Source: Thermoplasmata archaeon (GTDB taxonomy: Archaea; Thermoplasmatota; Thermoplasmata; RBG-16-68-12; SOIM01). From it: 64,000 nucleotides of DNA. The stretch covers positions 228,621 to 292,620 of the forward strand of contig JAGLME010000018.1 in assembly GCA_023140195.1 (NCBI GenBank), read 5' to 3'. The position numbers and the translations under genes are program-made. Shown here in pieces: positions 1-64,000 of this stretch. The notes under the pieces were generated by a model. That model saw only the letters and a list, made by a program, of their open reading frames with translations. It was not told the origin of the DNA and searched no databases. Position 1 is the first letter of the stretch, and every line of letters begins with the position of its first letter.

Positions 1-1
1 T

Positions 2-484
2 GAGGCGGACACGATTGAGAGGGAGCTGTTCAATGAGTTGACCCGAGGAGAGCTCGAGTCCAGGGACCGTGAGGATCTTATGCACCTTGTCAAACGAATC
101 GATTTGGTTGCGGATTGGGCCAAGGTCGCAGGAAGGAACCTCCAGATACTGATAGAGACTGAGATACACATTCCTCCTGAGCTGTGGGCAGAGTACAAGG
201 AGATCACGAAGAACACCGTAGATTGCGCGAGATTGCTCTCCAAGACTGTGGCTGCCTTCGGTGAGGACGCGGACGGGGTCATCAAAGGTGCCAGGGAAGT
301 GAACCGCATGGAACATGTGATAGATGACCTTTACTACAGAACAAAGAAGGCCTTGGTGAAATCCACCGCGGACCCAAGGGTCGTGATACTGCTGAACGAC
401 CTACTTGCAGGGGTTGAGAACGCCAGTGACTTCTGCAAGGATGCTGCGGACATCCTCTCAGTGCTTGTGTTGGCCGGCAGATAG
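2..484 (+). CDS. DUF47/PhoU-like protein, 5' truncated by the window edge
   Basis: Reading frame stays open to the left edge (EADTIERELFNELTRGE...); all-helical PhoU/DUF47-like sequence. Confidence 0.65.
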   Translation, partial: EADTIERELFNELTRGELESRDREDLMHLVKRIDLVADWAKVAGRNLQILIETEIHIPPELWAEYKEITKNTVDCARLLSKTVAAFGEDADGVIKGAREVNRMEHVIDDLYYRTKKALVKSTADPRVVILLNDLLAGVENASDFCKDAADILSVLVLAGR

Positions 485-493
485 ACAAAAAGA

Positions 494-1231
494 CTACTCG
501 CTCTCTATTCTCGGCGCCAGAAGATACTTGACCTCACCCTTCCCGTCGGCGATCTTGAACTCCAATCTTACTGGGTAGTCGTTCCCGAGGTGCATCGTTA
601 TCGACTCAGCCGAGCTAACGGCCTTGATCATGCTGGAAAAGTAGTCAAGCGGGAACAACGCCCTCACGGTCTCCTTGCACGAAAGTTCTTCCAGAAGGTC
701 CTTTGGCAGTTTCAGGTTGACCGAATCGGTGTCCCCCTCGGATATCATCTCAAAACCGTCCGGAGACGAGATCAGCGCTATGTGGTCGGAAACGGACTCA
801 GATGCCCTGATACCCTGACGAAGCTCATCTGTCCTCACTGCAAGCTTGGCGGGAAGGTCCAGACTTGGGACCTTCGGGTCGGACATGCCTGCGGTGTCGA
901 CAAGGGACATCGTTCTCACAATGTTGCCCACGGACATCACCAATCTGTTCTTATCCTCGTCAAGGTCCATACTGATGATCTCACCTGCTCTTGCCAGCTT
1001 GAGGACCTCCCTCATCTTGTTGATGTCTATTCCGAGCTCTGAATCGTCGCCCTTGAACTCCTCGAAGGCGCTCTTCTCAAGGGAAAGGTCCACCATCGCG
1101 ACATGCGCTGGATCAACCGCCTTCACTCCAATTCCGTTCTTCGTAACATTGAACTTGACCTCGTCCACAAGGGTGGAAACGACATCTATCAACTCTTTGA
1201 GAACTTCTGACTTTGCCTTCGCGTTAAACAT
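494..1231 (-). CDS. pcn: DNA polymerase sliding clamp (PCNA)
   Basis: 245 aa; MFNAKAKSEVLKELIDVVSTLVDEVKFNVTKNGIGVKAVDPAHVAMVDL... and C-terminal YLLAPRIE, typical archaeal PCNA. Confidence 0.95.
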   Translation of the reverse strand: MFNAKAKSEVLKELIDVVSTLVDEVKFNVTKNGIGVKAVDPAHVAMVDLSLEKSAFEEFKGDDSELGIDINKMREVLKLARAGEIISMDLDEDKNRLVMSVGNIVRTMSLVDTAGMSDPKVPSLDLPAKLAVRTDELRQGIRASESVSDHIALISSPDGFEMISEGDTDSVNLKLPKDLLEELSCKETVRALFPLDYFSSMIKAVSSAESITMHLGNDYPVRLEFKIADGKGEVKYLLAPRIESE

Positions 1232-1300
1232 ACGCTCCCCCTTTCTCGCAGGTAATCGATTCTGAAGTTATAAAACTATTCTTGTGGAGATGAAGTCCCT

Positions 1301-1609
1301 TCAGAACTCTCTCCAGGTGTTGCCGCATTTTGTGCATCTGTAGATCCTTGTCGTGGGTTCATCTGCTGCTCTGGTCTGTCTCATGGTGTAAGTCGCTTCG
1401 TTGTGTCCGCACTCATCGCATTCGACCTTGGTGGTTGGCATGGTCTTGGTTATCTCGTCCAGTACCAGGATATCCGCCTTCACCTTCTTTGTCTTCTTGA
1501 CGCTTGACTCGGGCTTGCCCATGTTGGAGGTGAAATCGCAGCCTTCCTTTCGGCAGACCATCTTCCCCTCTTTTGGAAACAGTAATGACTTGCACTTCGG
1601 ACAGAACAT
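1301..1609 (-). CDS. tfs: Transcription factor S (TFIIS/RPA12-like)
   Basis: 102 aa with N-terminal CPKC...C zinc ribbon and C-terminal ECDECGHNEATYTMRQTRAADEPTTRIYRCTKCGNTWREF. Confidence 0.93.
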   Translation of the reverse strand: MFCPKCKSLLFPKEGKMVCRKEGCDFTSNMGKPESSVKKTKKVKADILVLDEITKTMPTTKVECDECGHNEATYTMRQTRAADEPTTRIYRCTKCGNTWREF

Positions 1610-1666
1610 GCTACCTCCGGTTAAGAATGTCCCAGAAGATAAAAACCTTTCGAGACTTAGAATGGA

Positions 1667-2578
1667 TCAACGCTTCTGATATCGCCCAAGAGCCCTCTCT
1701 ACGAGTCTCTTGTTGACCGTACCCTTGTCGTAGCCCTTTCTACCCAGGTTCTTCTTTGCGGCAGCGCTTGTCTTTGCAGCCTTCGCTGGAGTCGTCTTTG
1801 GCTGGGGTTTGGGTTTTGCCACTGCTTTTTTGGGCGCCGGAGCTGCCCTTCTCTTCTTGGCTACGGTTCTTACCGGTATCTTGTTCATGCTGTCCAACTT
1901 TTCAGGGTGTTTACCCCACCAGGTTGCAGATTTCCTCATGTTATACCTCGTTGATGATATTGGTACTCTTGAACTGATCGCGGGCAATGCCACAACAGGG
2001 CTTGCCGTCCTGATGACAAGCTCCCTCTTGGCCTGCTTTCCCACGACACCCCCGATATAGGCGAAGATTATCGTGACGAAATATCCGTTGAGGCCGGTGG
2101 CAAAGGTGACCTTGAGCGCCGCCACAAAGGCTCCTAGATACACCATGGCGAACTCGATGTATGGTGCGAGTATCGGAACGCCAGATGCCACATATCCCGC
2201 CATCAGGGATGGAATCGCCATCAAATAGCTGATCTCATTGACCAGGATCCCGAAGTCATACATGTACGTAAACCCAAAGATCAAGGCCACTGGGAGGATT
2301 GCCGCAGCAATGCCCTTCCAAGGACCCGCTGTCTTCCTCCCTCCCACATATCCTGCGATCATCTGCCCGAGCGTCGGGAGCCACCACAAAAGCACAGAGA
2401 ATGTCAGGATGTACTTCGCACCGGTCCAGAAGCTGTAGGGGAATTTCGTCCTGCCCTTGCTGGCCTGGTATATGCCTTCATCGGTATGCAGGGACAAAAC
2501 TCCATCCTGGACCAGTCGCTGAGTGACAGGGTCTGTCGAGATCTGCTTTCGCTTTTTCTTGCTCAGTATCAATCCCAT
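1667..2578 (-). CDS. Integral membrane protein with basic Ala/Lys/Pro-rich C-terminal tail
   Basis: Several hydrophobic helices then a KKRRAAPAPKKAVAKPKPQPKT tail; start assigned to internal MGLILSKKKRKQ. Confidence 0.7.
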   Translation of the reverse strand: MGLILSKKKRKQISTDPVTQRLVQDGVLSLHTDEGIYQASKGRTKFPYSFWTGAKYILTFSVLLWWLPTLGQMIAGYVGGRKTAGPWKGIAAAILPVALIFGFTYMYDFGILVNEISYLMAIPSLMAGYVASGVPILAPYIEFAMVYLGAFVAALKVTFATGLNGYFVTIIFAYIGGVVGKQAKRELVIRTASPVVALPAISSRVPISSTRYNMRKSATWWGKHPEKLDSMNKIPVRTVAKKRRAAPAPKKAVAKPKPQPKTTPAKAAKTSAAAKKNLGRKGYDKGTVNKRLVERALGRYQKR

Positions 2579-2673
2579 CCCTTCGAATTGAAGTGGGTCA
2601 GACTTTTGTCTGACAAATCGACCATATATGTTAGACCATATATATAGATTTCGGAGGAAAACGTCTGCCAGCT

Positions 2674-3189
2674 CTAAGGGCTCAGGCACTCGTTCCAGAC
2701 ATCCCTCAGCCAATGCTCTTTTCCATAATCGGAGGGGGGTTCCTGGAAAACGGCGGCCTTCTCAATCTCCGCCTTGTCGGCGGGTTCTAGGGTCCCGCTC
2801 GAGGCATCAGCGACGAACACGAATATCCACCTCTCTAGATTCCAGTTCTTGAAGAGGTACTGGCACTTGTGAATCTCGGGCAATCCTCTTAGCTCGATGA
2901 TCAGTCCAGTTTCCTCTTCAGCCTCCCTGATCGCGCCATCTTCCACTGACTCGTCAGCCCAGATCCGTCCACCGGGGAGTCCGAATACGCCCCCTTCGCG
3001 AGCTCTGACCAGGACAATGCCATCATCTGACTTGATCGCTATCCTCGTACCGCCCTTACACTCTGGGTAGTCCTGGATCTCATCTCTTTCACGCAGATCA
3101 ATGTGGAATTCTCTCACCATTGGATTCCCGTACTTCGATGTCAGACAATGGACCTCTTCCTCAGAAGGCCTCTCCACACTGATTCTCAT
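2674..3189 (-). CDS. NUDIX hydrolase
   Basis: NUDIX box GGRIWADESVEDGAIREAEEETGL. The ORF-track start overlaps tRNA-Tyr, so the internal MRISVERPSEEE (or Met at 3216) is preferred. Confidence 0.85.
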   Translation of the reverse strand: MRISVERPSEEEVHCLTSKYGNPMVREFHIDLRERDEIQDYPECKGGTRIAIKSDDGIVLVRAREGGVFGLPGGRIWADESVEDGAIREAEEETGLIIELRGLPEIHKCQYLFKNWNLERWIFVFVADASSGTLEPADKAEIEKAAVFQEPPSDYGKEHWLRDVWNECLSP

Positions 3190-3226
3190 CTTCACACCCC
3201 TCTCATGAACGACCATCGAGAGGTAG

Positions 3227-3333
3227 TCCCGACTCCCGGATTTGAACCGGGGATCTGCTGATTTCGGCCAAAACCGGATTGCTCCGGGAACCAACTACAG
3301 TCAGCCGCTCTAGCCAGTCTAAGCTAAGTCGGG
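3227..3333 (-). tRNA. tRNA-Tyr (GTA) with a 32-nt intron after position 37
   Basis: Acceptor CCCGACT/AGTCGGG; T-arm CCCGG-TTCAAAT-CCGGG; anticodon stem GCTGA/TCAGC split by TTGGTTCCCGGAGCAATCCGGTTTTGGCCGAA. Confidence 0.9.
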
Positions 3334-3337
3334 GCAA

Positions 3338-3434
3338 TGCCGCGGGCCGGGCTCGAACCGGCGACTTCAAGATTTCCGATAGCAGACCGAAAGATATCTT
3401 CAGTCTTGCACTCTCCCAACTGAGTTACCGCGGC
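3338..3434 (-). tRNA. tRNA-Phe (GAA) with a 24-nt intron after position 37
   Basis: Acceptor GCCGCGG/CCGCGGC; T-arm GCCGG-TTCGAGC-CCGGC; anticodon stem CAAGA/TCTTG, loop CTGAAG|A split by ATATCTTTCGGTCTGCTATCGGAA. Confidence 0.9.
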
Positions 3435-3649
3435 ACCAGCAAAATGGATATTCCGATTGATATTTTAAGTTAGTGGTGACAGTTACGGCAGGTCACTTCG
3501 ATGTTCCGTTCTTCTTTGGGAATAATGGGGTTGGGTGGTTCTCAAAAGTGAAAGCCATATCTGTTAATGCCATAAGAAGTTATAAATACATTATGGGACA
3601 TAAACAGCATAGCAAGGCAACGGGCATTCTGAATTGTGTGGTGGAGCTA

Positions 3650-4615
3650 ATGAAGCACTACAGGATAAGACGTTCTGTTAGGTGGGACGATGAAGGTGTT
3701 GCTTCGACTGTCGGTACAATTATGGCACTCCTGGTTTTCCTAACGTTCATGTCTCTCATTGTCGATCAGTACGTTCCGGTCTGGATGAAAGACGCCGAAG
3801 CCGCTCATATGAACGAGGCTTTCGGCCAGTTCGGCAACCTGAAGAACAATATCGACATCCATGTTATCGCATGTCAGGTCGCGAGGCAGGCAGGCCAACC
3901 GTGTTTGAGGGCAACGACCTTCACTCCGATCACCCTCGGAGTGGACGGAGTTCCGTTGTTCTCATCGCCCACTGGTGGGGAACTTCAAATGAACCCGTGG
4001 GGAGGGAATGTCTCAGTCGCCTTCGTGTATCAGGCTGGCAACTTCTCTCAACCTGTGAATTCCACCAGCAGTGGAATGATCGATCTCAACGTGTTCAACC
4101 GATACCATGTCCCTCAGAGGGTCATCTATGAGAACGGGGCAGTGCTGGTCTACCAGGTGGACGGACAACTTGTTGGGATCGCTCCTCATTTCATCGTTGA
4201 GAACAGGACCAATTACATTGAGATCTCACTCTCCCAGGTGACCCTGTTCGGCAGGGGAGGGACGTCCGGCGTCAGTACTGAAGGCGCTCGTACCAGGTTG
4301 ATAAACGCCGAGACAGAGAGGTACACCAACCTGACCTCCGACTTCAACATAACCTTGAATACTGATTATGAAGTGGCCTGGTTCCACTACTACAATGCCA
4401 CTCTGTTCGAAGCGTTCGGCGACCCGAAGATCCTGGAAGTGTCAGGTTCTCCCACCAACTATATACGGACCCAATACTTCGAGCTGTCCTACAATCTGAA
4501 CCAGGGGCAGGTCAGGATCCGCATCTACAATGATAGCGCTTTCCCGATATCCACACTCCATTTGATGACCTCCACGTTCGACGTGATAATAGGCGAGACC
4601 GCAGGCAGGTCCTGA
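3650..4615 (+). CDS. Type IV pilin-like secreted protein
   Basis: N-terminus MKHYRIRRSVRWDDEGVASTVGTIMALLVFLTFMSLIVDQ: short basic leader then hydrophobic helix as in archaeal class III signal peptides; upstream of secretion ATPase. Confidence 0.75.
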   Translation: MKHYRIRRSVRWDDEGVASTVGTIMALLVFLTFMSLIVDQYVPVWMKDAEAAHMNEAFGQFGNLKNNIDIHVIACQVARQAGQPCLRATTFTPITLGVDGVPLFSSPTGGELQMNPWGGNVSVAFVYQAGNFSQPVNSTSSGMIDLNVFNRYHVPQRVIYENGAVLVYQVDGQLVGIAPHFIVENRTNYIEISLSQVTLFGRGGTSGVSTEGARTRLINAETERYTNLTSDFNITLNTDYEVAWFHYYNATLFEAFGDPKILEVSGSPTNYIRTQYFELSYNLNQGQVRIRIYNDSAFPISTLHLMTSTFDVIIGETAGRS

Positions 4616-4636
4616 GGTTGTTTGAGAGGTGTTCTC

Positions 4637-6301
4637 GTGGCTAGAAAGAAGAAGAAGGTCCTCCTCCCAAAAGGAACTGTAGCATCTACCGCATCCTGGG
4701 ATGGTGCCAGAGGCTCATACCTTACACGAATCCCTGAAATTGTTAGCGAGAGTGTCGAGGAGCTGGAAGTCACTCCGATCAAACCTCCATACACATATGC
4801 CAGGGTGATTTACGACAATGAGGAGAGCGAGTATCTGTACGAGACGTTCGAACCTGAGCTTACTCCGAGGGACATGGAACTTCTGGACACGGTCAAGGAT
4901 GCCCTCACCAGGACACTGGAATATGATGTTGAGACCTTCGGCAGTAGGGACAAGGAGGAGTACCTAAAGGAGAGCGTGGAGAGCTTCATACGAAGTCGCT
5001 CCCTGAACATTGACAAAGCCACAACCGAGAAACTGATCTATTACATCATTAGGGATTTTGTCGGTTATGGCCCGATAGACGTTCTCATGTCGGACGCAAA
5101 CATTGAGGACGTCTCGTGCGACGGGACCAACGTTCCATTGTTCATTTTCCACAAGAAGTACGAATCATTGAAAGCCTCGGGCAAGTTCGAAGACGATACT
5201 ACGCTCGACTCATTTGTCGTCTATCTGGGTCAGAGGTGCGGAAAGCAGATCTCGGTTGCGAATCCGATTCTGGACGGCACGACTCGGGAAGGTCACCGTG
5301 TCCAGGCCACGTACTCTAGGGAGATTACGACAAGGGGTTCCAGCTTCACCATCAGGCGTTTCAAGGAGAAGCCATTCACGCCCATAGAACTCGTACAATT
5401 CAACACAGCATCGGCCGAGATGGTCGCGTACCTCTGGATCGCGATGGAACACGGGAAGTCCATGATGTGCTGCGGTGGCACGGCCAGCGGGAAGACCGCA
5501 ACGCTCAACGCGGCCGCCCTTTTCATCAGACCCGGTGCCAAGATCGTCAGCATTGAAGATACCAGGGAAATCAATCTCCCTCACGAGAACTGGATACCCG
5601 GTGTCACAAGAAGTGGCGTGGGAGAGAAAGGTGTCGGCGGGAAGGCCGCTGGCGAGATTGACATGTTCGACCTGGTCAGGGCGGCTCTCAGACAGAGGCC
5701 CAATTACATCCTGGTCGGAGAAGTTCGAGGAAGGGAGACGTACACCATGTTCCAGGCCATGGCGACAGGTCACCCAACATGCTCCACCATGCACGCTGAC
5801 TCGGTCAAGTCCATGGTCAACAGGCTGGAGAACCCCCCAATCAATACTCCCAGGATATTGCTCACCGCGCTTAACTTCGTTATTATCCAAAAGCACGCCA
5901 GGGTGGGGAACAGTACTGTTCGAAGGATCACCCAGATAGTCGAACTCGTCGGCTTCGAGCCCGAAACGAACGAACTTATCACCAATACGGTCTATGAATG
6001 GGACTCTGGCACGGACACCTTCATCTACAAGGGTCACAGCTTCATCCTGGATGAGCTGATGGAGATGAAGAACATGACCCATGAGGAGATGGATATGGAG
6101 TTCCAGAGAAGAGTGGACCTCATCAGGTATCTTGTCGAGAAGGACACAACTGACTTCGAAGCGATATCTGAGATTGTCGTATCCTACTACCAGTTCCCAG
6201 ATGAGACGATCAAGAGAATTCGGGATGAAATGGGCTGGGTCAGGGAGGAGATACTCTCTCCGACCAGGTCCGAATCTGAGGAAGGTGAGACATTTGGCTA
6301 G
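4637..6301 (+). CDS. Type II/IV secretion (TadA/FlaI-family) ATPase 1
   Basis: Walker A GGTASGKTATLN, IVSIEDTREINLPHENW, RQRPNYILVGEVRGRETYTMFQAMATGHPTCSTMHAD. GTG start at 4637 follows GAGGTG. Confidence 0.93.
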   Translation: MARKKKKVLLPKGTVASTASWDGARGSYLTRIPEIVSESVEELEVTPIKPPYTYARVIYDNEESEYLYETFEPELTPRDMELLDTVKDALTRTLEYDVETFGSRDKEEYLKESVESFIRSRSLNIDKATTEKLIYYIIRDFVGYGPIDVLMSDANIEDVSCDGTNVPLFIFHKKYESLKASGKFEDDTTLDSFVVYLGQRCGKQISVANPILDGTTREGHRVQATYSREITTRGSSFTIRRFKEKPFTPIELVQFNTASAEMVAYLWIAMEHGKSMMCCGGTASGKTATLNAAALFIRPGAKIVSIEDTREINLPHENWIPGVTRSGVGEKGVGGKAAGEIDMFDLVRAALRQRPNYILVGEVRGRETYTMFQAMATGHPTCSTMHADSVKSMVNRLENPPINTPRILLTALNFVIIQKHARVGNSTVRRITQIVELVGFEPETNELITNTVYEWDSGTDTFIYKGHSFILDELMEMKNMTHEEMDMEFQRRVDLIRYLVEKDTTDFEAISEIVVSYYQFPDETIKRIRDEMGWVREEILSPTRSESEEGETFG

Positions 6302-7322
6302 CCGGGCCGAGAGAGGGGTGTTCGAGAAACTGGATACGAAGCGTGAGTATATCCGGACCAAGAGGGCCAGGCCGGAGGAGGATGCGTATGAGCAGCCTCA
6401 TCTGATATTCCTCCCTGAAGGGTCGAGCTCAAAAGGTATCAGGCTCCCACCCTACCAGTCGTTCTGTTGGGCTATTATGGGCAGGCGCGTGGAGAGGAAA
6501 GGGAAGATAAAACCAGAACTTGAGGAAAACCTCTTCAAAGCCCACATGAAGATTCGTCCAGAGGAGTACGTCGCTTATGCAATGATGACTGCTGTACTGG
6601 CTGGGGTAGTGTCCATCTTCGTCGGGATTCTCCTGTTCTTCTTGCTGTTCTTGCCTTTAGTGGGATGGATGCTCGGCATTGTCTTCACGGCACTATTGGC
6701 AGTGTTCATTCCTTTCCTGACTTATGTGATTATCTTGGGGTCTCCCGGCTCCGCAAAGAAGAAAAGGGCGAGGTTCATAGACGCCAGGATCAGCGGTGCC
6801 ATGAGCTTCATCTCCGCGATGGCCTCGGCGGAAGTCCCTGTCGATGTGATATTCAAGGAACTCTCCAAGGAGTCTGTCTATGGAGAAGTGGCTGAGGAGG
6901 CCAAGTGGATAACGAGGGACACCGAACTCTTGGGTATTGATATTCTTACCGCTCTCAGAGGGGGAGCGCAGAGGTCCCCCTCGACCAAGTTCCAGGATTT
7001 CCTTCAGGGGGTTGTCACTACCAGCACTTCCGGCGGCCAGTTGAAGCCCTTTTTCTTGATGAAGGCGGAGCAGTACGAGAAGGAAGACAAGCTCGAGATG
7101 AGGAAGAAGATGGAGACGCTGGGTATGCTCGCAGAGAGCTTCATCACGGTCGTGGTCGCATTTCCGCTTTTCCTTGTCGTCATCATGGCCATCATGGCCC
7201 TGATCAGTAAGGGCGGTTCGGAGCTAGTTGTCACACTTCTGTTCGTGGTGGTCGGCTTCATGATTCCCATATCACAGTTCGGCTTCATATTTGTCATTTG
7301 GAACATGGAACAGGAGACCTGA
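6294..7322 (+). CDS. TadC/FlaJ-like (T2SSF) membrane platform protein 1
   Basis: Multiple TM helices with T2SSF-like cytoplasmic region (FIDARISGAMSFISAMASAEVPVDVIFKELSK). Start TTG 6294 (or GTG 6285), not the longer ORF that overlaps the ATPase. Confidence 0.85.
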   Translation: MASRAERGVFEKLDTKREYIRTKRARPEEDAYEQPHLIFLPEGSSSKGIRLPPYQSFCWAIMGRRVERKGKIKPELEENLFKAHMKIRPEEYVAYAMMTAVLAGVVSIFVGILLFFLLFLPLVGWMLGIVFTALLAVFIPFLTYVIILGSPGSAKKKRARFIDARISGAMSFISAMASAEVPVDVIFKELSKESVYGEVAEEAKWITRDTELLGIDILTALRGGAQRSPSTKFQDFLQGVVTTSTSGGQLKPFFLMKAEQYEKEDKLEMRKKMETLGMLAESFITVVVAFPLFLVVIMAIMALISKGGSELVVTLLFVVVGFMIPISQFGFIFVIWNMEQET

Positions 7323-7324
7323 CG

Positions 7325-8362
7325 ATGGCGAAACAGGTTAGTCTCGAGGAAGCGAGAGTCCGGATGTACGAGAAGCATGATTTTACCAAGATCATTGGTG
7401 CGATCGGACTCACCATAGGCTCCATACTGCTTGTCATAGCTGTGTTGAATCTCACCGATCAAGTCGATATGTCATTGAGGGCACTGGATAATCAGGACAG
7501 GAACGACGACGGCGTGATCAATCAGCTCGACAACAATCCAGGGCACGACCTGGACGGCGATGGTGTCCCTGACCAGGGAGAATCGCCGATACGTCGGTTC
7601 TTGAACTTCCTTGTGTTCGCGATATTAGCAATCATCGGACCGATAGGCTTCTACAAGGCCAAGCAGGCGAGCAATGTCAAGGCGATCGAGAGAAGATTGC
7701 CCGACTTTCTGAGAGATGTTGCTGAAGCCGGAAGGTTCGGCATGACGTTGGCAGACGCCATCGTGGTTTCTTCCAGAGGCAGGTACGGCAAACTCACGCC
7801 AGAGATCCAGAAGATGGCGGCCCAGATCCGATGGGGGGTTCCAGCCACAGAGGCATTGAGGCTTCTTACTGAGAGGGTGAAGACGCCCGCAGTCGGCAGG
7901 ATAATCAGCATCATCCGGAAGTCCAGCGATGCTGGCGGGAACGTTGCCGACGTCCTGACGATGGTGTCACACGATGCCAAGGAGAACCAGCTCACCGAGG
8001 ACGAGCGGTCAATCACCATGAGCACTTACATCGCCGTTATCTACATCTCTTTCCTGGTCTTCCTGGTCACAATATGGATACTTAACGTTTCATTCCTTCC
8101 AAAGATGGCGGAGACCTCGACTGTCATCGAGGAGAGTCAAGCCGAGGGCTCAGGATCGGAGGCGACGGTTGGATCGCCGTTGGCGGAGGACATAGTTGGG
8201 CTGATAGCCAATATCCAGATCGCGTTCTACATCGCGGTTATCGTGCACGCCGTGGGCGACGGTCTGTTAGCCGGCGTCCTGGACAGCGGTCAGATAGTCA
8301 ACGGACTCAGACATAGCTTCATTATGCTCATATTAGGTTTCGTTTTCCTTCTCATGGTTTAG
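7325..8362 (+). CDS. TadC/FlaJ-like (T2SSF) membrane platform protein 2 with a DxDxDG calcium-binding-like insertion
   Basis: RRLPDFLRDVAEAGRFGMTLADAIVVSSRGRYGKL...; TM helices; contains QDRNDDGVINQLDNNPGHDLDGDGVPDQGE between the first two TMs. Confidence 0.85.
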   Translation: MAKQVSLEEARVRMYEKHDFTKIIGAIGLTIGSILLVIAVLNLTDQVDMSLRALDNQDRNDDGVINQLDNNPGHDLDGDGVPDQGESPIRRFLNFLVFAILAIIGPIGFYKAKQASNVKAIERRLPDFLRDVAEAGRFGMTLADAIVVSSRGRYGKLTPEIQKMAAQIRWGVPATEALRLLTERVKTPAVGRIISIIRKSSDAGGNVADVLTMVSHDAKENQLTEDERSITMSTYIAVIYISFLVFLVTIWILNVSFLPKMAETSTVIEESQAEGSGSEATVGSPLAEDIVGLIANIQIAFYIAVIVHAVGDGLLAGVLDSGQIVNGLRHSFIMLILGFVFLLMV

Positions 8363-8373
8363 GGTGGTAAGTG

Positions 8374-10170
8374 ATGTCCAAGGTTAAGAAGAAGCAAATG
8401 GGTGAAGAGATAGATCAGCTCAAGTCATTGGAGAGGCAAACGGAGGACAGGCTCAAGAAGCTCGATGATGCCCGGACCGAGACGGCGGCATACCTGGAGG
8501 CAGTGGAAAAGAAGAAGAAGAGGAAGATTGGGGAAGCACTGTCCTCCATAAAGAAGGGATACATGTCAAGGCTCTTGGGTGGCAAGGGCATCAAGATACT
8601 CGCACCCGCGATAAGTGGCATTAAAGAAGAGACCATGGGAAGGGTCACGACAGTTCCCAAGCTGACTGCCAAGGACGTGACCGAGATCGAGCTCCAGAAC
8701 ATCGTTGATGGCTATTCCTATGTCAGGATAAACTACGACACCCGTGCGAACGAATACAAGTACGAGGCGATAGAACCCAAGCTCATGGCCGAGGAGGTCG
8801 ACATCCTCGAAGTTCTGAAGGAGGTTCTCGTCGAATCACTTGAGATGATAGAGGAGGATGACGAAGAGCATCGGGAGGCCTATCTGAGGAGGATCGTTGA
8901 CGGCCTTCTCCGAGAACTCGACATCTCACTGCATCCAGTTTCCAAAGAGAGGATAATGTACTACATCATGAGGGATTTCATCAGGTACGGACCGATTGAC
9001 GTTTCCATGACCGACGTCAACGTGGAGGACATCTCGTGTGACGGCGTGGGAGTTCCCCTTTATATCTATCACAGGAAGTACGGGTCTATTCCGTCGAACC
9101 TGATCTTCGATTCTGCCACTGAACTGGATTCGTTCGTGGTCTGGTTATCACAAAAATGCGGAAAACACATCTCTGTTGCGCAGCCAATGTTGGACGCGAC
9201 CGTTCCGGACGGTTCAAGACTTCAGGCGACCCTTGGCAAACACGTGACCAAGAGGGGCTCCTCGTTCACGATTAGGAGGTTCAAAGAGAACCCGTTCACC
9301 CCTATGGACCTGCTCAAGTTCCGGACCATGAGCGACGATATGATGGCCTATCTGTGGCTCGCGATCGAGAACGGTCAGTCGATGCTGATATGCGGGGGTA
9401 CAGCAAGTGGGAAGACAACAACACTGAACGCCATTCTCATTTTCATTCCTCCTCAGATGAAGATCGTCAGCATCGAGGACACCAGAGAGCTTAACCTTCC
9501 TCACGAGAACTGGGTCCCAACAATCACGAGGGCAGGATTCGGAGACATCAACCCAGTGACGGGGAAGGCACCTGGAGAGATCGACATGTTCGACCTGCTG
9601 GGGTCAGCCCTCAGGCAGAGGCCCCAGTATCTAATGGTCGGGGAGGTCAGAGGAACCGAGGCCTACGTGGTGTTCCAGGCGATGGCAACAGGAAAGAGCG
9701 CCTATACTACCTTCCATGCAGAAGATGTGCAGTCAATGGTCCACAGGATGGAGAATGACCCGATCAACCTCCCGAGGGCCCTCGTTTCGGCTCTGGACAT
9801 AGTCCTCATGCAGGCTCAGGTCAAAGTGGGCACCGAGATGACCAGGAGGGTGAAATCCCTGACCGAGATCCTGGGCGTCGATCCGGAATCTGACGAGCTC
9901 ATAACCAACGCGGCATATACGTGGAACCCGGCGGATGATACATTCAACTACAGCGGTCACAGCTACGTGTACGAAAAGATATCGACCACAAGGAACTGGT
10001 CCCAGAAGAGGATGGAACAAGAGGTCAAGAGAAGGATTGACATCTTCGCGTACATGAGGAAGATCGGTATGGACAATTACAAGCAAGTCGCGAAACTGGT
10101 ATCTTCCTATTACAAGGACCCCGAGGCTGTGATCAAGAAAGCAAGGGAAGAAATATCCAAGGCGACCTAG
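8374..10170 (+). CDS. Type II/IV secretion (TadA/FlaI-family) ATPase 2 with N-terminal coiled coil
   Basis: Walker A GGTASGKTTTLN, IVSIEDTRELNLPHENW, VGEVRGTEAYVVFQAMATGKSAYTTFHAE; clear paralogue of the 4637-6301 product. Confidence 0.93.
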   Translation: MSKVKKKQMGEEIDQLKSLERQTEDRLKKLDDARTETAAYLEAVEKKKKRKIGEALSSIKKGYMSRLLGGKGIKILAPAISGIKEETMGRVTTVPKLTAKDVTEIELQNIVDGYSYVRINYDTRANEYKYEAIEPKLMAEEVDILEVLKEVLVESLEMIEEDDEEHREAYLRRIVDGLLRELDISLHPVSKERIMYYIMRDFIRYGPIDVSMTDVNVEDISCDGVGVPLYIYHRKYGSIPSNLIFDSATELDSFVVWLSQKCGKHISVAQPMLDATVPDGSRLQATLGKHVTKRGSSFTIRRFKENPFTPMDLLKFRTMSDDMMAYLWLAIENGQSMLICGGTASGKTTTLNAILIFIPPQMKIVSIEDTRELNLPHENWVPTITRAGFGDINPVTGKAPGEIDMFDLLGSALRQRPQYLMVGEVRGTEAYVVFQAMATGKSAYTTFHAEDVQSMVHRMENDPINLPRALVSALDIVLMQAQVKVGTEMTRRVKSLTEILGVDPESDELITNAAYTWNPADDTFNYSGHSYVYEKISTTRNWSQKRMEQEVKRRIDIFAYMRKIGMDNYKQVAKLVSSYYKDPEAVIKKAREEISKAT

Positions 10171-13100
10171 TATCCGCCGCCCTCTTCCTTATCTTCTTCA
10201 TCAGGTTTTCTGACTACCTTCTTTGGCACGACGGTGGGCGCTCCTTCGACCACTGGCTTTCTGACCACCTTCTTTGGAACAGGTCTCTCAACGGTCGGAA
10301 GCGTCTTCTTCGGGACCGGCTGGACGCCGGCAGGTGGTGCCCCTGCATCGGGTGGCTGTTGCTCTCCAGGCCTCGCGGGTGTCACAGCCTGTTTCTTCGC
10401 CGGGGCCGCCGCAACGGGCTTCTTCTCTGCAGGTGGTCCGGACGGAGGCCTTCGAGGCTTCTCATCCTCGGCCATCAGAGCCCCACACTTGTGGCATACC
10501 GTGGCTGTCACCGAGTTCAGAGTACTGCATGACGGACAGGGTTTCGATCCCATCTTCCGCATGTCCTCTTCCTGCTTTGTCCATTGCGCAAAGGAAACGA
10601 AAGTGGGCTGGGTCTTCCACCAATCCTCGAACTCGGCATCTGTCAGTGACTTCCCGAGCTCTTGCTGCGCCTCCTTCTTGAACTTGGTCTTGACTTCCTC
10701 GTACTGCATCCGCATCTTCTTATTGTAGTCTTCCATCTCGACTTCGCCGGTCGCGAACTCCACGCCGCACTCAGGACATTTCTTGACCTTGATGGGTATC
10801 CATGCCTGACAGCTGCTGCACTTCGCCGTTTCGGTCTCGAACTCCACGCCGCACTTGGGGCAGGAGGTGCTGTCCTCTGGGATGAACGCTCCGCACTCAC
10901 CGCACTCTACCAGCTTACCAAGACCGAAGACCTTGATGTATGCAGTTATCGCTACAATGATCACGATTACTATGATTATGATGATCAGAAGCAACCAGAC
11001 CTCTGGTGTGAAGAGGGGTACGACACAATCTTTTGCCTGAACTCCGGTGAACGAAGTCGTTACAAACGTTTCATTGGAGGAAACCACGAAGTTGTAGGAC
11101 TCGCCGCACTCAATGTCATCAGGCACGAGGAAGCTGGTGAGTAGTCTTCCGTTCTCCTTCGAGATCGTGTATTGTTCTATTCCCACTTGTGTGGTATCGA
11201 GGAGCTGAAGCGTCATGACGAGTTCCACACCTTCTATGCCACGCTCAGTTCCAAGCTCCTTCACCCAGCCTTCAACAGTCAGGCTGGTGCCTGCCTCGAT
11301 ATCCTGACCTTCTTCCGGCATTGATATGCTCACGTAGGCAGATGGTGGCACAACGTCGAATGTGAACACGCCGACGTTGTTATCCTCATCGATCTCAAGT
11401 ATCATTTTGTCGGGGTCGGCAATGGCCCTCAGTGTGTGGGTCCCGATAACGCTGATGGGTTGACATGTGATTATCGAAATGCTCGTCCCTCCCGCTGTGA
11501 TGTTGTTGACAGTTGCCTGTCCGACCACCTCATCATTGTCCAGCGTTAGGATAACGGTCACGTTTCGCGCCGTACTTCCACCGGTGTTGTTCATCATGAC
11601 GAAGATATCGTAGTTGACGCCAACGGTGATCTGGTTTGTGATTGTCCAGTCAGAATCTGTGACCTCTTCCACCTGAAGGTCTGGTAGTGTGAGAACCAGC
11701 ACAGTCCTGTTTGCAAAGTTATTGGACTGGTCATAGTCGGTCTGGAATATGTCAGCAGTACTAGGTGTATCCACTGTCACGGTGAAGAAATGAGTTCCAG
11801 GTGATTGCGGGGTCCACTGAACGCTGGCCTCCATCTGACCCCCGGCCAGGATGCTCGTCAGGTTAACTAGCTCGGACCAACCGTCATCGTCGGCGAAGGT
11901 CACCTCCACGTTCACAGCTGTGTTCGTTCCTACGTTCCTGATGGTTGCTGTGACGTCGCTGGGAATCTGTTCGACCGGTTCGACGCCGAAGAGTATGCCC
12001 GCAGTATCCACAGACAGATCGGGCCATCCGAATATGTTGAGCCCTGTTGAAGCGTCATTGTTGTTCTCGTTGGTTTCGGGAATAGTGTTGTTGAAGTCCA
12101 CGTAAACGTAAATGATCTTTGTACCAATCGTGGTCGGGGTCCATTCATCATCTATCGCTACGGAACTGCCGGTCGCTGGCACATCAATGACATCGTACCC
12201 GATAATGTCCGATCCGAGGAACATCATCACCTCTACACCTGAAGATGCAATGTTGCCGCTGTTGTAGACCGTTACCTGAATCTGCAAGGGCCTATTCACT
12301 GGCTGGTCGATTCCGAGTCCGTCCCCTACGAAAGATATCCTGGACACGCTGAAGTCAGGAGTGAGACCTGAGAACCTCAGTTCGACCTCCATATTGTCAC
12401 GGACATCACCCGTCCAATTGCCCTGGGCCTCGTGGGAATCTGGATAAAACCAAACTGAGCTTCCGGGCGGAACTTCGACTTTCGCATCAATGGCATACGT
12501 CGAGTTTGTCCAACCCCATACTGGGAAGCCCTGCATCTCTGCGCTGAGAACTCTCAATGTAATCTGGCCCCCAGGAACGCTCAAACTTGTGTTCACTCGT
12601 GTCCAAGTCAGGCTTGATTCGTCCAGCACATCCAAGTTCATCTCCGGGGTCACGGATAACAGAACCGCACCCGTGCCGTCGACCATCTTCACGGTCAGCC
12701 ACCAGAAGAGGCGGACCTTGGCATTCTCAGTGATCATGTCGGTCCACCATTCCATGCCCTCTGGAATGTGCGTTATCACGTTTGTAAACTCAATGAGCTG
12801 GTTTCCCTTGAAGACAAGCTGCGCGTCCAGATAGTCTGGGAAAGTGACATTCCTTATGTCAAAGTCGATCGTGTTGACGTCCCCGTCGTCGCTCATAAGG
12901 TACAGATTGAGAACACCGGTGAATGCAGTGTCCCATATGTATGATGTCTCAGCGGCCTCGATGTAAAGGTCGGTTCCAAGGAGGTCCACGCTCATTAGGG
13001 TAACGCTGTTGCCAGTGCTGAAGAGATTTCCATTCAAGACTGAGTTTCTGATATCGATCACAGCAGATTGGTCAGCAAAGAGGCCCCCAGTACCCCGCAC

Positions 13101-15647
13101 GTCGAGGTCAATGTTCGCGTCGTCGACGACCAGTCTGGCGCTATCGGAGACGTAAATGACCAAGGGGTAGTTGCTGGTCAGGCTGGCCCCGTTCTTGAGT
13201 ATGAGCTCTCCCGTTCCGGAGACTTTGATGCAATATCTTCCTGTAAGGGGATGTGCTTGCTCGATGAACATGGACTTGCCATCAACCGTCAGGCTTCCGG
13301 TTACGTCGACATTTCCGTGGTATGTGTTGTCGTAGGGCAACACCATTCCGGGTAATGCATAAGTTGCAGCCATCTTGTCATGGAAGATCAGAATGTCCTT
13401 GTTGGCGAGGTTGTCCGCATTTGTGCTCTCCTTGACAGCATCGCTTGGGTCCACGTCGACGGTTAGAACATGTATGCCCGGATCATCAGCAGGAACCCAC
13501 TGAAGGTCTGAACTGACAACCTCTGTTGCGTTCGAAAGCAGGCCGGTTGAATTCCCGCTGGCGAAGTAGTCACCATCGATGTAGAAATCCACCACGTAGG
13601 CGCCCGCATCCACGTAGCCCATGTTGCGAACAACAGCCTGCGGTGTCACCGTTTGCCCCATTCGGGTACACGGATCTCCGACTCCGATATCATTCGCCGT
13701 TACCTTCAGATTTGGGGCCAGATCAACCCTGAGGACATTGCACGCAGTATTGTTGGACTCAGATTCCTCCGGCACCAAGTCACTTCTATCCACCCATATG
13801 CATATCTTGTAGTCCTTGGCCTCATTGAATGTATAAGTGAAAATGGTGCTTGTGGTTGAGCCGATTGCTATGTCAGATATGTCAGCTTCACCAATCTCAG
13901 GGACGGCGCCAAGCGTAGGATCTCCTATGTAGACCTTGACAACATTCGCAGGAGCTATGTCACTCCCTGGGTTACGCACAGTAATGTCAATCTGAACTGG
14001 GTTTCCGATGTAAGAGTTCAACGGGAATGTTATATCTCCAGATGTGACCGCATAATCAGGAAGCAGGGGTATGATATAGAGGGTCTCGGTTCGATCATTA
14101 TTACCTTCATCTGTTTCTGATACTGTTCCCATGCAGTCCACCACAACACGAACGCTGTGATTGCCGCCTGAAGCATTGTACCAGTATGCTGGTCCGACCT
14201 GAACTGTCGAGAGGACGTCGATAAATGGCACGTATATTGGCGAGTTGTTCAGTTGCTGCCCGTCCCCATAGAAGCAGACCCATATGTCGTTTGCTCCACT
14301 TCCACCTTGGTTGAAGATGTCCGCCCATACCTCAATTGTCTGATTCTCTGTCGGATCGGCCGGGATCCAGTAAATATCCGTCACGATCAGGTCGGGCTTG
14401 GGGATGAGCAGGTCGAAAACCAATGTGATCTCTACAGTCCCGTCTGCAGGACCCATTGCCGGGTAGGGGTTGAATGAGAAAGTATCTGAGGAAGTCACGG
14501 CTAGGTAAAGACCGCTGATGTCATATGGACCATAGAACTCGGAGTTCGGAGTGGTTTGGTCAACTGCGTCGTCGATGTGTTCGCTGGGCAATGGTAGGAG
14601 GGACCTACCGTCAGGGCCTGTCACTAGCCACGTTCCTGCGGTCTTTCCGAGATAAGTCAAGATATAGTTGTGAGGGGTCGCGATCCCAGAATCAGGGAAT
14701 ATGGGCGTAGCTCCAGTTTGAGTGAATGTCGGTGTTAGGTCCACGTTTTCTATTGGAACGCCAGCATTGTCTACGCACAGAACGTTGGCCCACCGAAGTA
14801 TGTGGGCAACTCCGGTGCCAGTTGTCTGGATGGCTCCCCTTCTGTTGGCGCTTATATCACTCGTATCAATCGTCATGTTATATGTGTAGACTTCGGCATT
14901 GTTCCCTACATGGAGCACATTATGCGCGGTATCTCCAGCGTTGTAATCTATGTCCAGGTATGTGTCCACAAGCCAAACCTGTGAAGCTCCAGTGACATTG
15001 AAATCGTACATCCATCCGAAGTTGACATCCGTTCTCGAAAATGCTGTTGAAGTGAAGTAGTTGTCTATTGTCGTCCTGTAGAACTGTCCCTCACCACCAG
15101 TAAAAGTGAACACAGGTGCATCATTGAACCGATCAGAGCCGGTCACCCAGGGGGGAATATTGGATAGTGCCAAGACCTCTGAGTCCCACAGTTCAACAGT
15201 ACCAGTCACATTCATGAAGCCAGGGAATTGAAGAACCGCGTTCCAGCCTATGAGAGTTCCAGTGACAGTGACTGGAAGCAGTAGATAGGGCTCTATCTGA
15301 TTGGTCTCTATCGTGATGTAGCTGTTGGTCAGGTTCAGCGTGGCTCCCAGGTTGATGTTCAGGCTGTACCTGTGAAGATCATCCTGAACGAATGAAATTC
15401 CACCATCCACGACCGTCAAATAGCAGCCCGCTAGCAGGTTAAGATCGCCGTCCAACTTGATGTCCCCCGACACCGTAACCACAGAATTGCAGTTCCAATC
15501 TGCCGTGGGCTCTATGGGGTCATCTCCTGCCAATGCGATGAAGGATGCTCCCAATCCAACTATTCCCGAGAACAGAAGTGTCCACGCTACAAATACGGCC
15601 AAAATAGTCCTAGCCATGCGCTGGCTTTTTACATTTCGCATAACCAT
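10167..15647 (-). CDS. Giant surface protein: signal peptide, CARDB-type repeats, C-terminal TM, then predicted cytoplasmic zinc ribbons
   Basis: About 1826 aa. Repeated PDLxV...ENQTIEVWADIFNQG.../SETDEGNN CARDB motifs; TM LFTPEVWLLLIIIIIVIVIIVAITAYI; then CGECGAFIPEDSTSCPKCGVEFE, CSSCQAWIPIKVKKCPECGVEFA, CPSCSTLNSVTATVCHKCGAL. Confidence 0.85.
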   Translation of the reverse strand: MVMRNVKSQRMARTILAVFVAWTLLFSGIVGLGASFIALAGDDPIEPTADWNCNSVVTVSGDIKLDGDLNLLAGCYLTVVDGGISFVQDDLHRYSLNINLGATLNLTNSYITIETNQIEPYLLLPVTVTGTLIGWNAVLQFPGFMNVTGTVELWDSEVLALSNIPPWVTGSDRFNDAPVFTFTGGEGQFYRTTIDNYFTSTAFSRTDVNFGWMYDFNVTGASQVWLVDTYLDIDYNAGDTAHNVLHVGNNAEVYTYNMTIDTSDISANRRGAIQTTGTGVAHILRWANVLCVDNAGVPIENVDLTPTFTQTGATPIFPDSGIATPHNYILTYLGKTAGTWLVTGPDGRSLLPLPSEHIDDAVDQTTPNSEFYGPYDISGLYLAVTSSDTFSFNPYPAMGPADGTVEITLVFDLLIPKPDLIVTDIYWIPADPTENQTIEVWADIFNQGGSGANDIWVCFYGDGQQLNNSPIYVPFIDVLSTVQVGPAYWYNASGGNHSVRVVVDCMGTVSETDEGNNDRTETLYIIPLLPDYAVTSGDITFPLNSYIGNPVQIDITVRNPGSDIAPANVVKVYIGDPTLGAVPEIGEADISDIAIGSTTSTIFTYTFNEAKDYKICIWVDRSDLVPEESESNNTACNVLRVDLAPNLKVTANDIGVGDPCTRMGQTVTPQAVVRNMGYVDAGAYVVDFYIDGDYFASGNSTGLLSNATEVVSSDLQWVPADDPGIHVLTVDVDPSDAVKESTNADNLANKDILIFHDKMAATYALPGMVLPYDNTYHGNVDVTGSLTVDGKSMFIEQAHPLTGRYCIKVSGTGELILKNGASLTSNYPLVIYVSDSARLVVDDANIDLDVRGTGGLFADQSAVIDIRNSVLNGNLFSTGNSVTLMSVDLLGTDLYIEAAETSYIWDTAFTGVLNLYLMSDDGDVNTIDFDIRNVTFPDYLDAQLVFKGNQLIEFTNVITHIPEGMEWWTDMITENAKVRLFWWLTVKMVDGTGAVLLSVTPEMNLDVLDESSLTWTRVNTSLSVPGGQITLRVLSAEMQGFPVWGWTNSTYAIDAKVEVPPGSSVWFYPDSHEAQGNWTGDVRDNMEVELRFSGLTPDFSVSRISFVGDGLGIDQPVNRPLQIQVTVYNSGNIASSGVEVMMFLGSDIIGYDVIDVPATGSSVAIDDEWTPTTIGTKIIYVYVDFNNTIPETNENNNDASTGLNIFGWPDLSVDTAGILFGVEPVEQIPSDVTATIRNVGTNTAVNVEVTFADDDGWSELVNLTSILAGGQMEASVQWTPQSPGTHFFTVTVDTPSTADIFQTDYDQSNNFANRTVLVLTLPDLQVEEVTDSDWTITNQITVGVNYDIFVMMNNTGGSTARNVTVILTLDNDEVVGQATVNNITAGGTSISIITCQPISVIGTHTLRAIADPDKMILEIDEDNNVGVFTFDVVPPSAYVSISMPEEGQDIEAGTSLTVEGWVKELGTERGIEGVELVMTLQLLDTTQVGIEQYTISKENGRLLTSFLVPDDIECGESYNFVVSSNETFVTTSFTGVQAKDCVVPLFTPEVWLLLIIIIIVIVIIVAITAYIKVFGLGKLVECGECGAFIPEDSTSCPKCGVEFETETAKCSSCQAWIPIKVKKCPECGVEFATGEVEMEDYNKKMRMQYEEVKTKFKKEAQQELGKSLTDAEFEDWWKTQPTFVSFAQWTKQEEDMRKMGSKPCPSCSTLNSVTATVCHKCGALMAEDEKPRRPPSGPPAEKKPVAAAPAKKQAVTPARPGEQQPPDAGAPPAGVQPVPKKTLPTVERPVPKKVVRKPVVEGAPTVVPKKVVRKPDEEDKEEGGGY

Positions 15648-15820
15648 ATCCTCCGTTGTATTCCCGATGCCAATATGCATGCCTTTTTTAGTTCTCGCTA
15701 CAAGACAATTGCACTGGTCTTTTGTTAAGTAGGTATTCCTATAAATACCTATCCATACGGTGCTGGTTAGTGGTTTTCACCATCCGAAATAGCTGTGTGC
15801 TAACGACATTAAAAAGTGTA

Positions 15821-16918
15821 CTACACAACCCGTTTCTTCTTCACCTTCTTGAGAGCTACTTTCTTTGGTTTGTCCTCATCATCGGAGGATTCGTCACCTT
15901 CTTCCTCTCCGCCCTCTTCGAGTCTGTGACCACAGGCATAGCACATGATCGCATTTGCGCTCAACATCGTCCCGCAGGCCGGGCATGGGATCTCCTCATC
16001 GCCACCTTCCTCTTGCGGTGCCTCATCACCCTCAGGGGGTGCTTCCTCACCTTCCTCTGGCGGTGCCTCGCCCTCTTCGGCAGGAGCTTCATCCTCAACC
16101 AGCTTGTGGCCGCAAGCATAACACATGATCGCATTTGCGCTGAGAGCCGTTCCGCAGGACGGACAGGGGACCTCTTCGACCTCTGCAGCCGGAGCAGCCT
16201 CTTCACCCTCCGACGGAGCCTCTTCACCTTCTGCAGGTGCTTCAGCCTCCTCGGCGGGAGTCTCTGGCTCAGCTGCCGGAGCCTCATCAAAAGACGGAGC
16301 CGGCATTTCTCCGGGTTCCGCAGCAACTCCAGCTCTGGCGCTCTCTTCCATTGACAACAGCTCGCGTTCCTTGTCCAGGAGTGCCTTCCCTTGAGATATG
16401 ATCTTCTCCTTCTCGGCGTTCAGTTCTTCCTCCAGTCTCACGATTTCCTTCTCGCGATCGACCAGAGTCTGGCCCCTTCTGACGTTGTCTTCAAGGACGT
16501 TCTTCAGCTCTTCTTCCTTGGTCAGGAATTCCTCTTCCCTTGCGACGATGTCGGCCCTTTTCTTTGTGGCCTCTTCCAGGGCAGCCTTGGCCTCTTCTTC
16601 GGACCTAATGGCCTCCTGTTCCCTTGAGACCAGAGCTTCTTTCTGCTGTGCTATTGCCGCTTCCCTCTCGGCGAATCCGGTCTCAACGGAGGCTATGCGC
16701 TGTCTTTCTTCTTCCAGCTTCGCTTTCTCAGAGTCAAAACCTGCTCTCTCGTCCTCGAAGGCCTTTCGGTCGGATTCCCAGGCCGAACGCTCTTCTTCAA
16801 GCTGTCGTTTTTCATCTTCCAGCTTTCGGGACTTCTCTTCCAGTTCTGCTTCCTTGGCTGCGAGGCTGTCCTCAATTCTCTTTATCTCGTCTGCTAGAGA
16901 CAATCTTTCTTGAGTCAT
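15821..16918 (-). CDS. Long coiled-coil protein with two C-terminal zinc ribbons
   Basis: Heptad-rich Glu/Lys coiled coil; CPSCGTALSANAIMCYACGHKL and CPACGTMLSANAIMCYACGHRL separated by an acidic Glu/Ala/Pro linker. Start MTQERLSLADE. Confidence 0.8.
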   Translation of the reverse strand: MTQERLSLADEIKRIEDSLAAKEAELEEKSRKLEDEKRQLEEERSAWESDRKAFEDERAGFDSEKAKLEEERQRIASVETGFAEREAAIAQQKEALVSREQEAIRSEEEAKAALEEATKKRADIVAREEEFLTKEEELKNVLEDNVRRGQTLVDREKEIVRLEEELNAEKEKIISQGKALLDKERELLSMEESARAGVAAEPGEMPAPSFDEAPAAEPETPAEEAEAPAEGEEAPSEGEEAAPAAEVEEVPCPSCGTALSANAIMCYACGHKLVEDEAPAEEGEAPPEEGEEAPPEGDEAPQEEGGDEEIPCPACGTMLSANAIMCYACGHRLEEGGEEEGDESSDDEDKPKKVALKKVKKKRVV

Positions 16919-16994
16919 AGAAACCATCCCCTGGATGGACTGCGGTATGTTCGAGTCGGCGGAAGATAATACCAATTGGATAAATATCTTTCGT

Positions 16995-17708
16995 TCATAG
17001 TTCTCCACTCTCGAATACTGGACCCAACACGGCCATTCCGCCCTTTCCAAGCACTATGGCATGCTTCTCCATGCTGTGTTCACACGCTCTCATCTTCTCT
17101 ACTCTTAGATAACGGACCAGTTTCCCTCTGGTCCTGTCAAGGCCAAGGTCAATGATGCCGTCGACGAGGAAGCCTTCGTTCCCAAGCAGAGCGGACTCGC
17201 CCCCTATCGAACGTTCCATCACCACCAGGGATATCAGGTTGTTCTCCCTCAGCATCTTGAAGAAGTAGAACATCTTCTTCCGCATGTCGGTCACTTCTTC
17301 CATCAACGAGTACAGTGCACCCAGGGAATCCAGCGAGAACATCACGAAATCGTCGCCGTATATCCGCTTGAAGTGCTCTATCATCTTCTGGACGAACTCC
17401 AGGTAGTTGGTGGCTTCGGTCGGATCGAGAACCTCGTCGATCTCTCTCAGGTCGGTGAAATCAGATATCTGCATGTTATCGGGAACCTCGATGCCAAGGC
17501 TCTTCAGATTCTTCAGGTGGCTGTCCAAAGACTCCTCCAGTGTTGTGTAAAGGCCGAACTTGCCCGACTGCTTCAGCCATCTTGACATGAACGTGTAGCA
17601 GAAACTGGTCTTCATCGAGCCGGGTGGGCCGGTTACTAGAATGACCTTCGGAGGATCGATGTCCGTTTTGAACACCTTTTCGAGTCCCTTTATGGAGTCC
17701 CTCAGCAT
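16995..17708 (-). CDS. KaiC-like RecA-superfamily ATPase
   Basis: Walker A VTGPPGSMKTSFCY; DFVMFSLDSLGALYSL; LVVMERSIGGESALLGNEGFLVDGIIDLGL; LRVEKMRACEHSMEKHAIVLG. Confidence 0.85.
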   Translation of the reverse strand: MLRDSIKGLEKVFKTDIDPPKVILVTGPPGSMKTSFCYTFMSRWLKQSGKFGLYTTLEESLDSHLKNLKSLGIEVPDNMQISDFTDLREIDEVLDPTEATNYLEFVQKMIEHFKRIYGDDFVMFSLDSLGALYSLMEEVTDMRKKMFYFFKMLRENNLISLVVMERSIGGESALLGNEGFLVDGIIDLGLDRTRGKLVRYLRVEKMRACEHSMEKHAIVLGKGGMAVLGPVFESGEL

Positions 17709-17882
17709 GTCTCTTCACTTGCCCGAGTATGTCATGAATAGTCGAAATTGGGATTTAACTCTATCGATTGTGGTATCCCTTTCAGCTGATTCCGAAAATC
17801 AATGTCTGGCTACCATACCGACAAATATATATCCAAGATATTCATAGTCAGAAATCCAAGGCCAACAGCCGAGGGAATTTCT

Positions 17883-19367
17883 TTGGCAAGCAAAGGTAAG
17901 AAGACATGTCCAGTATGCGATACTCCTGTCCCTGAAGACGCTCGAAAATGCCCTTCATGCGATACTGATCTGACCCTTTTCGACATCGACATGGACGGAG
18001 AACTCGACCTAGACAAGATTGAAATCTCCGATGACAAAGCTATCGATGACATACTATCTTCTATTGTGGGCAGGGATGAGTCATCCAAGCTGCTGGAGGA
18101 CATTAGGACCATCGGCAAGGAGAGCCACTTAGAAGGTGAGGACGAGATAGTCACCGCAGACGAGCCCGCAGCTGACGAAGAGATCGTGACCGAGGAGGGT
18201 ACTGCCTTCGAGTGCCCCTCGTGCGGATCCATGGTGGGTGCGGATGTGACGTCGTGTCCCAACTGTGGTGTGGAGTTTGCCGACGAAGAAGTGCTGGAAT
18301 TCGAATGTCCGGTCTGCAATGCTCCCGTCGCGGCCAACGCCGACAGTTGCGGGAATTGCGGTGTGAAGTTCGAGGCTGCCGAAGAAGAGGAAGAGGCTCC
18401 TGAGAAACCAGCTGAAGAGGCAGAACCTGCTCCTGAACCTGAGGTTGCGTCGATACCAGAGGACGAGGTCGAACTCGTTATGAAACACCCACCGGAACCG
18501 CCCAAAGAGGCAGCTCCGCCTCCGGAAGAAGTGGTGCCAACCCTTTCCGCCAGATTGCTGGAAGAGAGGAAGGAGAAACTGAAGAAGAATCCACCGGAGA
18601 GTTTCGAAGGAAAGGACCTTTACAAGGTCCTCCCTGCACTTGTGAATGAGATCAAACCGATACTGGCGATTGCCAAGAAGCAAAGTATCAACATAGGCCA
18701 GAGCAAGGAACTCATAGGCAAGGCGGTGGCGGCAAACAAGGCACGCCAGACCGAGGAGGCAGTCAAAATCATCCAGACCGCTCGCATCTCTCTCGATGAC
18801 GCCATCACAATCGGGATAGCCAACGATATCGAGGATTTCGTCAACGAGACCAAGCAGGCCAAGGAGGTCGGTTGCGATGTCGCCGGTTCTGAGGAGCTGA
18901 TCAGGGAAGCGATCACCGCCCTCAGGGATGAGGACTATGAAGTTGCCATATCTGATCTGGAAGCTGCGATCAACGAGTTGCAGCGATCGGCGGGAAGCTA
19001 CCGAGAGGCCAACCAGGCTCTCGATGAGGCAAGCGAGCTCATTAAGAATGCGACCGGGCTGGGAATAGACACGGACGAATCTCTTGGTCTCCTTGCAGAG
19101 GGGAGAGAAGCGGTCAACCGAAAGGGATGGGAGACTGCCACCTTGTTCGCGAAAAGGGCCAAGGAAGTGGTGGCAAAGACACTGCCCAAGGTATTGATGG
19201 AAGAGATGAAGGGTGCCAAGGACTCTTTGTTGGAGCTTAAGATGAAAGGCGGGGATCTCAGAAAGGCGATGGGCATTTACAAGCAGGCCAGCATTGCAAT
19301 GAAGAAGGAGGATTATTCGGCGGCACTGAAACACCTGAAGTCCTTCAAGACCGAGGTTAAAAGTTAG
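17883..19367 (+). CDS. Protein with three N-terminal zinc ribbons and an alpha-helical/coiled-coil repeat C-terminus
   Basis: CPVCDTPVPEDARKCPSCD, CPSCGSMVGADVTSCPNCGVEF, CPVCNAPVAANADSCGNCGVKFE, then Ala/Glu/Lys-rich helices. TTG start (LASKGKK) preferred. Confidence 0.78.
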   Translation: MASKGKKTCPVCDTPVPEDARKCPSCDTDLTLFDIDMDGELDLDKIEISDDKAIDDILSSIVGRDESSKLLEDIRTIGKESHLEGEDEIVTADEPAADEEIVTEEGTAFECPSCGSMVGADVTSCPNCGVEFADEEVLEFECPVCNAPVAANADSCGNCGVKFEAAEEEEEAPEKPAEEAEPAPEPEVASIPEDEVELVMKHPPEPPKEAAPPPEEVVPTLSARLLEERKEKLKKNPPESFEGKDLYKVLPALVNEIKPILAIAKKQSINIGQSKELIGKAVAANKARQTEEAVKIIQTARISLDDAITIGIANDIEDFVNETKQAKEVGCDVAGSEELIREAITALRDEDYEVAISDLEAAINELQRSAGSYREANQALDEASELIKNATGLGIDTDESLGLLAEGREAVNRKGWETATLFAKRAKEVVAKTLPKVLMEEMKGAKDSLLELKMKGGDLRKAMGIYKQASIAMKKEDYSAALKHLKSFKTEVKS

Positions 19368-19371
19368 GTTT

Positions 19372-21432
19372 CTACAGGAAGCTGATTGTCTCGGTTTCCC
19401 TTTCCAGGATTTTCAATTCCCTTTCTTTGAGGGTCTTCGGACTCGTGGATATCAAAAGGATGCACTTGCTTTCCGAGACCTCGTCTATCAGCTGTCTGAG
19501 GAAACGCAGAACGGTTTCGAATGAGTTGTTGGATACGAGATATTCAAGGCCGTCCAGCAGTATGGTCCCGACCTTCTCTTCTTCTATGAACTCCTCGATC
19601 ACGTAGACCAGGCGCTCAAGGACTGGTGGAAGCGTTTCCTCAGTCGTACTTTCTCTGTCGGTCAACCATATGATCCTTCCCCTTCGGATATTGAACTTCT
19701 CCCTGGCCCGGTTGGGATTGGTTCTGGTAATCACAAGTCCCGCCTTCGAGCCCTTCAGGCTGCCCTGCAGGAGCTTGAAGCAGTTCTGAGGCCTTTCTTC
19801 TTCCACGAGGTAAGCTCGGCCTTCCTTGAGGTCCTGCACCGTCTTGTCAACCTTGGCCTCCCATTTGACCTGATCCTCCTCGCTGATGAGTTCTTTCAGA
19901 ACATCCCTCGCCATGCTCTCGGTTATGGGGATGTCCATCAAGGAGGAGAATGCCATGACACGATTGAGGGCCCCTTCCAGTTCCCTGATGTTGTTGGTGA
20001 CCAGTGTAGCAATCAATGAAAGGACGTCTCCGCTTACGTCCGCTCCCATTTCCCTCGCTTTCCTTCGGAGGATCGCGATCCTGGTCCTCATCTCTGGAGG
20101 CTGGATATCGGCGATCAGTCCGGCCTCGAATCGGGAGACAAGACGATCCTGCAGATTGGGTATTTCTTTGGGAGGTCTGTCAGATGTGAGGGCTATCTGC
20201 TTGTTTGATTCATAAAGCGCGTTGAAGGTGTGGAAGAGCTCCTCCTGGACATCCTCTCTCTTCTCCAGGAACTGTGCATCATCAAGCAGGAATACGTCCA
20301 CGTTTCGAAAGCGTTTCCTGAGCTGGTTCAGGGTCCCGTCCTTAACTGCCTGTCTGTACTCGTTGCTGAACCTCTCTGTAGTAAGATACAGAACGTTCGA
20401 CTTCCTGTCCTTCTCCGAAATGAAATTGCCAATGGCGCTGAGGAGGTGGGTCTTACCTAGGCCAGGTCCGCTGGTCACGAAAAGCGGATTGTAGGCCTTG
20501 TAGGGAGTTCTCGCCACGGCAAGACACGCTGCGTAGGCGAACCTATTGCTTGGGCCCACCACAAAACCGTCGAACACGAAGTGGGAGATCAGGTTGGTCC
20601 GTTCATCTCGTTCCATATCCTCCTCAGCGGCCATATCACCTTCCATATCACCTTCCTTGCTCTGCTTCTTGAGGATCATCTCATAGACATCGTCGGGTTC
20701 CTTCTCTTCCTCGGTTGGCACTTCTGCCACGATCTCCGGAGCTGATTCAGCTCCGGTTTTTGACGCGATCTTCTTGCCCTTGCGTTTCTCCTTTTCCATT
20801 GCTATCCTTTCTTCGAGAATCTTGAGATCCGTAAGCGCATCCCTCAAGGAGGCTGGGTCCTTCAATCGAGATTGCAGTTCCTCTACGTCCATCTTGAACT
20901 TCTCTGTCTCCAGGCCTTCCACTCTTCTCCCTATCTCCTCTAGACCTGATATCCTCTTCTCAAAATCGCCAAACTTCTCGACCGCGGCATCAATATCTCC
21001 ATCCAAATAGGTCTCAAGATCACCAATGGCATAATCCGATCCTCTCCAAGCCTCCAGCTTCTGCTTGAGCTCCAGCAGTTTCGGGTCCTTCTCCTCTATG
21101 CCATCTTCCATCACCTTGGCCAAATCGTCCAGATCCACCTTGGCGTGAAGTCCTATCTCGCATTTCTTCCTGTATGAGTCTGCCCATATCTTTTTCAGGG
21201 ATTCTTCACCATGGGTGTCGGTCTCTCCTTCGATGTGAAGGAAGTTGGTGGGCTTCCCTCCCCTGAGCAGAATGTACCCCTGCAATTCGCCCTCGTCCCC
21301 GCTCAAGGAGGTTGAAACGTATCCGTCGAAGTAGTACTTCTTCAGGTCAAGAAGCAGTTCCTTGAGGGAACCTGGACCGCCCTCTATGGCGCGGACTACC
21401 TTTCCTTCAGGCATTGGGAATTTCTTAGCCAA
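19372..21432 (-). CDS. DnaA-type AAA+ ATPase with uncharacterised N-terminal domain and C-terminal DUF835-like domain
   Basis: FVVGPSNRFAYAACLAVA, Walker A TSGPGLGKTHLLSAIGN, Walker B VDVFLLDDAQFL, TSDRPPKEIPNLQDRLVSRFEAGLIADIQPPEMRTRIAILRRKA, NNIRELEGALNRVMAFSSL; then YLVEEERPQ...TILLDGLEYLVSNNSFETVLRFLRQL (DUF835-like). Confidence 0.85.
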   Translation of the reverse strand: MAKKFPMPEGKVVRAIEGGPGSLKELLLDLKKYYFDGYVSTSLSGDEGELQGYILLRGGKPTNFLHIEGETDTHGEESLKKIWADSYRKKCEIGLHAKVDLDDLAKVMEDGIEEKDPKLLELKQKLEAWRGSDYAIGDLETYLDGDIDAAVEKFGDFEKRISGLEEIGRRVEGLETEKFKMDVEELQSRLKDPASLRDALTDLKILEERIAMEKEKRKGKKIASKTGAESAPEIVAEVPTEEEKEPDDVYEMILKKQSKEGDMEGDMAAEEDMERDERTNLISHFVFDGFVVGPSNRFAYAACLAVARTPYKAYNPLFVTSGPGLGKTHLLSAIGNFISEKDRKSNVLYLTTERFSNEYRQAVKDGTLNQLRKRFRNVDVFLLDDAQFLEKREDVQEELFHTFNALYESNKQIALTSDRPPKEIPNLQDRLVSRFEAGLIADIQPPEMRTRIAILRRKAREMGADVSGDVLSLIATLVTNNIRELEGALNRVMAFSSLMDIPITESMARDVLKELISEEDQVKWEAKVDKTVQDLKEGRAYLVEEERPQNCFKLLQGSLKGSKAGLVITRTNPNRAREKFNIRRGRIIWLTDRESTTEETLPPVLERLVYVIEEFIEEEKVGTILLDGLEYLVSNNSFETVLRFLRQLIDEVSESKCILLISTSPKTLKERELKILERETETISFL

Positions 21433-21574
21433 GACTCCGACCCAGTTAGAGAATAGGCTTGCTATTAAAAACTTTTCCGATTAGAGTTCCCTCGGAGAAA
21501 TAACATACGGCCTCTTCATCCCAATTGACGACTTCGAAAGAAATATTAGTGGGAATAACTTTACAACCACAGCC

Positions 21575-22813
21575 ATGAAGGAATTCTTCACAATTGACGA
21601 TTTCAAGTTAGCTGGCAGTGCTGTTCTGCTGCGAACCGACATCAATTCCCCCATTGATCCGACGTCTGGGAGAATCCTCAATGACGCGAGAATACGAAGA
21701 CATGTACGGACCATCAACGACCTTAAGGACTCCAAGGTCGTCATACTGGCACATCAGAGCAGACCCGGAAGGGCGGATTTCACGACCACAAAACCCCACG
21801 CCAAACGTATGTCCTACTTGCTGCGGAAGCGGGTGAAGTATGTTGATGGACTGTACAACTCTGGGACAATGAAGTGCATCGAATCCCTGTCCAACGGAGA
21901 TGTCATTCTCCTGGAGAACGTCAGGTTCTACGCCGAAGAGATGGTTATGAAAAACCAGCCCGTGGAGAAACAGGGCGACACCCTCTTCGTGAGGACTCTT
22001 GCGCCTCATTTTGACTACTTCATCCAGGATGCATTTGCGGCCGCGCACAGGTCCCAACCGTCAATGGTCGGCTTCCCTCAGGTGTTGCCCACGATGGCAG
22101 GGAGGGTAATGGAGCGTGAAATGACCATGCTCGACCACCTCTTGCAGTCCAAGCTGGATTCCAAGATCGCCATACTGGGCGGCCTGAAGGTCGACGATTC
22201 GATCGGCATAGCTGGACATTTCCTTGATAAGAAGATAATGAGCAATATCCTCACAACGGGCGCGGTCGCCGTCGTCTTCTTGCTTGCTAAAGGTGTCGAC
22301 GTTGGTTCGGGGAGTGTGGATATCGTGGCCAAGGAGGTCGATGACCTTCAGGTCCAGATCAGCAGGGCAAAGGAGCTCTTGGAGAAGTATGGTGACAGGA
22401 TTTCCATTCCAACGGATGTGGCGGTTAACGCCGACGGCGAAAGGGTTGGGATGCCCATAGAGAAGCTCCCATCCGAGTACCCGATATATGACATAGGCCT
22501 GGACACCCTCGTTGAGTATTCCTCCCAGATTGAGAATGCGGGCGCGGCCGTTCTGAACGGGCCTCCCGGTGTCTTCGAGATTGCTGATTTTTCACTCGGA
22601 ACCAAGGAGATATTCAAAGCCCTTGCGAACACCAGCGGATTCTCGGTGATAGGCGGAGGACACACGATCGCTGCGGCTGAAGAGATGGGTATCGTGGAGA
22701 AGTTCGACCATGTCAGCACGGGTGGAGGAGCCTTGATATACTATCTGTGTGGCGAGGAACTGCCGGCCATCAGGGAGATTAAGAAATCCTACAAGAAGTA
22801 CTGCAAGGCCTAG
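21575..22813 (+). CDS. pgk: Phosphoglycerate kinase (archaeal type)
   Basis: VLLRTDINSPI, VILAHQSRPGRADFTT, LLENVRFYAEE, VLNGPPGVFE, GGGHTIAAAEEMG, STGGGALIYYLCGEELP. Confidence 0.95.
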   Translation: MKEFFTIDDFKLAGSAVLLRTDINSPIDPTSGRILNDARIRRHVRTINDLKDSKVVILAHQSRPGRADFTTTKPHAKRMSYLLRKRVKYVDGLYNSGTMKCIESLSNGDVILLENVRFYAEEMVMKNQPVEKQGDTLFVRTLAPHFDYFIQDAFAAAHRSQPSMVGFPQVLPTMAGRVMEREMTMLDHLLQSKLDSKIAILGGLKVDDSIGIAGHFLDKKIMSNILTTGAVAVVFLLAKGVDVGSGSVDIVAKEVDDLQVQISRAKELLEKYGDRISIPTDVAVNADGERVGMPIEKLPSEYPIYDIGLDTLVEYSSQIENAGAAVLNGPPGVFEIADFSLGTKEIFKALANTSGFSVIGGGHTIAAAEEMGIVEKFDHVSTGGGALIYYLCGEELPAIREIKKSYKKYCKA

Positions 22814-22831
22814 ATCCATCGTTGATGGGTC

Positions 22832-24709
22832 CTATGGATTCCGATCTTTAGGAGGATCTATCACCCTGATCGTGTCACTCCCGGAGTGCTCGGAACCATC
22901 CGTCATCTTGAAAGTGACAACCAGCGTCACGTTCTCAGCAGGCGAGACCATTGCTTGGACCGCGGACCTATCGAACTTGAACATCCTCTCTTCAATCCCG
23001 TCTCCATCGTTGTCCTTGATGAAAGAGCTCTCGTTTGTTACGAACCCGTATTTCGTATCGTTCTCAGGTGAAAGCGTGTCGTTCAGCAGGACAGAGTCGG
23101 CGACTATATCCCTGGGATCGGCGCCGGATATCTCCACGTATACGGTGATCCACTTCCCCTTGCTCTTCAGGTTCAGGGTATCCGGATCGATGTCTATCTC
23201 CACCGTTATTGGCACCTGTTCCTTCTCGACAGTTATCACGGCCGTGTCGTTCCCGGAACCGCCCTGCTCGTCGGTGACGGTCAATCTGGCAGTGTAGTTT
23301 CCCGAGGAAGAATAGATGTGGTTCACTATCACCTCACTTGAAGGTGGCGAACCGTCCCCAAAGTCCCAGTTGTAGGAAAGCCTGGTGACCTTTCCCTCTG
23401 CATAGAACACATCATAGAGAAGTCCGCTGGACTTCAATCTGGAGTCCTTCCAGGCCACGTGGAAACTGCCTCCATCCTCGGATGTTATGGTCGGTCTCGT
23501 CTGCCAGTATTTCTTGAGGGTGTCATCGTTCACTTTGACGTTCGGTAGGAAGTTCGCGCCGCCATTGCCGGAAGCCGTGTAGAATATGTCCCAGCCTCCC
23601 AGTCTGGCGTCTGCCCATGCGATATGGACGAACTCTCCGTCTTCAACGGCCACCGCTGGGGTAGCCTGACTCTCGGTCGTGGCGTCGTCGTTAATCCTTA
23701 CGTTGAGATCGAATGTTGCCCCGTTGTCGGCTGATCGCGTGTAGAATATGTCCGAATCTCCCAGACGAGCGTCCTCCCAGGCTACATGGACGATCCCGCC
23801 GCTCTCAACTGCTATCGAGGGTTTTCCCTGGCTTGCGTTTCCGCCGTCGTCATTGAGTACGAGACTTGTCCCGAAGCTCAGACCGCCGTCGCTTGAACGC
23901 GAATAGCGGATGTCCGAAGCCGCCTCCCAGACCACATGAATGGTACCGCTGTCGCCCACTTCCACTATTGCCCCCCACTGATTGCCGGGTGTTGACCCCC
24001 AGCTGACATCTGTATTGCTCGAGAACCCATCCAATGAGTTGGCGTAGAAGATGCTCCAATTGCTGTTCCGATCGTCCTCCCAGACAACATGAACGGTCCC
24101 GAAGGCATCAACTGCCAGTGAAGGGTTGTTCTGCCAGTCCCCGGCAGCTTCGTTTGTCACCCGAACGTTGGTTCCGAAGGATAATCCTCCATCCGTGGAG
24201 TTGGCATAGTAGATGTCCCAGTTGTTGTTCCTGTAATCCTCCCACACGGCATGTACCAAGTCCCCGGGTCCGGTTGCCATCTCAGGCCTGGATTGTCTGT
24301 TCGGGTTCACGTCATCGTTCACCTTGACATTGGCCGCGAAAGAGGTTCCGTTGCTGGCCATGTGCGACGAATAGATGTCATATTCACCCGTGCGGTAATC
24401 TTCCCACAGAACGTGGATCTCCCCTGTCGAATCGACACCTATCGATGGTGGTGTCTGCCATTGACTTCCAGACGCATCGTTCACCCGGATGTTGGCCTCG
24501 ATGTTGATCAGACCATCTGGATCATAAGACCCCGAGCCGTCCAGGGTAACCGTATCTCCGAGAATTATCGTCTGATCGGGTCCTGCGTCTGCCACAGGGG
24601 CCTGATTTGCCATGGGCGAAGACCCATCGTATCCCGATGGATATGTAAACGTGACGGTCAGCAGTGCGAGTGCTAGCAAAAGGGCATTGTACTTGTTCAT
24701 CGAAATCAC
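22832..24709 (-). CDS. Secreted protein with BNR/sialidase-like repeats and a PKD domain
   Basis: Signal peptide; repeated VHVxWEDxRxxxxDIFYxxSxDxGxxFxxNVRxNDD; PKD-like YNWDFGDGSPPSSEVIVNHIYSSSGNYTARLTVTD. Confidence 0.82.
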   Translation of the reverse strand: MISMNKYNALLLALALLTVTFTYPSGYDGSSPMANQAPVADAGPDQTIILGDTVTLDGSGSYDPDGLINIEANIRVNDASGSQWQTPPSIGVDSTGEIHVLWEDYRTGEYDIYSSHMASNGTSFAANVKVNDDVNPNRQSRPEMATGPGDLVHAVWEDYRNNNWDIYYANSTDGGLSFGTNVRVTNEAAGDWQNNPSLAVDAFGTVHVVWEDDRNSNWSIFYANSLDGFSSNTDVSWGSTPGNQWGAIVEVGDSGTIHVVWEAASDIRYSRSSDGGLSFGTSLVLNDDGGNASQGKPSIAVESGGIVHVAWEDARLGDSDIFYTRSADNGATFDLNVRINDDATTESQATPAVAVEDGEFVHIAWADARLGGWDIFYTASGNGGANFLPNVKVNDDTLKKYWQTRPTITSEDGGSFHVAWKDSRLKSSGLLYDVFYAEGKVTRLSYNWDFGDGSPPSSEVIVNHIYSSSGNYTARLTVTDEQGGSGNDTAVITVEKEQVPITVEIDIDPDTLNLKSKGKWITVYVEISGADPRDIVADSVLLNDTLSPENDTKYGFVTNESSFIKDNDGDGIEERMFKFDRSAVQAMVSPAENVTLVVTFKMTDGSEHSGSDTIRVIDPPKDRNP

Positions 24710-24862
24710 CGTCTCCCGGTTCTCCCCCTCCCCACGTATTAAGGAGTCTGGTAGTTGTTATGCATTTCTGGGTATTTCAACCCTTTGGATTGCCTGGATT
24801 GAGGGCATTGATCACCGCAAAGAATAAGATATCGTCTTGACTAGGTCTTTTGGAGGAATGTC

Positions 24863-25255
24863 ATGAGCGGTGAAGACGTCGTAGATGTCAGCGAGGCCGA
24901 TTGGGAGAGCAGCGTGGAGAAGTCAAGCACTCCGGTCGTTGTCATGTTCCACAGTCCGACATGTCCCAACTGCAGGGAGATCGAACCGTATTTCGATGAA
25001 TTCGCTAGCGAGTTCAAGGGAAAGGCGGTGTTCATGAAACTGAATGTCCTGGAGAATCCCACTATTGCCGGGAGATACGGTGTAATGGGCACACCCACCT
25101 TCAAGTTCTTCTGCTCGGGACGTCCGGTCCAAGAGGTTGTTGGCGCTGCTTATCCCCCTCTCATAAAGAGGACGATCGAGGAGACGCTGGAACATGGATC
25201 AGAGTGCGCCAAGAGGTCCACTAAGATAGACTACTCCATGACCGGTTATGCCTAG
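24863..25255 (+). CDS. Thioredoxin-like protein
   Basis: VVVMFHSPTCPNCREIEPYFDEFA...KLNVLENPTIAGRYGVMGTPTFKFF; CxxC and cis-Pro. Confidence 0.85.
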   Translation: MSGEDVVDVSEADWESSVEKSSTPVVVMFHSPTCPNCREIEPYFDEFASEFKGKAVFMKLNVLENPTIAGRYGVMGTPTFKFFCSGRPVQEVVGAAYPPLIKRTIEETLEHGSECAKRSTKIDYSMTGYA

Positions 25256-25263
25256 AGCTTCTG

Positions 25264-27597
25264 TTACATCTCAGCGAGAATCGTGTCTAAGTGATCGATT
25301 ATCAGGTTGACTTGGTCCTCGAAATCGTTTGCCTGAGCAACCGTCAGTTGTTTTCCGCTCTGAGCATGCAAGAGATGGATGAAAGCCCTGAGTATGTTCT
25401 GAGTGGTCCTGAAGTGGTTGCTGGAGGGTGGATCATCGCCTAAGATATACCTGTCCAAACCTTGTGTCACCTTGTTCAGCGCCGCCGTAGCTTTGTCATG
25501 AAGTCCATCTCTTACATCAGAGGGTGGAAGAGCGTCAACATCGTCGAGGAGTTGCTGGATCTCCGCTTTGACCCAGAACATCATGCTCAACGGTGTCGCC
25601 TGGACCAATAACTGGCCGGTGGTAGTGTCGCTCTCACCAGTAGCGGATCCGGTTGTAGTGACTTCGAACTCATACAGCGCGTCTTCCATAGCCGCCCAAT
25701 CCCATGGTACGGATATGCTGAGTGTGGAGGATGTCGAATCGCAGGCGTTGGCCTGCGGGTTGACCGGAAGGTACGAGATCCATATCAAGGGGATGGCCGT
25801 CGGGAAGGCCAGATATGCTGACCCGAAATCGAGGCCAGTAAATGAGAGCCACATAGTGTCAAGCACGTTTCCGTTGTTTGTCAGGTCAACAGTATATGTC
25901 ACTGTGTTGTTCGGCTCAGTCTCGCGATAGGCAGGTGAAAGGGATACTTGCGGCTCGCTGAATGGAAGGACATCCAGTGTAGCTCCAATCGAAGCCCACA
26001 CTGTTGGGTCTGAATCGCTCATCGCCAAGATGTTGAAAGATCTTGTTCCGGTTGATGTTGTGCATAACCTGTCCGGTGTTATGAGAACGTCCACTGTGGT
26101 CGACGACTTCGCTCCGAGAGCAACAGGTCCCGGCAGCGAGGCGCTCAGGTCTGGATCCAAGCCGACGACGCTCACAACGAAGATATCTGCTGCATCGCCT
26201 GTATTCGTCAGTTTCACTGTTAGTGTCCCGGCTGAGCCTGGTTCGGCGGAGGCGCTGTCAACAACAGGACAAGGGAGTATTCCCGGGCCTGGCACGTCTA
26301 GCCAAGCACGCATTGTTGGACCTGCATCGGAGACGCACCATACGCCGGTCTTACTGTCGGCTCCACCGTTCCAGTTTGAGTTGACAGGGGCCGATCCATC
26401 CCAGAAATCGTAATAATCGGGATCGTCTCCGTTGAAAGCGGCCTTAGCGTTGGTCAGATCGCGCCTGCTAAGGTTGACCTTCGGATATCCTCCCGTTTCA
26501 GAACCGTTCCAGTTCCTGGTTTCGTCAACATGCCAAACCAGTAGACCCTGATCGGGAATGTTTGCAGCCTGAGCAGCAGGCGGTAACGGCGGAACCATAG
26601 CTGGGATGAGCGCGGCAGCATTGTCATATGATGTTCCCTTCCAGCGGTTCTCCACCATGAAGTACTCTTCCTTTCCGTTCGCGGGGTCATGAAGTATGTA
26701 GGCCACATCATTGGTCTCAGCATCGTCGATGTCATAGAAGCCGTCAGAAGTGACGACGGTTCCGGGATACCATCCGGATTTGAGTTTTGAATAGGGATCC
26801 AGGTGGTGAGGGCCTATAGGCGTCCACCAACTTCCAGAGCCGTTCGTGTACCCACTGTATCCCATGAGAGAGAACAGACCTATATTCTTGGGTTTGATTG
26901 TATAGTAATCTGGTAGGCCGAGGGTCTGGTGACCCAGTTCATGCGCGTAGAGCGCGATCCATGGAGAATCATCTGATACTGCACATCCACGACCTTTGAC
27001 AGTCTTCCCATCAATTACCGTGTCCGGCATCGTCCTTGTCGCTCCTCCCCTGCTATCGGTTTCCCGGGCAGGTATTATCAAGTATGCCAGTTCCCTGCCC
27101 ATGCTAATTTCGCCGTCAATGTTCAAGTCGAATGGGGCGAAATCGAATCCAGCCTTGTCGAGGCTGATCAGGCCGTGCATGTAGAATGTGCCTCCACGGT
27201 AGACCGGATCGGCAAATGATTTCCAGTAGGCACGGGTTGATTCGTCCTCAGGCGTCAGCGGGTCGTCCCAAGATGTGATCCATGTGAAATGGCCGCTGTG
27301 CTCAAACCAGAACTGGTTGTAGGAGGTCTCGTTGAAGTAATCGTTCATGCTTGGTCTTGGTCCGAAGATCTGGTTCTCGATATATGATGCGTCGACTTCT
27401 CCGGGCAGATCGGTGAACTCCAGTAGGACTACTAGAAGCGGTCGAGGTCCCAAGTGGGCATTCACTGGGCTGTCAAAATCGGTCGTTCTCGGAGGCTCAG
27501 GGTTTCCGGCTTCAGATGGGACTAGAATCACCACTGCTGTCAACACCATTACAATCGAGATTAGAATGCTCCGCAGTTTGCTGTCTAGTGTGCTCAT
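25264..27597 (-). CDS. Secreted M6-family (immune inhibitor A-like) metallopeptidase
   Basis: Signal peptide; VVLLEFTDLPG...SMNDYFNETSYNQFWFEHSG; zinc motif YAHELGHQTLGLPDYY; YFMVENRWKG. Confidence 0.82.
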   Translation of the reverse strand: MSTLDSKLRSILISIVMVLTAVVILVPSEAGNPEPPRTTDFDSPVNAHLGPRPLLVVLLEFTDLPGEVDASYIENQIFGPRPSMNDYFNETSYNQFWFEHSGHFTWITSWDDPLTPEDESTRAYWKSFADPVYRGGTFYMHGLISLDKAGFDFAPFDLNIDGEISMGRELAYLIIPARETDSRGGATRTMPDTVIDGKTVKGRGCAVSDDSPWIALYAHELGHQTLGLPDYYTIKPKNIGLFSLMGYSGYTNGSGSWWTPIGPHHLDPYSKLKSGWYPGTVVTSDGFYDIDDAETNDVAYILHDPANGKEEYFMVENRWKGTSYDNAAALIPAMVPPLPPAAQAANIPDQGLLVWHVDETRNWNGSETGGYPKVNLSRRDLTNAKAAFNGDDPDYYDFWDGSAPVNSNWNGGADSKTGVWCVSDAGPTMRAWLDVPGPGILPCPVVDSASAEPGSAGTLTVKLTNTGDAADIFVVSVVGLDPDLSASLPGPVALGAKSSTTVDVLITPDRLCTTSTGTRSFNILAMSDSDPTVWASIGATLDVLPFSEPQVSLSPAYRETEPNNTVTYTVDLTNNGNVLDTMWLSFTGLDFGSAYLAFPTAIPLIWISYLPVNPQANACDSTSSTLSISVPWDWAAMEDALYEFEVTTTGSATGESDTTTGQLLVQATPLSMMFWVKAEIQQLLDDVDALPPSDVRDGLHDKATAALNKVTQGLDRYILGDDPPSSNHFRTTQNILRAFIHLLHAQSGKQLTVAQANDFEDQVNLIIDHLDTILAEM

Positions 27598-27766
27598 GCT
27601 CCCCTCTCCTATCTGGGTATGTATGGGTTCTAGGGTATATATCGTTTTAGAGGTTGGGATTTGAAGCTACTGGGGTTTGTCACCGAAAGGTTGGTATCCT
27701 CTGCGTTGTGCTTTGCGAAACAAACGCCCCAATATACTTAAGTAGCCCACTGGAATTGAATGTTGC

Positions 27767-28411
27767 ATGACCCCAGAGAAGAAGGACTGGACAAGGGAAG
27801 AACTTGAGGAGCATACTGTTGGCAAGATGACAGCAGTTACCATACCAGTGAACATCTCTATGGTCGGTGCACAGAGGATACTCGATTTGAGTGAGCTCGA
27901 GGGCATTCTGAGAAGCGCATCAGTGATATCCCAAGAGGAGTGCGGATGCAGAAAGAAGGTAGGCAACTGCATTGATCCAATGGACGGCTGTCTCGGAATC
28001 AACGACCTTGCAACTGAGTTGATTGAGAAGGACAATGCAAAACAGATCACTCTCAAGGAAGGGCTGGAAGCTATGCAGCGCACATATGATGCGGGTTTTG
28101 TTCACATGGCTTATACGTTTGAGGGAAAGGACGAGATCGAGTACATTTGCAGTTGCTGTTCATGTTGCTGTCATTCGCTGAGTGCCGCCATTCGGTTTGG
28201 CTATGAGGATCATGTATTCAGTTCCAAGTACGTCGCAGACCAAGATGATGAGAAATGTGCATCCTGCGGAACCTGTGTCGACAGATGCCAGTTCAAGGCC
28301 AGAACTCTGGTAGATGGTGATCTAGAATTCCTTCAAGACAAGTGCTTTGGATGCGGTCTGTGCATGAACACTTGCCCCGAAGAAGCAATCTCTATGGTAG
28401 AGAGAAACTGA
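27767..28411 (+). CDS. Cys-rich 4Fe-4S ferredoxin-domain protein
   Basis: CASCGTCVDRCQFKART and CFGCGLCMNTCPEEAI; extra clusters CGCRKKVGNC and CSCCSCCCH. Confidence 0.85.
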   Translation: MTPEKKDWTREELEEHTVGKMTAVTIPVNISMVGAQRILDLSELEGILRSASVISQEECGCRKKVGNCIDPMDGCLGINDLATELIEKDNAKQITLKEGLEAMQRTYDAGFVHMAYTFEGKDEIEYICSCCSCCCHSLSAAIRFGYEDHVFSSKYVADQDDEKCASCGTCVDRCQFKARTLVDGDLEFLQDKCFGCGLCMNTCPEEAISMVERN

Positions 28412-28445
28412 AAAGGGCAACAATCCTCTTCCCTTACGCCAGGTA

Positions 28446-28519
28446 AGCCACTGGGGGGATTCGAACCCACGACCTGCAGTTTACGAAACTGCCGCTCTAA
28501 CCAGCTGAGCTACAGTGGC
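28446..28519 (-). tRNA. tRNA-Thr (CGT)
   Basis: GCCACTGTAGCTCAGCTGGTTAGAGCGGCAGTTTCGTAAACTGCAGGTCGTGGGTTCGAATCCCCCCAGTGGC; loop TTCGTAA. Confidence 0.93.
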
Positions 28520-28556
28520 GCACTTTGTTGGAAAACGCTCCAGATAGATAAACCTT

Positions 28557-29822
28557 CTACTTCACGAGCTCATTGGCCAATCGGATCGCGCAGACGTCAC
28601 CGCACATCGAGCAGCTGTCCTCGAGCTTGGGGCTCATCTTCTTCCTCTTCTCGCGCGCACCTTCTGGGTCGAAGACCAGTTTAAACATCTCCTCCCAATC
28701 CAGGGCCTTTCTGGCTTCGGCCATCTTCAGGTCCTTTTCCCATCCTCTTCCGAGAGCGAGGTCCGCAACGTGAGCGGCTATCTTGGTGCCGATCACACCC
28801 TCCTTTACATCCTCAACCGTTGGCAGTGAGATATGCTCCGCAGGGGTCATGTAACAGAGGAAGTCAGCACCATAATACCCAGCAAGAGCACCACCAATGG
28901 CACCAGCCAGATGATCATACCCTGCTGCTATGTCCGTAGGGAGCGGACCCAGAACGTAGAAAGGAGCGCCATCACAGACGGATTTCTCCATTTGAACATT
29001 CGCCTCTATCTGATTGAGCGGGACATGGCCAGGGCCTTCGACCATGGTCTGTACGTCGGCCTCTCTTGCCCTTTTGACAAGCTCTCCCAGCACGATGAGC
29101 TCGTGCAGCTGAGGGGCGTCAGTGGCATCGGCGATGCAGCCCGGCCTCAACCCGTCTCCCAAACTTATGGTGAAATCGTGTTCCTTTGCCATTTCGAGAA
29201 GATAATCGTAGTTGGAGTAGAGCGGATTCTCCATATCATTGTGAAGTATCCAAGATACCAGCCAGGAGCCACCTCTTGATATCACACCCAGCTTTCTGCC
29301 GGAGTCCCGTAACAGTCTTGCACCCTCTTTGGTAACCCCACAGTGGACCGTCATGAAATCCACTCCATCCTTGGCGTGTTTCTCGATCCCGTTGAACATG
29401 TCGTCTTCATTCATGTCTAGAAGAGAACCTTTCCTGACGGCAATCAGACCAGCCTGGTAGATCGGAACCGAGCCCAAGGGGATGCTAATTTCTTTCAGAA
29501 TCCTCCTTCGGATCTCGTCAATATCTCCCCCGGTGCTCAGGTCCATCAGTGTATCCGCACCGTACTTGATGGAGACATTTGCCTTCTCAAGCTCTTCGTC
29601 GATGTCGACATAATCGGGCGACGAGCCCAAGTTGGAGTTCACTTTTATCTTGAGTCCCTCTCCGATCCCCATCAGCTTCGGTAAGTGCTTCGGGTTAGAT
29701 GGAATAACTACTCGGCCCGTTGAGACAAGCTTTCTGAGCTTCTCAGGGTCTATTCCCTCCTCCTTCGCCACCGTCTCAATCTCAGTTGTCAGATGCGTGC
29801 GAGCGCTTGCCATCAGGGACAT
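28557..29822 (-). CDS. thiC: Phosphomethylpyrimidine synthase ThiC
   Basis: VNSNLGSSPDYVDIDEELEKA, HCGVTKEGARLL, SRGGSWLVSWILHN, EGPGHVPLNQIEANVQMEKSVCDGAPFYVLGPLPTDIAAGYDHLAGAIGG, SCSMCGDVCAI. Confidence 0.95.
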   Translation of the reverse strand: MSLMASARTHLTTEIETVAKEEGIDPEKLRKLVSTGRVVIPSNPKHLPKLMGIGEGLKIKVNSNLGSSPDYVDIDEELEKANVSIKYGADTLMDLSTGGDIDEIRRRILKEISIPLGSVPIYQAGLIAVRKGSLLDMNEDDMFNGIEKHAKDGVDFMTVHCGVTKEGARLLRDSGRKLGVISRGGSWLVSWILHNDMENPLYSNYDYLLEMAKEHDFTISLGDGLRPGCIADATDAPQLHELIVLGELVKRAREADVQTMVEGPGHVPLNQIEANVQMEKSVCDGAPFYVLGPLPTDIAAGYDHLAGAIGGALAGYYGADFLCYMTPAEHISLPTVEDVKEGVIGTKIAAHVADLALGRGWEKDLKMAEARKALDWEEMFKLVFDPEGAREKRKKMSPKLEDSCSMCGDVCAIRLANELVK

Positions 29823-29947
29823 TGATTGACTATCTGAAGAACTGTATTAAAGCTTTGTGAGAGCACATTTTGAAAGCATGAGAAAAATGGTGGGGATTCG
29901 GGATACCAGGCTAGCAAATAAGGCATCGGGTTAGTGGAGAGATCGCA

Positions 29948-30277
29948 TCATCGCGCGGTGCCCTTAGCCCCCACCTGTAAGACTCTTCTTGGAAGAAATA
30001 CTATTCCTCCCGCCCTCTTCAGTGATTGTTGCCATTGTGCAGACATTGGATGGATTCGCTCCGAATTCCTCACGGCCAGCCTGAAGAAGTACTGTGCCGC
30101 GACCTTCGCAGCTATCTCGTCCACATCTACGTTCAACATAACGTTTAGCAGATATTTCTTTCTTTCTATGGTCCCAGGCTTGACCAGTTCCTTTTCAACG
30201 TCCTTTTCCGTCGTGTCGATTTCCAACTTCTCTCCCCCTTGATCGCGTCCTAGTTCTCCTAGTTCTCGTTCTTGCAT
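29948..30277 (-). CDS. Hypothetical small basic protein
   Basis: 109-aa ORF 25 nt downstream of the 30303-30494 ORF on the same strand; no recognised family. Confidence 0.4.
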   Translation of the reverse strand: MQERELGELGRDQGGEKLEIDTTEKDVEKELVKPGTIERKKYLLNVMLNVDVDEIAAKVAAQYFFRLAVRNSERIHPMSAQWQQSLKRAGGIVFLPRRVLQVGAKGTAR

Positions 30278-30302
30278 TGCCTTCGGGAGGGGAAATCAAT
30301 GC

Positions 30303-30494
30303 CTACATGTCGGCGTACAAGCCGCCCCATGCTTTCTTCACGGGCTTTCTGGGATCGACCCTCCTATCAGAAAGGTCGATAACCTTTACACCCTTCTTAG
30401 GTCGGGAGGCTCTTAGCCTCCTTACAGACTTGTGTTCCAATTCCCCGCCTCCTATTATCGAGAATCTACGCTCGATTGTTATGTATGTAATCAT
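30303..30494 (-). CDS. Hypothetical small basic protein
   Basis: 63-aa ORF rich in Arg/Lys (KSVRRLRASRPKKGVKVIDLSDRRVDPRKPVKKAW); no recognised family. Confidence 0.4.
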   Translation of the reverse strand: MITYITIERRFSIIGGGELEHKSVRRLRASRPKKGVKVIDLSDRRVDPRKPVKKAWGGLYADM

Positions 30495-30570
30495 TCGTTC
30501 GGGGACTATTAATAGATTGCGAAATTATCAATTTCCGAAACTTTAAATCGGGGAATACAATGCTTTCTCG

Positions 30571-31698
30571 ATGCCCTGGATCAATGGCCAGATTCTCACC
30601 GAGGACGGGTTTCGGGAGGGGAGCCTGGAGTTCGACGAGGAGATCATAACATACATATCTGATTTGAAGTCCAAACAACCACTGGCCGAGGGGCTTGTGC
30701 TGCCCCTTTTCGTTAACCCTCACACCCACATCGGAGATTCATTCATAAGGGAGGATCTGGAAGGAACGATCCAAGACATCGTGGCACCGCCAAACGGTCT
30801 TAAACATGTACGTCTGGAGGAGGCAAGCGATGAGGAAGTCCTGGAAGGGATGGTGCAGAGCTTGGATAAGATGAACACCGCTGGGATCTCCCACTTCGTG
30901 GACTTCAGGGAGGGGGGCGTGAAAGGAGTCTCTCTTCTCTTGAACGCGTCCCTGGATTCACCTGTCAGCCCGGTTGTTTACGGAAGGCCCAAAGCGGCGG
31001 AGTACGAGAGGCAGGAGATGGAAGCTCTTCTCAAGGTAGTTGATGGTGTAGGAATAAGCAGCGTGGAGGATTGGGATCGTTCCGCTCTGGAAAAGCTCGC
31101 AAAGGACGTGAACATCTCTGGGAAAGGTTTCGCCACCCATGCGAGCGAGAGGGTCAGAGAGGACATGGACACAGTCCTGGCCCTCAACCCGAGGTTCCTC
31201 GTTCACATGATAGAAGCAAAGGAGTCGGATCTGGAGAGGTGTGCTGACTCGGATGTGCCCATAGTCGTTTGTCCTAGATCGAACGCTCATTTCGGCAAGA
31301 CTCCGCCAGTGGCCAAGATGCTCTCAAAGGGTGTTGAAGTGATGTTAGGAACGGATAATGCCATGTTGAGCTCCCCATCCCTGTTCGATGAGATGCGTTT
31401 CCTTCGTCAGACGACGAAGCAGGATCCGAGCATCACTGCTGGCTCCATTCTACAAATGGCATTCAACTCTCGAAAAGCTTTAAAGGGACAATCCGCCTTA
31501 TTGCTCAAAACAGGACAGCCTTCGGAGTTTCTCGTTCTTGAATGGGACGGTAGTAGACCCGAAAACTTTATCGTAGAGAGGGCTTCTGAAAAGAACATAT
31601 CCATTATTGCCCGAGGAAGGAGGCTGTGGGCGAAGAAGGACGGACATCTCAAGGAGGAATCTAACTGGCCAAGAAAGGATCCAAGAGGACAAGAGTGA
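30571..31698 (+). CDS. Amidohydrolase superfamily protein
   Basis: VLPLFVNPHTHIGDSFI, GKGFATHASER, FLVHMIEA, GTDNAMLSSPSLFDEMRFL. Confidence 0.85.
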   Translation: MPWINGQILTEDGFREGSLEFDEEIITYISDLKSKQPLAEGLVLPLFVNPHTHIGDSFIREDLEGTIQDIVAPPNGLKHVRLEEASDEEVLEGMVQSLDKMNTAGISHFVDFREGGVKGVSLLLNASLDSPVSPVVYGRPKAAEYERQEMEALLKVVDGVGISSVEDWDRSALEKLAKDVNISGKGFATHASERVREDMDTVLALNPRFLVHMIEAKESDLERCADSDVPIVVCPRSNAHFGKTPPVAKMLSKGVEVMLGTDNAMLSSPSLFDEMRFLRQTTKQDPSITAGSILQMAFNSRKALKGQSALLLKTGQPSEFLVLEWDGSRPENFIVERASEKNISIIARGRRLWAKKDGHLKEESNWPRKDPRGQE

Positions 31699-32528
31699 AG
31701 GACTTGATGACGCAGAAACCGGTGGCGGCCAAGCTGCCGGGTTCCCGAGAGGACGTCCTCAGACTTCTGGTTAAGCACAAGATAACTGGAGTTCCAGTCA
31801 CCAAGAAGGATGGGACGTACATTGGATTCGTTGCCAGGAAACACATGTTTGACCAGCCCGAAGAAAAGCAATTGGTGCTCCTGATGAGGAAAGATTGGCC
31901 GACGACCGCACCCAATACAAGGGTGGAGGACGCTGTGCTCCTGATGGTCGAGAGCGGAGTTCACTTCTTGCCTGTCATTGAGAAGAAGAAAGTGGTGGGG
32001 ATCCTGACACCTGCGGACGTGCTGATTGTCGTGGAGAAGGCGGAGCTTGACACTCCCGTCGAGGAACTCGTGCGCTCCCCATGCATCCCAGTATACGAGC
32101 TCACTCCTTTGACCGTCGCATTGGAGATAATGAAGATCGCCAGGGTGTTCTCGTTGCCAGTCCTGGACGAGGAAGGTCTTCTGTCCGGCATCATCACCGA
32201 TCGTGACCTATTCAACAAGAGCCACATAGACGAGAGGATTGCCATGTCCGCTCTCGGGCTGGCTGAGGACGAGGACAGCTGGACATGGGAAGGCCTGAGG
32301 AACATCATGAAGCTGTACTATGAAGAGTCCAAGATACACCTGCCGAAGATGTTCGTCAAGGAAGTGATGATCCCAGATCCGGTGACGGTGTTCGAGAAAA
32401 GCGGAGTAAGCGAAGTTGCGACCCATTTACGGAAGAACGACTTCAACCAGATGCCGATTCGTGACGAGGACGACAGACTCGCAGCAATGATACACGACCT
32501 GGATGTTCTGACCGTCCTGATCAAGTAG
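31695..32528 (+). CDS. CBS-domain protein
   Basis: Repeated CBS motifs (MTQKPVAAKLPGSREDVLRLLVKHKITGVPVT; FSLPVLDEEGLLSGIITDRDL; MIPDPVTVFEKSGVSEVATHL); GTGA overlap with upstream gene. Confidence 0.88.
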   Translation: MKDLMTQKPVAAKLPGSREDVLRLLVKHKITGVPVTKKDGTYIGFVARKHMFDQPEEKQLVLLMRKDWPTTAPNTRVEDAVLLMVESGVHFLPVIEKKKVVGILTPADVLIVVEKAELDTPVEELVRSPCIPVYELTPLTVALEIMKIARVFSLPVLDEEGLLSGIITDRDLFNKSHIDERIAMSALGLAEDEDSWTWEGLRNIMKLYYEESKIHLPKMFVKEVMIPDPVTVFEKSGVSEVATHLRKNDFNQMPIRDEDDRLAAMIHDLDVLTVLIK

Positions 32529-32540
32529 AGTGGATGGAAT

Positions 32541-34019
32541 ATGGCAAAAAGATATGACGAGGTCATGTCCCTTTCATTGAGAAAGGGATTCATCTGGCCA
32601 TCGGTCGATATCTACGGTGGTTTTGCAGGGTTCTATGATTACGGACATTTAGGCGCCGCCATGAAACGGAAATGGGAGAACCTCTGGCTGAAGTACTTCC
32701 TTGGATTGAGCAGGAGATACCACCTGATCGACACCACAAACATACTTCCCTTCAAGAGCCTGAAGGCCTCTGGTCATGTAGATCACTTCACGGACATGCT
32801 CGTTTCATGCTCAGGCTGTGGTACGTCTCATCGTGGGGACCATCTGGTCCAGAACGCGACCGGGAAATCCGCTGAATCGTTGAGCACTGACGAGATCGAT
32901 GCCGAGATACAGAACCTTGGTCTCAAATGCCCGAAGTGCGGTGGAGCTCTACAATCCTCGACCGAGTTCAACATGATGATTCCATTGTCAATAGGTCCGA
33001 CCGGAGCGGACAAGGCCTATCTCCGGCCCGAAACAGCTCAGGGTGCATTCCTTAACTTCAAGAGGGAGTTCGAGTCCCTTCGTCGGAAGATGCCGTTCGG
33101 TTTGGCCATCATAGGAAGGGCTTTCAGGAATGAGATATCGCCCCGGCAGGGAACATATCGAATGCGGGAGTTCATTCAGGCCGAGCTGCAGATATTCTTC
33201 AATCCCAACACATTCGACGATGAGGTGGACTTCAAGAGCGTGGAAGATGAGATCTTGCGAATCTCTTTCGAGGATAAGAAGGATGATGGACATGTTGAGG
33301 ACATCAGGGCTGGGGACCTGATCGACCGTTTGCCGAAGTTCTATGTTTACCACATGGTCAAGATCCAGCAGTTCTATCTGGACCTCCTAAACATGCCCAG
33401 AGAGAGGTTCAGATTCGCTGAACTGGGAGAGAAGGAGAGGGCATTCTACAACAAGTTACATTTCGATATTGAGATCAAGCTCGACTCCCTGAACGGATGG
33501 GGCGAGATCAACGGCATTCACTACCGCACGGACCATGACCTGAGCGGACATCAGGCCGGCTCAAATGAGAAGATGACTGTCACGGTCGACGGTGAAAGGA
33601 TCCTGCCACACGTGCTCGAGCTCAGTTTCGGGGTGGACAGGAATATCTGGGCGTTCCTGGACGTATGCTATGAGAAAGGTGAAAGATCGGTTCTGAGACT
33701 TCCGCGGAACATCTCACCCATTACGATCGGGATATTCCCGCTGGTCTCCAAAGGGGGTCTTCCCGAGTTGGCCATCGAGGTCTTCGAATCTCTAAACGAT
33801 GATTTTGAATGTTTTTACGACGAAGCCGGATCGATCGGAAAGCGTTATGCGAGGATGGATGAGATAGGTACTCCCTTCTGCCTCACCGTTGACTACGACT
33901 CTCTCGAGAACAAGGACATCACGATCAGGGAGAGGGACTCCACCAAGCAGAAAAGGGTGCCGATATCGGAATTGTCGCAGACCTTCAAGGATCTACTGAA
34001 GACCGGTGCTGGGTTCTGA
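32541..34019 (+). CDS. glyS: Glycyl-tRNA synthetase
   Basis: YDEVMSLSLRKGFIWPSVDIYGGFAGFYDYGHLGAAMKRKWENLW, LRPETAQGAFLNFKRE, FGLAIIGRAFRNEISPRQGTYRMREFIQAELQIF, LRLPRNISPITIGIFPL. Confidence 0.95.
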   Translation: MAKRYDEVMSLSLRKGFIWPSVDIYGGFAGFYDYGHLGAAMKRKWENLWLKYFLGLSRRYHLIDTTNILPFKSLKASGHVDHFTDMLVSCSGCGTSHRGDHLVQNATGKSAESLSTDEIDAEIQNLGLKCPKCGGALQSSTEFNMMIPLSIGPTGADKAYLRPETAQGAFLNFKREFESLRRKMPFGLAIIGRAFRNEISPRQGTYRMREFIQAELQIFFNPNTFDDEVDFKSVEDEILRISFEDKKDDGHVEDIRAGDLIDRLPKFYVYHMVKIQQFYLDLLNMPRERFRFAELGEKERAFYNKLHFDIEIKLDSLNGWGEINGIHYRTDHDLSGHQAGSNEKMTVTVDGERILPHVLELSFGVDRNIWAFLDVCYEKGERSVLRLPRNISPITIGIFPLVSKGGLPELAIEVFESLNDDFECFYDEAGSIGKRYARMDEIGTPFCLTVDYDSLENKDITIRERDSTKQKRVPISELSQTFKDLLKTGAGF

Positions 34020-34807
34020 TGGGAAGAGAGGAGATAACCGGCCGCTTGGCCGGTTCTTTGGACGAATCTGTACGGGGTCATACAGCATCAATTGATGATG
34101 TCGCCATCGCTTTCTCGGGAGGCTTGGACTCTTCGTTGATTGCCTGCTTGGCGTCGAGGTACACCAAACCTGTGCTCTATGTGGTCGGGGAGGAGAACAG
34201 CTCGGACCTCATCGGTGCCAGGACCTCTGCCTCGATCCTGGAGCTCCCCCTGAAAGAGATAATCCTCTCTGACAGTGGAGTGGAGAGAGCTCTCCCAAGC
34301 ATTGTGGATGTGCTCAGGTCCACCAATTCGGTCCTGGTATCATACAAGATCCCCCAGTTCTTCGTGACCATGTCTGCAGAGGAAGATGTCATCCTCATCG
34401 GCAATGGAGCGGATGAGCTATTCGGAGGGTACTCCAAGTATGAGAGATTGGACCCAGGAATGATGATGGAGACAATGCAATCGGATTTGGAGAAGCTGCT
34501 CAAGACTGAGATACCAATGGACAACCGGATGGGCCATGAGTTCGGAAAGACCTTCGAATACCCCTTCCTTTCCGCGGATGTAATAGAGGTCGCAATGGAA
34601 GTACCGACAGGCCTGAAGGTTGGTGAGGAGGGGCGCAAGACGATTCTCAGAGATGCGGCGAAGAGGTTTGGGCTTCCTGCTGAGATATCAGATAGGAAGA
34701 AGAAGGCGGCTCAGTACGGCACCGGAGCCATAAAGATCCTGAGGAGGATAGCCAAAGCCGAGGGGTTATCGGTCAGTCGATACATCGAGAATCTTGGTGA
34801 CTTTTGA
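34019..34807 (+). CDS. Stand-alone asparagine-synthase-like PP-loop protein
   Basis: PP-loop AFSGGLDSSLIACLA; GNGADELFGGYSKYERLDP; no N-terminal glutaminase domain; TGATG overlap with glyS. Confidence 0.82.
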   Translation: MGREEITGRLAGSLDESVRGHTASIDDVAIAFSGGLDSSLIACLASRYTKPVLYVVGEENSSDLIGARTSASILELPLKEIILSDSGVERALPSIVDVLRSTNSVLVSYKIPQFFVTMSAEEDVILIGNGADELFGGYSKYERLDPGMMMETMQSDLEKLLKTEIPMDNRMGHEFGKTFEYPFLSADVIEVAMEVPTGLKVGEEGRKTILRDAAKRFGLPAEISDRKKKAAQYGTGAIKILRRIAKAEGLSVSRYIENLGDF

Positions 34808-34899
34808 ACATTCGCCGACCCTTTTCTCACTTTTCCCCTATCATTCTTGATTTTCTTGTCATAGCGGTTAATATACAAACGCACTGAATTGATTATTCA

Positions 34900-35172
34900 A
34901 TGGCACGCTCCAAGAAAATGTCCGAGGAGGCAAAGGCTCTATGGTTGCTCGGAGTCTGTCAAAGAAGGCTCAAGGAGAACCCAAAGGACGTGGATGCCCT
35001 TTTCTGCAAAGGTGTCGCCCTGGCGAAGATGGGGAAGTTCAAGGAGTCCATCATGTTCCTGAACAAGGTGACGCTGATCAGCCCCAAGTATCCGGGGATT
35101 GACCTGTTCAAGACAAGGGTCTACGATGCACTTGAGCAGAAGATAAGCTCGTTGTTGGACACCGACATGTGA
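34900..35172 (+). CDS. Small TPR-like protein
   Basis: LWLLGVCQRRLKENPKDVDALFCKGVALAKMGKFKESIMFLNKVTLISPKYPG. Confidence 0.7.
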   Translation: MARSKKMSEEAKALWLLGVCQRRLKENPKDVDALFCKGVALAKMGKFKESIMFLNKVTLISPKYPGIDLFKTRVYDALEQKISSLLDTDM

Positions 35173-35309
35173 GAGGGATGCTCAGGTCTTTTCTTGTTCG
35201 ATGGTATCCCATCATCCGCTTCAACCCCAAAATACGAGATTATCACCTGCGATAAGCAAAGAAGAATTGGTTTATAGCCCCAGCCACTCTTTCCCACCGA
35301 GACAAATCT

Positions 35310-35924
35310 ATGTTCTCCAAGGATGCTGGTGAAAAGGCGGACGACTCATTGAGGGAGGACCTACCCGACAAGGGCGGGGTTGACCAGCCCATGGTCTCAG
35401 AGGGTCAATCACAGAATGGCCTTCCAGATATCCGTGAATCACAGATCTACCTAGTTGAGGAAGGGAGGCCAGACATCTCCTATCGGTTATTGGTGAGAGC
35501 GCTGACTGATGGACGTCCTGGTCTTTGTGTGACGAGAGTGTACCCGGAGATCCTAAAACAGAGATTCGATCTGGAGAAATGCGCCATCCTCTGGCTGTCC
35601 ACCGCAGGCCAAGATGAAGCCATCCGTCCAAGGGACCTGGAAAGACTGAGCCTTCTGCTGGAGCAGTTCTTGAAGAATGACAGGGGCGTTGTGCTTGTCG
35701 ACGGAATTGAATACCTGATCACGAACAACGACTTCGTCACGGTGCTGAGGCTCATCCAGTCCATCAGGGACCTGGTCGCAATGAACCAGGCGATCATGAT
35801 CATATCCCTGAGCCCATCTACGTTGGGATATCAGGAGCTGAACCTGCTGGAGAGAGAAATGGACTCGGTATTCAGGTTTCATTTGCCAGAAAACACTAGC
35901 CAGCAAGATTTTCACGGTCGATAA
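35310..35924 (+). CDS. DUF835-like domain protein
   Basis: IYLVEEGRPDISYRLLVRALTDGRPGLCVTRVYPE...VVLVDGIEYLITNNDFVTVLRLIQSIRDL; aligns by eye with the C-terminus of the 19372-21432 product. Confidence 0.78.
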   Translation: MFSKDAGEKADDSLREDLPDKGGVDQPMVSEGQSQNGLPDIRESQIYLVEEGRPDISYRLLVRALTDGRPGLCVTRVYPEILKQRFDLEKCAILWLSTAGQDEAIRPRDLERLSLLLEQFLKNDRGVVLVDGIEYLITNNDFVTVLRLIQSIRDLVAMNQAIMIISLSPSTLGYQELNLLEREMDSVFRFHLPENTSQQDFHGR

Positions 35925-35945
35925 TCAAGGAAAAGGGTTTATCTT

Positions 35946-36377
35946 ATGAAAGCAAAGTCCAGAAGGTGTATGGGCCACACACTCCCAGAGGTACAAGAGA
36001 TCATTGATTACGAGTTCTTGAACCAGAAACTCGATGATTATGTCAAACTGGACATCCTGTACTACGAACTTGACAGGCTGGAAAAGACGCTCAAGACAAA
36101 AGGCACGCCGTATGTCTTTCTAGACCCCGAGGAGGCCGAGATCACTGTCCAGGATGGCAAGAGGATATATGAGGGATATGTTCAGTGGATTCAGGAGAAA
36201 CTGACTGAGCACGCATCTGAATTGCCTGTACCAGATGAATCTGAGCCGTTGGATGACTTGTTCAATTCAATGATCGACATCCTGTGGAGAGAGGATCTGC
36301 ACGCTATGATAATCCTAACCCTGGCTCAGATCGTGATTGTCCATGGTCTCGAACAGTACTATGGAGAAGACAATTGA
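35946..36377 (+). CDS. Hypothetical helical protein
   Basis: 143-aa ORF between the DUF835 and GTPase genes on the same strand; no recognised family. Confidence 0.6.
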   Translation: MKAKSRRCMGHTLPEVQEIIDYEFLNQKLDDYVKLDILYYELDRLEKTLKTKGTPYVFLDPEEAEITVQDGKRIYEGYVQWIQEKLTEHASELPVPDESEPLDDLFNSMIDILWREDLHAMIILTLAQIVIVHGLEQYYGEDN

Positions 36378-36388
36378 GGAGCTATGAA

Positions 36389-37204
36389 ATGCCCGAATAC
36401 GTCAAGAAGAAGGTCCTCCTCCTAGGTGATGGGGCGGTTGGAAAGACCTCTTTGATTCGAAGGTTCGTTGTGGACAAGTTCGCTGACAGGTACATTGCCA
36501 CCATTGGGACCAAGGTCACCAAGAAGGACATCAGGTTGAAGAAAGAGGGTGAGGAATGCTACGTCACCCTCATGATATGGGACGTCCTGGGGCAGAGAGG
36601 CTATTCGGCGGTCCAGGCAAGCAGCTTCAGAGGTTCGCAAGGGGCATTAATCGTTTACGACGTGACCCGGCCAGAGACAATTCAAGCACTCGCAGAGTAC
36701 TGGATACCGAGGCTCTATGAGACCCTTGGAAAAGTGCCAATCGTCGTTGTCGGAAATAAGGTCGACCTTGTCGACAGGAGAAAAGCGCATGAAGAGGATG
36801 CCGAGGACTTCTGTTCCAAATACGATTCAGAGTATTATCTGAGCAGTGCGAAGTCGGGCGAGAACGTGGAGAAGATCTTCATGTCCATCGGCAAGGAGAT
36901 GATGGAGGAGAGGAGGATAGAGGAGATGGACAAGGCAACGACCTTTGGAGCTCCTTCGACCATCATTGAGGCTTCTGATAAGATAATAATGGACTTCTGC
37001 AACCAGTTCGGCGGGATGGAATCGGGAATGCCCATCCTTCGTGAACAGTTCGCCAAGGCCGGTTTGGACATAAAGGCCCCTACAAAGGAAGGTCTCATCA
37101 AGGTTATCGGATTCTTGGCCGAGGTCGAGAGCAACCTGAAGGATCAGGCCACAGTGTCCAGGAACCGCGCAAGAAGGCTCTCGATCGTCAAGAACGCCCG
37201 CTAG
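36389..37204 (+). CDS. Ras/Rab-like small GTPase with C-terminal helical extension
   Basis: G1 LLGDGAVGKTSLIRRF, WDVLGQRGY, VVVGNKVDLVDR, SSAKSGENVEKIF. Start MPEYVKKK. Confidence 0.9.
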   Translation: MPEYVKKKVLLLGDGAVGKTSLIRRFVVDKFADRYIATIGTKVTKKDIRLKKEGEECYVTLMIWDVLGQRGYSAVQASSFRGSQGALIVYDVTRPETIQALAEYWIPRLYETLGKVPIVVVGNKVDLVDRRKAHEEDAEDFCSKYDSEYYLSSAKSGENVEKIFMSIGKEMMEERRIEEMDKATTFGAPSTIIEASDKIIMDFCNQFGGMESGMPILREQFAKAGLDIKAPTKEGLIKVIGFLAEVESNLKDQATVSRNRARRLSIVKNAR

Positions 37205-37208
37205 ATTC

Positions 37209-38759
37209 CTATCTGAGCTGCTTGACCATGTATGGATTCTCGAGTTCGTACTCCATCTTTCTGTAGTACTCCCGCGCACCAACTCCACTGGTGACGGATA
37301 TCCGATCGAATTCCCATTCATCGCTGGCAATCCTCTCGCACTCACTTATCAATCCCTTTCCAAGTCCCTGATGCTGCCATCTTCCACCCGCTTCTTGGTT
37401 GATTGGAACTACCTCTCCTAAGACTTTGAGCTCCCGCACTCTTGCGATCCCGTTGGATTCCCTCAACCGGCAATAGGCGACCAGACCTCCTGACTTGTCC
37501 TCTTTTAATGCCAGAAAGACCTCCGTCCCACCGGATGCTTCGTATTCCAGTCTATTCAGCTGGATGTTCGCATCATCCGAAACTGAATCCACACCAATCC
37601 TGCCGATCTCCCTGCATCTGATGCACCGGCATTCTCCGCCCCTCTCCTTCAGCAGTTCCTGTGCGAGGAGCCTGATGTCTCCCTTCTTGACACCGTCCAC
37701 GATCAGAGGAGCCGGGATATCCCTCTGAACCCTTTGTATCCTTATCCACTCAGGCATGTTCCCCTTCACTTCTGCAAGGAGCTCGGCAACTTCCTTCTCG
37801 TGATACGGTGCGAAATCACCGGCCTTCCAAAGGTCATAGAGTTTTGTATTCTCCATGACAAGAGTCGGATAGATCTTGAGCATGTCTGGCCTGTAGTCCC
37901 CGTTTGTGAATATCTCGTTGAATGAGGCAATGTCGCTCTCAATGTCGGCCCCCGGAAGTCCGGGCATCATGTGATAGCAGACCTTCATCCCGTTGTCCTT
38001 TGACAGCCTTGTCGCCTTTATGGTCTCCGCTGTCCCATGTCCTCTATTCACGCGTTCAAGGACCTCTTCATTCGTGGACTGAACACCCAGTTCGACCCTT
38101 GTGGCCCCTAAAGCCATTGAATGGGAAACCTCCACCTCGCCAAAGCAGTCTGGTCTGGTCTCTATTGTCAGACCAATGCATCTTGCGTCAGCGGATTCGT
38201 TTATGGAGTGGGCCTCGTCCAACGTCTTCGAGGTCGATCCGTTCAGCCCATCAAAGCACCTCTGCACAAACCACGACCTATACTCTGGGTCGAAGGATGT
38301 GAAGGTGCCACCCATGATGATTACATCCACTTTGTCGACCGAATGCCCGATCGCCACCAGCTGTTCCAGCCTGTTGACCGTTTGCAGATAAGGGTCAAAG
38401 TCGTGCTCCATGGCGCGCAGCGCAGCCGGTTCCCTCCCCGTATAGGACTGAGGAGTACCGAAGTCAACACCTCCGGGACAGTAACTGCACTTGCCGTGGG
38501 GACAGGGGGAAGGTTCCGTCATTATGGCCAATACCGCAACGCCGGAAAGGGTTCTGGTAGGCTTCTTCCTCAATATGGGGAGGACGGTCTCTCGGAATTC
38601 CTCGGGACAAACAGCAAGGATCTCCGAGTTGGTTGGGAGTTCCTTCAGACCGTGTTTTCTGCATGCCTGGTGCTTTGCCCTCTGCAGCTGGTCGGGGGTT
38701 CGTATCTCCCCAGCGACTATTGAATCGATTATCCTCTGAAAATGATCCACATGCTTCAC
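37209..38759 (-). CDS. elp3: Elp3-family tRNA-modifying radical SAM / GNAT acetyltransferase
   Basis: PHGKCSYCPGGVDFGTPQSYTGREPAALRA; LELGVQST-type motif; C-terminal GNAT WQHQGLGKGLISECERIA. Confidence 0.95.
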   Translation of the reverse strand: MKHVDHFQRIIDSIVAGEIRTPDQLQRAKHQACRKHGLKELPTNSEILAVCPEEFRETVLPILRKKPTRTLSGVAVLAIMTEPSPCPHGKCSYCPGGVDFGTPQSYTGREPAALRAMEHDFDPYLQTVNRLEQLVAIGHSVDKVDVIIMGGTFTSFDPEYRSWFVQRCFDGLNGSTSKTLDEAHSINESADARCIGLTIETRPDCFGEVEVSHSMALGATRVELGVQSTNEEVLERVNRGHGTAETIKATRLSKDNGMKVCYHMMPGLPGADIESDIASFNEIFTNGDYRPDMLKIYPTLVMENTKLYDLWKAGDFAPYHEKEVAELLAEVKGNMPEWIRIQRVQRDIPAPLIVDGVKKGDIRLLAQELLKERGGECRCIRCREIGRIGVDSVSDDANIQLNRLEYEASGGTEVFLALKEDKSGGLVAYCRLRESNGIARVRELKVLGEVVPINQEAGGRWQHQGLGKGLISECERIASDEWEFDRISVTSGVGAREYYRKMEYELENPYMVKQLR

Positions 38760-39067
38760 TATCCATACATCATTCCATCGTATTCGCTCTTCTCGACCTT
38801 CTTTCCTTTGCGCTTGACCCGTTTCCTTTGAGTGGCCTTTCTTCCAACAAAGGAGATGTCCCTACGTATCAGGCGGATGAATGTCTTGTCAGGCAGTTCT
38901 TCGAGCTCTATGATCCCCCGAGACTGCAGGGCCTTCATGGTCCTTTGGAGGATGTTGGGAGAGATCTTAAGATCCCATTCCAGATCGGATACAGTTACCG
39001 GGTAGGTCTTGATCAGAATGCGGAGTATCCTTGCCTCCAATGAGTCGGACTCTATCTCGATGGGCAT
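38759..39067 (-). CDS. Winged-helix DNA-binding protein
   Basis: LEARILRILIKTYPVTVSDLEWDLKISPNILQRTMKALQSRGIIEL; 1-nt junction with elp3. Confidence 0.7.
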   Translation of the reverse strand: MPIEIESDSLEARILRILIKTYPVTVSDLEWDLKISPNILQRTMKALQSRGIIELEELPDKTFIRLIRRDISFVGRKATQRKRVKRKGKKVEKSEYDGMMYG

Positions 39068-39108
39068 CGGACCTTGAGAGGATTGATGACTCTTAAACCT
39101 TACAGCCC

Positions 39109-39948
39109 CTAGATGTCCCTTCTATTGAGGACCCAGATGGCTATGACCAATGGTATCAATATCCAGGCCAGAAGTGACCCAACGGTTGAGAATCCGTTAA
39201 CAAAGCCAGGCAGAATCTCCGAAGCATTTCCACCGAGCATCAGTGATGTCGCCATGCCGTACGCAGAAGAAGGACTGAAGAGCTCCGCGGCATAGTACCA
39301 GTCAGGAAGAGAACTACCTGGGGTGAACAGGTCTCCTCCTGTGGCAACAAAGACGCCTATGAGTACGATATCGTAGATCAAGATGAAGAAGAACCAAAGG
39401 AGCACCGCTCCGCCCATGGCTGTTGATCTTCTTTTGGTGACAGTTGAAAGAAGGAAGGCCACCGACAGGAAGGCCAGCCCAACCATGAAGGTCGCTCCGA
39501 GGAACAGCAGGTACTTGGGGAAATCGGCAGCTCCCGCAACCGCCGCAATCACAATCCCTGCAAGGCCAAAACCCACAAAAATGGAAACGAACAATACAGT
39601 GGCCAGCCCAATGAACTTGGATACCACAGCCTCCGTCCGGGTGATTGGCATGGTCAGAAGCAGGTCAAGAGAACCCCTTTCCCTTTCAGTGGCAATGGCT
39701 CCATAGCCCAACATCAGGGCTATCATGGTCACCAGAAGCACGGAGATTGCCATTATCAGGACGATCGTCACCAAGAATCCTTGAAACCCTGTCTCTCCAA
39801 GCTGCATTGCAGAACCGAAGTACGACACCAGAAGGGCTAGAGAGACAAAAATAATGGTCACGGCAATGATCCACTTGTTCCTTACGCTGTCAATGAATTC
39901 CTTCTTGACGACGGTGAGCATCCCCTTCCAGTTGATGTCCAGCGTCAT
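39109..39948 (-). CDS. ABC-2 type transporter permease
   Basis: Six hydrophobic segments; ATERERGSLDLLLTMPITRTEAVVSKF. Confidence 0.88.
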   Translation of the reverse strand: MTLDINWKGMLTVVKKEFIDSVRNKWIIAVTIIFVSLALLVSYFGSAMQLGETGFQGFLVTIVLIMAISVLLVTMIALMLGYGAIATERERGSLDLLLTMPITRTEAVVSKFIGLATVLFVSIFVGFGLAGIVIAAVAGAADFPKYLLFLGATFMVGLAFLSVAFLLSTVTKRRSTAMGGAVLLWFFFILIYDIVLIGVFVATGGDLFTPGSSLPDWYYAAELFSPSSAYGMATSLMLGGNASEILPGFVNGFSTVGSLLAWILIPLVIAIWVLNRRDI

Positions 39949-40883
39949 CGGGTTTGACCTCCTTCTGCTCGTCTGGTGAATCTGAGAAAGACCTCTTCCA
40001 GTGATGGTTCCTCTGTTCTGAAATCCAGAATCTGATAGCCTTTCTCCTTCAAGGCGTTCATGACATCCATTCTGAGTTCGTGGTCACATTCTATCATTAT
40101 CCAGTTCCCTGTTACTTGCACATTCGTGACGCTGTCTATCGAACTTGCGACGTTCACAGCGTTCTCATCCACAGAGGTCATCTGGAGCCAAAGGCGGGGC
40201 TTCATCTCCATGTGCTTTCTGAGATTGTCAATCGTATCCTCGGCGGCCAGAATACCTTGATTCACTATCGCCACTCGATCACATATCTCCTCGACCTCGC
40301 CCAGAATATGGGAGGAAAAGAAGACGGTTGCTCCGCGGTTCTTAGCCTCGAGGATGGCGTTCTTCACCATTCTTATCCAATAGGGGTCCAGACCTCCCGC
40401 TGGCTCATCGAGAATCATCAGGTCCGGTTCTCCGATCAATGCCTGGCCGAACCCCAACAGCTGGACCATACCCCGTGAGAACGTGTTGACCTTCTTCTTC
40501 GCGAAGTTCAAGAGCCCGACCCTGTGCAACAACGGTCGGACCTGATCCCGGGACTGTCCCTTCAGGTCACAGTAGAACTCCATTGTCTGCTCTGCAGTCA
40601 GATTGGGGTAGAAACCCACCCTTTCCGGAAGGAACCCCAGGCTCTTCCTCATCTGAAGTCCATGGTGTGCGATGTCTTCCCCGTTTACGAGAACGGAGCC
40701 GCTGGACGGATACATCAGCCCGGTGATCATCCTGATCGTGGTCGTCTTGCCGGCGCCGTTTGGCCCTAGAAAGCCAAAGACCTCTCCTTTCTTGACCTCA
40801 AGACCGAGGTCGTTGACTGCAACCAGTTCCTTGAACTTCTTTGTCAATCCTTCGGTCTTGATTGCAGGATATCCCGATGCCAT
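39945..40883 (-). CDS. ABC transporter ATP-binding protein
   Basis: Walker A GPNGAGKTTTIRMI; FSRGMVQLLGFGQALIGEPDLMILDEPAGGLDP. Confidence 0.95.
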   Translation of the reverse strand: MASGYPAIKTEGLTKKFKELVAVNDLGLEVKKGEVFGFLGPNGAGKTTTIRMITGLMYPSSGSVLVNGEDIAHHGLQMRKSLGFLPERVGFYPNLTAEQTMEFYCDLKGQSRDQVRPLLHRVGLLNFAKKKVNTFSRGMVQLLGFGQALIGEPDLMILDEPAGGLDPYWIRMVKNAILEAKNRGATVFFSSHILGEVEEICDRVAIVNQGILAAEDTIDNLRKHMEMKPRLWLQMTSVDENAVNVASSIDSVTNVQVTGNWIMIECDHELRMDVMNALKEKGYQILDFRTEEPSLEEVFLRFTRRAEGGQTR

Positions 40884-40966
40884 ATTGAAACCTACCCCAT
40901 GAATGACGACAGCTTATATCTACCTTGCGAAAAACGACAAAGTGATCAAACTGTCAGATGCCAGAT

Positions 40967-41245
40967 CTAAATATACATCCTGCTGGGCTCATCCTTTTCC
41001 TTGCTCTCTTCGGCCACTTCAATGACATCGATAGCCACAATCATGTGTGTCGGGATGATTCTCTTTCTTCCCGCCGTCTCTTTATGCGAGTCGTCAAGCG
41101 TCATCAAAACAGCCTCGTCATGACCTATGACAGTATATCCTTCGAACGTACCGTGTGTAACCAGGGGCTTGTCCCGCGATTCTATTGACTTGACCCTATA
41201 CTTGGACCCCTTGGTCAGCACGAAATCCTTCTTCTTGTTCTCCAT
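40967..41245 (-). CDS. Conserved-looking hypothetical protein
   Basis: 92-aa ORF MENKKKDFVLTKGSKYRVKSIESRDKPLVTHGTFEGYTVIGHDEAVLM...; adjacent to regulator gene. Confidence 0.6.
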   Translation of the reverse strand: MENKKKDFVLTKGSKYRVKSIESRDKPLVTHGTFEGYTVIGHDEAVLMTLDDSHKETAGRKRIIPTHMIVAIDVIEVAEESKEKDEPSRMYI

Positions 41246-41250
41246 GATAC

Positions 41251-41706
41251 TCACCTCTTCTTCTCCGATAACATCTGGATGTGTTCGATCGTCTTCCTGT
41301 AATTCTCCATGGCGACATCAACGTGGGCCTCAACGAAGTTCCAGGCCTTAGCCAGATTTCCGTAACGGATGCGATATCCTTTCTTCTTCTGGCCTCTTTC
41401 CTCGACTTCCAGGTCCTCGATCATGTCCATGCCCTTCAGCTTGTTGATGTGGCGGTATATTGTCGGCTTGGTGGTCTTCAGCTTGGTCGAGAGCTGTTCG
41501 ACCGTCCAGCCCTTGCTCATCCTCTTGAAGAAACAGTCCCTGAGAATACGGTAGGGAACGCTGTCTTTGACCGTCCTTGCATCCGTTTTCGGGTCATACC
41601 CCTTGGGGAAGTACCCGATCTGGTTCAGGAATTGGATGGTGACCTCATCGAGGTCATTAATTGGAGTCAGAGGTATGTTGCTTACAACAGTGATCTCAAA
41701 CGACAT
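41251..41706 (-). CDS. Winged-helix transcriptional regulator
   Basis: GWTVEQLSTKLKTTKPTIYRHINKLKGMDMIEDLEVEERGQKKKGYRI. Confidence 0.8.
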   Translation of the reverse strand: MSFEITVVSNIPLTPINDLDEVTIQFLNQIGYFPKGYDPKTDARTVKDSVPYRILRDCFFKRMSKGWTVEQLSTKLKTTKPTIYRHINKLKGMDMIEDLEVEERGQKKKGYRIRYGNLAKAWNFVEAHVDVAMENYRKTIEHIQMLSEKKR

Positions 41707-41820
41707 TCCGACCTCCCCGTTTTCTGAAAGCGTTTTAACTAGTTATTAGTTTGGATTATCTTTTTTAGGTGGGAAATAAACCTAGGCGTGTTCTTGCGTA
41801 TGTTCCCTTGTACTAGTGCA

Positions 41821-44289
41821 CTAATCCTCTGGTGGTGGCAGAGAGCTCTCTTCCTTGGTTGACTGTTCCTTGCCAGATCTCATCATGGCCACGAGAATGA
41901 CTATCATCAGTACTATGACCACTATCAGCAGGATCGGGGTGTAGTCGAACGGATCCTCAGGCGGATCGGGTGCGACCGGCTCCAGATAATCAGCGATTCC
42001 GTTTCCATCTGAATCGATATCCGAGTTGTCGCCTATGCCATCGTTGTCAGTGTCGACATACTCGAACGGATTGAGCGGGAAGTCGTCCAGACTGTCGGGG
42101 ACCCCGTCCCCATCGTCATCCTCATCCAGTTGATTCCCAACGCGGTCACCATCGGTGTCTACGGATTCAGCTGAATATGTCGGGAAGGCATCCTGGTCAT
42201 CGTAGACTCCATCATTGTCATCGTCCGGATCGTACAGGTCAATGATCCCATCGCCGTCGGTGTCCTCGGGCTGGGATATCGCACTCAACGGATCGCTCCC
42301 AGCTTCCTCCTCGATCGAATCCGAGAAGCCGTCGTTATCATCGTCCTCGTCATACTGGTCTATGATCCCGTCCCCGTCATTGTCCGGGGGTGTCGACTGA
42401 GCGTTCTTCGGGTCACTGCCAGCCTCTTCCTCAATCAGGTCGGAGTATCCGTCATCATCATCGTCCTCGTCGTACTGGTCGATTATGCCGTCACCATCGG
42501 TGTCCACTGGAATTGAGTTTGGATCCTTGGGATCGCTCCCAGCTTCCTCCTCAACCACATCTGAGTATCCGTCATTGTCATCATCGTCGTCGTACACATC
42601 GGGGACCCCGTCACCATCGGTGTCAAGCGGTATCGAGTTCGGATCCTTGGGATCGCTCCCGAGCTGATTCTCCAGGTCATCAGTGTATCCGTCGTCATCG
42701 TCATCGTTGTCCGCGTTGTCGCCTACACCATCACCGTCCGTGTCCACCCATTCGTCGGGATTGCGTGGGAACTCGTCCTCAGGATCATTGACCCCATCAT
42801 TGTCATCGTCAGGGTCAGCGTTGTCTCCGATCCCATCACCGTCCGCGTCAGATGATTCAGTCGGGTCGAGCGGGAATCGATCGATGATGTCTGGCACTCC
42901 GTCATTATCGTCATCGAAATCGCTCATGTCGCCCACACCATCTCCGTCCGAATCGAAGTCAGGTGCATTGGCGATGGCATGGGACCAGGGAGATTCGTTG
43001 GGCACATAGTCCTCAGCTGAGGCGCGGTAGAAGTAGGTGAGACCATTGCCCAAGCCAGTATCTACATAGTACTCGGTACCCGCCGGGATCTGGTCTGCCA
43101 GCACGTAGGTGATCGCATCCATGCTCCGGTAGAGGTTATAGAACGTAAGATCGGGTTCGGTGTTCGCGTCCCACGAAATGTTGAGAGAGTTGCCTGAAGG
43201 CACCAAATCAACCGAAAGTCCCGTCGGAGTCTCCGGAGGCGTTGTGTCGATGACCGTGACGATCTCACTTCGCTCGTTGTTGGTAGTCACGTTTTCGAGC
43301 GGAATTGGAGGGACTCTTATCGTAATGTTATAGGACCCGTCGACCATGGGAGTCCAAGGGAATGAGACGACCGTTCCATTCCTTGATGCCAGACTGGGCA
43401 CAATCACATCGCCTGCAGGGATTCCGTTCACAAGGAAGTTCACTATGAATCCAGTTTCCTCGTTCAAGCCGAAGTTCTTTATTGTCGCATTAACCGTTAC
43501 CGTTTGAGTTCTTTCGTTAACGTCAGGGACATCCAATCCGACAACAGCGATATCGTGGTCATGTCTCGTGGGCATATATGCAATGAAGTTCTCGAGTATG
43601 GGAGAGCGCCCTCCGTTATATGCCCATTCAAGAGTTTGCATAGTCGCCAATACGGTCCCCTTTCCGAAGAAGATCTCGACCCCCACGGGATCGCCAGACG
43701 CTTCGTCAGACAACAGAACATCATATGGAGACGAAATATCCCTGACCAAACCGTGTGAGGAGTAGAACCAATTATCCAGCTCGTCATCTGTGATCGCGTT
43801 CGGGATGGTGACAATGTCGTGACCGGGGTCAACAATCGCTACGCCGTCAACCAAGTCCATCTCGGAAGTGAAACCTCCCGGCATGTAAATACCTGACCAG
43901 TCCTCAGAGGTGTAAGCCGCCATGTGCATCTCGAACACACCTCCGGTGAGCAACCAACTCTCCAACCGGGGTCTGTCATTCGCTATGGCCTGATAGAATG
44001 AGTTAGGCTGAGCCGAGCCAATGACCAACTTCTTGTAGTTGCTCAATACAACAGAGCCGAAATCGGCCGAGGTATAGGTGTCATAAGAAATGCCAACCGC
44101 GCCCATTGCGTTCTCATTGCTCAGGGTACCCCAGGGATCCCAGTCTCTGAAGTAGGCAATTCTCATTGGTAGGTCCGCCTTTACCTCCGAAGGCAGAACA
44201 ACGAATGCCGCTGCAACCATGGCAATCGCAAATACGATCACGAACAGTCGTCTCACTATCGCACCAAAACCCTTAAGAGATCTCTCCAT
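41821..44289 (-). CDS. Surface protein with CARDB and fibronectin-like region, thrombospondin type-3-like Ca-binding repeats, C-terminal TM
   Basis: Repeated DTDGDGIIDQYDEDDDDDGYSDLIEEEAGSDP; CARDB-like VGLDVPDVNERTQTVTVNATIKNFGLNEE; C-terminal TM LLIVVIVLMIVILVAMM. Confidence 0.85.
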   Translation of the reverse strand: MERSLKGFGAIVRRLFVIVFAIAMVAAAFVVLPSEVKADLPMRIAYFRDWDPWGTLSNENAMGAVGISYDTYTSADFGSVVLSNYKKLVIGSAQPNSFYQAIANDRPRLESWLLTGGVFEMHMAAYTSEDWSGIYMPGGFTSEMDLVDGVAIVDPGHDIVTIPNAITDDELDNWFYSSHGLVRDISSPYDVLLSDEASGDPVGVEIFFGKGTVLATMQTLEWAYNGGRSPILENFIAYMPTRHDHDIAVVGLDVPDVNERTQTVTVNATIKNFGLNEETGFIVNFLVNGIPAGDVIVPSLASRNGTVVSFPWTPMVDGSYNITIRVPPIPLENVTTNNERSEIVTVIDTTPPETPTGLSVDLVPSGNSLNISWDANTEPDLTFYNLYRSMDAITYVLADQIPAGTEYYVDTGLGNGLTYFYRASAEDYVPNESPWSHAIANAPDFDSDGDGVGDMSDFDDDNDGVPDIIDRFPLDPTESSDADGDGIGDNADPDDDNDGVNDPEDEFPRNPDEWVDTDGDGVGDNADNDDDDDGYTDDLENQLGSDPKDPNSIPLDTDGDGVPDVYDDDDDNDGYSDVVEEEAGSDPKDPNSIPVDTDGDGIIDQYDEDDDDDGYSDLIEEEAGSDPKNAQSTPPDNDGDGIIDQYDEDDDNDGFSDSIEEEAGSDPLSAISQPEDTDGDGIIDLYDPDDDNDGVYDDQDAFPTYSAESVDTDGDRVGNQLDEDDDGDGVPDSLDDFPLNPFEYVDTDNDGIGDNSDIDSDGNGIADYLEPVAPDPPEDPFDYTPILLIVVIVLMIVILVAMMRSGKEQSTKEESSLPPPED

Positions 44290-44397
44290 GCACGTTCCTC
44301 CTCTAGAAGACGGTCATATCACACCCCATCTTCTCCACTGAGATACGAACATCTCGATTTAATGATGTCGATGATGTGGATATGAGAATCAGGGCGA

Positions 44398-44482
44398 TGC
44401 GAGGGCGAGGATTTGAACCCCGGAACCACTTCTGGAACAGATCTTGAGTCTGTCGCCTTTGACCAGTCTTGGCTACCCTCGC
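44398..44482 (-). tRNA. tRNA-Leu (CAA)
   Basis: Long variable arm; acceptor GCGAGGG/CCCTCGC; anticodon arm ACAGA-CTCAAGA-TCTGT; T-loop TTCAAAT. Confidence 0.92.
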
Positions 44483-44606
44483 GCGCCTTCAATTGAATGT
44501 GAATGGGCTATAATAAGATTATCAACACATGTCCAGACATCACAAACTGATAGATGTGGCCAACAAAAGAGAAAAGTTTGAATCACATCAGAACATTATC
44601 ATCTCG

Positions 44607-44996
44607 ATGCCCGAGTACCGCGTCCCAAAGGACGAAGAGATCTTGGAGGCGCTGAAGAGCATTTTCGTGCGGAGGAGGGTCGTTAACTCTCAGAGGGAGC
44701 TCAAACGGCTGGTCGAGAAGGAACTACGCTCGGACGAGAATTTCAAAGTGGGTGAGAGAAGGTTGAGGCAGATTGCTTTGGACTCTGACCTGGTAGACGT
44801 AGAGATACACTGCAGGGAAAGCCCAGAGAAGAGGCACGTCTCCAGATGCCCCGTATGCGATACAAAACTGAAGAAAGTCAAGAATCTCACCGTATTCGGC
44901 GGGACGGTGACGCTCGGTTTCAAATGCTCCAAATGCGCGTACTGGAGCGGGTTGAAGCGGAGAATCCCGATGCTCTATATTTTCACGAGGAGATAG
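44607..44996 (+). CDS. Hypothetical protein with C-terminal zinc ribbon
   Basis: MPEYRVPKDEEILEALKSIFVRRRVVNSQRELKRLVEKEL...CPVCDTKLKKVKNLTVFGGTVTLGFKCSKCAYW. Confidence 0.7.
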   Translation: MPEYRVPKDEEILEALKSIFVRRRVVNSQRELKRLVEKELRSDENFKVGERRLRQIALDSDLVDVEIHCRESPEKRHVSRCPVCDTKLKKVKNLTVFGGTVTLGFKCSKCAYWSGLKRRIPMLYIFTRR

Positions 44997-44997
44997 A

Positions 44998-45957
44998 TTG
45001 GACGTATTTCTGGGGAACGGGATACATGTAAGGGATGGTATCAAGGAGATCGTCCTCGATCCGAAAAGGCCAACGCCGGCCGCCATTGTGAGCCACGCAC
45101 ACCTCGACCATCTGATACAGGGCGCATTGATGACTCCGGAGACGATGGAGATCATGAAGGTCAGAACTGGTCTGTCAGAGGGTGCTGTCCTGGGATATGG
45201 GGAAGAAATGGACTTCAACGGTTTCACCGTATCATTTCGGGAAGCTGGCCATGTGTTCGGATCTGCGATGGTCAGGATCAATGATGTCCTCTACACCGGT
45301 GACCTGAATCCCGAAGGCGGTCTCACGTGTGGGAAAGCCAAGGGCGAGAACTGCGACATACTCATCATCGAGGCCACTTACGGAAAACCGTCGTTTCGTT
45401 TCCCTCCCAAACAGGAGATTGAGAACGATCTGTTGAGCTGGGTCCAGACACAGTTGGAGGAGACGGCGGTAGCTATCGGCGCGTACGAGTTCGGAAAGGC
45501 CCAGGAGCTCATCGCCCTTATGAACAGGCTGGACCATGATGTGGTTGTTACGAAGAAAATCGCCGACATCGCGGATGTCTATCGTGCGAGCGGAATCCCA
45601 CTTGAGTACAAGAGGTTTGACGAACTCACGGACCAGGAGAGAAAGGAGCCGCATGTGTTCATTGTCACCAAAAGGAAGCTGAAGAGGCCCGTCAGCGGTG
45701 AGATGGTGGAGTTCAAGGACGGCGGTGGAAAGGCGTGCTATGTGTCTGGTTGGTGCGGGATCTACAACTACACTGGAAGTTATGACATTGATGCTCAGTT
45801 CCCGTTCAGCGACCACGGTGATTTCGACGCCTTGATGGGCTTCGTAGAGGATTGTTCACCGAACGTGGTCTACACCTGCCACGGCTCTTCAAGGGAACTT
45901 GCTGGTGAGATCAGGGACAATCTGGGCATCAGGGCCGAACCGGTGAAGAAACTTTGA
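44998..45957 (+). CDS. Metallo-beta-lactamase fold exonuclease-like protein
   Basis: VSHAHLDHLIQG, FREAGHVFGSAMVRINDVLYTGDLNPEGG, LIIEATYGKPSFRFP, FPFSDHGDFDALMGFVE. Confidence 0.85.
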   Translation: MDVFLGNGIHVRDGIKEIVLDPKRPTPAAIVSHAHLDHLIQGALMTPETMEIMKVRTGLSEGAVLGYGEEMDFNGFTVSFREAGHVFGSAMVRINDVLYTGDLNPEGGLTCGKAKGENCDILIIEATYGKPSFRFPPKQEIENDLLSWVQTQLEETAVAIGAYEFGKAQELIALMNRLDHDVVVTKKIADIADVYRASGIPLEYKRFDELTDQERKEPHVFIVTKRKLKRPVSGEMVEFKDGGGKACYVSGWCGIYNYTGSYDIDAQFPFSDHGDFDALMGFVEDCSPNVVYTCHGSSRELAGEIRDNLGIRAEPVKKL

Positions 45958-45958
45958 G

Positions 45959-46387
45959 ATGGTCATTATGAAATCTGGTGAGGATAAGAGCTTGATTGTT
46001 GTCAAGCTGGAGGACGGGGAAGACCTTTTTGAATCGCTTGGAGCCGTCATTGGGAAGCATGGAATTGAGAGCGGAATCGTCCTGACCGGGATCGGCATGT
46101 TGCGCAACTTCGTGCTGGGATATTTCGACGGCGAGGTGTATCAGAAGAAGGAGTTCAAGAACGCCTGCGAACTCGTATCTCTTCAAGGAAGCATCACGAC
46201 CGGGAAGGAAACCGTGGTCCATCTGCACGCCTCACTTGCGGATGAGAGCAACAACGTCATCGGCGGACATCTGTTTCAGGCGGAAGTCTGCACGTTGAAC
46301 GAGATTGTCTTGAGGAGGCTCAACGACCTCACCCTCATTCGCAAAGAGAATCCTGTCACAGGGCTAAAGGAGCTCGACATTCTCTGA
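45959..46387 (+). CDS. DUF296/PPC-domain protein
   Basis: IVVKLEDGEDLFESLGAVIGKHGIESGIVLTGIGMLRNFVLGYF...VVHLHASLADESNNVIGGHLFQAEV. Confidence 0.85.
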   Translation: MVIMKSGEDKSLIVVKLEDGEDLFESLGAVIGKHGIESGIVLTGIGMLRNFVLGYFDGEVYQKKEFKNACELVSLQGSITTGKETVVHLHASLADESNNVIGGHLFQAEVCTLNEIVLRRLNDLTLIRKENPVTGLKELDIL

Positions 46388-47482
46388 CTTCCGATTCCTT
46401 CGAGCGGACAGCCAGAATCCTAAGAATGATATTATCGCCATCACCGTGGCAACGTACATCGTCCATCTGTATGCATCTAGCTGAGCCACGCCCATGGACA
46501 GGGCGACTACCACGACCGATCCGCCGATCAAAGGTCCGATTATCGCACAAATGCTCATGACAGAATTCAGAAGTCCTGTCGAGGTTGCCCTCTCAACGTT
46601 CCTCTCCATAACGAACTTGAGGGAACCCACGTAAAGGGTGGCCCACGAGACACCAAGGAGGATCTGTGTTGGGAACATCTCTGTGAAGTTCCTGGCAAAT
46701 GTGAATGTAACGAAGGTCAGAGCTGATACCAGCAGTCCAAAGGTTACCAGCCTTGAGGACTCGAACCTGTCGGTGAACTGCATTACGACGAACTGCGTTC
46801 CGGTGTTCACGACATAGAGTATCCCGACGGCAAAGAGGTCCATCCCGAGATCGAGAAGGAACAACGGGAATATCACCCAAATCGCATGTGCTCCCGTATG
46901 CCTCACGAGCACTGCCATATACACGGACAGATTCCTCTTGATGACCTTCCGGGGGAAGAAGGGGACCTTGAGCTTCACCTCAGGGACCGGTGTGAGAAGC
47001 AGAGCGACCAGGAATGCCACGAACAGGAACACAGAAGAGAGCAGGAAGATCGCCCAGAAGAGGGCAAGGTAACCGGCCAATGCCGAACCAATACCCCATC
47101 CAAGCGCACCGAACGACGCGAACTTGCCGATCTTTCGTTGAGAATCATACACGTATGCATACATCGCGGAGGGGAAGACGCCGACCGCAAGCCCCACGAG
47201 GACTCTGGTCAATGCCAGAGTGACGATGTCTTGAGCAAGGACCTGTGTCGCAGATGCGAGAGCGCTCAACAGAAGGCCGGCCTGCAGGATCCTTCTACGC
47301 CCATAGACATCCGCCCATCGTCCGAAGACGTAACTGGAGACTAGCAGGGCAAGGGAGAAGAGTGCTATCACCACGCCAAGCTGGAACTCGTTCACTCCGA
47401 TATCCCTGGCGAAAACGGGAATGAAGAAGATGGAAGCAAAGACCCCGGCATTTGAAAAGAACTGAATCGTGGTCGGTTTCAC
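46364..47482 (-). CDS. Major facilitator superfamily transporter
   Basis: About 12 hydrophobic helices; FGRWADVYGRRRILQAGLLLSALA; GTG start VKPTTIQFFSNAGVFAS. Confidence 0.9.
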   Translation of the reverse strand: MKPTTIQFFSNAGVFASIFFIPVFARDIGVNEFQLGVVIALFSLALLVSSYVFGRWADVYGRRRILQAGLLLSALASATQVLAQDIVTLALTRVLVGLAVGVFPSAMYAYVYDSQRKIGKFASFGALGWGIGSALAGYLALFWAIFLLSSVFLFVAFLVALLLTPVPEVKLKVPFFPRKVIKRNLSVYMAVLVRHTGAHAIWVIFPLFLLDLGMDLFAVGILYVVNTGTQFVVMQFTDRFESSRLVTFGLLVSALTFVTFTFARNFTEMFPTQILLGVSWATLYVGSLKFVMERNVERATSTGLLNSVMSICAIIGPLIGGSVVVVALSMGVAQLDAYRWTMYVATVMAIISFLGFWLSARRNRKSENVELL

Positions 47483-47573
47483 GCATGTGCAATACCGGAT
47501 TCCCAAAAGAACTTATGGCTATGGGTCAAAGATCAGGGATGCAAAACCCAAAAAAACGGGAGATCGAAATCTC

Positions 47574-47786
47574 CTACCAATCAAGTCTCTCCAGCTTTCT
47601 ATCTGCCTTCGTCTTCTTCCGGAACCGCCTGTAGTGGTCCTTGCACACATGGACGCGCCTTGAGCCAGGAACCTTGACATCACTGACCGCCTTGGAGAAC
47701 TTCTTCCCTGCCACCGATCGCAAGGCGGGGTTTGTGCAACCAATGACATCGCATTCGCCTTCTTCGTCGTCCTTTCTCGGCGCCAT
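47574..47786 (-). CDS. Small basic Cys/His (putative zinc-binding) protein
   Basis: ECDVIGCTNPALRSV...HVCKDHYRRFRKKTKADRKLERLDW. Confidence 0.65.
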   Translation of the reverse strand: MAPRKDDEEGECDVIGCTNPALRSVAGKKFSKAVSDVKVPGSRRVHVCKDHYRRFRKKTKADRKLERLDW

Positions 47787-47886
47787 GGAAAGTCAAATCC
47801 CGACTCCCTATTAAAAGATAACCCGTTTCCAATAACGTTTTTACTCGTCACCGCAATCACCCGTCCGGATGAACTACAGGGGAATC

Positions 47887-48948
47887 ATGGACATTGACAC
47901 GACCAACCAGCTTCGCAACCGAACTTGGTGGTGGTGGTGGTGGGTCTTCTTCTTCAAGAATCAGGATGAACCCAACAGGACGAAACAAATGGTGGTTCTC
48001 TGGGGCACCAGGAACTGCAAAAAGGTCTTGGTTAACGACCATCCGTGGTCAAGAAAGAGCGATATTCAGAAAGAACCCGGGGTGGTCTCGGCGTACGGCA
48101 TGACGGCATCCTGGTACTTCGACGGGAAGACCATGATGGACCCTCTCTTCATAGATGACGGGCCGATGACGAGCACCTGGTCCCCGGGAAGGAGGGAGTT
48201 GAGCCTTGCCGGAAAAGGTCACTATGTCTTTTCAGGAGAGGATGACACCAACAAGGTCACCATCGCGAGAAAGGACATGAACATCGAGATCGACATGAGA
48301 CCCTGGACCGACTTCTTGACCGATGTAGCTCCCACCGGAAAGGAGTACTTCATGCATCTGAGCTACGCCATGCACAAGATAAGGGGAAGCAAGGCCAGAG
48401 GACACATATCCATTGGGAACAGAGACGAGGAGGTTGAAGGGACCGCTTACTTCCAGAAGGTCCGCATAAACTCACCGACAACACCCTGGTACTGGGGTGT
48501 TTTTCATTCGGAGACAGGGTCCTTCATAGATTACTTCATGCCCCACATCGGCCCACCCGTGTTCCGGAGGACCGAGAGGCACTCCAGCAGGCTGGACTGG
48601 GGGGAGAGGATTCTGTCCAAGAGCTGGCGGTTCTATGATGCTCAGGAAGGAATACTTCACACCATCCATAACATCAGGATGAGGAAACGCTATGAGAACG
48701 ACTTACCTATCTTCATGCTCAGCGGGGATGACGGGGACAAGAAGTTCGAGATGGAGATGGAATCGTATTCGCGTGCATACTGGAGGATACAGCAACCATT
48801 TCTGAGGATATTCAACACAGTGCTTTACTACAACGAGTACCCTGTCAACGTTACGAAGTTCAGTTTCGAGTCACCCAACACCAAGAGGACCTTGGAGGAC
48901 CTGGAACCGATCGTGGGCAACTGCGAGCATGCCTGGGGAATCGTCTAG
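47887..48948 (+). CDS. Hypothetical lipocalin/CrtC-like beta-rich protein with a hexa-tryptophan N-terminus
   Basis: MDIDTTNQLRNRTWWWWWWVFFFKNQDEPNRTKQMVVLWGTR...; beta-rich W/Y-containing body. Fold assignment is weak. Confidence 0.65.
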   Translation: MDIDTTNQLRNRTWWWWWWVFFFKNQDEPNRTKQMVVLWGTRNCKKVLVNDHPWSRKSDIQKEPGVVSAYGMTASWYFDGKTMMDPLFIDDGPMTSTWSPGRRELSLAGKGHYVFSGEDDTNKVTIARKDMNIEIDMRPWTDFLTDVAPTGKEYFMHLSYAMHKIRGSKARGHISIGNRDEEVEGTAYFQKVRINSPTTPWYWGVFHSETGSFIDYFMPHIGPPVFRRTERHSSRLDWGERILSKSWRFYDAQEGILHTIHNIRMRKRYENDLPIFMLSGDDGDKKFEMEMESYSRAYWRIQQPFLRIFNTVLYYNEYPVNVTKFSFESPNTKRTLEDLEPIVGNCEHAWGIV

Positions 48949-51900
48949 TCCTCTTCGTCCAGGAATTCGCTCCCTTCTTCTGGAACAGGCTCTTCCTCGA
49001 ATTCCAGATCATCGATAGGCGGAGGAACTTCCTCTTCCTCCGGAACCGGCTCTTCGTAGAACTCCTCTGGTTGCTCGGGCTCCAACATCTCTTCCTCGGC
49101 CGGCTTTTTCTTCCTGAGTACGAAGAACAACAGCAGACTTATGATGACTGCCAGTAAGATTATTAGCAACAGCCAAAGCCAGGTGAGATCAGCTGCTCCA
49201 TCATCCGACGGAGGTGTCACGGGTTCTGTCTCGGTCGTGAAGGTGAATGTGTAAGTTCCTAATGCGTTCCCCGCAAGGTCCTCGGCATCGGTGATTGTGA
49301 CGGTGTATTCGGTGTCGTATTCCAAGTCTTCGAGAGGAGTTATCACAAGAGTGTTGCCATCCCAGCTCTCACTGAATGAGATGCTGTCCAGATCAACGTC
49401 GACCGAGGCCTCGTTCATGGGCTCATCGAATTCGATCTCAATCACGGGGACATCGACCGCAACATCGGTATCTTCGTCGTCAGGTGTCGTGCCGATCACT
49501 GAAGGCGGTGTGATATCCACAACAGGTGGTTGATCCTCCGTCTGGAAGTTGAAGGTGTAGCTGTCCCCGCCGGTTCCGTCGCTGTTCCCGTCGAGGAAGT
49601 TGCCGATCACGTCGGTCGCGATCGACCCATCGAGAGTGACAATGTATGTGGTGGTGTACGCGAGGTCGGTGGTTGGATTGAACTCCATTGTTCTGTTGCC
49701 GTTGGACCAGGTGATTGCCCCGTCTACAGAAGTCCAGGTCGTTGTCAGATCGGTGTAGTTGAATGAGGATACAACACTTGCTGTGTCCATGGGTTCGTCG
49801 AAAGTGAGGGTGATGTTGGTTGCTATGGATATGCCAGTTCCCGTGGGAGTTCCAGACGCTGTTGGCGGTGTGGTATCCGCAACTATGTTGATTGTCGCGA
49901 AATCTCCGGTGATGTTGCAGTTCGGCATGACATCGCAGCCGTAAACCCACACTTCATATGGACCGATTGCCCAACCTGCTGTATCCACAGTCTCGTTCAC
50001 CCCTTCAGATATGAAATTGAAGGCCCCATCAGTCGGGTTCATCAGCGTACTTGGCCAGTTGTCCTGACCGATCGTGAAGTTCGCCCCGCCAATGTTGGAT
50101 CCGCCCGTTGTGGAATCGTCGATATCTGCGGTCAGGACCACTATGGCACCAGCCGTCACTGTGACGCTTGGTCCACCATCCACGAATACATTCGAGATCT
50201 CTGGAGGTAGATTGTCTACCATAATTGTCAGAGTAGCGCTATTTTGGCATGTGGCGTTGCGATTATCGAGTACATCTCGTGCGTTGACGCAGATAAAATG
50301 GTCACCCGGCGTCCAAGCAGTAGTGTCAATGGTAATATTCACTCCCTCGGTCGGATTGTCAAAGGTTCCGTCACTTGGGTACATTGGGTTTCCGGGCCAA
50401 GCAGCTCCTTGTTCCACCCAGTATGCGTCCCAGATGTCACTGCCACCGGTCACGGAATCGTCCACGTCCGCGTCCAGTCTAACGAGGGTTCCAGCAGTTA
50501 CCGAAACGCTGGCCGTTCCATTCAGGAAGACGTTCCACACATCCGGCATCACGTCGTCCACAATCGTCAGAGTTGCACAACTTCCCGTCATGTTGTAGTT
50601 CGGAGGAATGACCTGATCCCAGCCGTACACGCAGTAGTCGTACACCCCTGCCACAGTCGGAGTTGGTATGGTCAGATCTACATCTTCCGCCGTGTCATTG
50701 AATGTCCCGTCCATCGGGTTCATCGGTGTTCCAGGCCAGTTGTCAGCCGGAGTGGTGTAGTTGGCGCCGCCAATAGCTGTGCCGCCGGTTGAAGTATCAT
50801 CGATCAGTGCCGTGAGCCAGATCGTGGCGGGCAAAGTAGAGATCTGGTATGTTTGGGTTGGTTGTCCATCTATCAGTACATTATTGATCTCTGGGGGTTG
50901 GAAGTCACATACAGTGATGTTAATTGTTGCGAAGGCCGTGGAAGTTATGTTGTAATTGGGAATCGAATCCCAGCCGTAGACATGGAGGTCGAAGGGCCCG
51001 CAGTTCCATCCAGTAGTGTCCACCAGAGCAGTTACGTCTTCGGATACATCATCTCCCCAACTCCCGTCCACTGCGAACATCCCCACACCCGGCCAAGCCG
51101 CAAAGCTCATGGTGTAGTTCGCGAACATTATGTTGGACCCACCAGTCAGTGTGTCGTTCACAGTGGCATTTAGGGTAACGATAGTCCCTGCCGCCACATT
51201 GACCAATGCGAGACCGTTCACTGTGACGCTATGGACCTCAGGCGGCATGCTCTCCCCAACGATGTTGATTGTCGCGAAATTTCCGGTGATGTTGCAGTTC
51301 GGTATGACATCGCAGCCGTAAACCCACACTTCATATGAGCCGATTGCCCAACCTGTTGTGTCCACCATCCCGATCACATCTTCAGTTATGGAATCGAAGG
51401 TCCCGTCCGTTGGGTTCATAAGGAAACCTGGCCAGTTGTCCTGACCGATCGTGTAGTTCGCCCAGCCAATGCTGGATCCACCCGCTGCAGAATCGTCGAT
51501 ATTCGCGGTCAGTACCACTATGGCACCGGCAGTCACCGGGACACTCGCAACACCATCCACGAGAACATTGTTTATCTCTGGAGGCTGAAGGTCGGCAGAG
51601 GTGATGTTCAAAGTGGCGAAGTCGCCGGTAGTGTTGCATTTGGCCACGGCATCGCATCCATATACCCAGATCTCGTAAGAGCCGACCAACCATCCTGTGG
51701 TGTCAATGCCATCGATAACGATCTCAACGGGAGAGTCAAAGGGTGGGGTTTGGGGGAACATCGGACTGCTAGGCCAATTCGCCATACCGACGGTCCGGTT
51801 AGCACTGGCGATGTTGGAATTCCCTGTCAGAGTGTCATTCAGGAGGGCAGCGAGACCCACAAGGGTTCCACCTGTTACGGTCCTGAACTTCACGCCGTCC

Positions 51901-54695
51901 AAAAGGACATTGTGAATCTCAGGAGGCTCCATGTCGGCGCTGAATTCAACGAAGACCTCTTGATGCGAGATCGACATGTCCACGAATCTCGGGTTGTTAA
52001 CGAATGTCCGCCCAACCACAGAAACCTCTCCGATCGTGATGTTCTCGGTCGCGATCATGCTCCCCTCGTAGATCCTGTCAGTGACCACTATCCAGTTGAC
52101 TTTCCCGCCGGGATTGGTGGTTGGATCTCCGCCACCAAAGAAAGGAGTCGCGTACACCTGTGCCAAGTTATCACGTATCTCAACATCAGCGTTAGGAAGT
52201 GGAGCCAGAACAACGTCCAGGACCTTCACGTGAAGGTAGTTCTTGACGGTCAGATTATTATCAGGTGCGACAAAGACCAGGGCTCCGTCGAAGGTTGTGT
52301 TGAGTGTCGTCGCGTTGGAAAGCATTGTCAACTGGAAGTCCCACAGCCCTGAGTTTGTGATTGTGCTGTTTTCCACAAGCAGATTATCCGATAAGAAATC
52401 CAGCAGAACTGCCACTTGTGTAGAATTGTTGACTCTGGTCCGGTCAACGAGATTGTCACTGGAGTCCAAGAAACCCAGAGCCACATCGGTATTCTCGATA
52501 GTGTTGTTCCTGATCAGAGTGTTGTCCCCGCCGAAGGAAACTACCCCGGCAGATCCTCCTGATATCATCGGGTTGTTGGTAATATTGGCCCAGTCTCCAT
52601 CCGTGTCCAGAATTATGCCCATGTTGTTGTCTTGGATCTTGTTCCCGTCAATTAGCACTCCAGGTCCGGCACAGAGAATGCCTGCCTGGTTTCCGTTCAC
52701 GATATTGTTATCAGTAATCTGGACAGATCTCGCCGGCGACCCGACCTCCACGACGAAGGACCCGTTAGCCTGCTGGGTCCCTAGAATGAAATGAAGGCCG
52801 CCAACGCCCACTGTGATCGTAGGGTTCTGACTGATGTTAACCCAAGTAGCTCCCGTAGGTATCGTGATGGCACCTCCTCCAATCCCGGGAATGGCATTGG
52901 CACCGTCATATACGTGGCCTCCATCTCCGCCCTGGATGTTAACACTAAAGATGTCCACTCCATTGACAGTATCGATGTAGAATGCATGTACGCCCTGGCC
53001 TGCGCCGGATCCCATTGGATGGTAGTTGTCACCGCCCTTACCACCGACAATAGTGCCCATGTCGAACGTGGGTGCGTTCGTCTGCCCAAGGTAGACTGCA
53101 TAACCACCTGGACGGCCGTCCCCGGTCTGACCGTAGTTGTCTCCGCCCTCGCCTCCACCGATGTAGTTGTTATCGACAAGACCTGTGGTGTCCATGGACC
53201 GCAGCCCATAGCCTCCATTACCAGGACCAGACATTATCCCGGGACCTAATCCAGCGTAATCATCTCCCCCTTCTCCACCGAAGACGCGGCAGTTCCTGAT
53301 AGTTATGTTCTGGGAGATCGACGAACGGATACCGTTTCCACCGTTGCCTGCAAGCACACCCAAGCCAGTGAGAGTGTTGTTGCCACCATGGCCACCTTCA
53401 ATGATGTTGGTGAGGACCAGAGTGCCCCTGTTGTCATTCAGATTAATTCCGGATCCACCATATCCAGGAGTGACCCCGCCCATCATGGACGCACCACTGT
53501 TGTTTCCACCCTTTCCGCCTTTAATGTCAATATTATCACGGATTCTGGTAGGCATTCCTCCTACATTGTCCAAGGATATTCCAGTGCCGCCAGTTCCAAT
53601 TGAAAGCAACACATTGTGGTTGGCGAAGTTGTCTCCGCCGTCTCCTCCAGATATGTAAACGTTTTTAGCAATGGAAACAGTGCCCACGTAATCGTTATCG
53701 CTGATGAGTATCCCTGGACCGCCCCATCCTGAATCTCCATCCATTGTGGCGTTGTTGATACCGCCATTCCCTCCTCGGATGAATGTGTTACCGCTAATGT
53801 TGATGCCCGGCATGGGTCCTCCCATGTCAAAGACTGGGAATGCATGGAAAGCTAGACCGCCTCCTCCGGCACCTCCGCCATCTATGTTGTTGTATCCACC
53901 ATTACCACCTTGGATTCGAGTGTTCCTGATTAGCCCGATGGGACCATCCAGGTTGATTGTGAAGATGGCGCGCCCACCTGGGCCAGTTGGATCTGCGTTT
54001 CCACCGATGATGGTGCTCCGGTTAATCCAAAGGGTGTCCCTCACGACCCCGGTCGCATAGATGGCCGTCCCACCATTATTGGTCATTGAAGCAACTGGAG
54101 GAGAGGATCCCAAGACCTCTGTTCCGTTGATATGCAGAAGACCGCCGGTATAGTAGATTCCATACGGGTAGCAGGTCTGTACGAAGCTTCCCTGAATTGT
54201 AACATCAGCATCGTTGATCTCTATCCCAGTGGATGCAAATCCGATATAGGTTCCGCTGAATCGTCCGATGCTCCTAGCTGAGAATATGAACCCCGTCCAA
54301 TCCCCAGGCTGCGGTGCCATTGAAAAAGACACGAAAGATATCCCGCCAGCAGCCGACTGCTGAGAAAGGAATACTCCGTTGACAAGTATCTGAAATCCTG
54401 GTGCTACGTACAGGACTTCGTTGTCTCTCATGTAAACGGTATCTGGTGTGGCTCCTCCCGCGATCGTCAAATCGTTCAACAGTATGTATTGTCCACCACC
54501 AACACTCTGCACATCGCCTCCTGAGAAGGTAACCAGATCGTCCATGTTCCAGTTAACGCCGCTTCCGGGCGTGTTGTAAGCCTTGACCGTCGGCATCTGG
54601 GTCGGCATGACCACAAGAAGCGAAACGAGTACCAGAATCACGACTGTGACAATCGACATCCATTGGGCTCGCCCACTAAATTCCTCTTCTGACAT
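48945..54695 (-). CDS. Giant surface protein: parallel beta-helix region, Ig-like repeats, C-terminal Big_5-like domains and TM
   Basis: N-terminal TM/signal; repeated IxGGxGGxN motifs; repeated PPEINNVLVDGVASVPVTAGAIVVLTANIDDS; DTTPPTASGTPTGTGISIATNITLTFDEPMD; TM WLWLLLIILLAVIISLLLFFVLRKKK. Confidence 0.85.
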   Translation of the reverse strand: MSEEEFSGRAQWMSIVTVVILVLVSLLVVMPTQMPTVKAYNTPGSGVNWNMDDLVTFSGGDVQSVGGGQYILLNDLTIAGGATPDTVYMRDNEVLYVAPGFQILVNGVFLSQQSAAGGISFVSFSMAPQPGDWTGFIFSARSIGRFSGTYIGFASTGIEINDADVTIQGSFVQTCYPYGIYYTGGLLHINGTEVLGSSPPVASMTNNGGTAIYATGVVRDTLWINRSTIIGGNADPTGPGGRAIFTINLDGPIGLIRNTRIQGGNGGYNNIDGGGAGGGGLAFHAFPVFDMGGPMPGINISGNTFIRGGNGGINNATMDGDSGWGGPGILISDNDYVGTVSIAKNVYISGGDGGDNFANHNVLLSIGTGGTGISLDNVGGMPTRIRDNIDIKGGKGGNNSGASMMGGVTPGYGGSGINLNDNRGTLVLTNIIEGGHGGNNTLTGLGVLAGNGGNGIRSSISQNITIRNCRVFGGEGGDDYAGLGPGIMSGPGNGGYGLRSMDTTGLVDNNYIGGGEGGDNYGQTGDGRPGGYAVYLGQTNAPTFDMGTIVGGKGGDNYHPMGSGAGQGVHAFYIDTVNGVDIFSVNIQGGDGGHVYDGANAIPGIGGGAITIPTGATWVNISQNPTITVGVGGLHFILGTQQANGSFVVEVGSPARSVQITDNNIVNGNQAGILCAGPGVLIDGNKIQDNNMGIILDTDGDWANITNNPMISGGSAGVVSFGGDNTLIRNNTIENTDVALGFLDSSDNLVDRTRVNNSTQVAVLLDFLSDNLLVENSTITNSGLWDFQLTMLSNATTLNTTFDGALVFVAPDNNLTVKNYLHVKVLDVVLAPLPNADVEIRDNLAQVYATPFFGGGDPTTNPGGKVNWIVVTDRIYEGSMIATENITIGEVSVVGRTFVNNPRFVDMSISHQEVFVEFSADMEPPEIHNVLLDGVKFRTVTGGTLVGLAALLNDTLTGNSNIASANRTVGMANWPSSPMFPQTPPFDSPVEIVIDGIDTTGWLVGSYEIWVYGCDAVAKCNTTGDFATLNITSADLQPPEINNVLVDGVASVPVTAGAIVVLTANIDDSAAGGSSIGWANYTIGQDNWPGFLMNPTDGTFDSITEDVIGMVDTTGWAIGSYEVWVYGCDVIPNCNITGNFATINIVGESMPPEVHSVTVNGLALVNVAAGTIVTLNATVNDTLTGGSNIMFANYTMSFAAWPGVGMFAVDGSWGDDVSEDVTALVDTTGWNCGPFDLHVYGWDSIPNYNITSTAFATINITVCDFQPPEINNVLIDGQPTQTYQISTLPATIWLTALIDDTSTGGTAIGGANYTTPADNWPGTPMNPMDGTFNDTAEDVDLTIPTPTVAGVYDYCVYGWDQVIPPNYNMTGSCATLTIVDDVMPDVWNVFLNGTASVSVTAGTLVRLDADVDDSVTGGSDIWDAYWVEQGAAWPGNPMYPSDGTFDNPTEGVNITIDTTAWTPGDHFICVNARDVLDNRNATCQNSATLTIMVDNLPPEISNVFVDGGPSVTVTAGAIVVLTADIDDSTTGGSNIGGANFTIGQDNWPSTLMNPTDGAFNFISEGVNETVDTAGWAIGPYEVWVYGCDVMPNCNITGDFATINIVADTTPPTASGTPTGTGISIATNITLTFDEPMDTASVVSSFNYTDLTTTWTSVDGAITWSNGNRTMEFNPTTDLAYTTTYIVTLDGSIATDVIGNFLDGNSDGTGGDSYTFNFQTEDQPPVVDITPPSVIGTTPDDEDTDVAVDVPVIEIEFDEPMNEASVDVDLDSISFSESWDGNTLVITPLEDLEYDTEYTVTITDAEDLAGNALGTYTFTFTTETEPVTPPSDDGAADLTWLWLLLIILLAVIISLLLFFVLRKKKPAEEEMLEPEQPEEFYEEPVPEEEEVPPPIDDLEFEEEPVPEEGSEFLDEED

Positions 54696-54818
54696 TTGAA
54701 CAGCCTCCAACTAACCTAACACATCGACACTGCATCCCATATAAATATTTGTAGGAGCGGTTCTGCATATGTGAAAACAGTAGCAAGAAGAATGGCATTC
54801 AAACATCCAAGCAGGTCA

Positions 54819-56099
54819 TCAGTAGTTGACGGCGTCAGTCTTCATGAACTCTCTGAGAAGAGACGTCGCATAGCATCCCTTGTTGAGCTGGAAATTGAAC
54901 AGAACCGAATCCTCGGTCTTGTGGATCTCTATCACGTCCATTGGTGCGAGAATCTCCCGCCGTGTTCCTTTTGAGGATAGTCTTGCCATCTGGCCAATGA
55001 AGAAGTCGCGATTCTTCACGCCTTCATCATCGATGACCTTGCTCTCGATCTCACCCATCTCTCCTTTGGCAAGTTCCGATTCAGTCCCAAACAGGACAGC
55101 GCTGACGAACGCTCTCTTCCTCTTCACCTGATCGGTGACCTTCTCCATGTTTCGTTCTTTGACGGGGATCCAATTGCCATGATCTGGTAGGCCGTACTTG
55201 TTCAGGGGTAGAACGAGGTCGCCCTCGATCGGAAGGTCCAATGGGATGCCTTTCTCCATTCGCAGACTCAGCATTCTGTTGAACAGATAGGACTGGTAGG
55301 CGTGCACGAACATCATCAGCAGGTTCCCCGGGAGTTGTCCCAGGGCGCCCACGAAATCGTCAGGGTCCTTGACCAAGTGGTTAAGCACCGCCTTTTCGAA
55401 CGACAGTTTCTCTGGGAAGTCCACCAGCGCTTTGGCATAGTCCCGGTCTTCCTGGAGAGCCTTCCTGGCCTCGAAGGCCTCTTCATGTTCTCCGGCAATC
55501 GGGTTCCCAACGTACGTCATGACCGCCTGCTCGAAGTCCCCCCTTGTGATGTGTCTTCCGACCAAGTGGGTAACAGGCCTTATCACACCAAATCTTTGTA
55601 CGCCGAAGAAATTGGGGAAACCGCCGGTCTCCAGTATCTCACTGCCCGTTTCGAACGATTCGTTGTAGGCGTCATTTATGGGCATCAGAATGTCCTTGAC
55701 ACCAACCGTGAACTCGTTACCAAATAGGTCTCCGATATCCAGCCGATCGTTCGTTTGAAAGACATCCAGGATCTCCACATCCGCCATTGACAGTGAGTTC
55801 ACCATCTCCGGGGAGCAATCGAATTGAAACAGCCGTGTCGCGACCGCCCTCTTGTCCTTGGTACCGGCGAAACGTATCTTCCTTCTCGACATCCTCAGGA
55901 TCCTTGCCAGTTTACGGACTAGCCTGTTCGTCTCCCAGTTCCTGGACCTTATTCTCGCGGCGGTGAACTTGCCGCCCTCTACGCGTTCAAGCTCATTTGA
56001 TATCTCTTCAACAAGAAAATCCTCAGGTTCCTTTCTGAGTCTACCGCCGATCCCAGGAGTATCGGTCAAAAAGACAGAGATCCCTATGGTTTCCTCCAT
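54819..56099 (-). CDS. truD: tRNA pseudouridine synthase D
   Basis: RLRKEPEDFLVEEI, RKIRFAGTKDKRAVATRLFQF, GGFPNFFGVQRFGVIRPVTHLVGRHITRGDFEQAVMTYVG. Confidence 0.95.
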   Translation of the reverse strand: MEETIGISVFLTDTPGIGGRLRKEPEDFLVEEISNELERVEGGKFTAARIRSRNWETNRLVRKLARILRMSRRKIRFAGTKDKRAVATRLFQFDCSPEMVNSLSMADVEILDVFQTNDRLDIGDLFGNEFTVGVKDILMPINDAYNESFETGSEILETGGFPNFFGVQRFGVIRPVTHLVGRHITRGDFEQAVMTYVGNPIAGEHEEAFEARKALQEDRDYAKALVDFPEKLSFEKAVLNHLVKDPDDFVGALGQLPGNLLMMFVHAYQSYLFNRMLSLRMEKGIPLDLPIEGDLVLPLNKYGLPDHGNWIPVKERNMEKVTDQVKRKRAFVSAVLFGTESELAKGEMGEIESKVIDDEGVKNRDFFIGQMARLSSKGTRREILAPMDVIEIHKTEDSVLFNFQLNKGCYATSLLREFMKTDAVNY

Positions 56100-56108
56100 C
56101 CGAACACG

Positions 56109-56384
56109 TCATTTCAGCTGCTTCTCGAGGTTCTCCCGCGCTTCCTTGAATTCCTTGGATATCTTGGCAGCCGCACGCTTCACCGCGGTCTGAGGCTTCC
56201 CTTTCTTGACCTTTACGTATATCACGGGCTTGTCGAGCTGCTGATGACCTGTGACGTATTTTGCCTCGGAAACGTCCTTGTCCCTCATCAGTTCGTCGAC
56301 CAATGGGTAAAGAAGGGTCTCATCCATGCCGGAAACCTCGATCTTCGCGTATGTCTTCTTGCTCTCGAGAAGTGTAAGCTCCAT
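56109..56384 (-). CDS. rpoL: RNA polymerase subunit Rpo11 (RpoL)-like protein
   Basis: 91 aa; MELTLLESKKTYAKIEVSGMDETLLYPLVDELMRDKDVSEAKYVTGHQQLDKPVIYVKVKKGKPQTAVKRAA. Confidence 0.75.
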   Translation of the reverse strand: MELTLLESKKTYAKIEVSGMDETLLYPLVDELMRDKDVSEAKYVTGHQQLDKPVIYVKVKKGKPQTAVKRAAAKISKEFKEARENLEKQLK

Positions 56385-56749
56385 TGAATCCCAGAATAGG
56401 ACTATTTGTTATTAAGATTTGTCATGTCAAGGATTTGTTGTCATTTTGGGTCATACGGGGCGTCGAAATCGTGCCGACAACTTCGCATCTGTCACCTTCA
56501 ATCCCTTCTGAGGCTCATAGACGCATTCTCCTGCTCTTATTCTTCCTTCTGTGAATTCTCTCCATTCTTCTCTTGATCTCCCTTACACCCTCAATAAAGG
56601 CTCCACAACGCTATCGTTCTCTATGATCTCATGCTAGAAGCACATTTTTTCTCAAAAACGCAATTCGGACGTATACGGAGACGACAAGCCTGCTCAGAGA
56701 ATTGCCAGGATTCAAATGCGGCATGGGAAGTACAGGCTGGATACCCGGG

Positions 56750-57118
56750 TCACTGCGTACCATTTCCTCGCTTCCCACTCCTTTTCTCTCTCCTAGAGTC
56801 AAGACACATCTGAACCCATTCCTGGGGAATGCCAACCGCGGTGAAGGCTTCCATCGAGAGCGTCGGCCTTGAGGTGTATGCGTCGCCCAGGACCATCGTC
56901 TCCCAGACGAAATCGCAGAGCTCCGGGATCTGCTTGTGTTTGGCCGCCGGTGATCTGTCCGCCTCCTTGCACTCCTTGCATATCATGAAGTAATATTTGT
57001 CCCCGGGGAAGCCGGGCAGGGCTTTGAACGCTACCTCGACCTCGCCCGTCCAAGGAAAGAAATGGCTTCCACATATTCCACATGGAATGGCGTTCGGGGA
57101 ACGCTTCATCTCGACCAT
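56750..57118 (-). CDS. Hypothetical Cys-containing protein
   Basis: 122 aa; CGICGSHFFPWTGEVEVAFKALPGFPGDKYYFMICKECKEADR (two CxxC knuckles). Confidence 0.6.
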   Translation of the reverse strand: MVEMKRSPNAIPCGICGSHFFPWTGEVEVAFKALPGFPGDKYYFMICKECKEADRSPAAKHKQIPELCDFVWETMVLGDAYTSRPTLSMEAFTAVGIPQEWVQMCLDSRREKRSGKRGNGTQ

Positions 57119-57594
57119 GCCTCAACCTCCCGCATCAGACCTGTCATCCTCCACGTAGGCTCAACTTCGCCTCCCTGAGCGCAATCCTGTGATACGGTTG
57201 CTGTGCGTCCCTGAGAACTCTTTTCGCCTCTTCCAGTGCTATCTTGTGATGCGGTTGCCGCTCCACTTATAGACCATCAGGTCGTACTTTGTTGGATTCC
57301 ATGATCTAACTTTCAGACCAAAGGCGATGTAGAGCATTTTCAGAACAAAATACAGGGGAATTATCACAACCAGCAACCAGGGGTCAAGCATCATATCGCC
57401 AAATGGACTATGGGGATTTAAAGGTTGTCCAAATGTCCGAGTTCGTGTTCGCCTCTATTTCCCTATATAAAGATACTACCCCGAAAACCCCTCAAATCGA
57501 CCCAAAATGTCCGACTTTGCTATGCCAACTCGGAAATTTCTAATCGAGGTTTCAATTTGGACCTATGATATGTCGGAGTTCTCATTGAAGTCTG

Positions 57595-57912
57595 TCATTT
57601 TTCCCTCTCTAGAACAGATTTCTGTTTGCGAATAAGGCTTACTGTGGTGGATCTCTCAGAGATTAAGGCTATACTCTTTTGATTCTTCAAATCGTTCATG
57701 AAACACAGGCATATGGACGACCCATCTACAACACCTAAGAAGAACTGTCTAAATGATTCGTATCCTCTAGAATAGAGCTCTCTATCCACTAGTGATTGCC
57801 ATATCTTCTTCACAGCTAGATGTTCTTTGTTTCTCAATAATTCCTCTGCCATCATCTCTCGGGTGTCGTGGTTTGCATCCCATTCTAATACACCAAAGGT
57901 GCACCTACGCAC
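57595..57912 (-). CDS. Hypothetical protein
   Basis: 105-aa ORF; no recognised motif. Confidence 0.4.
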   Translation of the reverse strand: MRRCTFGVLEWDANHDTREMMAEELLRNKEHLAVKKIWQSLVDRELYSRGYESFRQFFLGVVDGSSICLCFMNDLKNQKSIALISERSTTVSLIRKQKSVLEREK

Positions 57913-57960
57913 CCTTTAATCATTCTACCTGAGAAATACAGCCAACGCTTTCGAACGGAC

Positions 57961-57968
57961 TATATAAG
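57961..57968 (+). promoter_or_regulatory. Possible archaeal TATA box upstream of the STAND gene
   Basis: TATATAAG in an AT-rich intergenic stretch; about 210 nt from the TTG start, so tentative. Confidence 0.3.
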
Positions 57969-58180
57969 TAGATAGAAGCTCACAGGAGTACGTCACTTGA
58001 AGCTAGGAGTGAAATCAAGATAAGGCGGTGGCCCGACCTGAATGTGCAGTATCCAAAGATGTTGGACGATGAAAACTTATACATTTAAGGTATCTATTAG
58101 CAATGAACTCCATTGTGAGAAAGGATACACAAGACAGAATAGAATATATGGGGATACGAATCATATGAGGAGGGATCATA

Positions 58181-61100
58181 TTGTCTTGGACTCGAAAGCT
58201 TGCGAAGATCAAAGAGGCCTATGAGAAAGTCGTAAACGTTTACTACTACGTAAGAGACGGTGTCAAAAAAGTCAAGGAAAAACCTGTATTGGATAAAGCC
58301 GCTAGATTCGCATTAGGGGCAATTCCTGGAGTGGGTACCTATCTGCAGAAATGGTACGAAGAAGCAGGCGGCTCGGATGAAGAGAAGACAGGGGAGATTC
58401 TTAAATTCTTAGCCAGCCTTCAGGAACAGAATGAAGACCAATTCAATCGAATATCAAAGGATTTACAAACGAATTTAGATGCGATAATCAACAAGGGAAC
58501 CGAGCTAACTGCGTTGATGACGGAGAGATTTGATGAGATTATAGTGAAATTTGGTGAAGCGGATCAGAAAATGAACGGATTAGACCGGAATGTAGCAAGA
58601 ATATTGCAGAAGCTCAAGGCATCCACTCCACCAACCAAGGTCACTGAACTGTTTGAGGTAATTCGACATTCCCCAGATGTATTACCAGCGATTTTTCGGA
58701 TGGACTCCAGTGAAGGATTTGCACCTTATGAGGTCCCTTATATCATGGAAAGGGAATCCGTGGAGAATAATCAGGATGATATATACCGTAGACTCCTGGC
58801 CAGCGGGGGAGCACTTCTTGTGCAAAGCCGTGCTGGTCTGGGCAAAACTCGGGAAGTTGCCGAGTTGGCAAAACGTTTATGTGAAGAAAAGGGGTGGACT
58901 ATATGCGTTGCTAAGGGAGAAGGGGACTCATATCTAAACACCCCAGCTGGCTTTCCCGATGAGCTGCGTGACAGAAAGGTGTTATTTGTATTTGACGATC
59001 TGCATCGACGCCTGGATATGTGTTCGTCTGAACAGATCCCTTATGCGGAAAGACTTAACAGTTTTCTGAAATTCTTTGAAGATGCCATGAATTCGGGGGA
59101 AATGTATGTAGTTGCCACAGCGCGGACAGAACCACAATATCAGGAAAAACTGAGGTCTGATACATCGCGACCTTTGTGGAGATGGTTTAAGGAATATGAA
59201 TTGCCCGAGTTTACACTGACTGGGCTACAATCAATACTGGGAAAACTGACCAAGAATCTAAGTGTGGATATTGATGAAACCCAGATTAATCGGATGATAT
59301 CCAATAGTGATAAGACATTCAGAACCTTGCTGATGAATGTAGAACACGCCCGTGATATTGGTCAACGGCTGACACTGGATAATTGGCGACCCAGTCAACT
59401 CGAATCATGGAGGGACAGATTCGAATTGGCCTGTGGAAAATGGCCGGCCGCCAAACAAGTCTATGACACCTTATATCTAATCCGAGAGGTTTGGCTTCCA
59501 ACCCGATTTGATTATGTCGTACAATTAGGAGCTAAGTTAGCAGATACCGAAGTAACCACGGCAGCCAAGGGTCTGGTCAACATGGGGCTTCTAGGTCTGC
59601 GGAACGGTCAATTAGATGCTTTTGGTGATGAACAGTTGAGAGATTCCTTGCAGGTTACAGGAATCGGTCTGCCAGAATTGGCAACACACTGGAAAACAAC
59701 CATAGAAGCGATTAGGACAGTTGTGGAGACAAAATCGGAGTGGATCCATGACTTGTTTTATCTCACTTCAAGGCTGATTCTTGCCAATCGATTCAAAGAT
59801 GCCGAATCGATAAGTACAATGGCACTCAATCGAGGTCATGATACCTCTGGCATCTACACTGCAAGAGGTTTGGCGCGAAGTGCACAGAATAATTATGCCG
59901 GAGCTGAAGAAGATTTCACGGCTGCTATCGATCGAGGAGAAGATGACCCTAGAATGTACAGCCAACGTGGAGTGGCGAGGGATCAGCTAGGTGACTACCT
60001 CGGAGCTGAAGAAGATTTCACGGCTGCTATCGATCGAGGGCTGGAAGACGCTGAAGCATACAGAGTGCGGGGAGTCGTACGAGTCCATCGAAGCAACTAC
60101 GTTGGTGCTGAGGAAGATTTTGCAGCAGCCATCACCCGTGATATGGACAATGCTGATCTCTACTATTCCAGAGGCATTGCGCGAGGTTACCAAGGCAACA
60201 ACGCTGGGGCAGAAGAAGATCTCACAGCTGCAATCATCCGGGGCCGGGATGATGCTGGAGCATATTGCAATCGAGGCGCTGTACGATATAACCTGGGTAA
60301 CTATGTCGGAGCTGAGGAAGATCTCACGACTGCCATCGATCAGGTTCAAGACGCCGGGACATACTACCATCGGGGTGAAGCGCGTCTTTGTCTGGCGAAC
60401 TATCCCGAGGCAGAAGAAGATTTCACGACAGCCATCGCCCTGGGCAGGGTTGACGCTAAAGTATACTTCTTTCGAGGCGGATCACGATTGCCGCTGGGTA
60501 AGTATTTCGAAGCGGAGGAGGATTTCACGACAGCCATCGCCCTGGGCAGGGTTGATGCTGAAGTATACTACTCCCGCGGCGTGTCACGATTGCCGCTGGG
60601 TAAGTATTTCGAAGCGGAGGAGGATTTCACGACAGCCATCGCCCTAGGTATGAATGATGGTGGCGTCTACATGGAACGGGGCCAATCGAGATTTCATCAG
60701 GGCAAATTTAGTGAAGCGGAGAATGATCTCACGGAAGCAATCGCTCGTGGAGAAGATAATGCTGAGATTTACTGGGGACGATATAATGTGCGAAAATTCC
60801 GGGGTAACTATGCTGGAGCTGAAGAAGATCTCACAGCTACAATCGCCCGGGGCTGGGATGATGCTTGTGTCTATCAAGACCGCTCGTTAATCAACGTTCG
60901 CCTAGGTCGAATCGAACAAGCTAGGCAAGATTGTAAGTGTGCTGAAGAGCGTGCTCATGATGATCCTGTCACATACGGTTGTTGGGGTAACCTACATTTA
61001 GCTTTGGGCGAATATGATAAGGCTATTTCTCGATACCAATCTGCTCTGAAAGGTCGACCAAATTCCAGATGGCATTTTGAAATGGGATTGGCATTATTAT

Positions 61101-61297
61101 TTGCGCGTCGGTTTGATGATGCGGTATCCGCTTTCCAGAAAGGTATGACAGAATCAAGCCCCAATCGTATTAAAGATGCACTAAGAGATATTGATTTCTG
61201 GGTCGAACGTCACGCTGATCATGCAGCATTTCCCAAAGCCAAGTATACAATTGATATCATTCGTCAACAATTGAAAACCCACATATCCAAGGGTTAG
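58181..61297 (+). CDS. STAND-type P-loop NTPase with N-terminal helical domain and C-terminal TPR array
   Basis: 1038 aa; Walker A LVQSRAGLGKTREVAELAKRL, Walker B KVLFVFDDLHRRL, VVATARTEP; then many NYxGAEEDFTAAIDRGxxDxxxYxxRGxAR 34-aa units. GGAGGG precedes the TTG start. Confidence 0.85.
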   Translation: MSWTRKLAKIKEAYEKVVNVYYYVRDGVKKVKEKPVLDKAARFALGAIPGVGTYLQKWYEEAGGSDEEKTGEILKFLASLQEQNEDQFNRISKDLQTNLDAIINKGTELTALMTERFDEIIVKFGEADQKMNGLDRNVARILQKLKASTPPTKVTELFEVIRHSPDVLPAIFRMDSSEGFAPYEVPYIMERESVENNQDDIYRRLLASGGALLVQSRAGLGKTREVAELAKRLCEEKGWTICVAKGEGDSYLNTPAGFPDELRDRKVLFVFDDLHRRLDMCSSEQIPYAERLNSFLKFFEDAMNSGEMYVVATARTEPQYQEKLRSDTSRPLWRWFKEYELPEFTLTGLQSILGKLTKNLSVDIDETQINRMISNSDKTFRTLLMNVEHARDIGQRLTLDNWRPSQLESWRDRFELACGKWPAAKQVYDTLYLIREVWLPTRFDYVVQLGAKLADTEVTTAAKGLVNMGLLGLRNGQLDAFGDEQLRDSLQVTGIGLPELATHWKTTIEAIRTVVETKSEWIHDLFYLTSRLILANRFKDAESISTMALNRGHDTSGIYTARGLARSAQNNYAGAEEDFTAAIDRGEDDPRMYSQRGVARDQLGDYLGAEEDFTAAIDRGLEDAEAYRVRGVVRVHRSNYVGAEEDFAAAITRDMDNADLYYSRGIARGYQGNNAGAEEDLTAAIIRGRDDAGAYCNRGAVRYNLGNYVGAEEDLTTAIDQVQDAGTYYHRGEARLCLANYPEAEEDFTTAIALGRVDAKVYFFRGGSRLPLGKYFEAEEDFTTAIALGRVDAEVYYSRGVSRLPLGKYFEAEEDFTTAIALGMNDGGVYMERGQSRFHQGKFSEAENDLTEAIARGEDNAEIYWGRYNVRKFRGNYAGAEEDLTATIARGWDDACVYQDRSLINVRLGRIEQARQDCKCAEERAHDDPVTYGCWGNLHLALGEYDKAISRYQSALKGRPNSRWHFEMGLALLFARRFDDAVSAFQKGMTESSPNRIKDALRDIDFWVERHADHAAFPKAKYTIDIIRQQLKTHISKG
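60421..60659 (+). repeat. Near-identical 102-nt tandem repeats within the TPR array
   Basis: TTTCACGACAGCCATCGCCCT recurs at 60421, 60523 and 60625 (period 102 nt = 34 aa). Confidence 0.9.
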
Positions 61298-61452
61298 GAC
61301 ATTTTGGTCAAATCAACCATTCAACAAAGATCAATGCCAGTATTGCATTTGAAACAAATTGTAATAAGCAGAGTTCCGAGAAGGTAGGGGATGGCCATCG
61401 GGGAGCGGCGGGGCTCCAAAACACGTCCGCATGCCTCTGCAAAAGGCTGAGA

Positions 61453-62256
61453 CTACTCAGGAAAAGCGAGTTTTGTATCTTCGTGCATTCTCTCAGAGAG
61501 ACCGCGCGTCAGCGATTCGTGTGAATCCAAGATGTTCTTCCTTGCCGCTGCGTACTTCCCTATGCTGTCATACGTATCCAGCTTCATATACAGCTGATAT
61601 ACAAAATCCGATCTCTCGATAGTAAGAGGAGAGAAACGAGCAAACTCTTCCCGCCACGACCTCTCCTCCTCCAACTTCTTGAGGGTTTTCTCCGCCGACC
61701 AATTCATCACTATCGCGGGGTACAATAGGCTGACCAAAGGTCCAAGAGCATTGATCTTCTCAGCGACAAGGTCCTTTTCGTCACGATATTCGGAATCGAC
61801 CATGACTTTCTCTTGTGGGACAAGGACATTCAGCGTGTCTTCAACGCATTTTTGGATATCTCTTCTTGCTTGAGTTCGAAATCGATGCATCTCGTCAAAA
61901 CTCCGAAAGAATCCTGTGATTTGTGAATATAGTTCTTCATATTGGATTCTGATTTGACCGAAGATTGGGAGTTTAGAATAGTGTTCCAGTCTTCTATTCA
62001 AACCGAAGAAGGATTCATTGTCATCATATGGATTCTCTTCGAATGCTCTTATCCGTCTCTCAGTGTCGCTGGCATCCTTCTCCATATCAATCAGAATACT
62101 GGTCAATCTTTTCTCCGCGTTCTCCATTCTCCTTGTATCCAACCAAGCCTTCTTGCCGTATTTGTAACCCACCCAGGCGGTGAACGTGCTTGAGACAATG
62201 CCAGCAATCAAGAGCACGATTGGCCAGAACGAGTTTATGAATTCTTCCCATTCCAC
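61453..62256 (-). CDS. Membrane-anchored helical/coiled-coil protein
   Basis: N-terminal TM FWPIVLLIAGIVSSTFTAWVGYKYGK then about 230 aa of charged helices; convergent with the STAND gene. Confidence 0.7.
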   Translation of the reverse strand: MEWEEFINSFWPIVLLIAGIVSSTFTAWVGYKYGKKAWLDTRRMENAEKRLTSILIDMEKDASDTERRIRAFEENPYDDNESFFGLNRRLEHYSKLPIFGQIRIQYEELYSQITGFFRSFDEMHRFRTQARRDIQKCVEDTLNVLVPQEKVMVDSEYRDEKDLVAEKINALGPLVSLLYPAIVMNWSAEKTLKKLEEERSWREEFARFSPLTIERSDFVYQLYMKLDTYDSIGKYAAARKNILDSHESLTRGLSERMHEDTKLAFPE

Positions 62257-62446
62257 ACACGTGCCTCCGATGAATGTACATAATATGATGTCGCATTTAA
62301 GCCTTAGTCAGACGACCACCTGGGAGGCGGCGAGAAAACTCCCTGATTTAAGCCCCGAGCATTACTCTTCATAGTTCCATCCAGACTGGATTTCGAAAGG
62401 CATATATATCGTGATGTCGCCTGAAATCAAGGAGGTGGTTTAGAAG

Positions 62447-62755
62447 ATGCCAGAATATGACTATTATCATTGGCATAGACTGAGAGAGGCGGGATTCCCT
62501 GTCAAACCCATGCCAGACGTGATCATCGACCTCAAGAAAGAACCTCTGTCTCTCGAGGGGCGGATAGCCCAGGACATATACGAGTTCAAGAAGCGGGTTG
62601 AGAAGAAGCGGGAACGAGAAGCACAGCCTCGATTTCAACAGCAACTTGAGGAAAGCGAAACCTTTTGGCGGGAGCATTTCAAGAGACAACAACGGGAGCT
62701 TGAGGAAAGCGCCCGTAGATATACACGTCAACTTCGAGAATGGAACGATAGGTGA
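62447..62755 (+). CDS. Hypothetical charged helical small protein
   Basis: 102 aa preceded by AAGGAGGTGG and an upstream CATATATATC TATA-like element. Confidence 0.6.
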   Translation: MPEYDYYHWHRLREAGFPVKPMPDVIIDLKKEPLSLEGRIAQDIYEFKKRVEKKREREAQPRFQQQLEESETFWREHFKRQQRELEESARRYTRQLREWNDR

Positions 62756-62769
62756 TGAGGTGGATTCCC

Positions 62770-62928
62770 ATGAGTGATGAACCGAAACGACTCGGAAGGG
62801 TGCTACCCGAGTTATCAGAACCCCATGTGTCGAAGGCACATCCACACGAACATGTCGACCTCTTCTTGAGGGATACGGCAACCGGAAGAAAGATCGGGAA
62901 ATTGAAAGACGGTCTGAAGCTGGAGTAG
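62770..62928 (+). CDS. Hypothetical 52-aa small protein
   Basis: MSDEPKRLGRVLPELSEPHVSKAHPHEHVDLFLRDTATGRKIGKLKDGLKLE, preceded by GAGGTGG; not in the ORF track because of length. Confidence 0.5.
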   Translation: MSDEPKRLGRVLPELSEPHVSKAHPHEHVDLFLRDTATGRKIGKLKDGLKLE

Positions 62929-63079
62929 GAAGAGTGTCCATCGGACTCCAGCTCCACAACTTTTACAGCCTCTTTGGATGTCCGTTCGAATCGGTTTGTG
63001 GTAGTATATAAAGAAGTATCCTCAGACCGAAATCCTTTTTAACATAGACCTACAGTTTATCATGTGGAGGTGGTCTAGA

Positions 63080-63241
63080 ATGGGTAGGGAGTTCACACAG
63101 ATTAAGAGAAGTCAGCCTGATAAGGCAATCTCGATTAACCACCCTGCAACCGAGGTTGACCATATCGTCAACGTCATTGACAAGGGGGAGATTAAGGTCT
63201 ACGTAAACAGAAAGGGCCAAGGACAGATTCGACTGAAGTAG
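63080..63241 (+). CDS. Hypothetical 53-aa small protein
   Basis: MGREFTQIKRSQPDKAISINHPATEVDHIVNVIDKGEIKVYVNRKGQGQIRLK, preceded by GGAGGTGGTCTAGA and a TATATAAA element near 63006. Confidence 0.55.
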   Translation: MGREFTQIKRSQPDKAISINHPATEVDHIVNVIDKGEIKVYVNRKGQGQIRLK

Positions 63242-63290
63242 TGTCAATGGTCTTGCGAGTAACCCTAGTGTGCACAGGGGCTATACAACA

Positions 63291-63479
63291 ATGTGCCGAG
63301 GAAGAGGAGGTGACAGAACGACGTACAAAGAAGATAAGGAGTTTGAAGAGATCCTCAAGAAGTACAGCAAACACAAGATTTTCCCGCCGGTTTTACCATG
63401 GGAAATGACGATGGGCGAGAAGTATGAAGAGATTCTACGGGAAAAGCGGGCAGGTCTCGACCCAAAGAGAAGACTGTGA
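63291..63479 (+). CDS. Hypothetical small protein
   Basis: MCRGRGGDRTTYKEDKEFEEILKKYSKHKIFPPVLPWEMTMGEKYEEILREKRAGLDPKRRL; same strand as the neighbouring small ORFs. Confidence 0.45.
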   Translation: MCRGRGGDRTTYKEDKEFEEILKKYSKHKIFPPVLPWEMTMGEKYEEILREKRAGLDPKRRL

Positions 63480-63664
63480 CCGCATGGCGAAGGACGCTCG
63501 TCAGAGCCTTTCCCTCATCTCACCAATTTGACCAACCTTGGGAACTTGATTGGAGGAGCGATTGGTGGAGTCCGAAATATCATCCACTGATTGCCCCACC
63601 AGTCGATTATCATCGAGTCCCAGCCTCTCCTTTTGCAGTTCCCAAGGTATATCCCAGAATGTAA
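63476..63664 (+). CDS. Hypothetical Trp/Pro-rich small protein
   Basis: GTGA overlap with the preceding ORF; QFDQPWELDWRSDWWSPKYHPLIAPPVDYHRVPASP. Confidence 0.35.
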   Translation: MTAWRRTLVRAFPSSHQFDQPWELDWRSDWWSPKYHPLIAPPVDYHRVPASPFAVPKVYPRM

Positions 63665-64000
63665 GTTCGTGCAGAACCTTCAGCTTCATTACGCATTTCC
63701 TTCTTGGTCGCATGGAAAACAGGCAGAATGACCCGAACAGCTCTCTGATGCCTTAGTCTACACTTCTCTGTACACTACTTCGTTGACGATCGTCATTCCT
63801 TAAACACGATCTTGAGGAGGGGGCGGGTAGTCTATAGAACTCCCCCTTTCAGTCCTCTTGTGGCCAATGTGGAGAGTGAGCACCAAAACAATCATCAAGA
63901 GCAGCCCAGGCAGATACCTTTGATGAGCGAAAACCCACCTGACAATCTTCTGCATGAGCCTGCCACCTCACATCCCATCGCCAAACGCTTTTTTAGTACG

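Follow-up and report, generated by a model that had tools for sequence, protein, structure and literature searches.

Judged from its sequence motifs, the gene at 58181-61297 on the plus strand of the window (the whole 64,000-nucleotide stretch of archaeal DNA analysed here) encodes a STAND-type signal-transduction NTPase that ends in a long array of TPR units. The gene is most likely cargo near the left end of one integrated element, 7.6 kb of which lies in the window. It is a plausible candidate defence gene, and we lean towards reading its product as a putative sensor-switch that stops growth or kills the cell before an invader replicates. An earlier note, made from the letters of the DNA, had also read the gene as a STAND defence candidate; the architecture and the mobility of the DNA speak for that reading, while membership in a known defence family is not supported, since the nSTAND matches are below threshold and PADLOC gives nothing meaningful.

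The open reading frame is intact and encodes 1038 amino acids. From the DNA we read a TTG start codon at 58181, preceded by a ribosome binding site GAGGAGG at 58168-58174. The protein is built of three blocks. A helical N-terminal block, the presumed effector or adaptor, comprises residues 1-157 (58181-58651); the P-loop NTPase core and the helical region that follows it extend from residue 158 to about 518 (58652-59734); and the presumed sensor, 14 TPR units with a 34-residue period, occupies residues of about 519-1010 (59735-61210). The reading frame and the motifs quoted in the earlier note were all recovered, namely the Walker A motif SRAGLGKT at residues 216-223 (58826-58849), the Walker B motif VLFVFDDLH at residues 267-275 (58979-59005) and a sensor-1-like VVATAR at residues 310-315 (59108-59125). 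Its estimate of about 14 TPR-like units also agrees with the 34-residue register. The effector-NTPase-repeat plan that it proposed is supported as well, and further weight is added by a homologue with a different N-terminus and by the insertion context.

On the evidence of these motifs, the NTPase is of STAND type and lies outside all curated models. Both Walker A and Walker B (of the hhhhD[D/E] type) are present and are conserved in the only true homologue found, the Chloroflexota protein L118 described below, and the sensor-1 strand ends with an arginine in both proteins (VVATAR here, VLAAAR in L118). The position before Walker A that resembles hhGRExE is degenerate: IMERESVE, which lacks the glycine, compared with QVRQEGRDI in L118. 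The GxP motif after the NTPase core is without its proline, and SDKTFR (NDGTFR in L118) is found at the expected place. GxP may be lost in divergent STAND clades; we therefore use the label "STAND-type" and do not assign the protein to a named clade. As for the winged helix and repeats of STAND proteins, the TPRs are present, and the available model, with a pLDDT of 37, does not confirm a winged helix. In a search with STAND profiles, which the earlier note had proposed as a check, the best non-TPR Pfam models are nSTAND_NTPase5 (PF25199) followed by nSTAND3 (PF20720), with scores of 19.4 and 16.1 bits, respectively, against gathering cut-offs of 34 and 27.2. The NTPase passed no Pfam, NCBIfam or PADLOC cut-off, and the NCBIfam, PHROGs and PADLOC searches returned only TPRs and noise. 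The PADLOC check that had been suggested thus yielded no meaningful match; in PADLOC-DB, which includes the Avs/AVAST models, only weak and unrelated matches were obtained (PbeC, E=0.02; mad8, E=0.03). A PDB search with a two-member profile of the protein and L118 gave FtsY/NorQ P-loop noise only, with E values above 0.2.

The TPR array is firmly recognised, with TPR models of Pfam scoring far over the cut-off (TPR_2, E=1.6e-37), so the repeats are not due to chance. Two neighbouring units are 91-93% identical in DNA, which implies a recent change in the array, and the duplicated units at 60419-60645 appear as 2.2 copies of a 102-bp period with 93% matches. For the N-terminal block, the secondary structure was taken from low-confidence models, hydropathy and helical moment; the AlphaFold2 models were computed without homologues, have pLDDT values of 37 and 56, and were read for helix content only. 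The predicted order in residues 1-157 is an amphipathic cationic helix, a short FALGAIPGVGTYL turn and a long coiled-coil-like helix. No segment of this N-terminus is of transmembrane strength (mean hydropathy at most 0.73, compared with 2.38 in L118), and the Pfam scan found neither a recognisable effector nor any family match in it; there was no Sir2 match in the Pfam scans of the protein. The best Foldseek match of the N-terminal model (pLDDT 56) has an E value of 0.64, and none of the matches listed is named HeLo or MLKL. Foldseek matches to ESCRT-III/Vipp1 helices have E values above 0.6 and were left uninterpreted, and matches to Sec10_N, TetR_C and the exocyst were rejected as sub-threshold coiled-coil matches.

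With residues 236-333 as the query, a sole true homologue was found, an unnamed protein of an Anaerolineae MAG of the Chloroflexota (L118:1191-2924, JARYMM010000052.1), which is surrounded by ordinary chromosomal genes. The two proteins are 32% identical over 310 aligned columns (E=8e-30), the match covering residues 158-453 of the archaeal protein. The blocks common to both are FVFDDLH, PLWRxFxxYELP and TFRxLLxNVxHAR, the last of which occupies the place of the STAND GxP motif without its proline. L118 resembles the archaeal protein in that it keeps the NTPase and the following helical region, with some TPR matches after them, and it also has a sub-threshold nSTAND3 match. It differs in that two hydrophobic N-terminal segments (mean hydropathy 2.38) replace the coiled-coil bundle, and in that it has few TPRs, although it may be cut short at the C-terminus. 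STAND proteins typically exchange their N-termini in this way. An NTPase core kept between an archaeon and a bacterium, next to an N-terminal block that differs, is as expected for an exchangeable effector, judging by this single homologue. The amphipathic helix and coiled coil in one protein and the two hydrophobic segments in the other suggest a membrane target for both.

A search with residues 1-540 through the 61 nearest genomes, a 390-genome sample of the phylum, plasmids, phages and IMG/VR retrieved only the query itself and three weak Walker A matches in proteins of the AAA_16-TPR type. The gene is absent from the 60 nearest genomes and from the 390-genome phylum sample, also when searched with the two-member profile, and no relative of the protein was found in the plasmid, phage and IMG/VR collections; the apparent rarity of the family is a lower-bound statement, valid for the collections searched. 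The three AAA_16-TPR-type proteins (L082, L083 and L084) were rejected as relatives after alignment, which covers essentially the Walker A stretch only at about 12-13 bits. A match of the two-member profile (A2) in G400 was likewise rejected, its open frame looking like that of a clamp-loader (RFC-like) protein. Searches of the relatives with PF20720 and PF25199 were uninformative: most of the matches were to other P-loop proteins, and many of these were about 330 amino acids long, the size of a clamp-loader subunit. The earlier note had named two outcomes as contrary to its reading, and neither was seen: the NTPase falls in with no housekeeping family, and the relatives do not keep the gene as a conserved single copy.

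The case for an integrated element rests on a comparison with the sister genome G001 and with the relative G003. Synteny with them covers truD and rpoL and ends sharply at 56412, and the lineage-specific, AT-rich DNA beyond this point, presumed to be the left part of the element, runs from 56413 to 64000, where the last base of the window is also the end of its contig. Within the syntenic part, a 1921-residue surface-type protein on the minus strand (48945-54710) has internal repeats and a C-terminal hydrophobic anchor, and G001 and G003 have its relatives in the corresponding position. The next genes in these two genomes are what we take to be those of a DUF35-type protein, a thiolase, HMG-CoA synthase and an HTH protein. 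In the window's genome, the HMG-CoA synthase operon lies on a separate contig, C110, where homology to G001 resumes at C110:66181 and overlaps the break in the window by exactly 8 identical bases. This 8-bp sequence, TTTGTTAT, is found at both junctions (56405-56412 and C110:66181-66188), and the uninterrupted locus of G001 has a single copy of it (C60:21005-21012), the pattern of a target-base duplication; the assembly leaves the two contigs separate. From the TTTGTTAT junction on C110 it is 51 bp to the start of a gene for a tyrosine recombinase (C110:64882-66129; Phage_integrase, E=2.4e-25). The convergent neighbour of the STAND-TPR gene, on the minus strand at 61453-62256, encodes 267 amino acids with an N-terminal hydrophobic segment and a coil and has no family match over the cut-off, and its paralogue is found on the other flank at C110:59876-60613 (E=1e-13). 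The earlier note had described the stretch as AT-rich and flanked by unknown ORFs, and both points hold: G+C is 44.9-48.2% over 56-64 kb against 49-55% upstream, and the flanking ORFs are without a Pfam match over the cut-off and without PADLOC or PHROG matches. The low G+C, together with a GC3 of 0.43 in the gene versus 0.67 in the neighbouring truD, agrees with acquisition from elsewhere. We read both flanks as one element because of the shared 8-bp junction, the recombinase 51 bp away, the paralogues on both flanks and the shift in composition. No terminal inverted repeats were found at the two insertion ends, where the best score is below the shuffled maximum, and TTTGTTAT was not found near a related recombinase in G003.

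Several other features were observed in these regions. Four short plus-strand ORFs at 62447-62755, 62752-62928, 63062-63241 and 63270-63479 have no PHROG match and may be element genes. A dispersed repeat of roughly 120-170 bp at 57417-57590 contains the conserved near-palindrome AATGTCCGACTTTGCTATACCAACTCGGACATT and has no Rfam match, as is the case for the whole of 56400-64000; its copies occur in the window's genome, G001 and G003 (L075:12948-13240, L115:12040-12260, L117:7300-7480 and L079:3900-4060), and it may be MITE-like or an operator. Adjoining the recombinase gene is that of a YunG-like protein (G000:C110:64297-64659; PF24585, E=1.7e-9). Also, a second tyrosine-recombinase-like family is located beside tRNA-Pro(CGG), next to the HMG-CoA synthase operon. 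Its members are G000:C110:69783-71063 (L072), G001:C60:24607-25893 (L067) and G000:C28:251413-252696 (L069); G001 and G002 also have truncated forms, several of them at contig ends.

In STAND immune proteins, as is generally known, sensing falls to the repeats, switching and oligomerisation to the NTPase, and the action itself to the N-terminus (PMC12931631, PMC10907252). If the present protein works in the same way, the element, which would have entered this Thermoplasmatota archaeon between rpoL-truD and the operon of HMG-CoA synthase, would carry a sensor that uses its C-terminal array of 14 TPR units to recognise a ligand, foreign or stress-related and probably a protein. Once ATP is bound at Walker A/B, the closed form would give way to an oligomer, and the clustered N-terminal amphipathic helices and coiled coils would act, most likely on the membrane or via a partner. 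The presumed outcome is growth stop or cell death ahead of invader replication, with an antiviral benefit. The trigger, the effector chemistry and the antiviral role given here are those that we infer for the protein. Several observations count against this scheme: the NTPase stays below all curated cut-offs and has no PADLOC match, its GxP and hhGRExE-like motifs are imperfect, the N-terminus shows neither a recognisable effector nor a segment of transmembrane strength, the insertion is pieced together from two unjoined contigs, and the gene has no operon partner, its neighbours being divergent or convergent.

The same sensor and switch could serve other ends. Many STAND/AAA-TPR proteins are regulators, and the protein might be a non-immune STAND- or AAA-type regulator in which the TPRs sense an internal signal or a protein partner, and the switch passes this on to an output in metabolism, stress response or transcription. 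We regard this as unlikely. The lack of defence neighbours and of a PADLOC match would suit it, as would the occurrence of AAA_16-TPR proteins in the same phylum (L082, L084), but the latter align with our protein at Walker A only, the Pfam scans found no DNA-binding, kinase or cyclase domain, and inserted DNA that is absent from all sampled relatives is ill-suited to a core regulator. Less likely still, the protein would serve the element and not the host, by superinfection exclusion, by maintenance or addiction, or by control of excision or replication, with the same mechanism. To our knowledge, STAND switches are not excision or replication factors; moreover, the plasmid, phage and IMG/VR collections hold no relative and L118 sits among ordinary chromosomal genes, even though the gene's location near one end of the insertion, the tyrosine recombinase at the other junction and the small unknown genes next to it are what an element-serving gene might show.

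Another possibility, and the least probable of those weighed here, is that no element has been integrated here. The break at 56412 would then be a mis-assembly or a chromosomal rearrangement, perhaps one that made use of this same site, and the gene merely an accessory chromosomal gene of the lineage. The exact 8-base overlap of the homologous stretches in the uninterrupted G001 locus, the closeness of the recombinase gene to one junction (51 bp), and the presence on both flanks of a dispersed repeat and of two homologous genes argue against this. It would account for the placement of the two junctions on separate contigs, for C110 extending more than 66 kb past its junction with no obvious element end, for the absence of terminal inverted repeats at the two ends, and for the size of the window's genome (2.98 Mb versus 2.1 Mb in the sisters), which contains much lineage-specific DNA.

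Returning to the reading of the gene as element-borne defence cargo, the protein represents a type of candidate that is missed by profile libraries, being intact, STAND-like in plan, encoded on inserted DNA and equipped with an NTPase that scores below the cut-offs; apparent gaps may partly reflect missing models and not missing genes. Should it prove immune, the archaeal NLR-like proteins would gain an NTPase clade and an effector of unfamiliar type, along with two searchable motifs. Tentatively, and as a possibility rather than an expectation, we also propose an unmodelled STAND NTPase clade, marked by PLWRxFxxYELP and TFRxLLxNVxHAR and sporadic in archaea and Chloroflexota, which would swap N-terminal effectors directed at the membrane, either two transmembrane helices or an amphipathic coiled-coil bundle. 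In archaea, this clade would travel with tyrosine-recombinase elements and serve as an immune sensor whose TPR array changes fast.

When compared with known systems, the protein has a familiar plan, but its NTPase is outside the curated models and its N-terminal domain has no family match; found on inserted DNA of a little-studied archaeon, it makes a good candidate. The AAA_16-TPR proteins of Thermoplasmatota share with it a P-loop NTPase followed by TPR-like repeats. The nearest described architectural parallel is Avs5, which has an N-terminal Sir2 effector, an nSTAND3 NTPase and C-terminal repeats of the TPR/Sel1/PPR type, and for one Avs5 protein a phage activator has been identified (PMC12931631). 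Our protein differs from Avs5, and cannot be counted as a member, in that the Sir2 effector is missing, the nSTAND3 match is sub-threshold and PADLOC gives no match. The sensors also differ in extent: PaAvs5-1 has one TPR and one Sel1 motif (PMC12931631), whereas 14 regular TPRs are present here.
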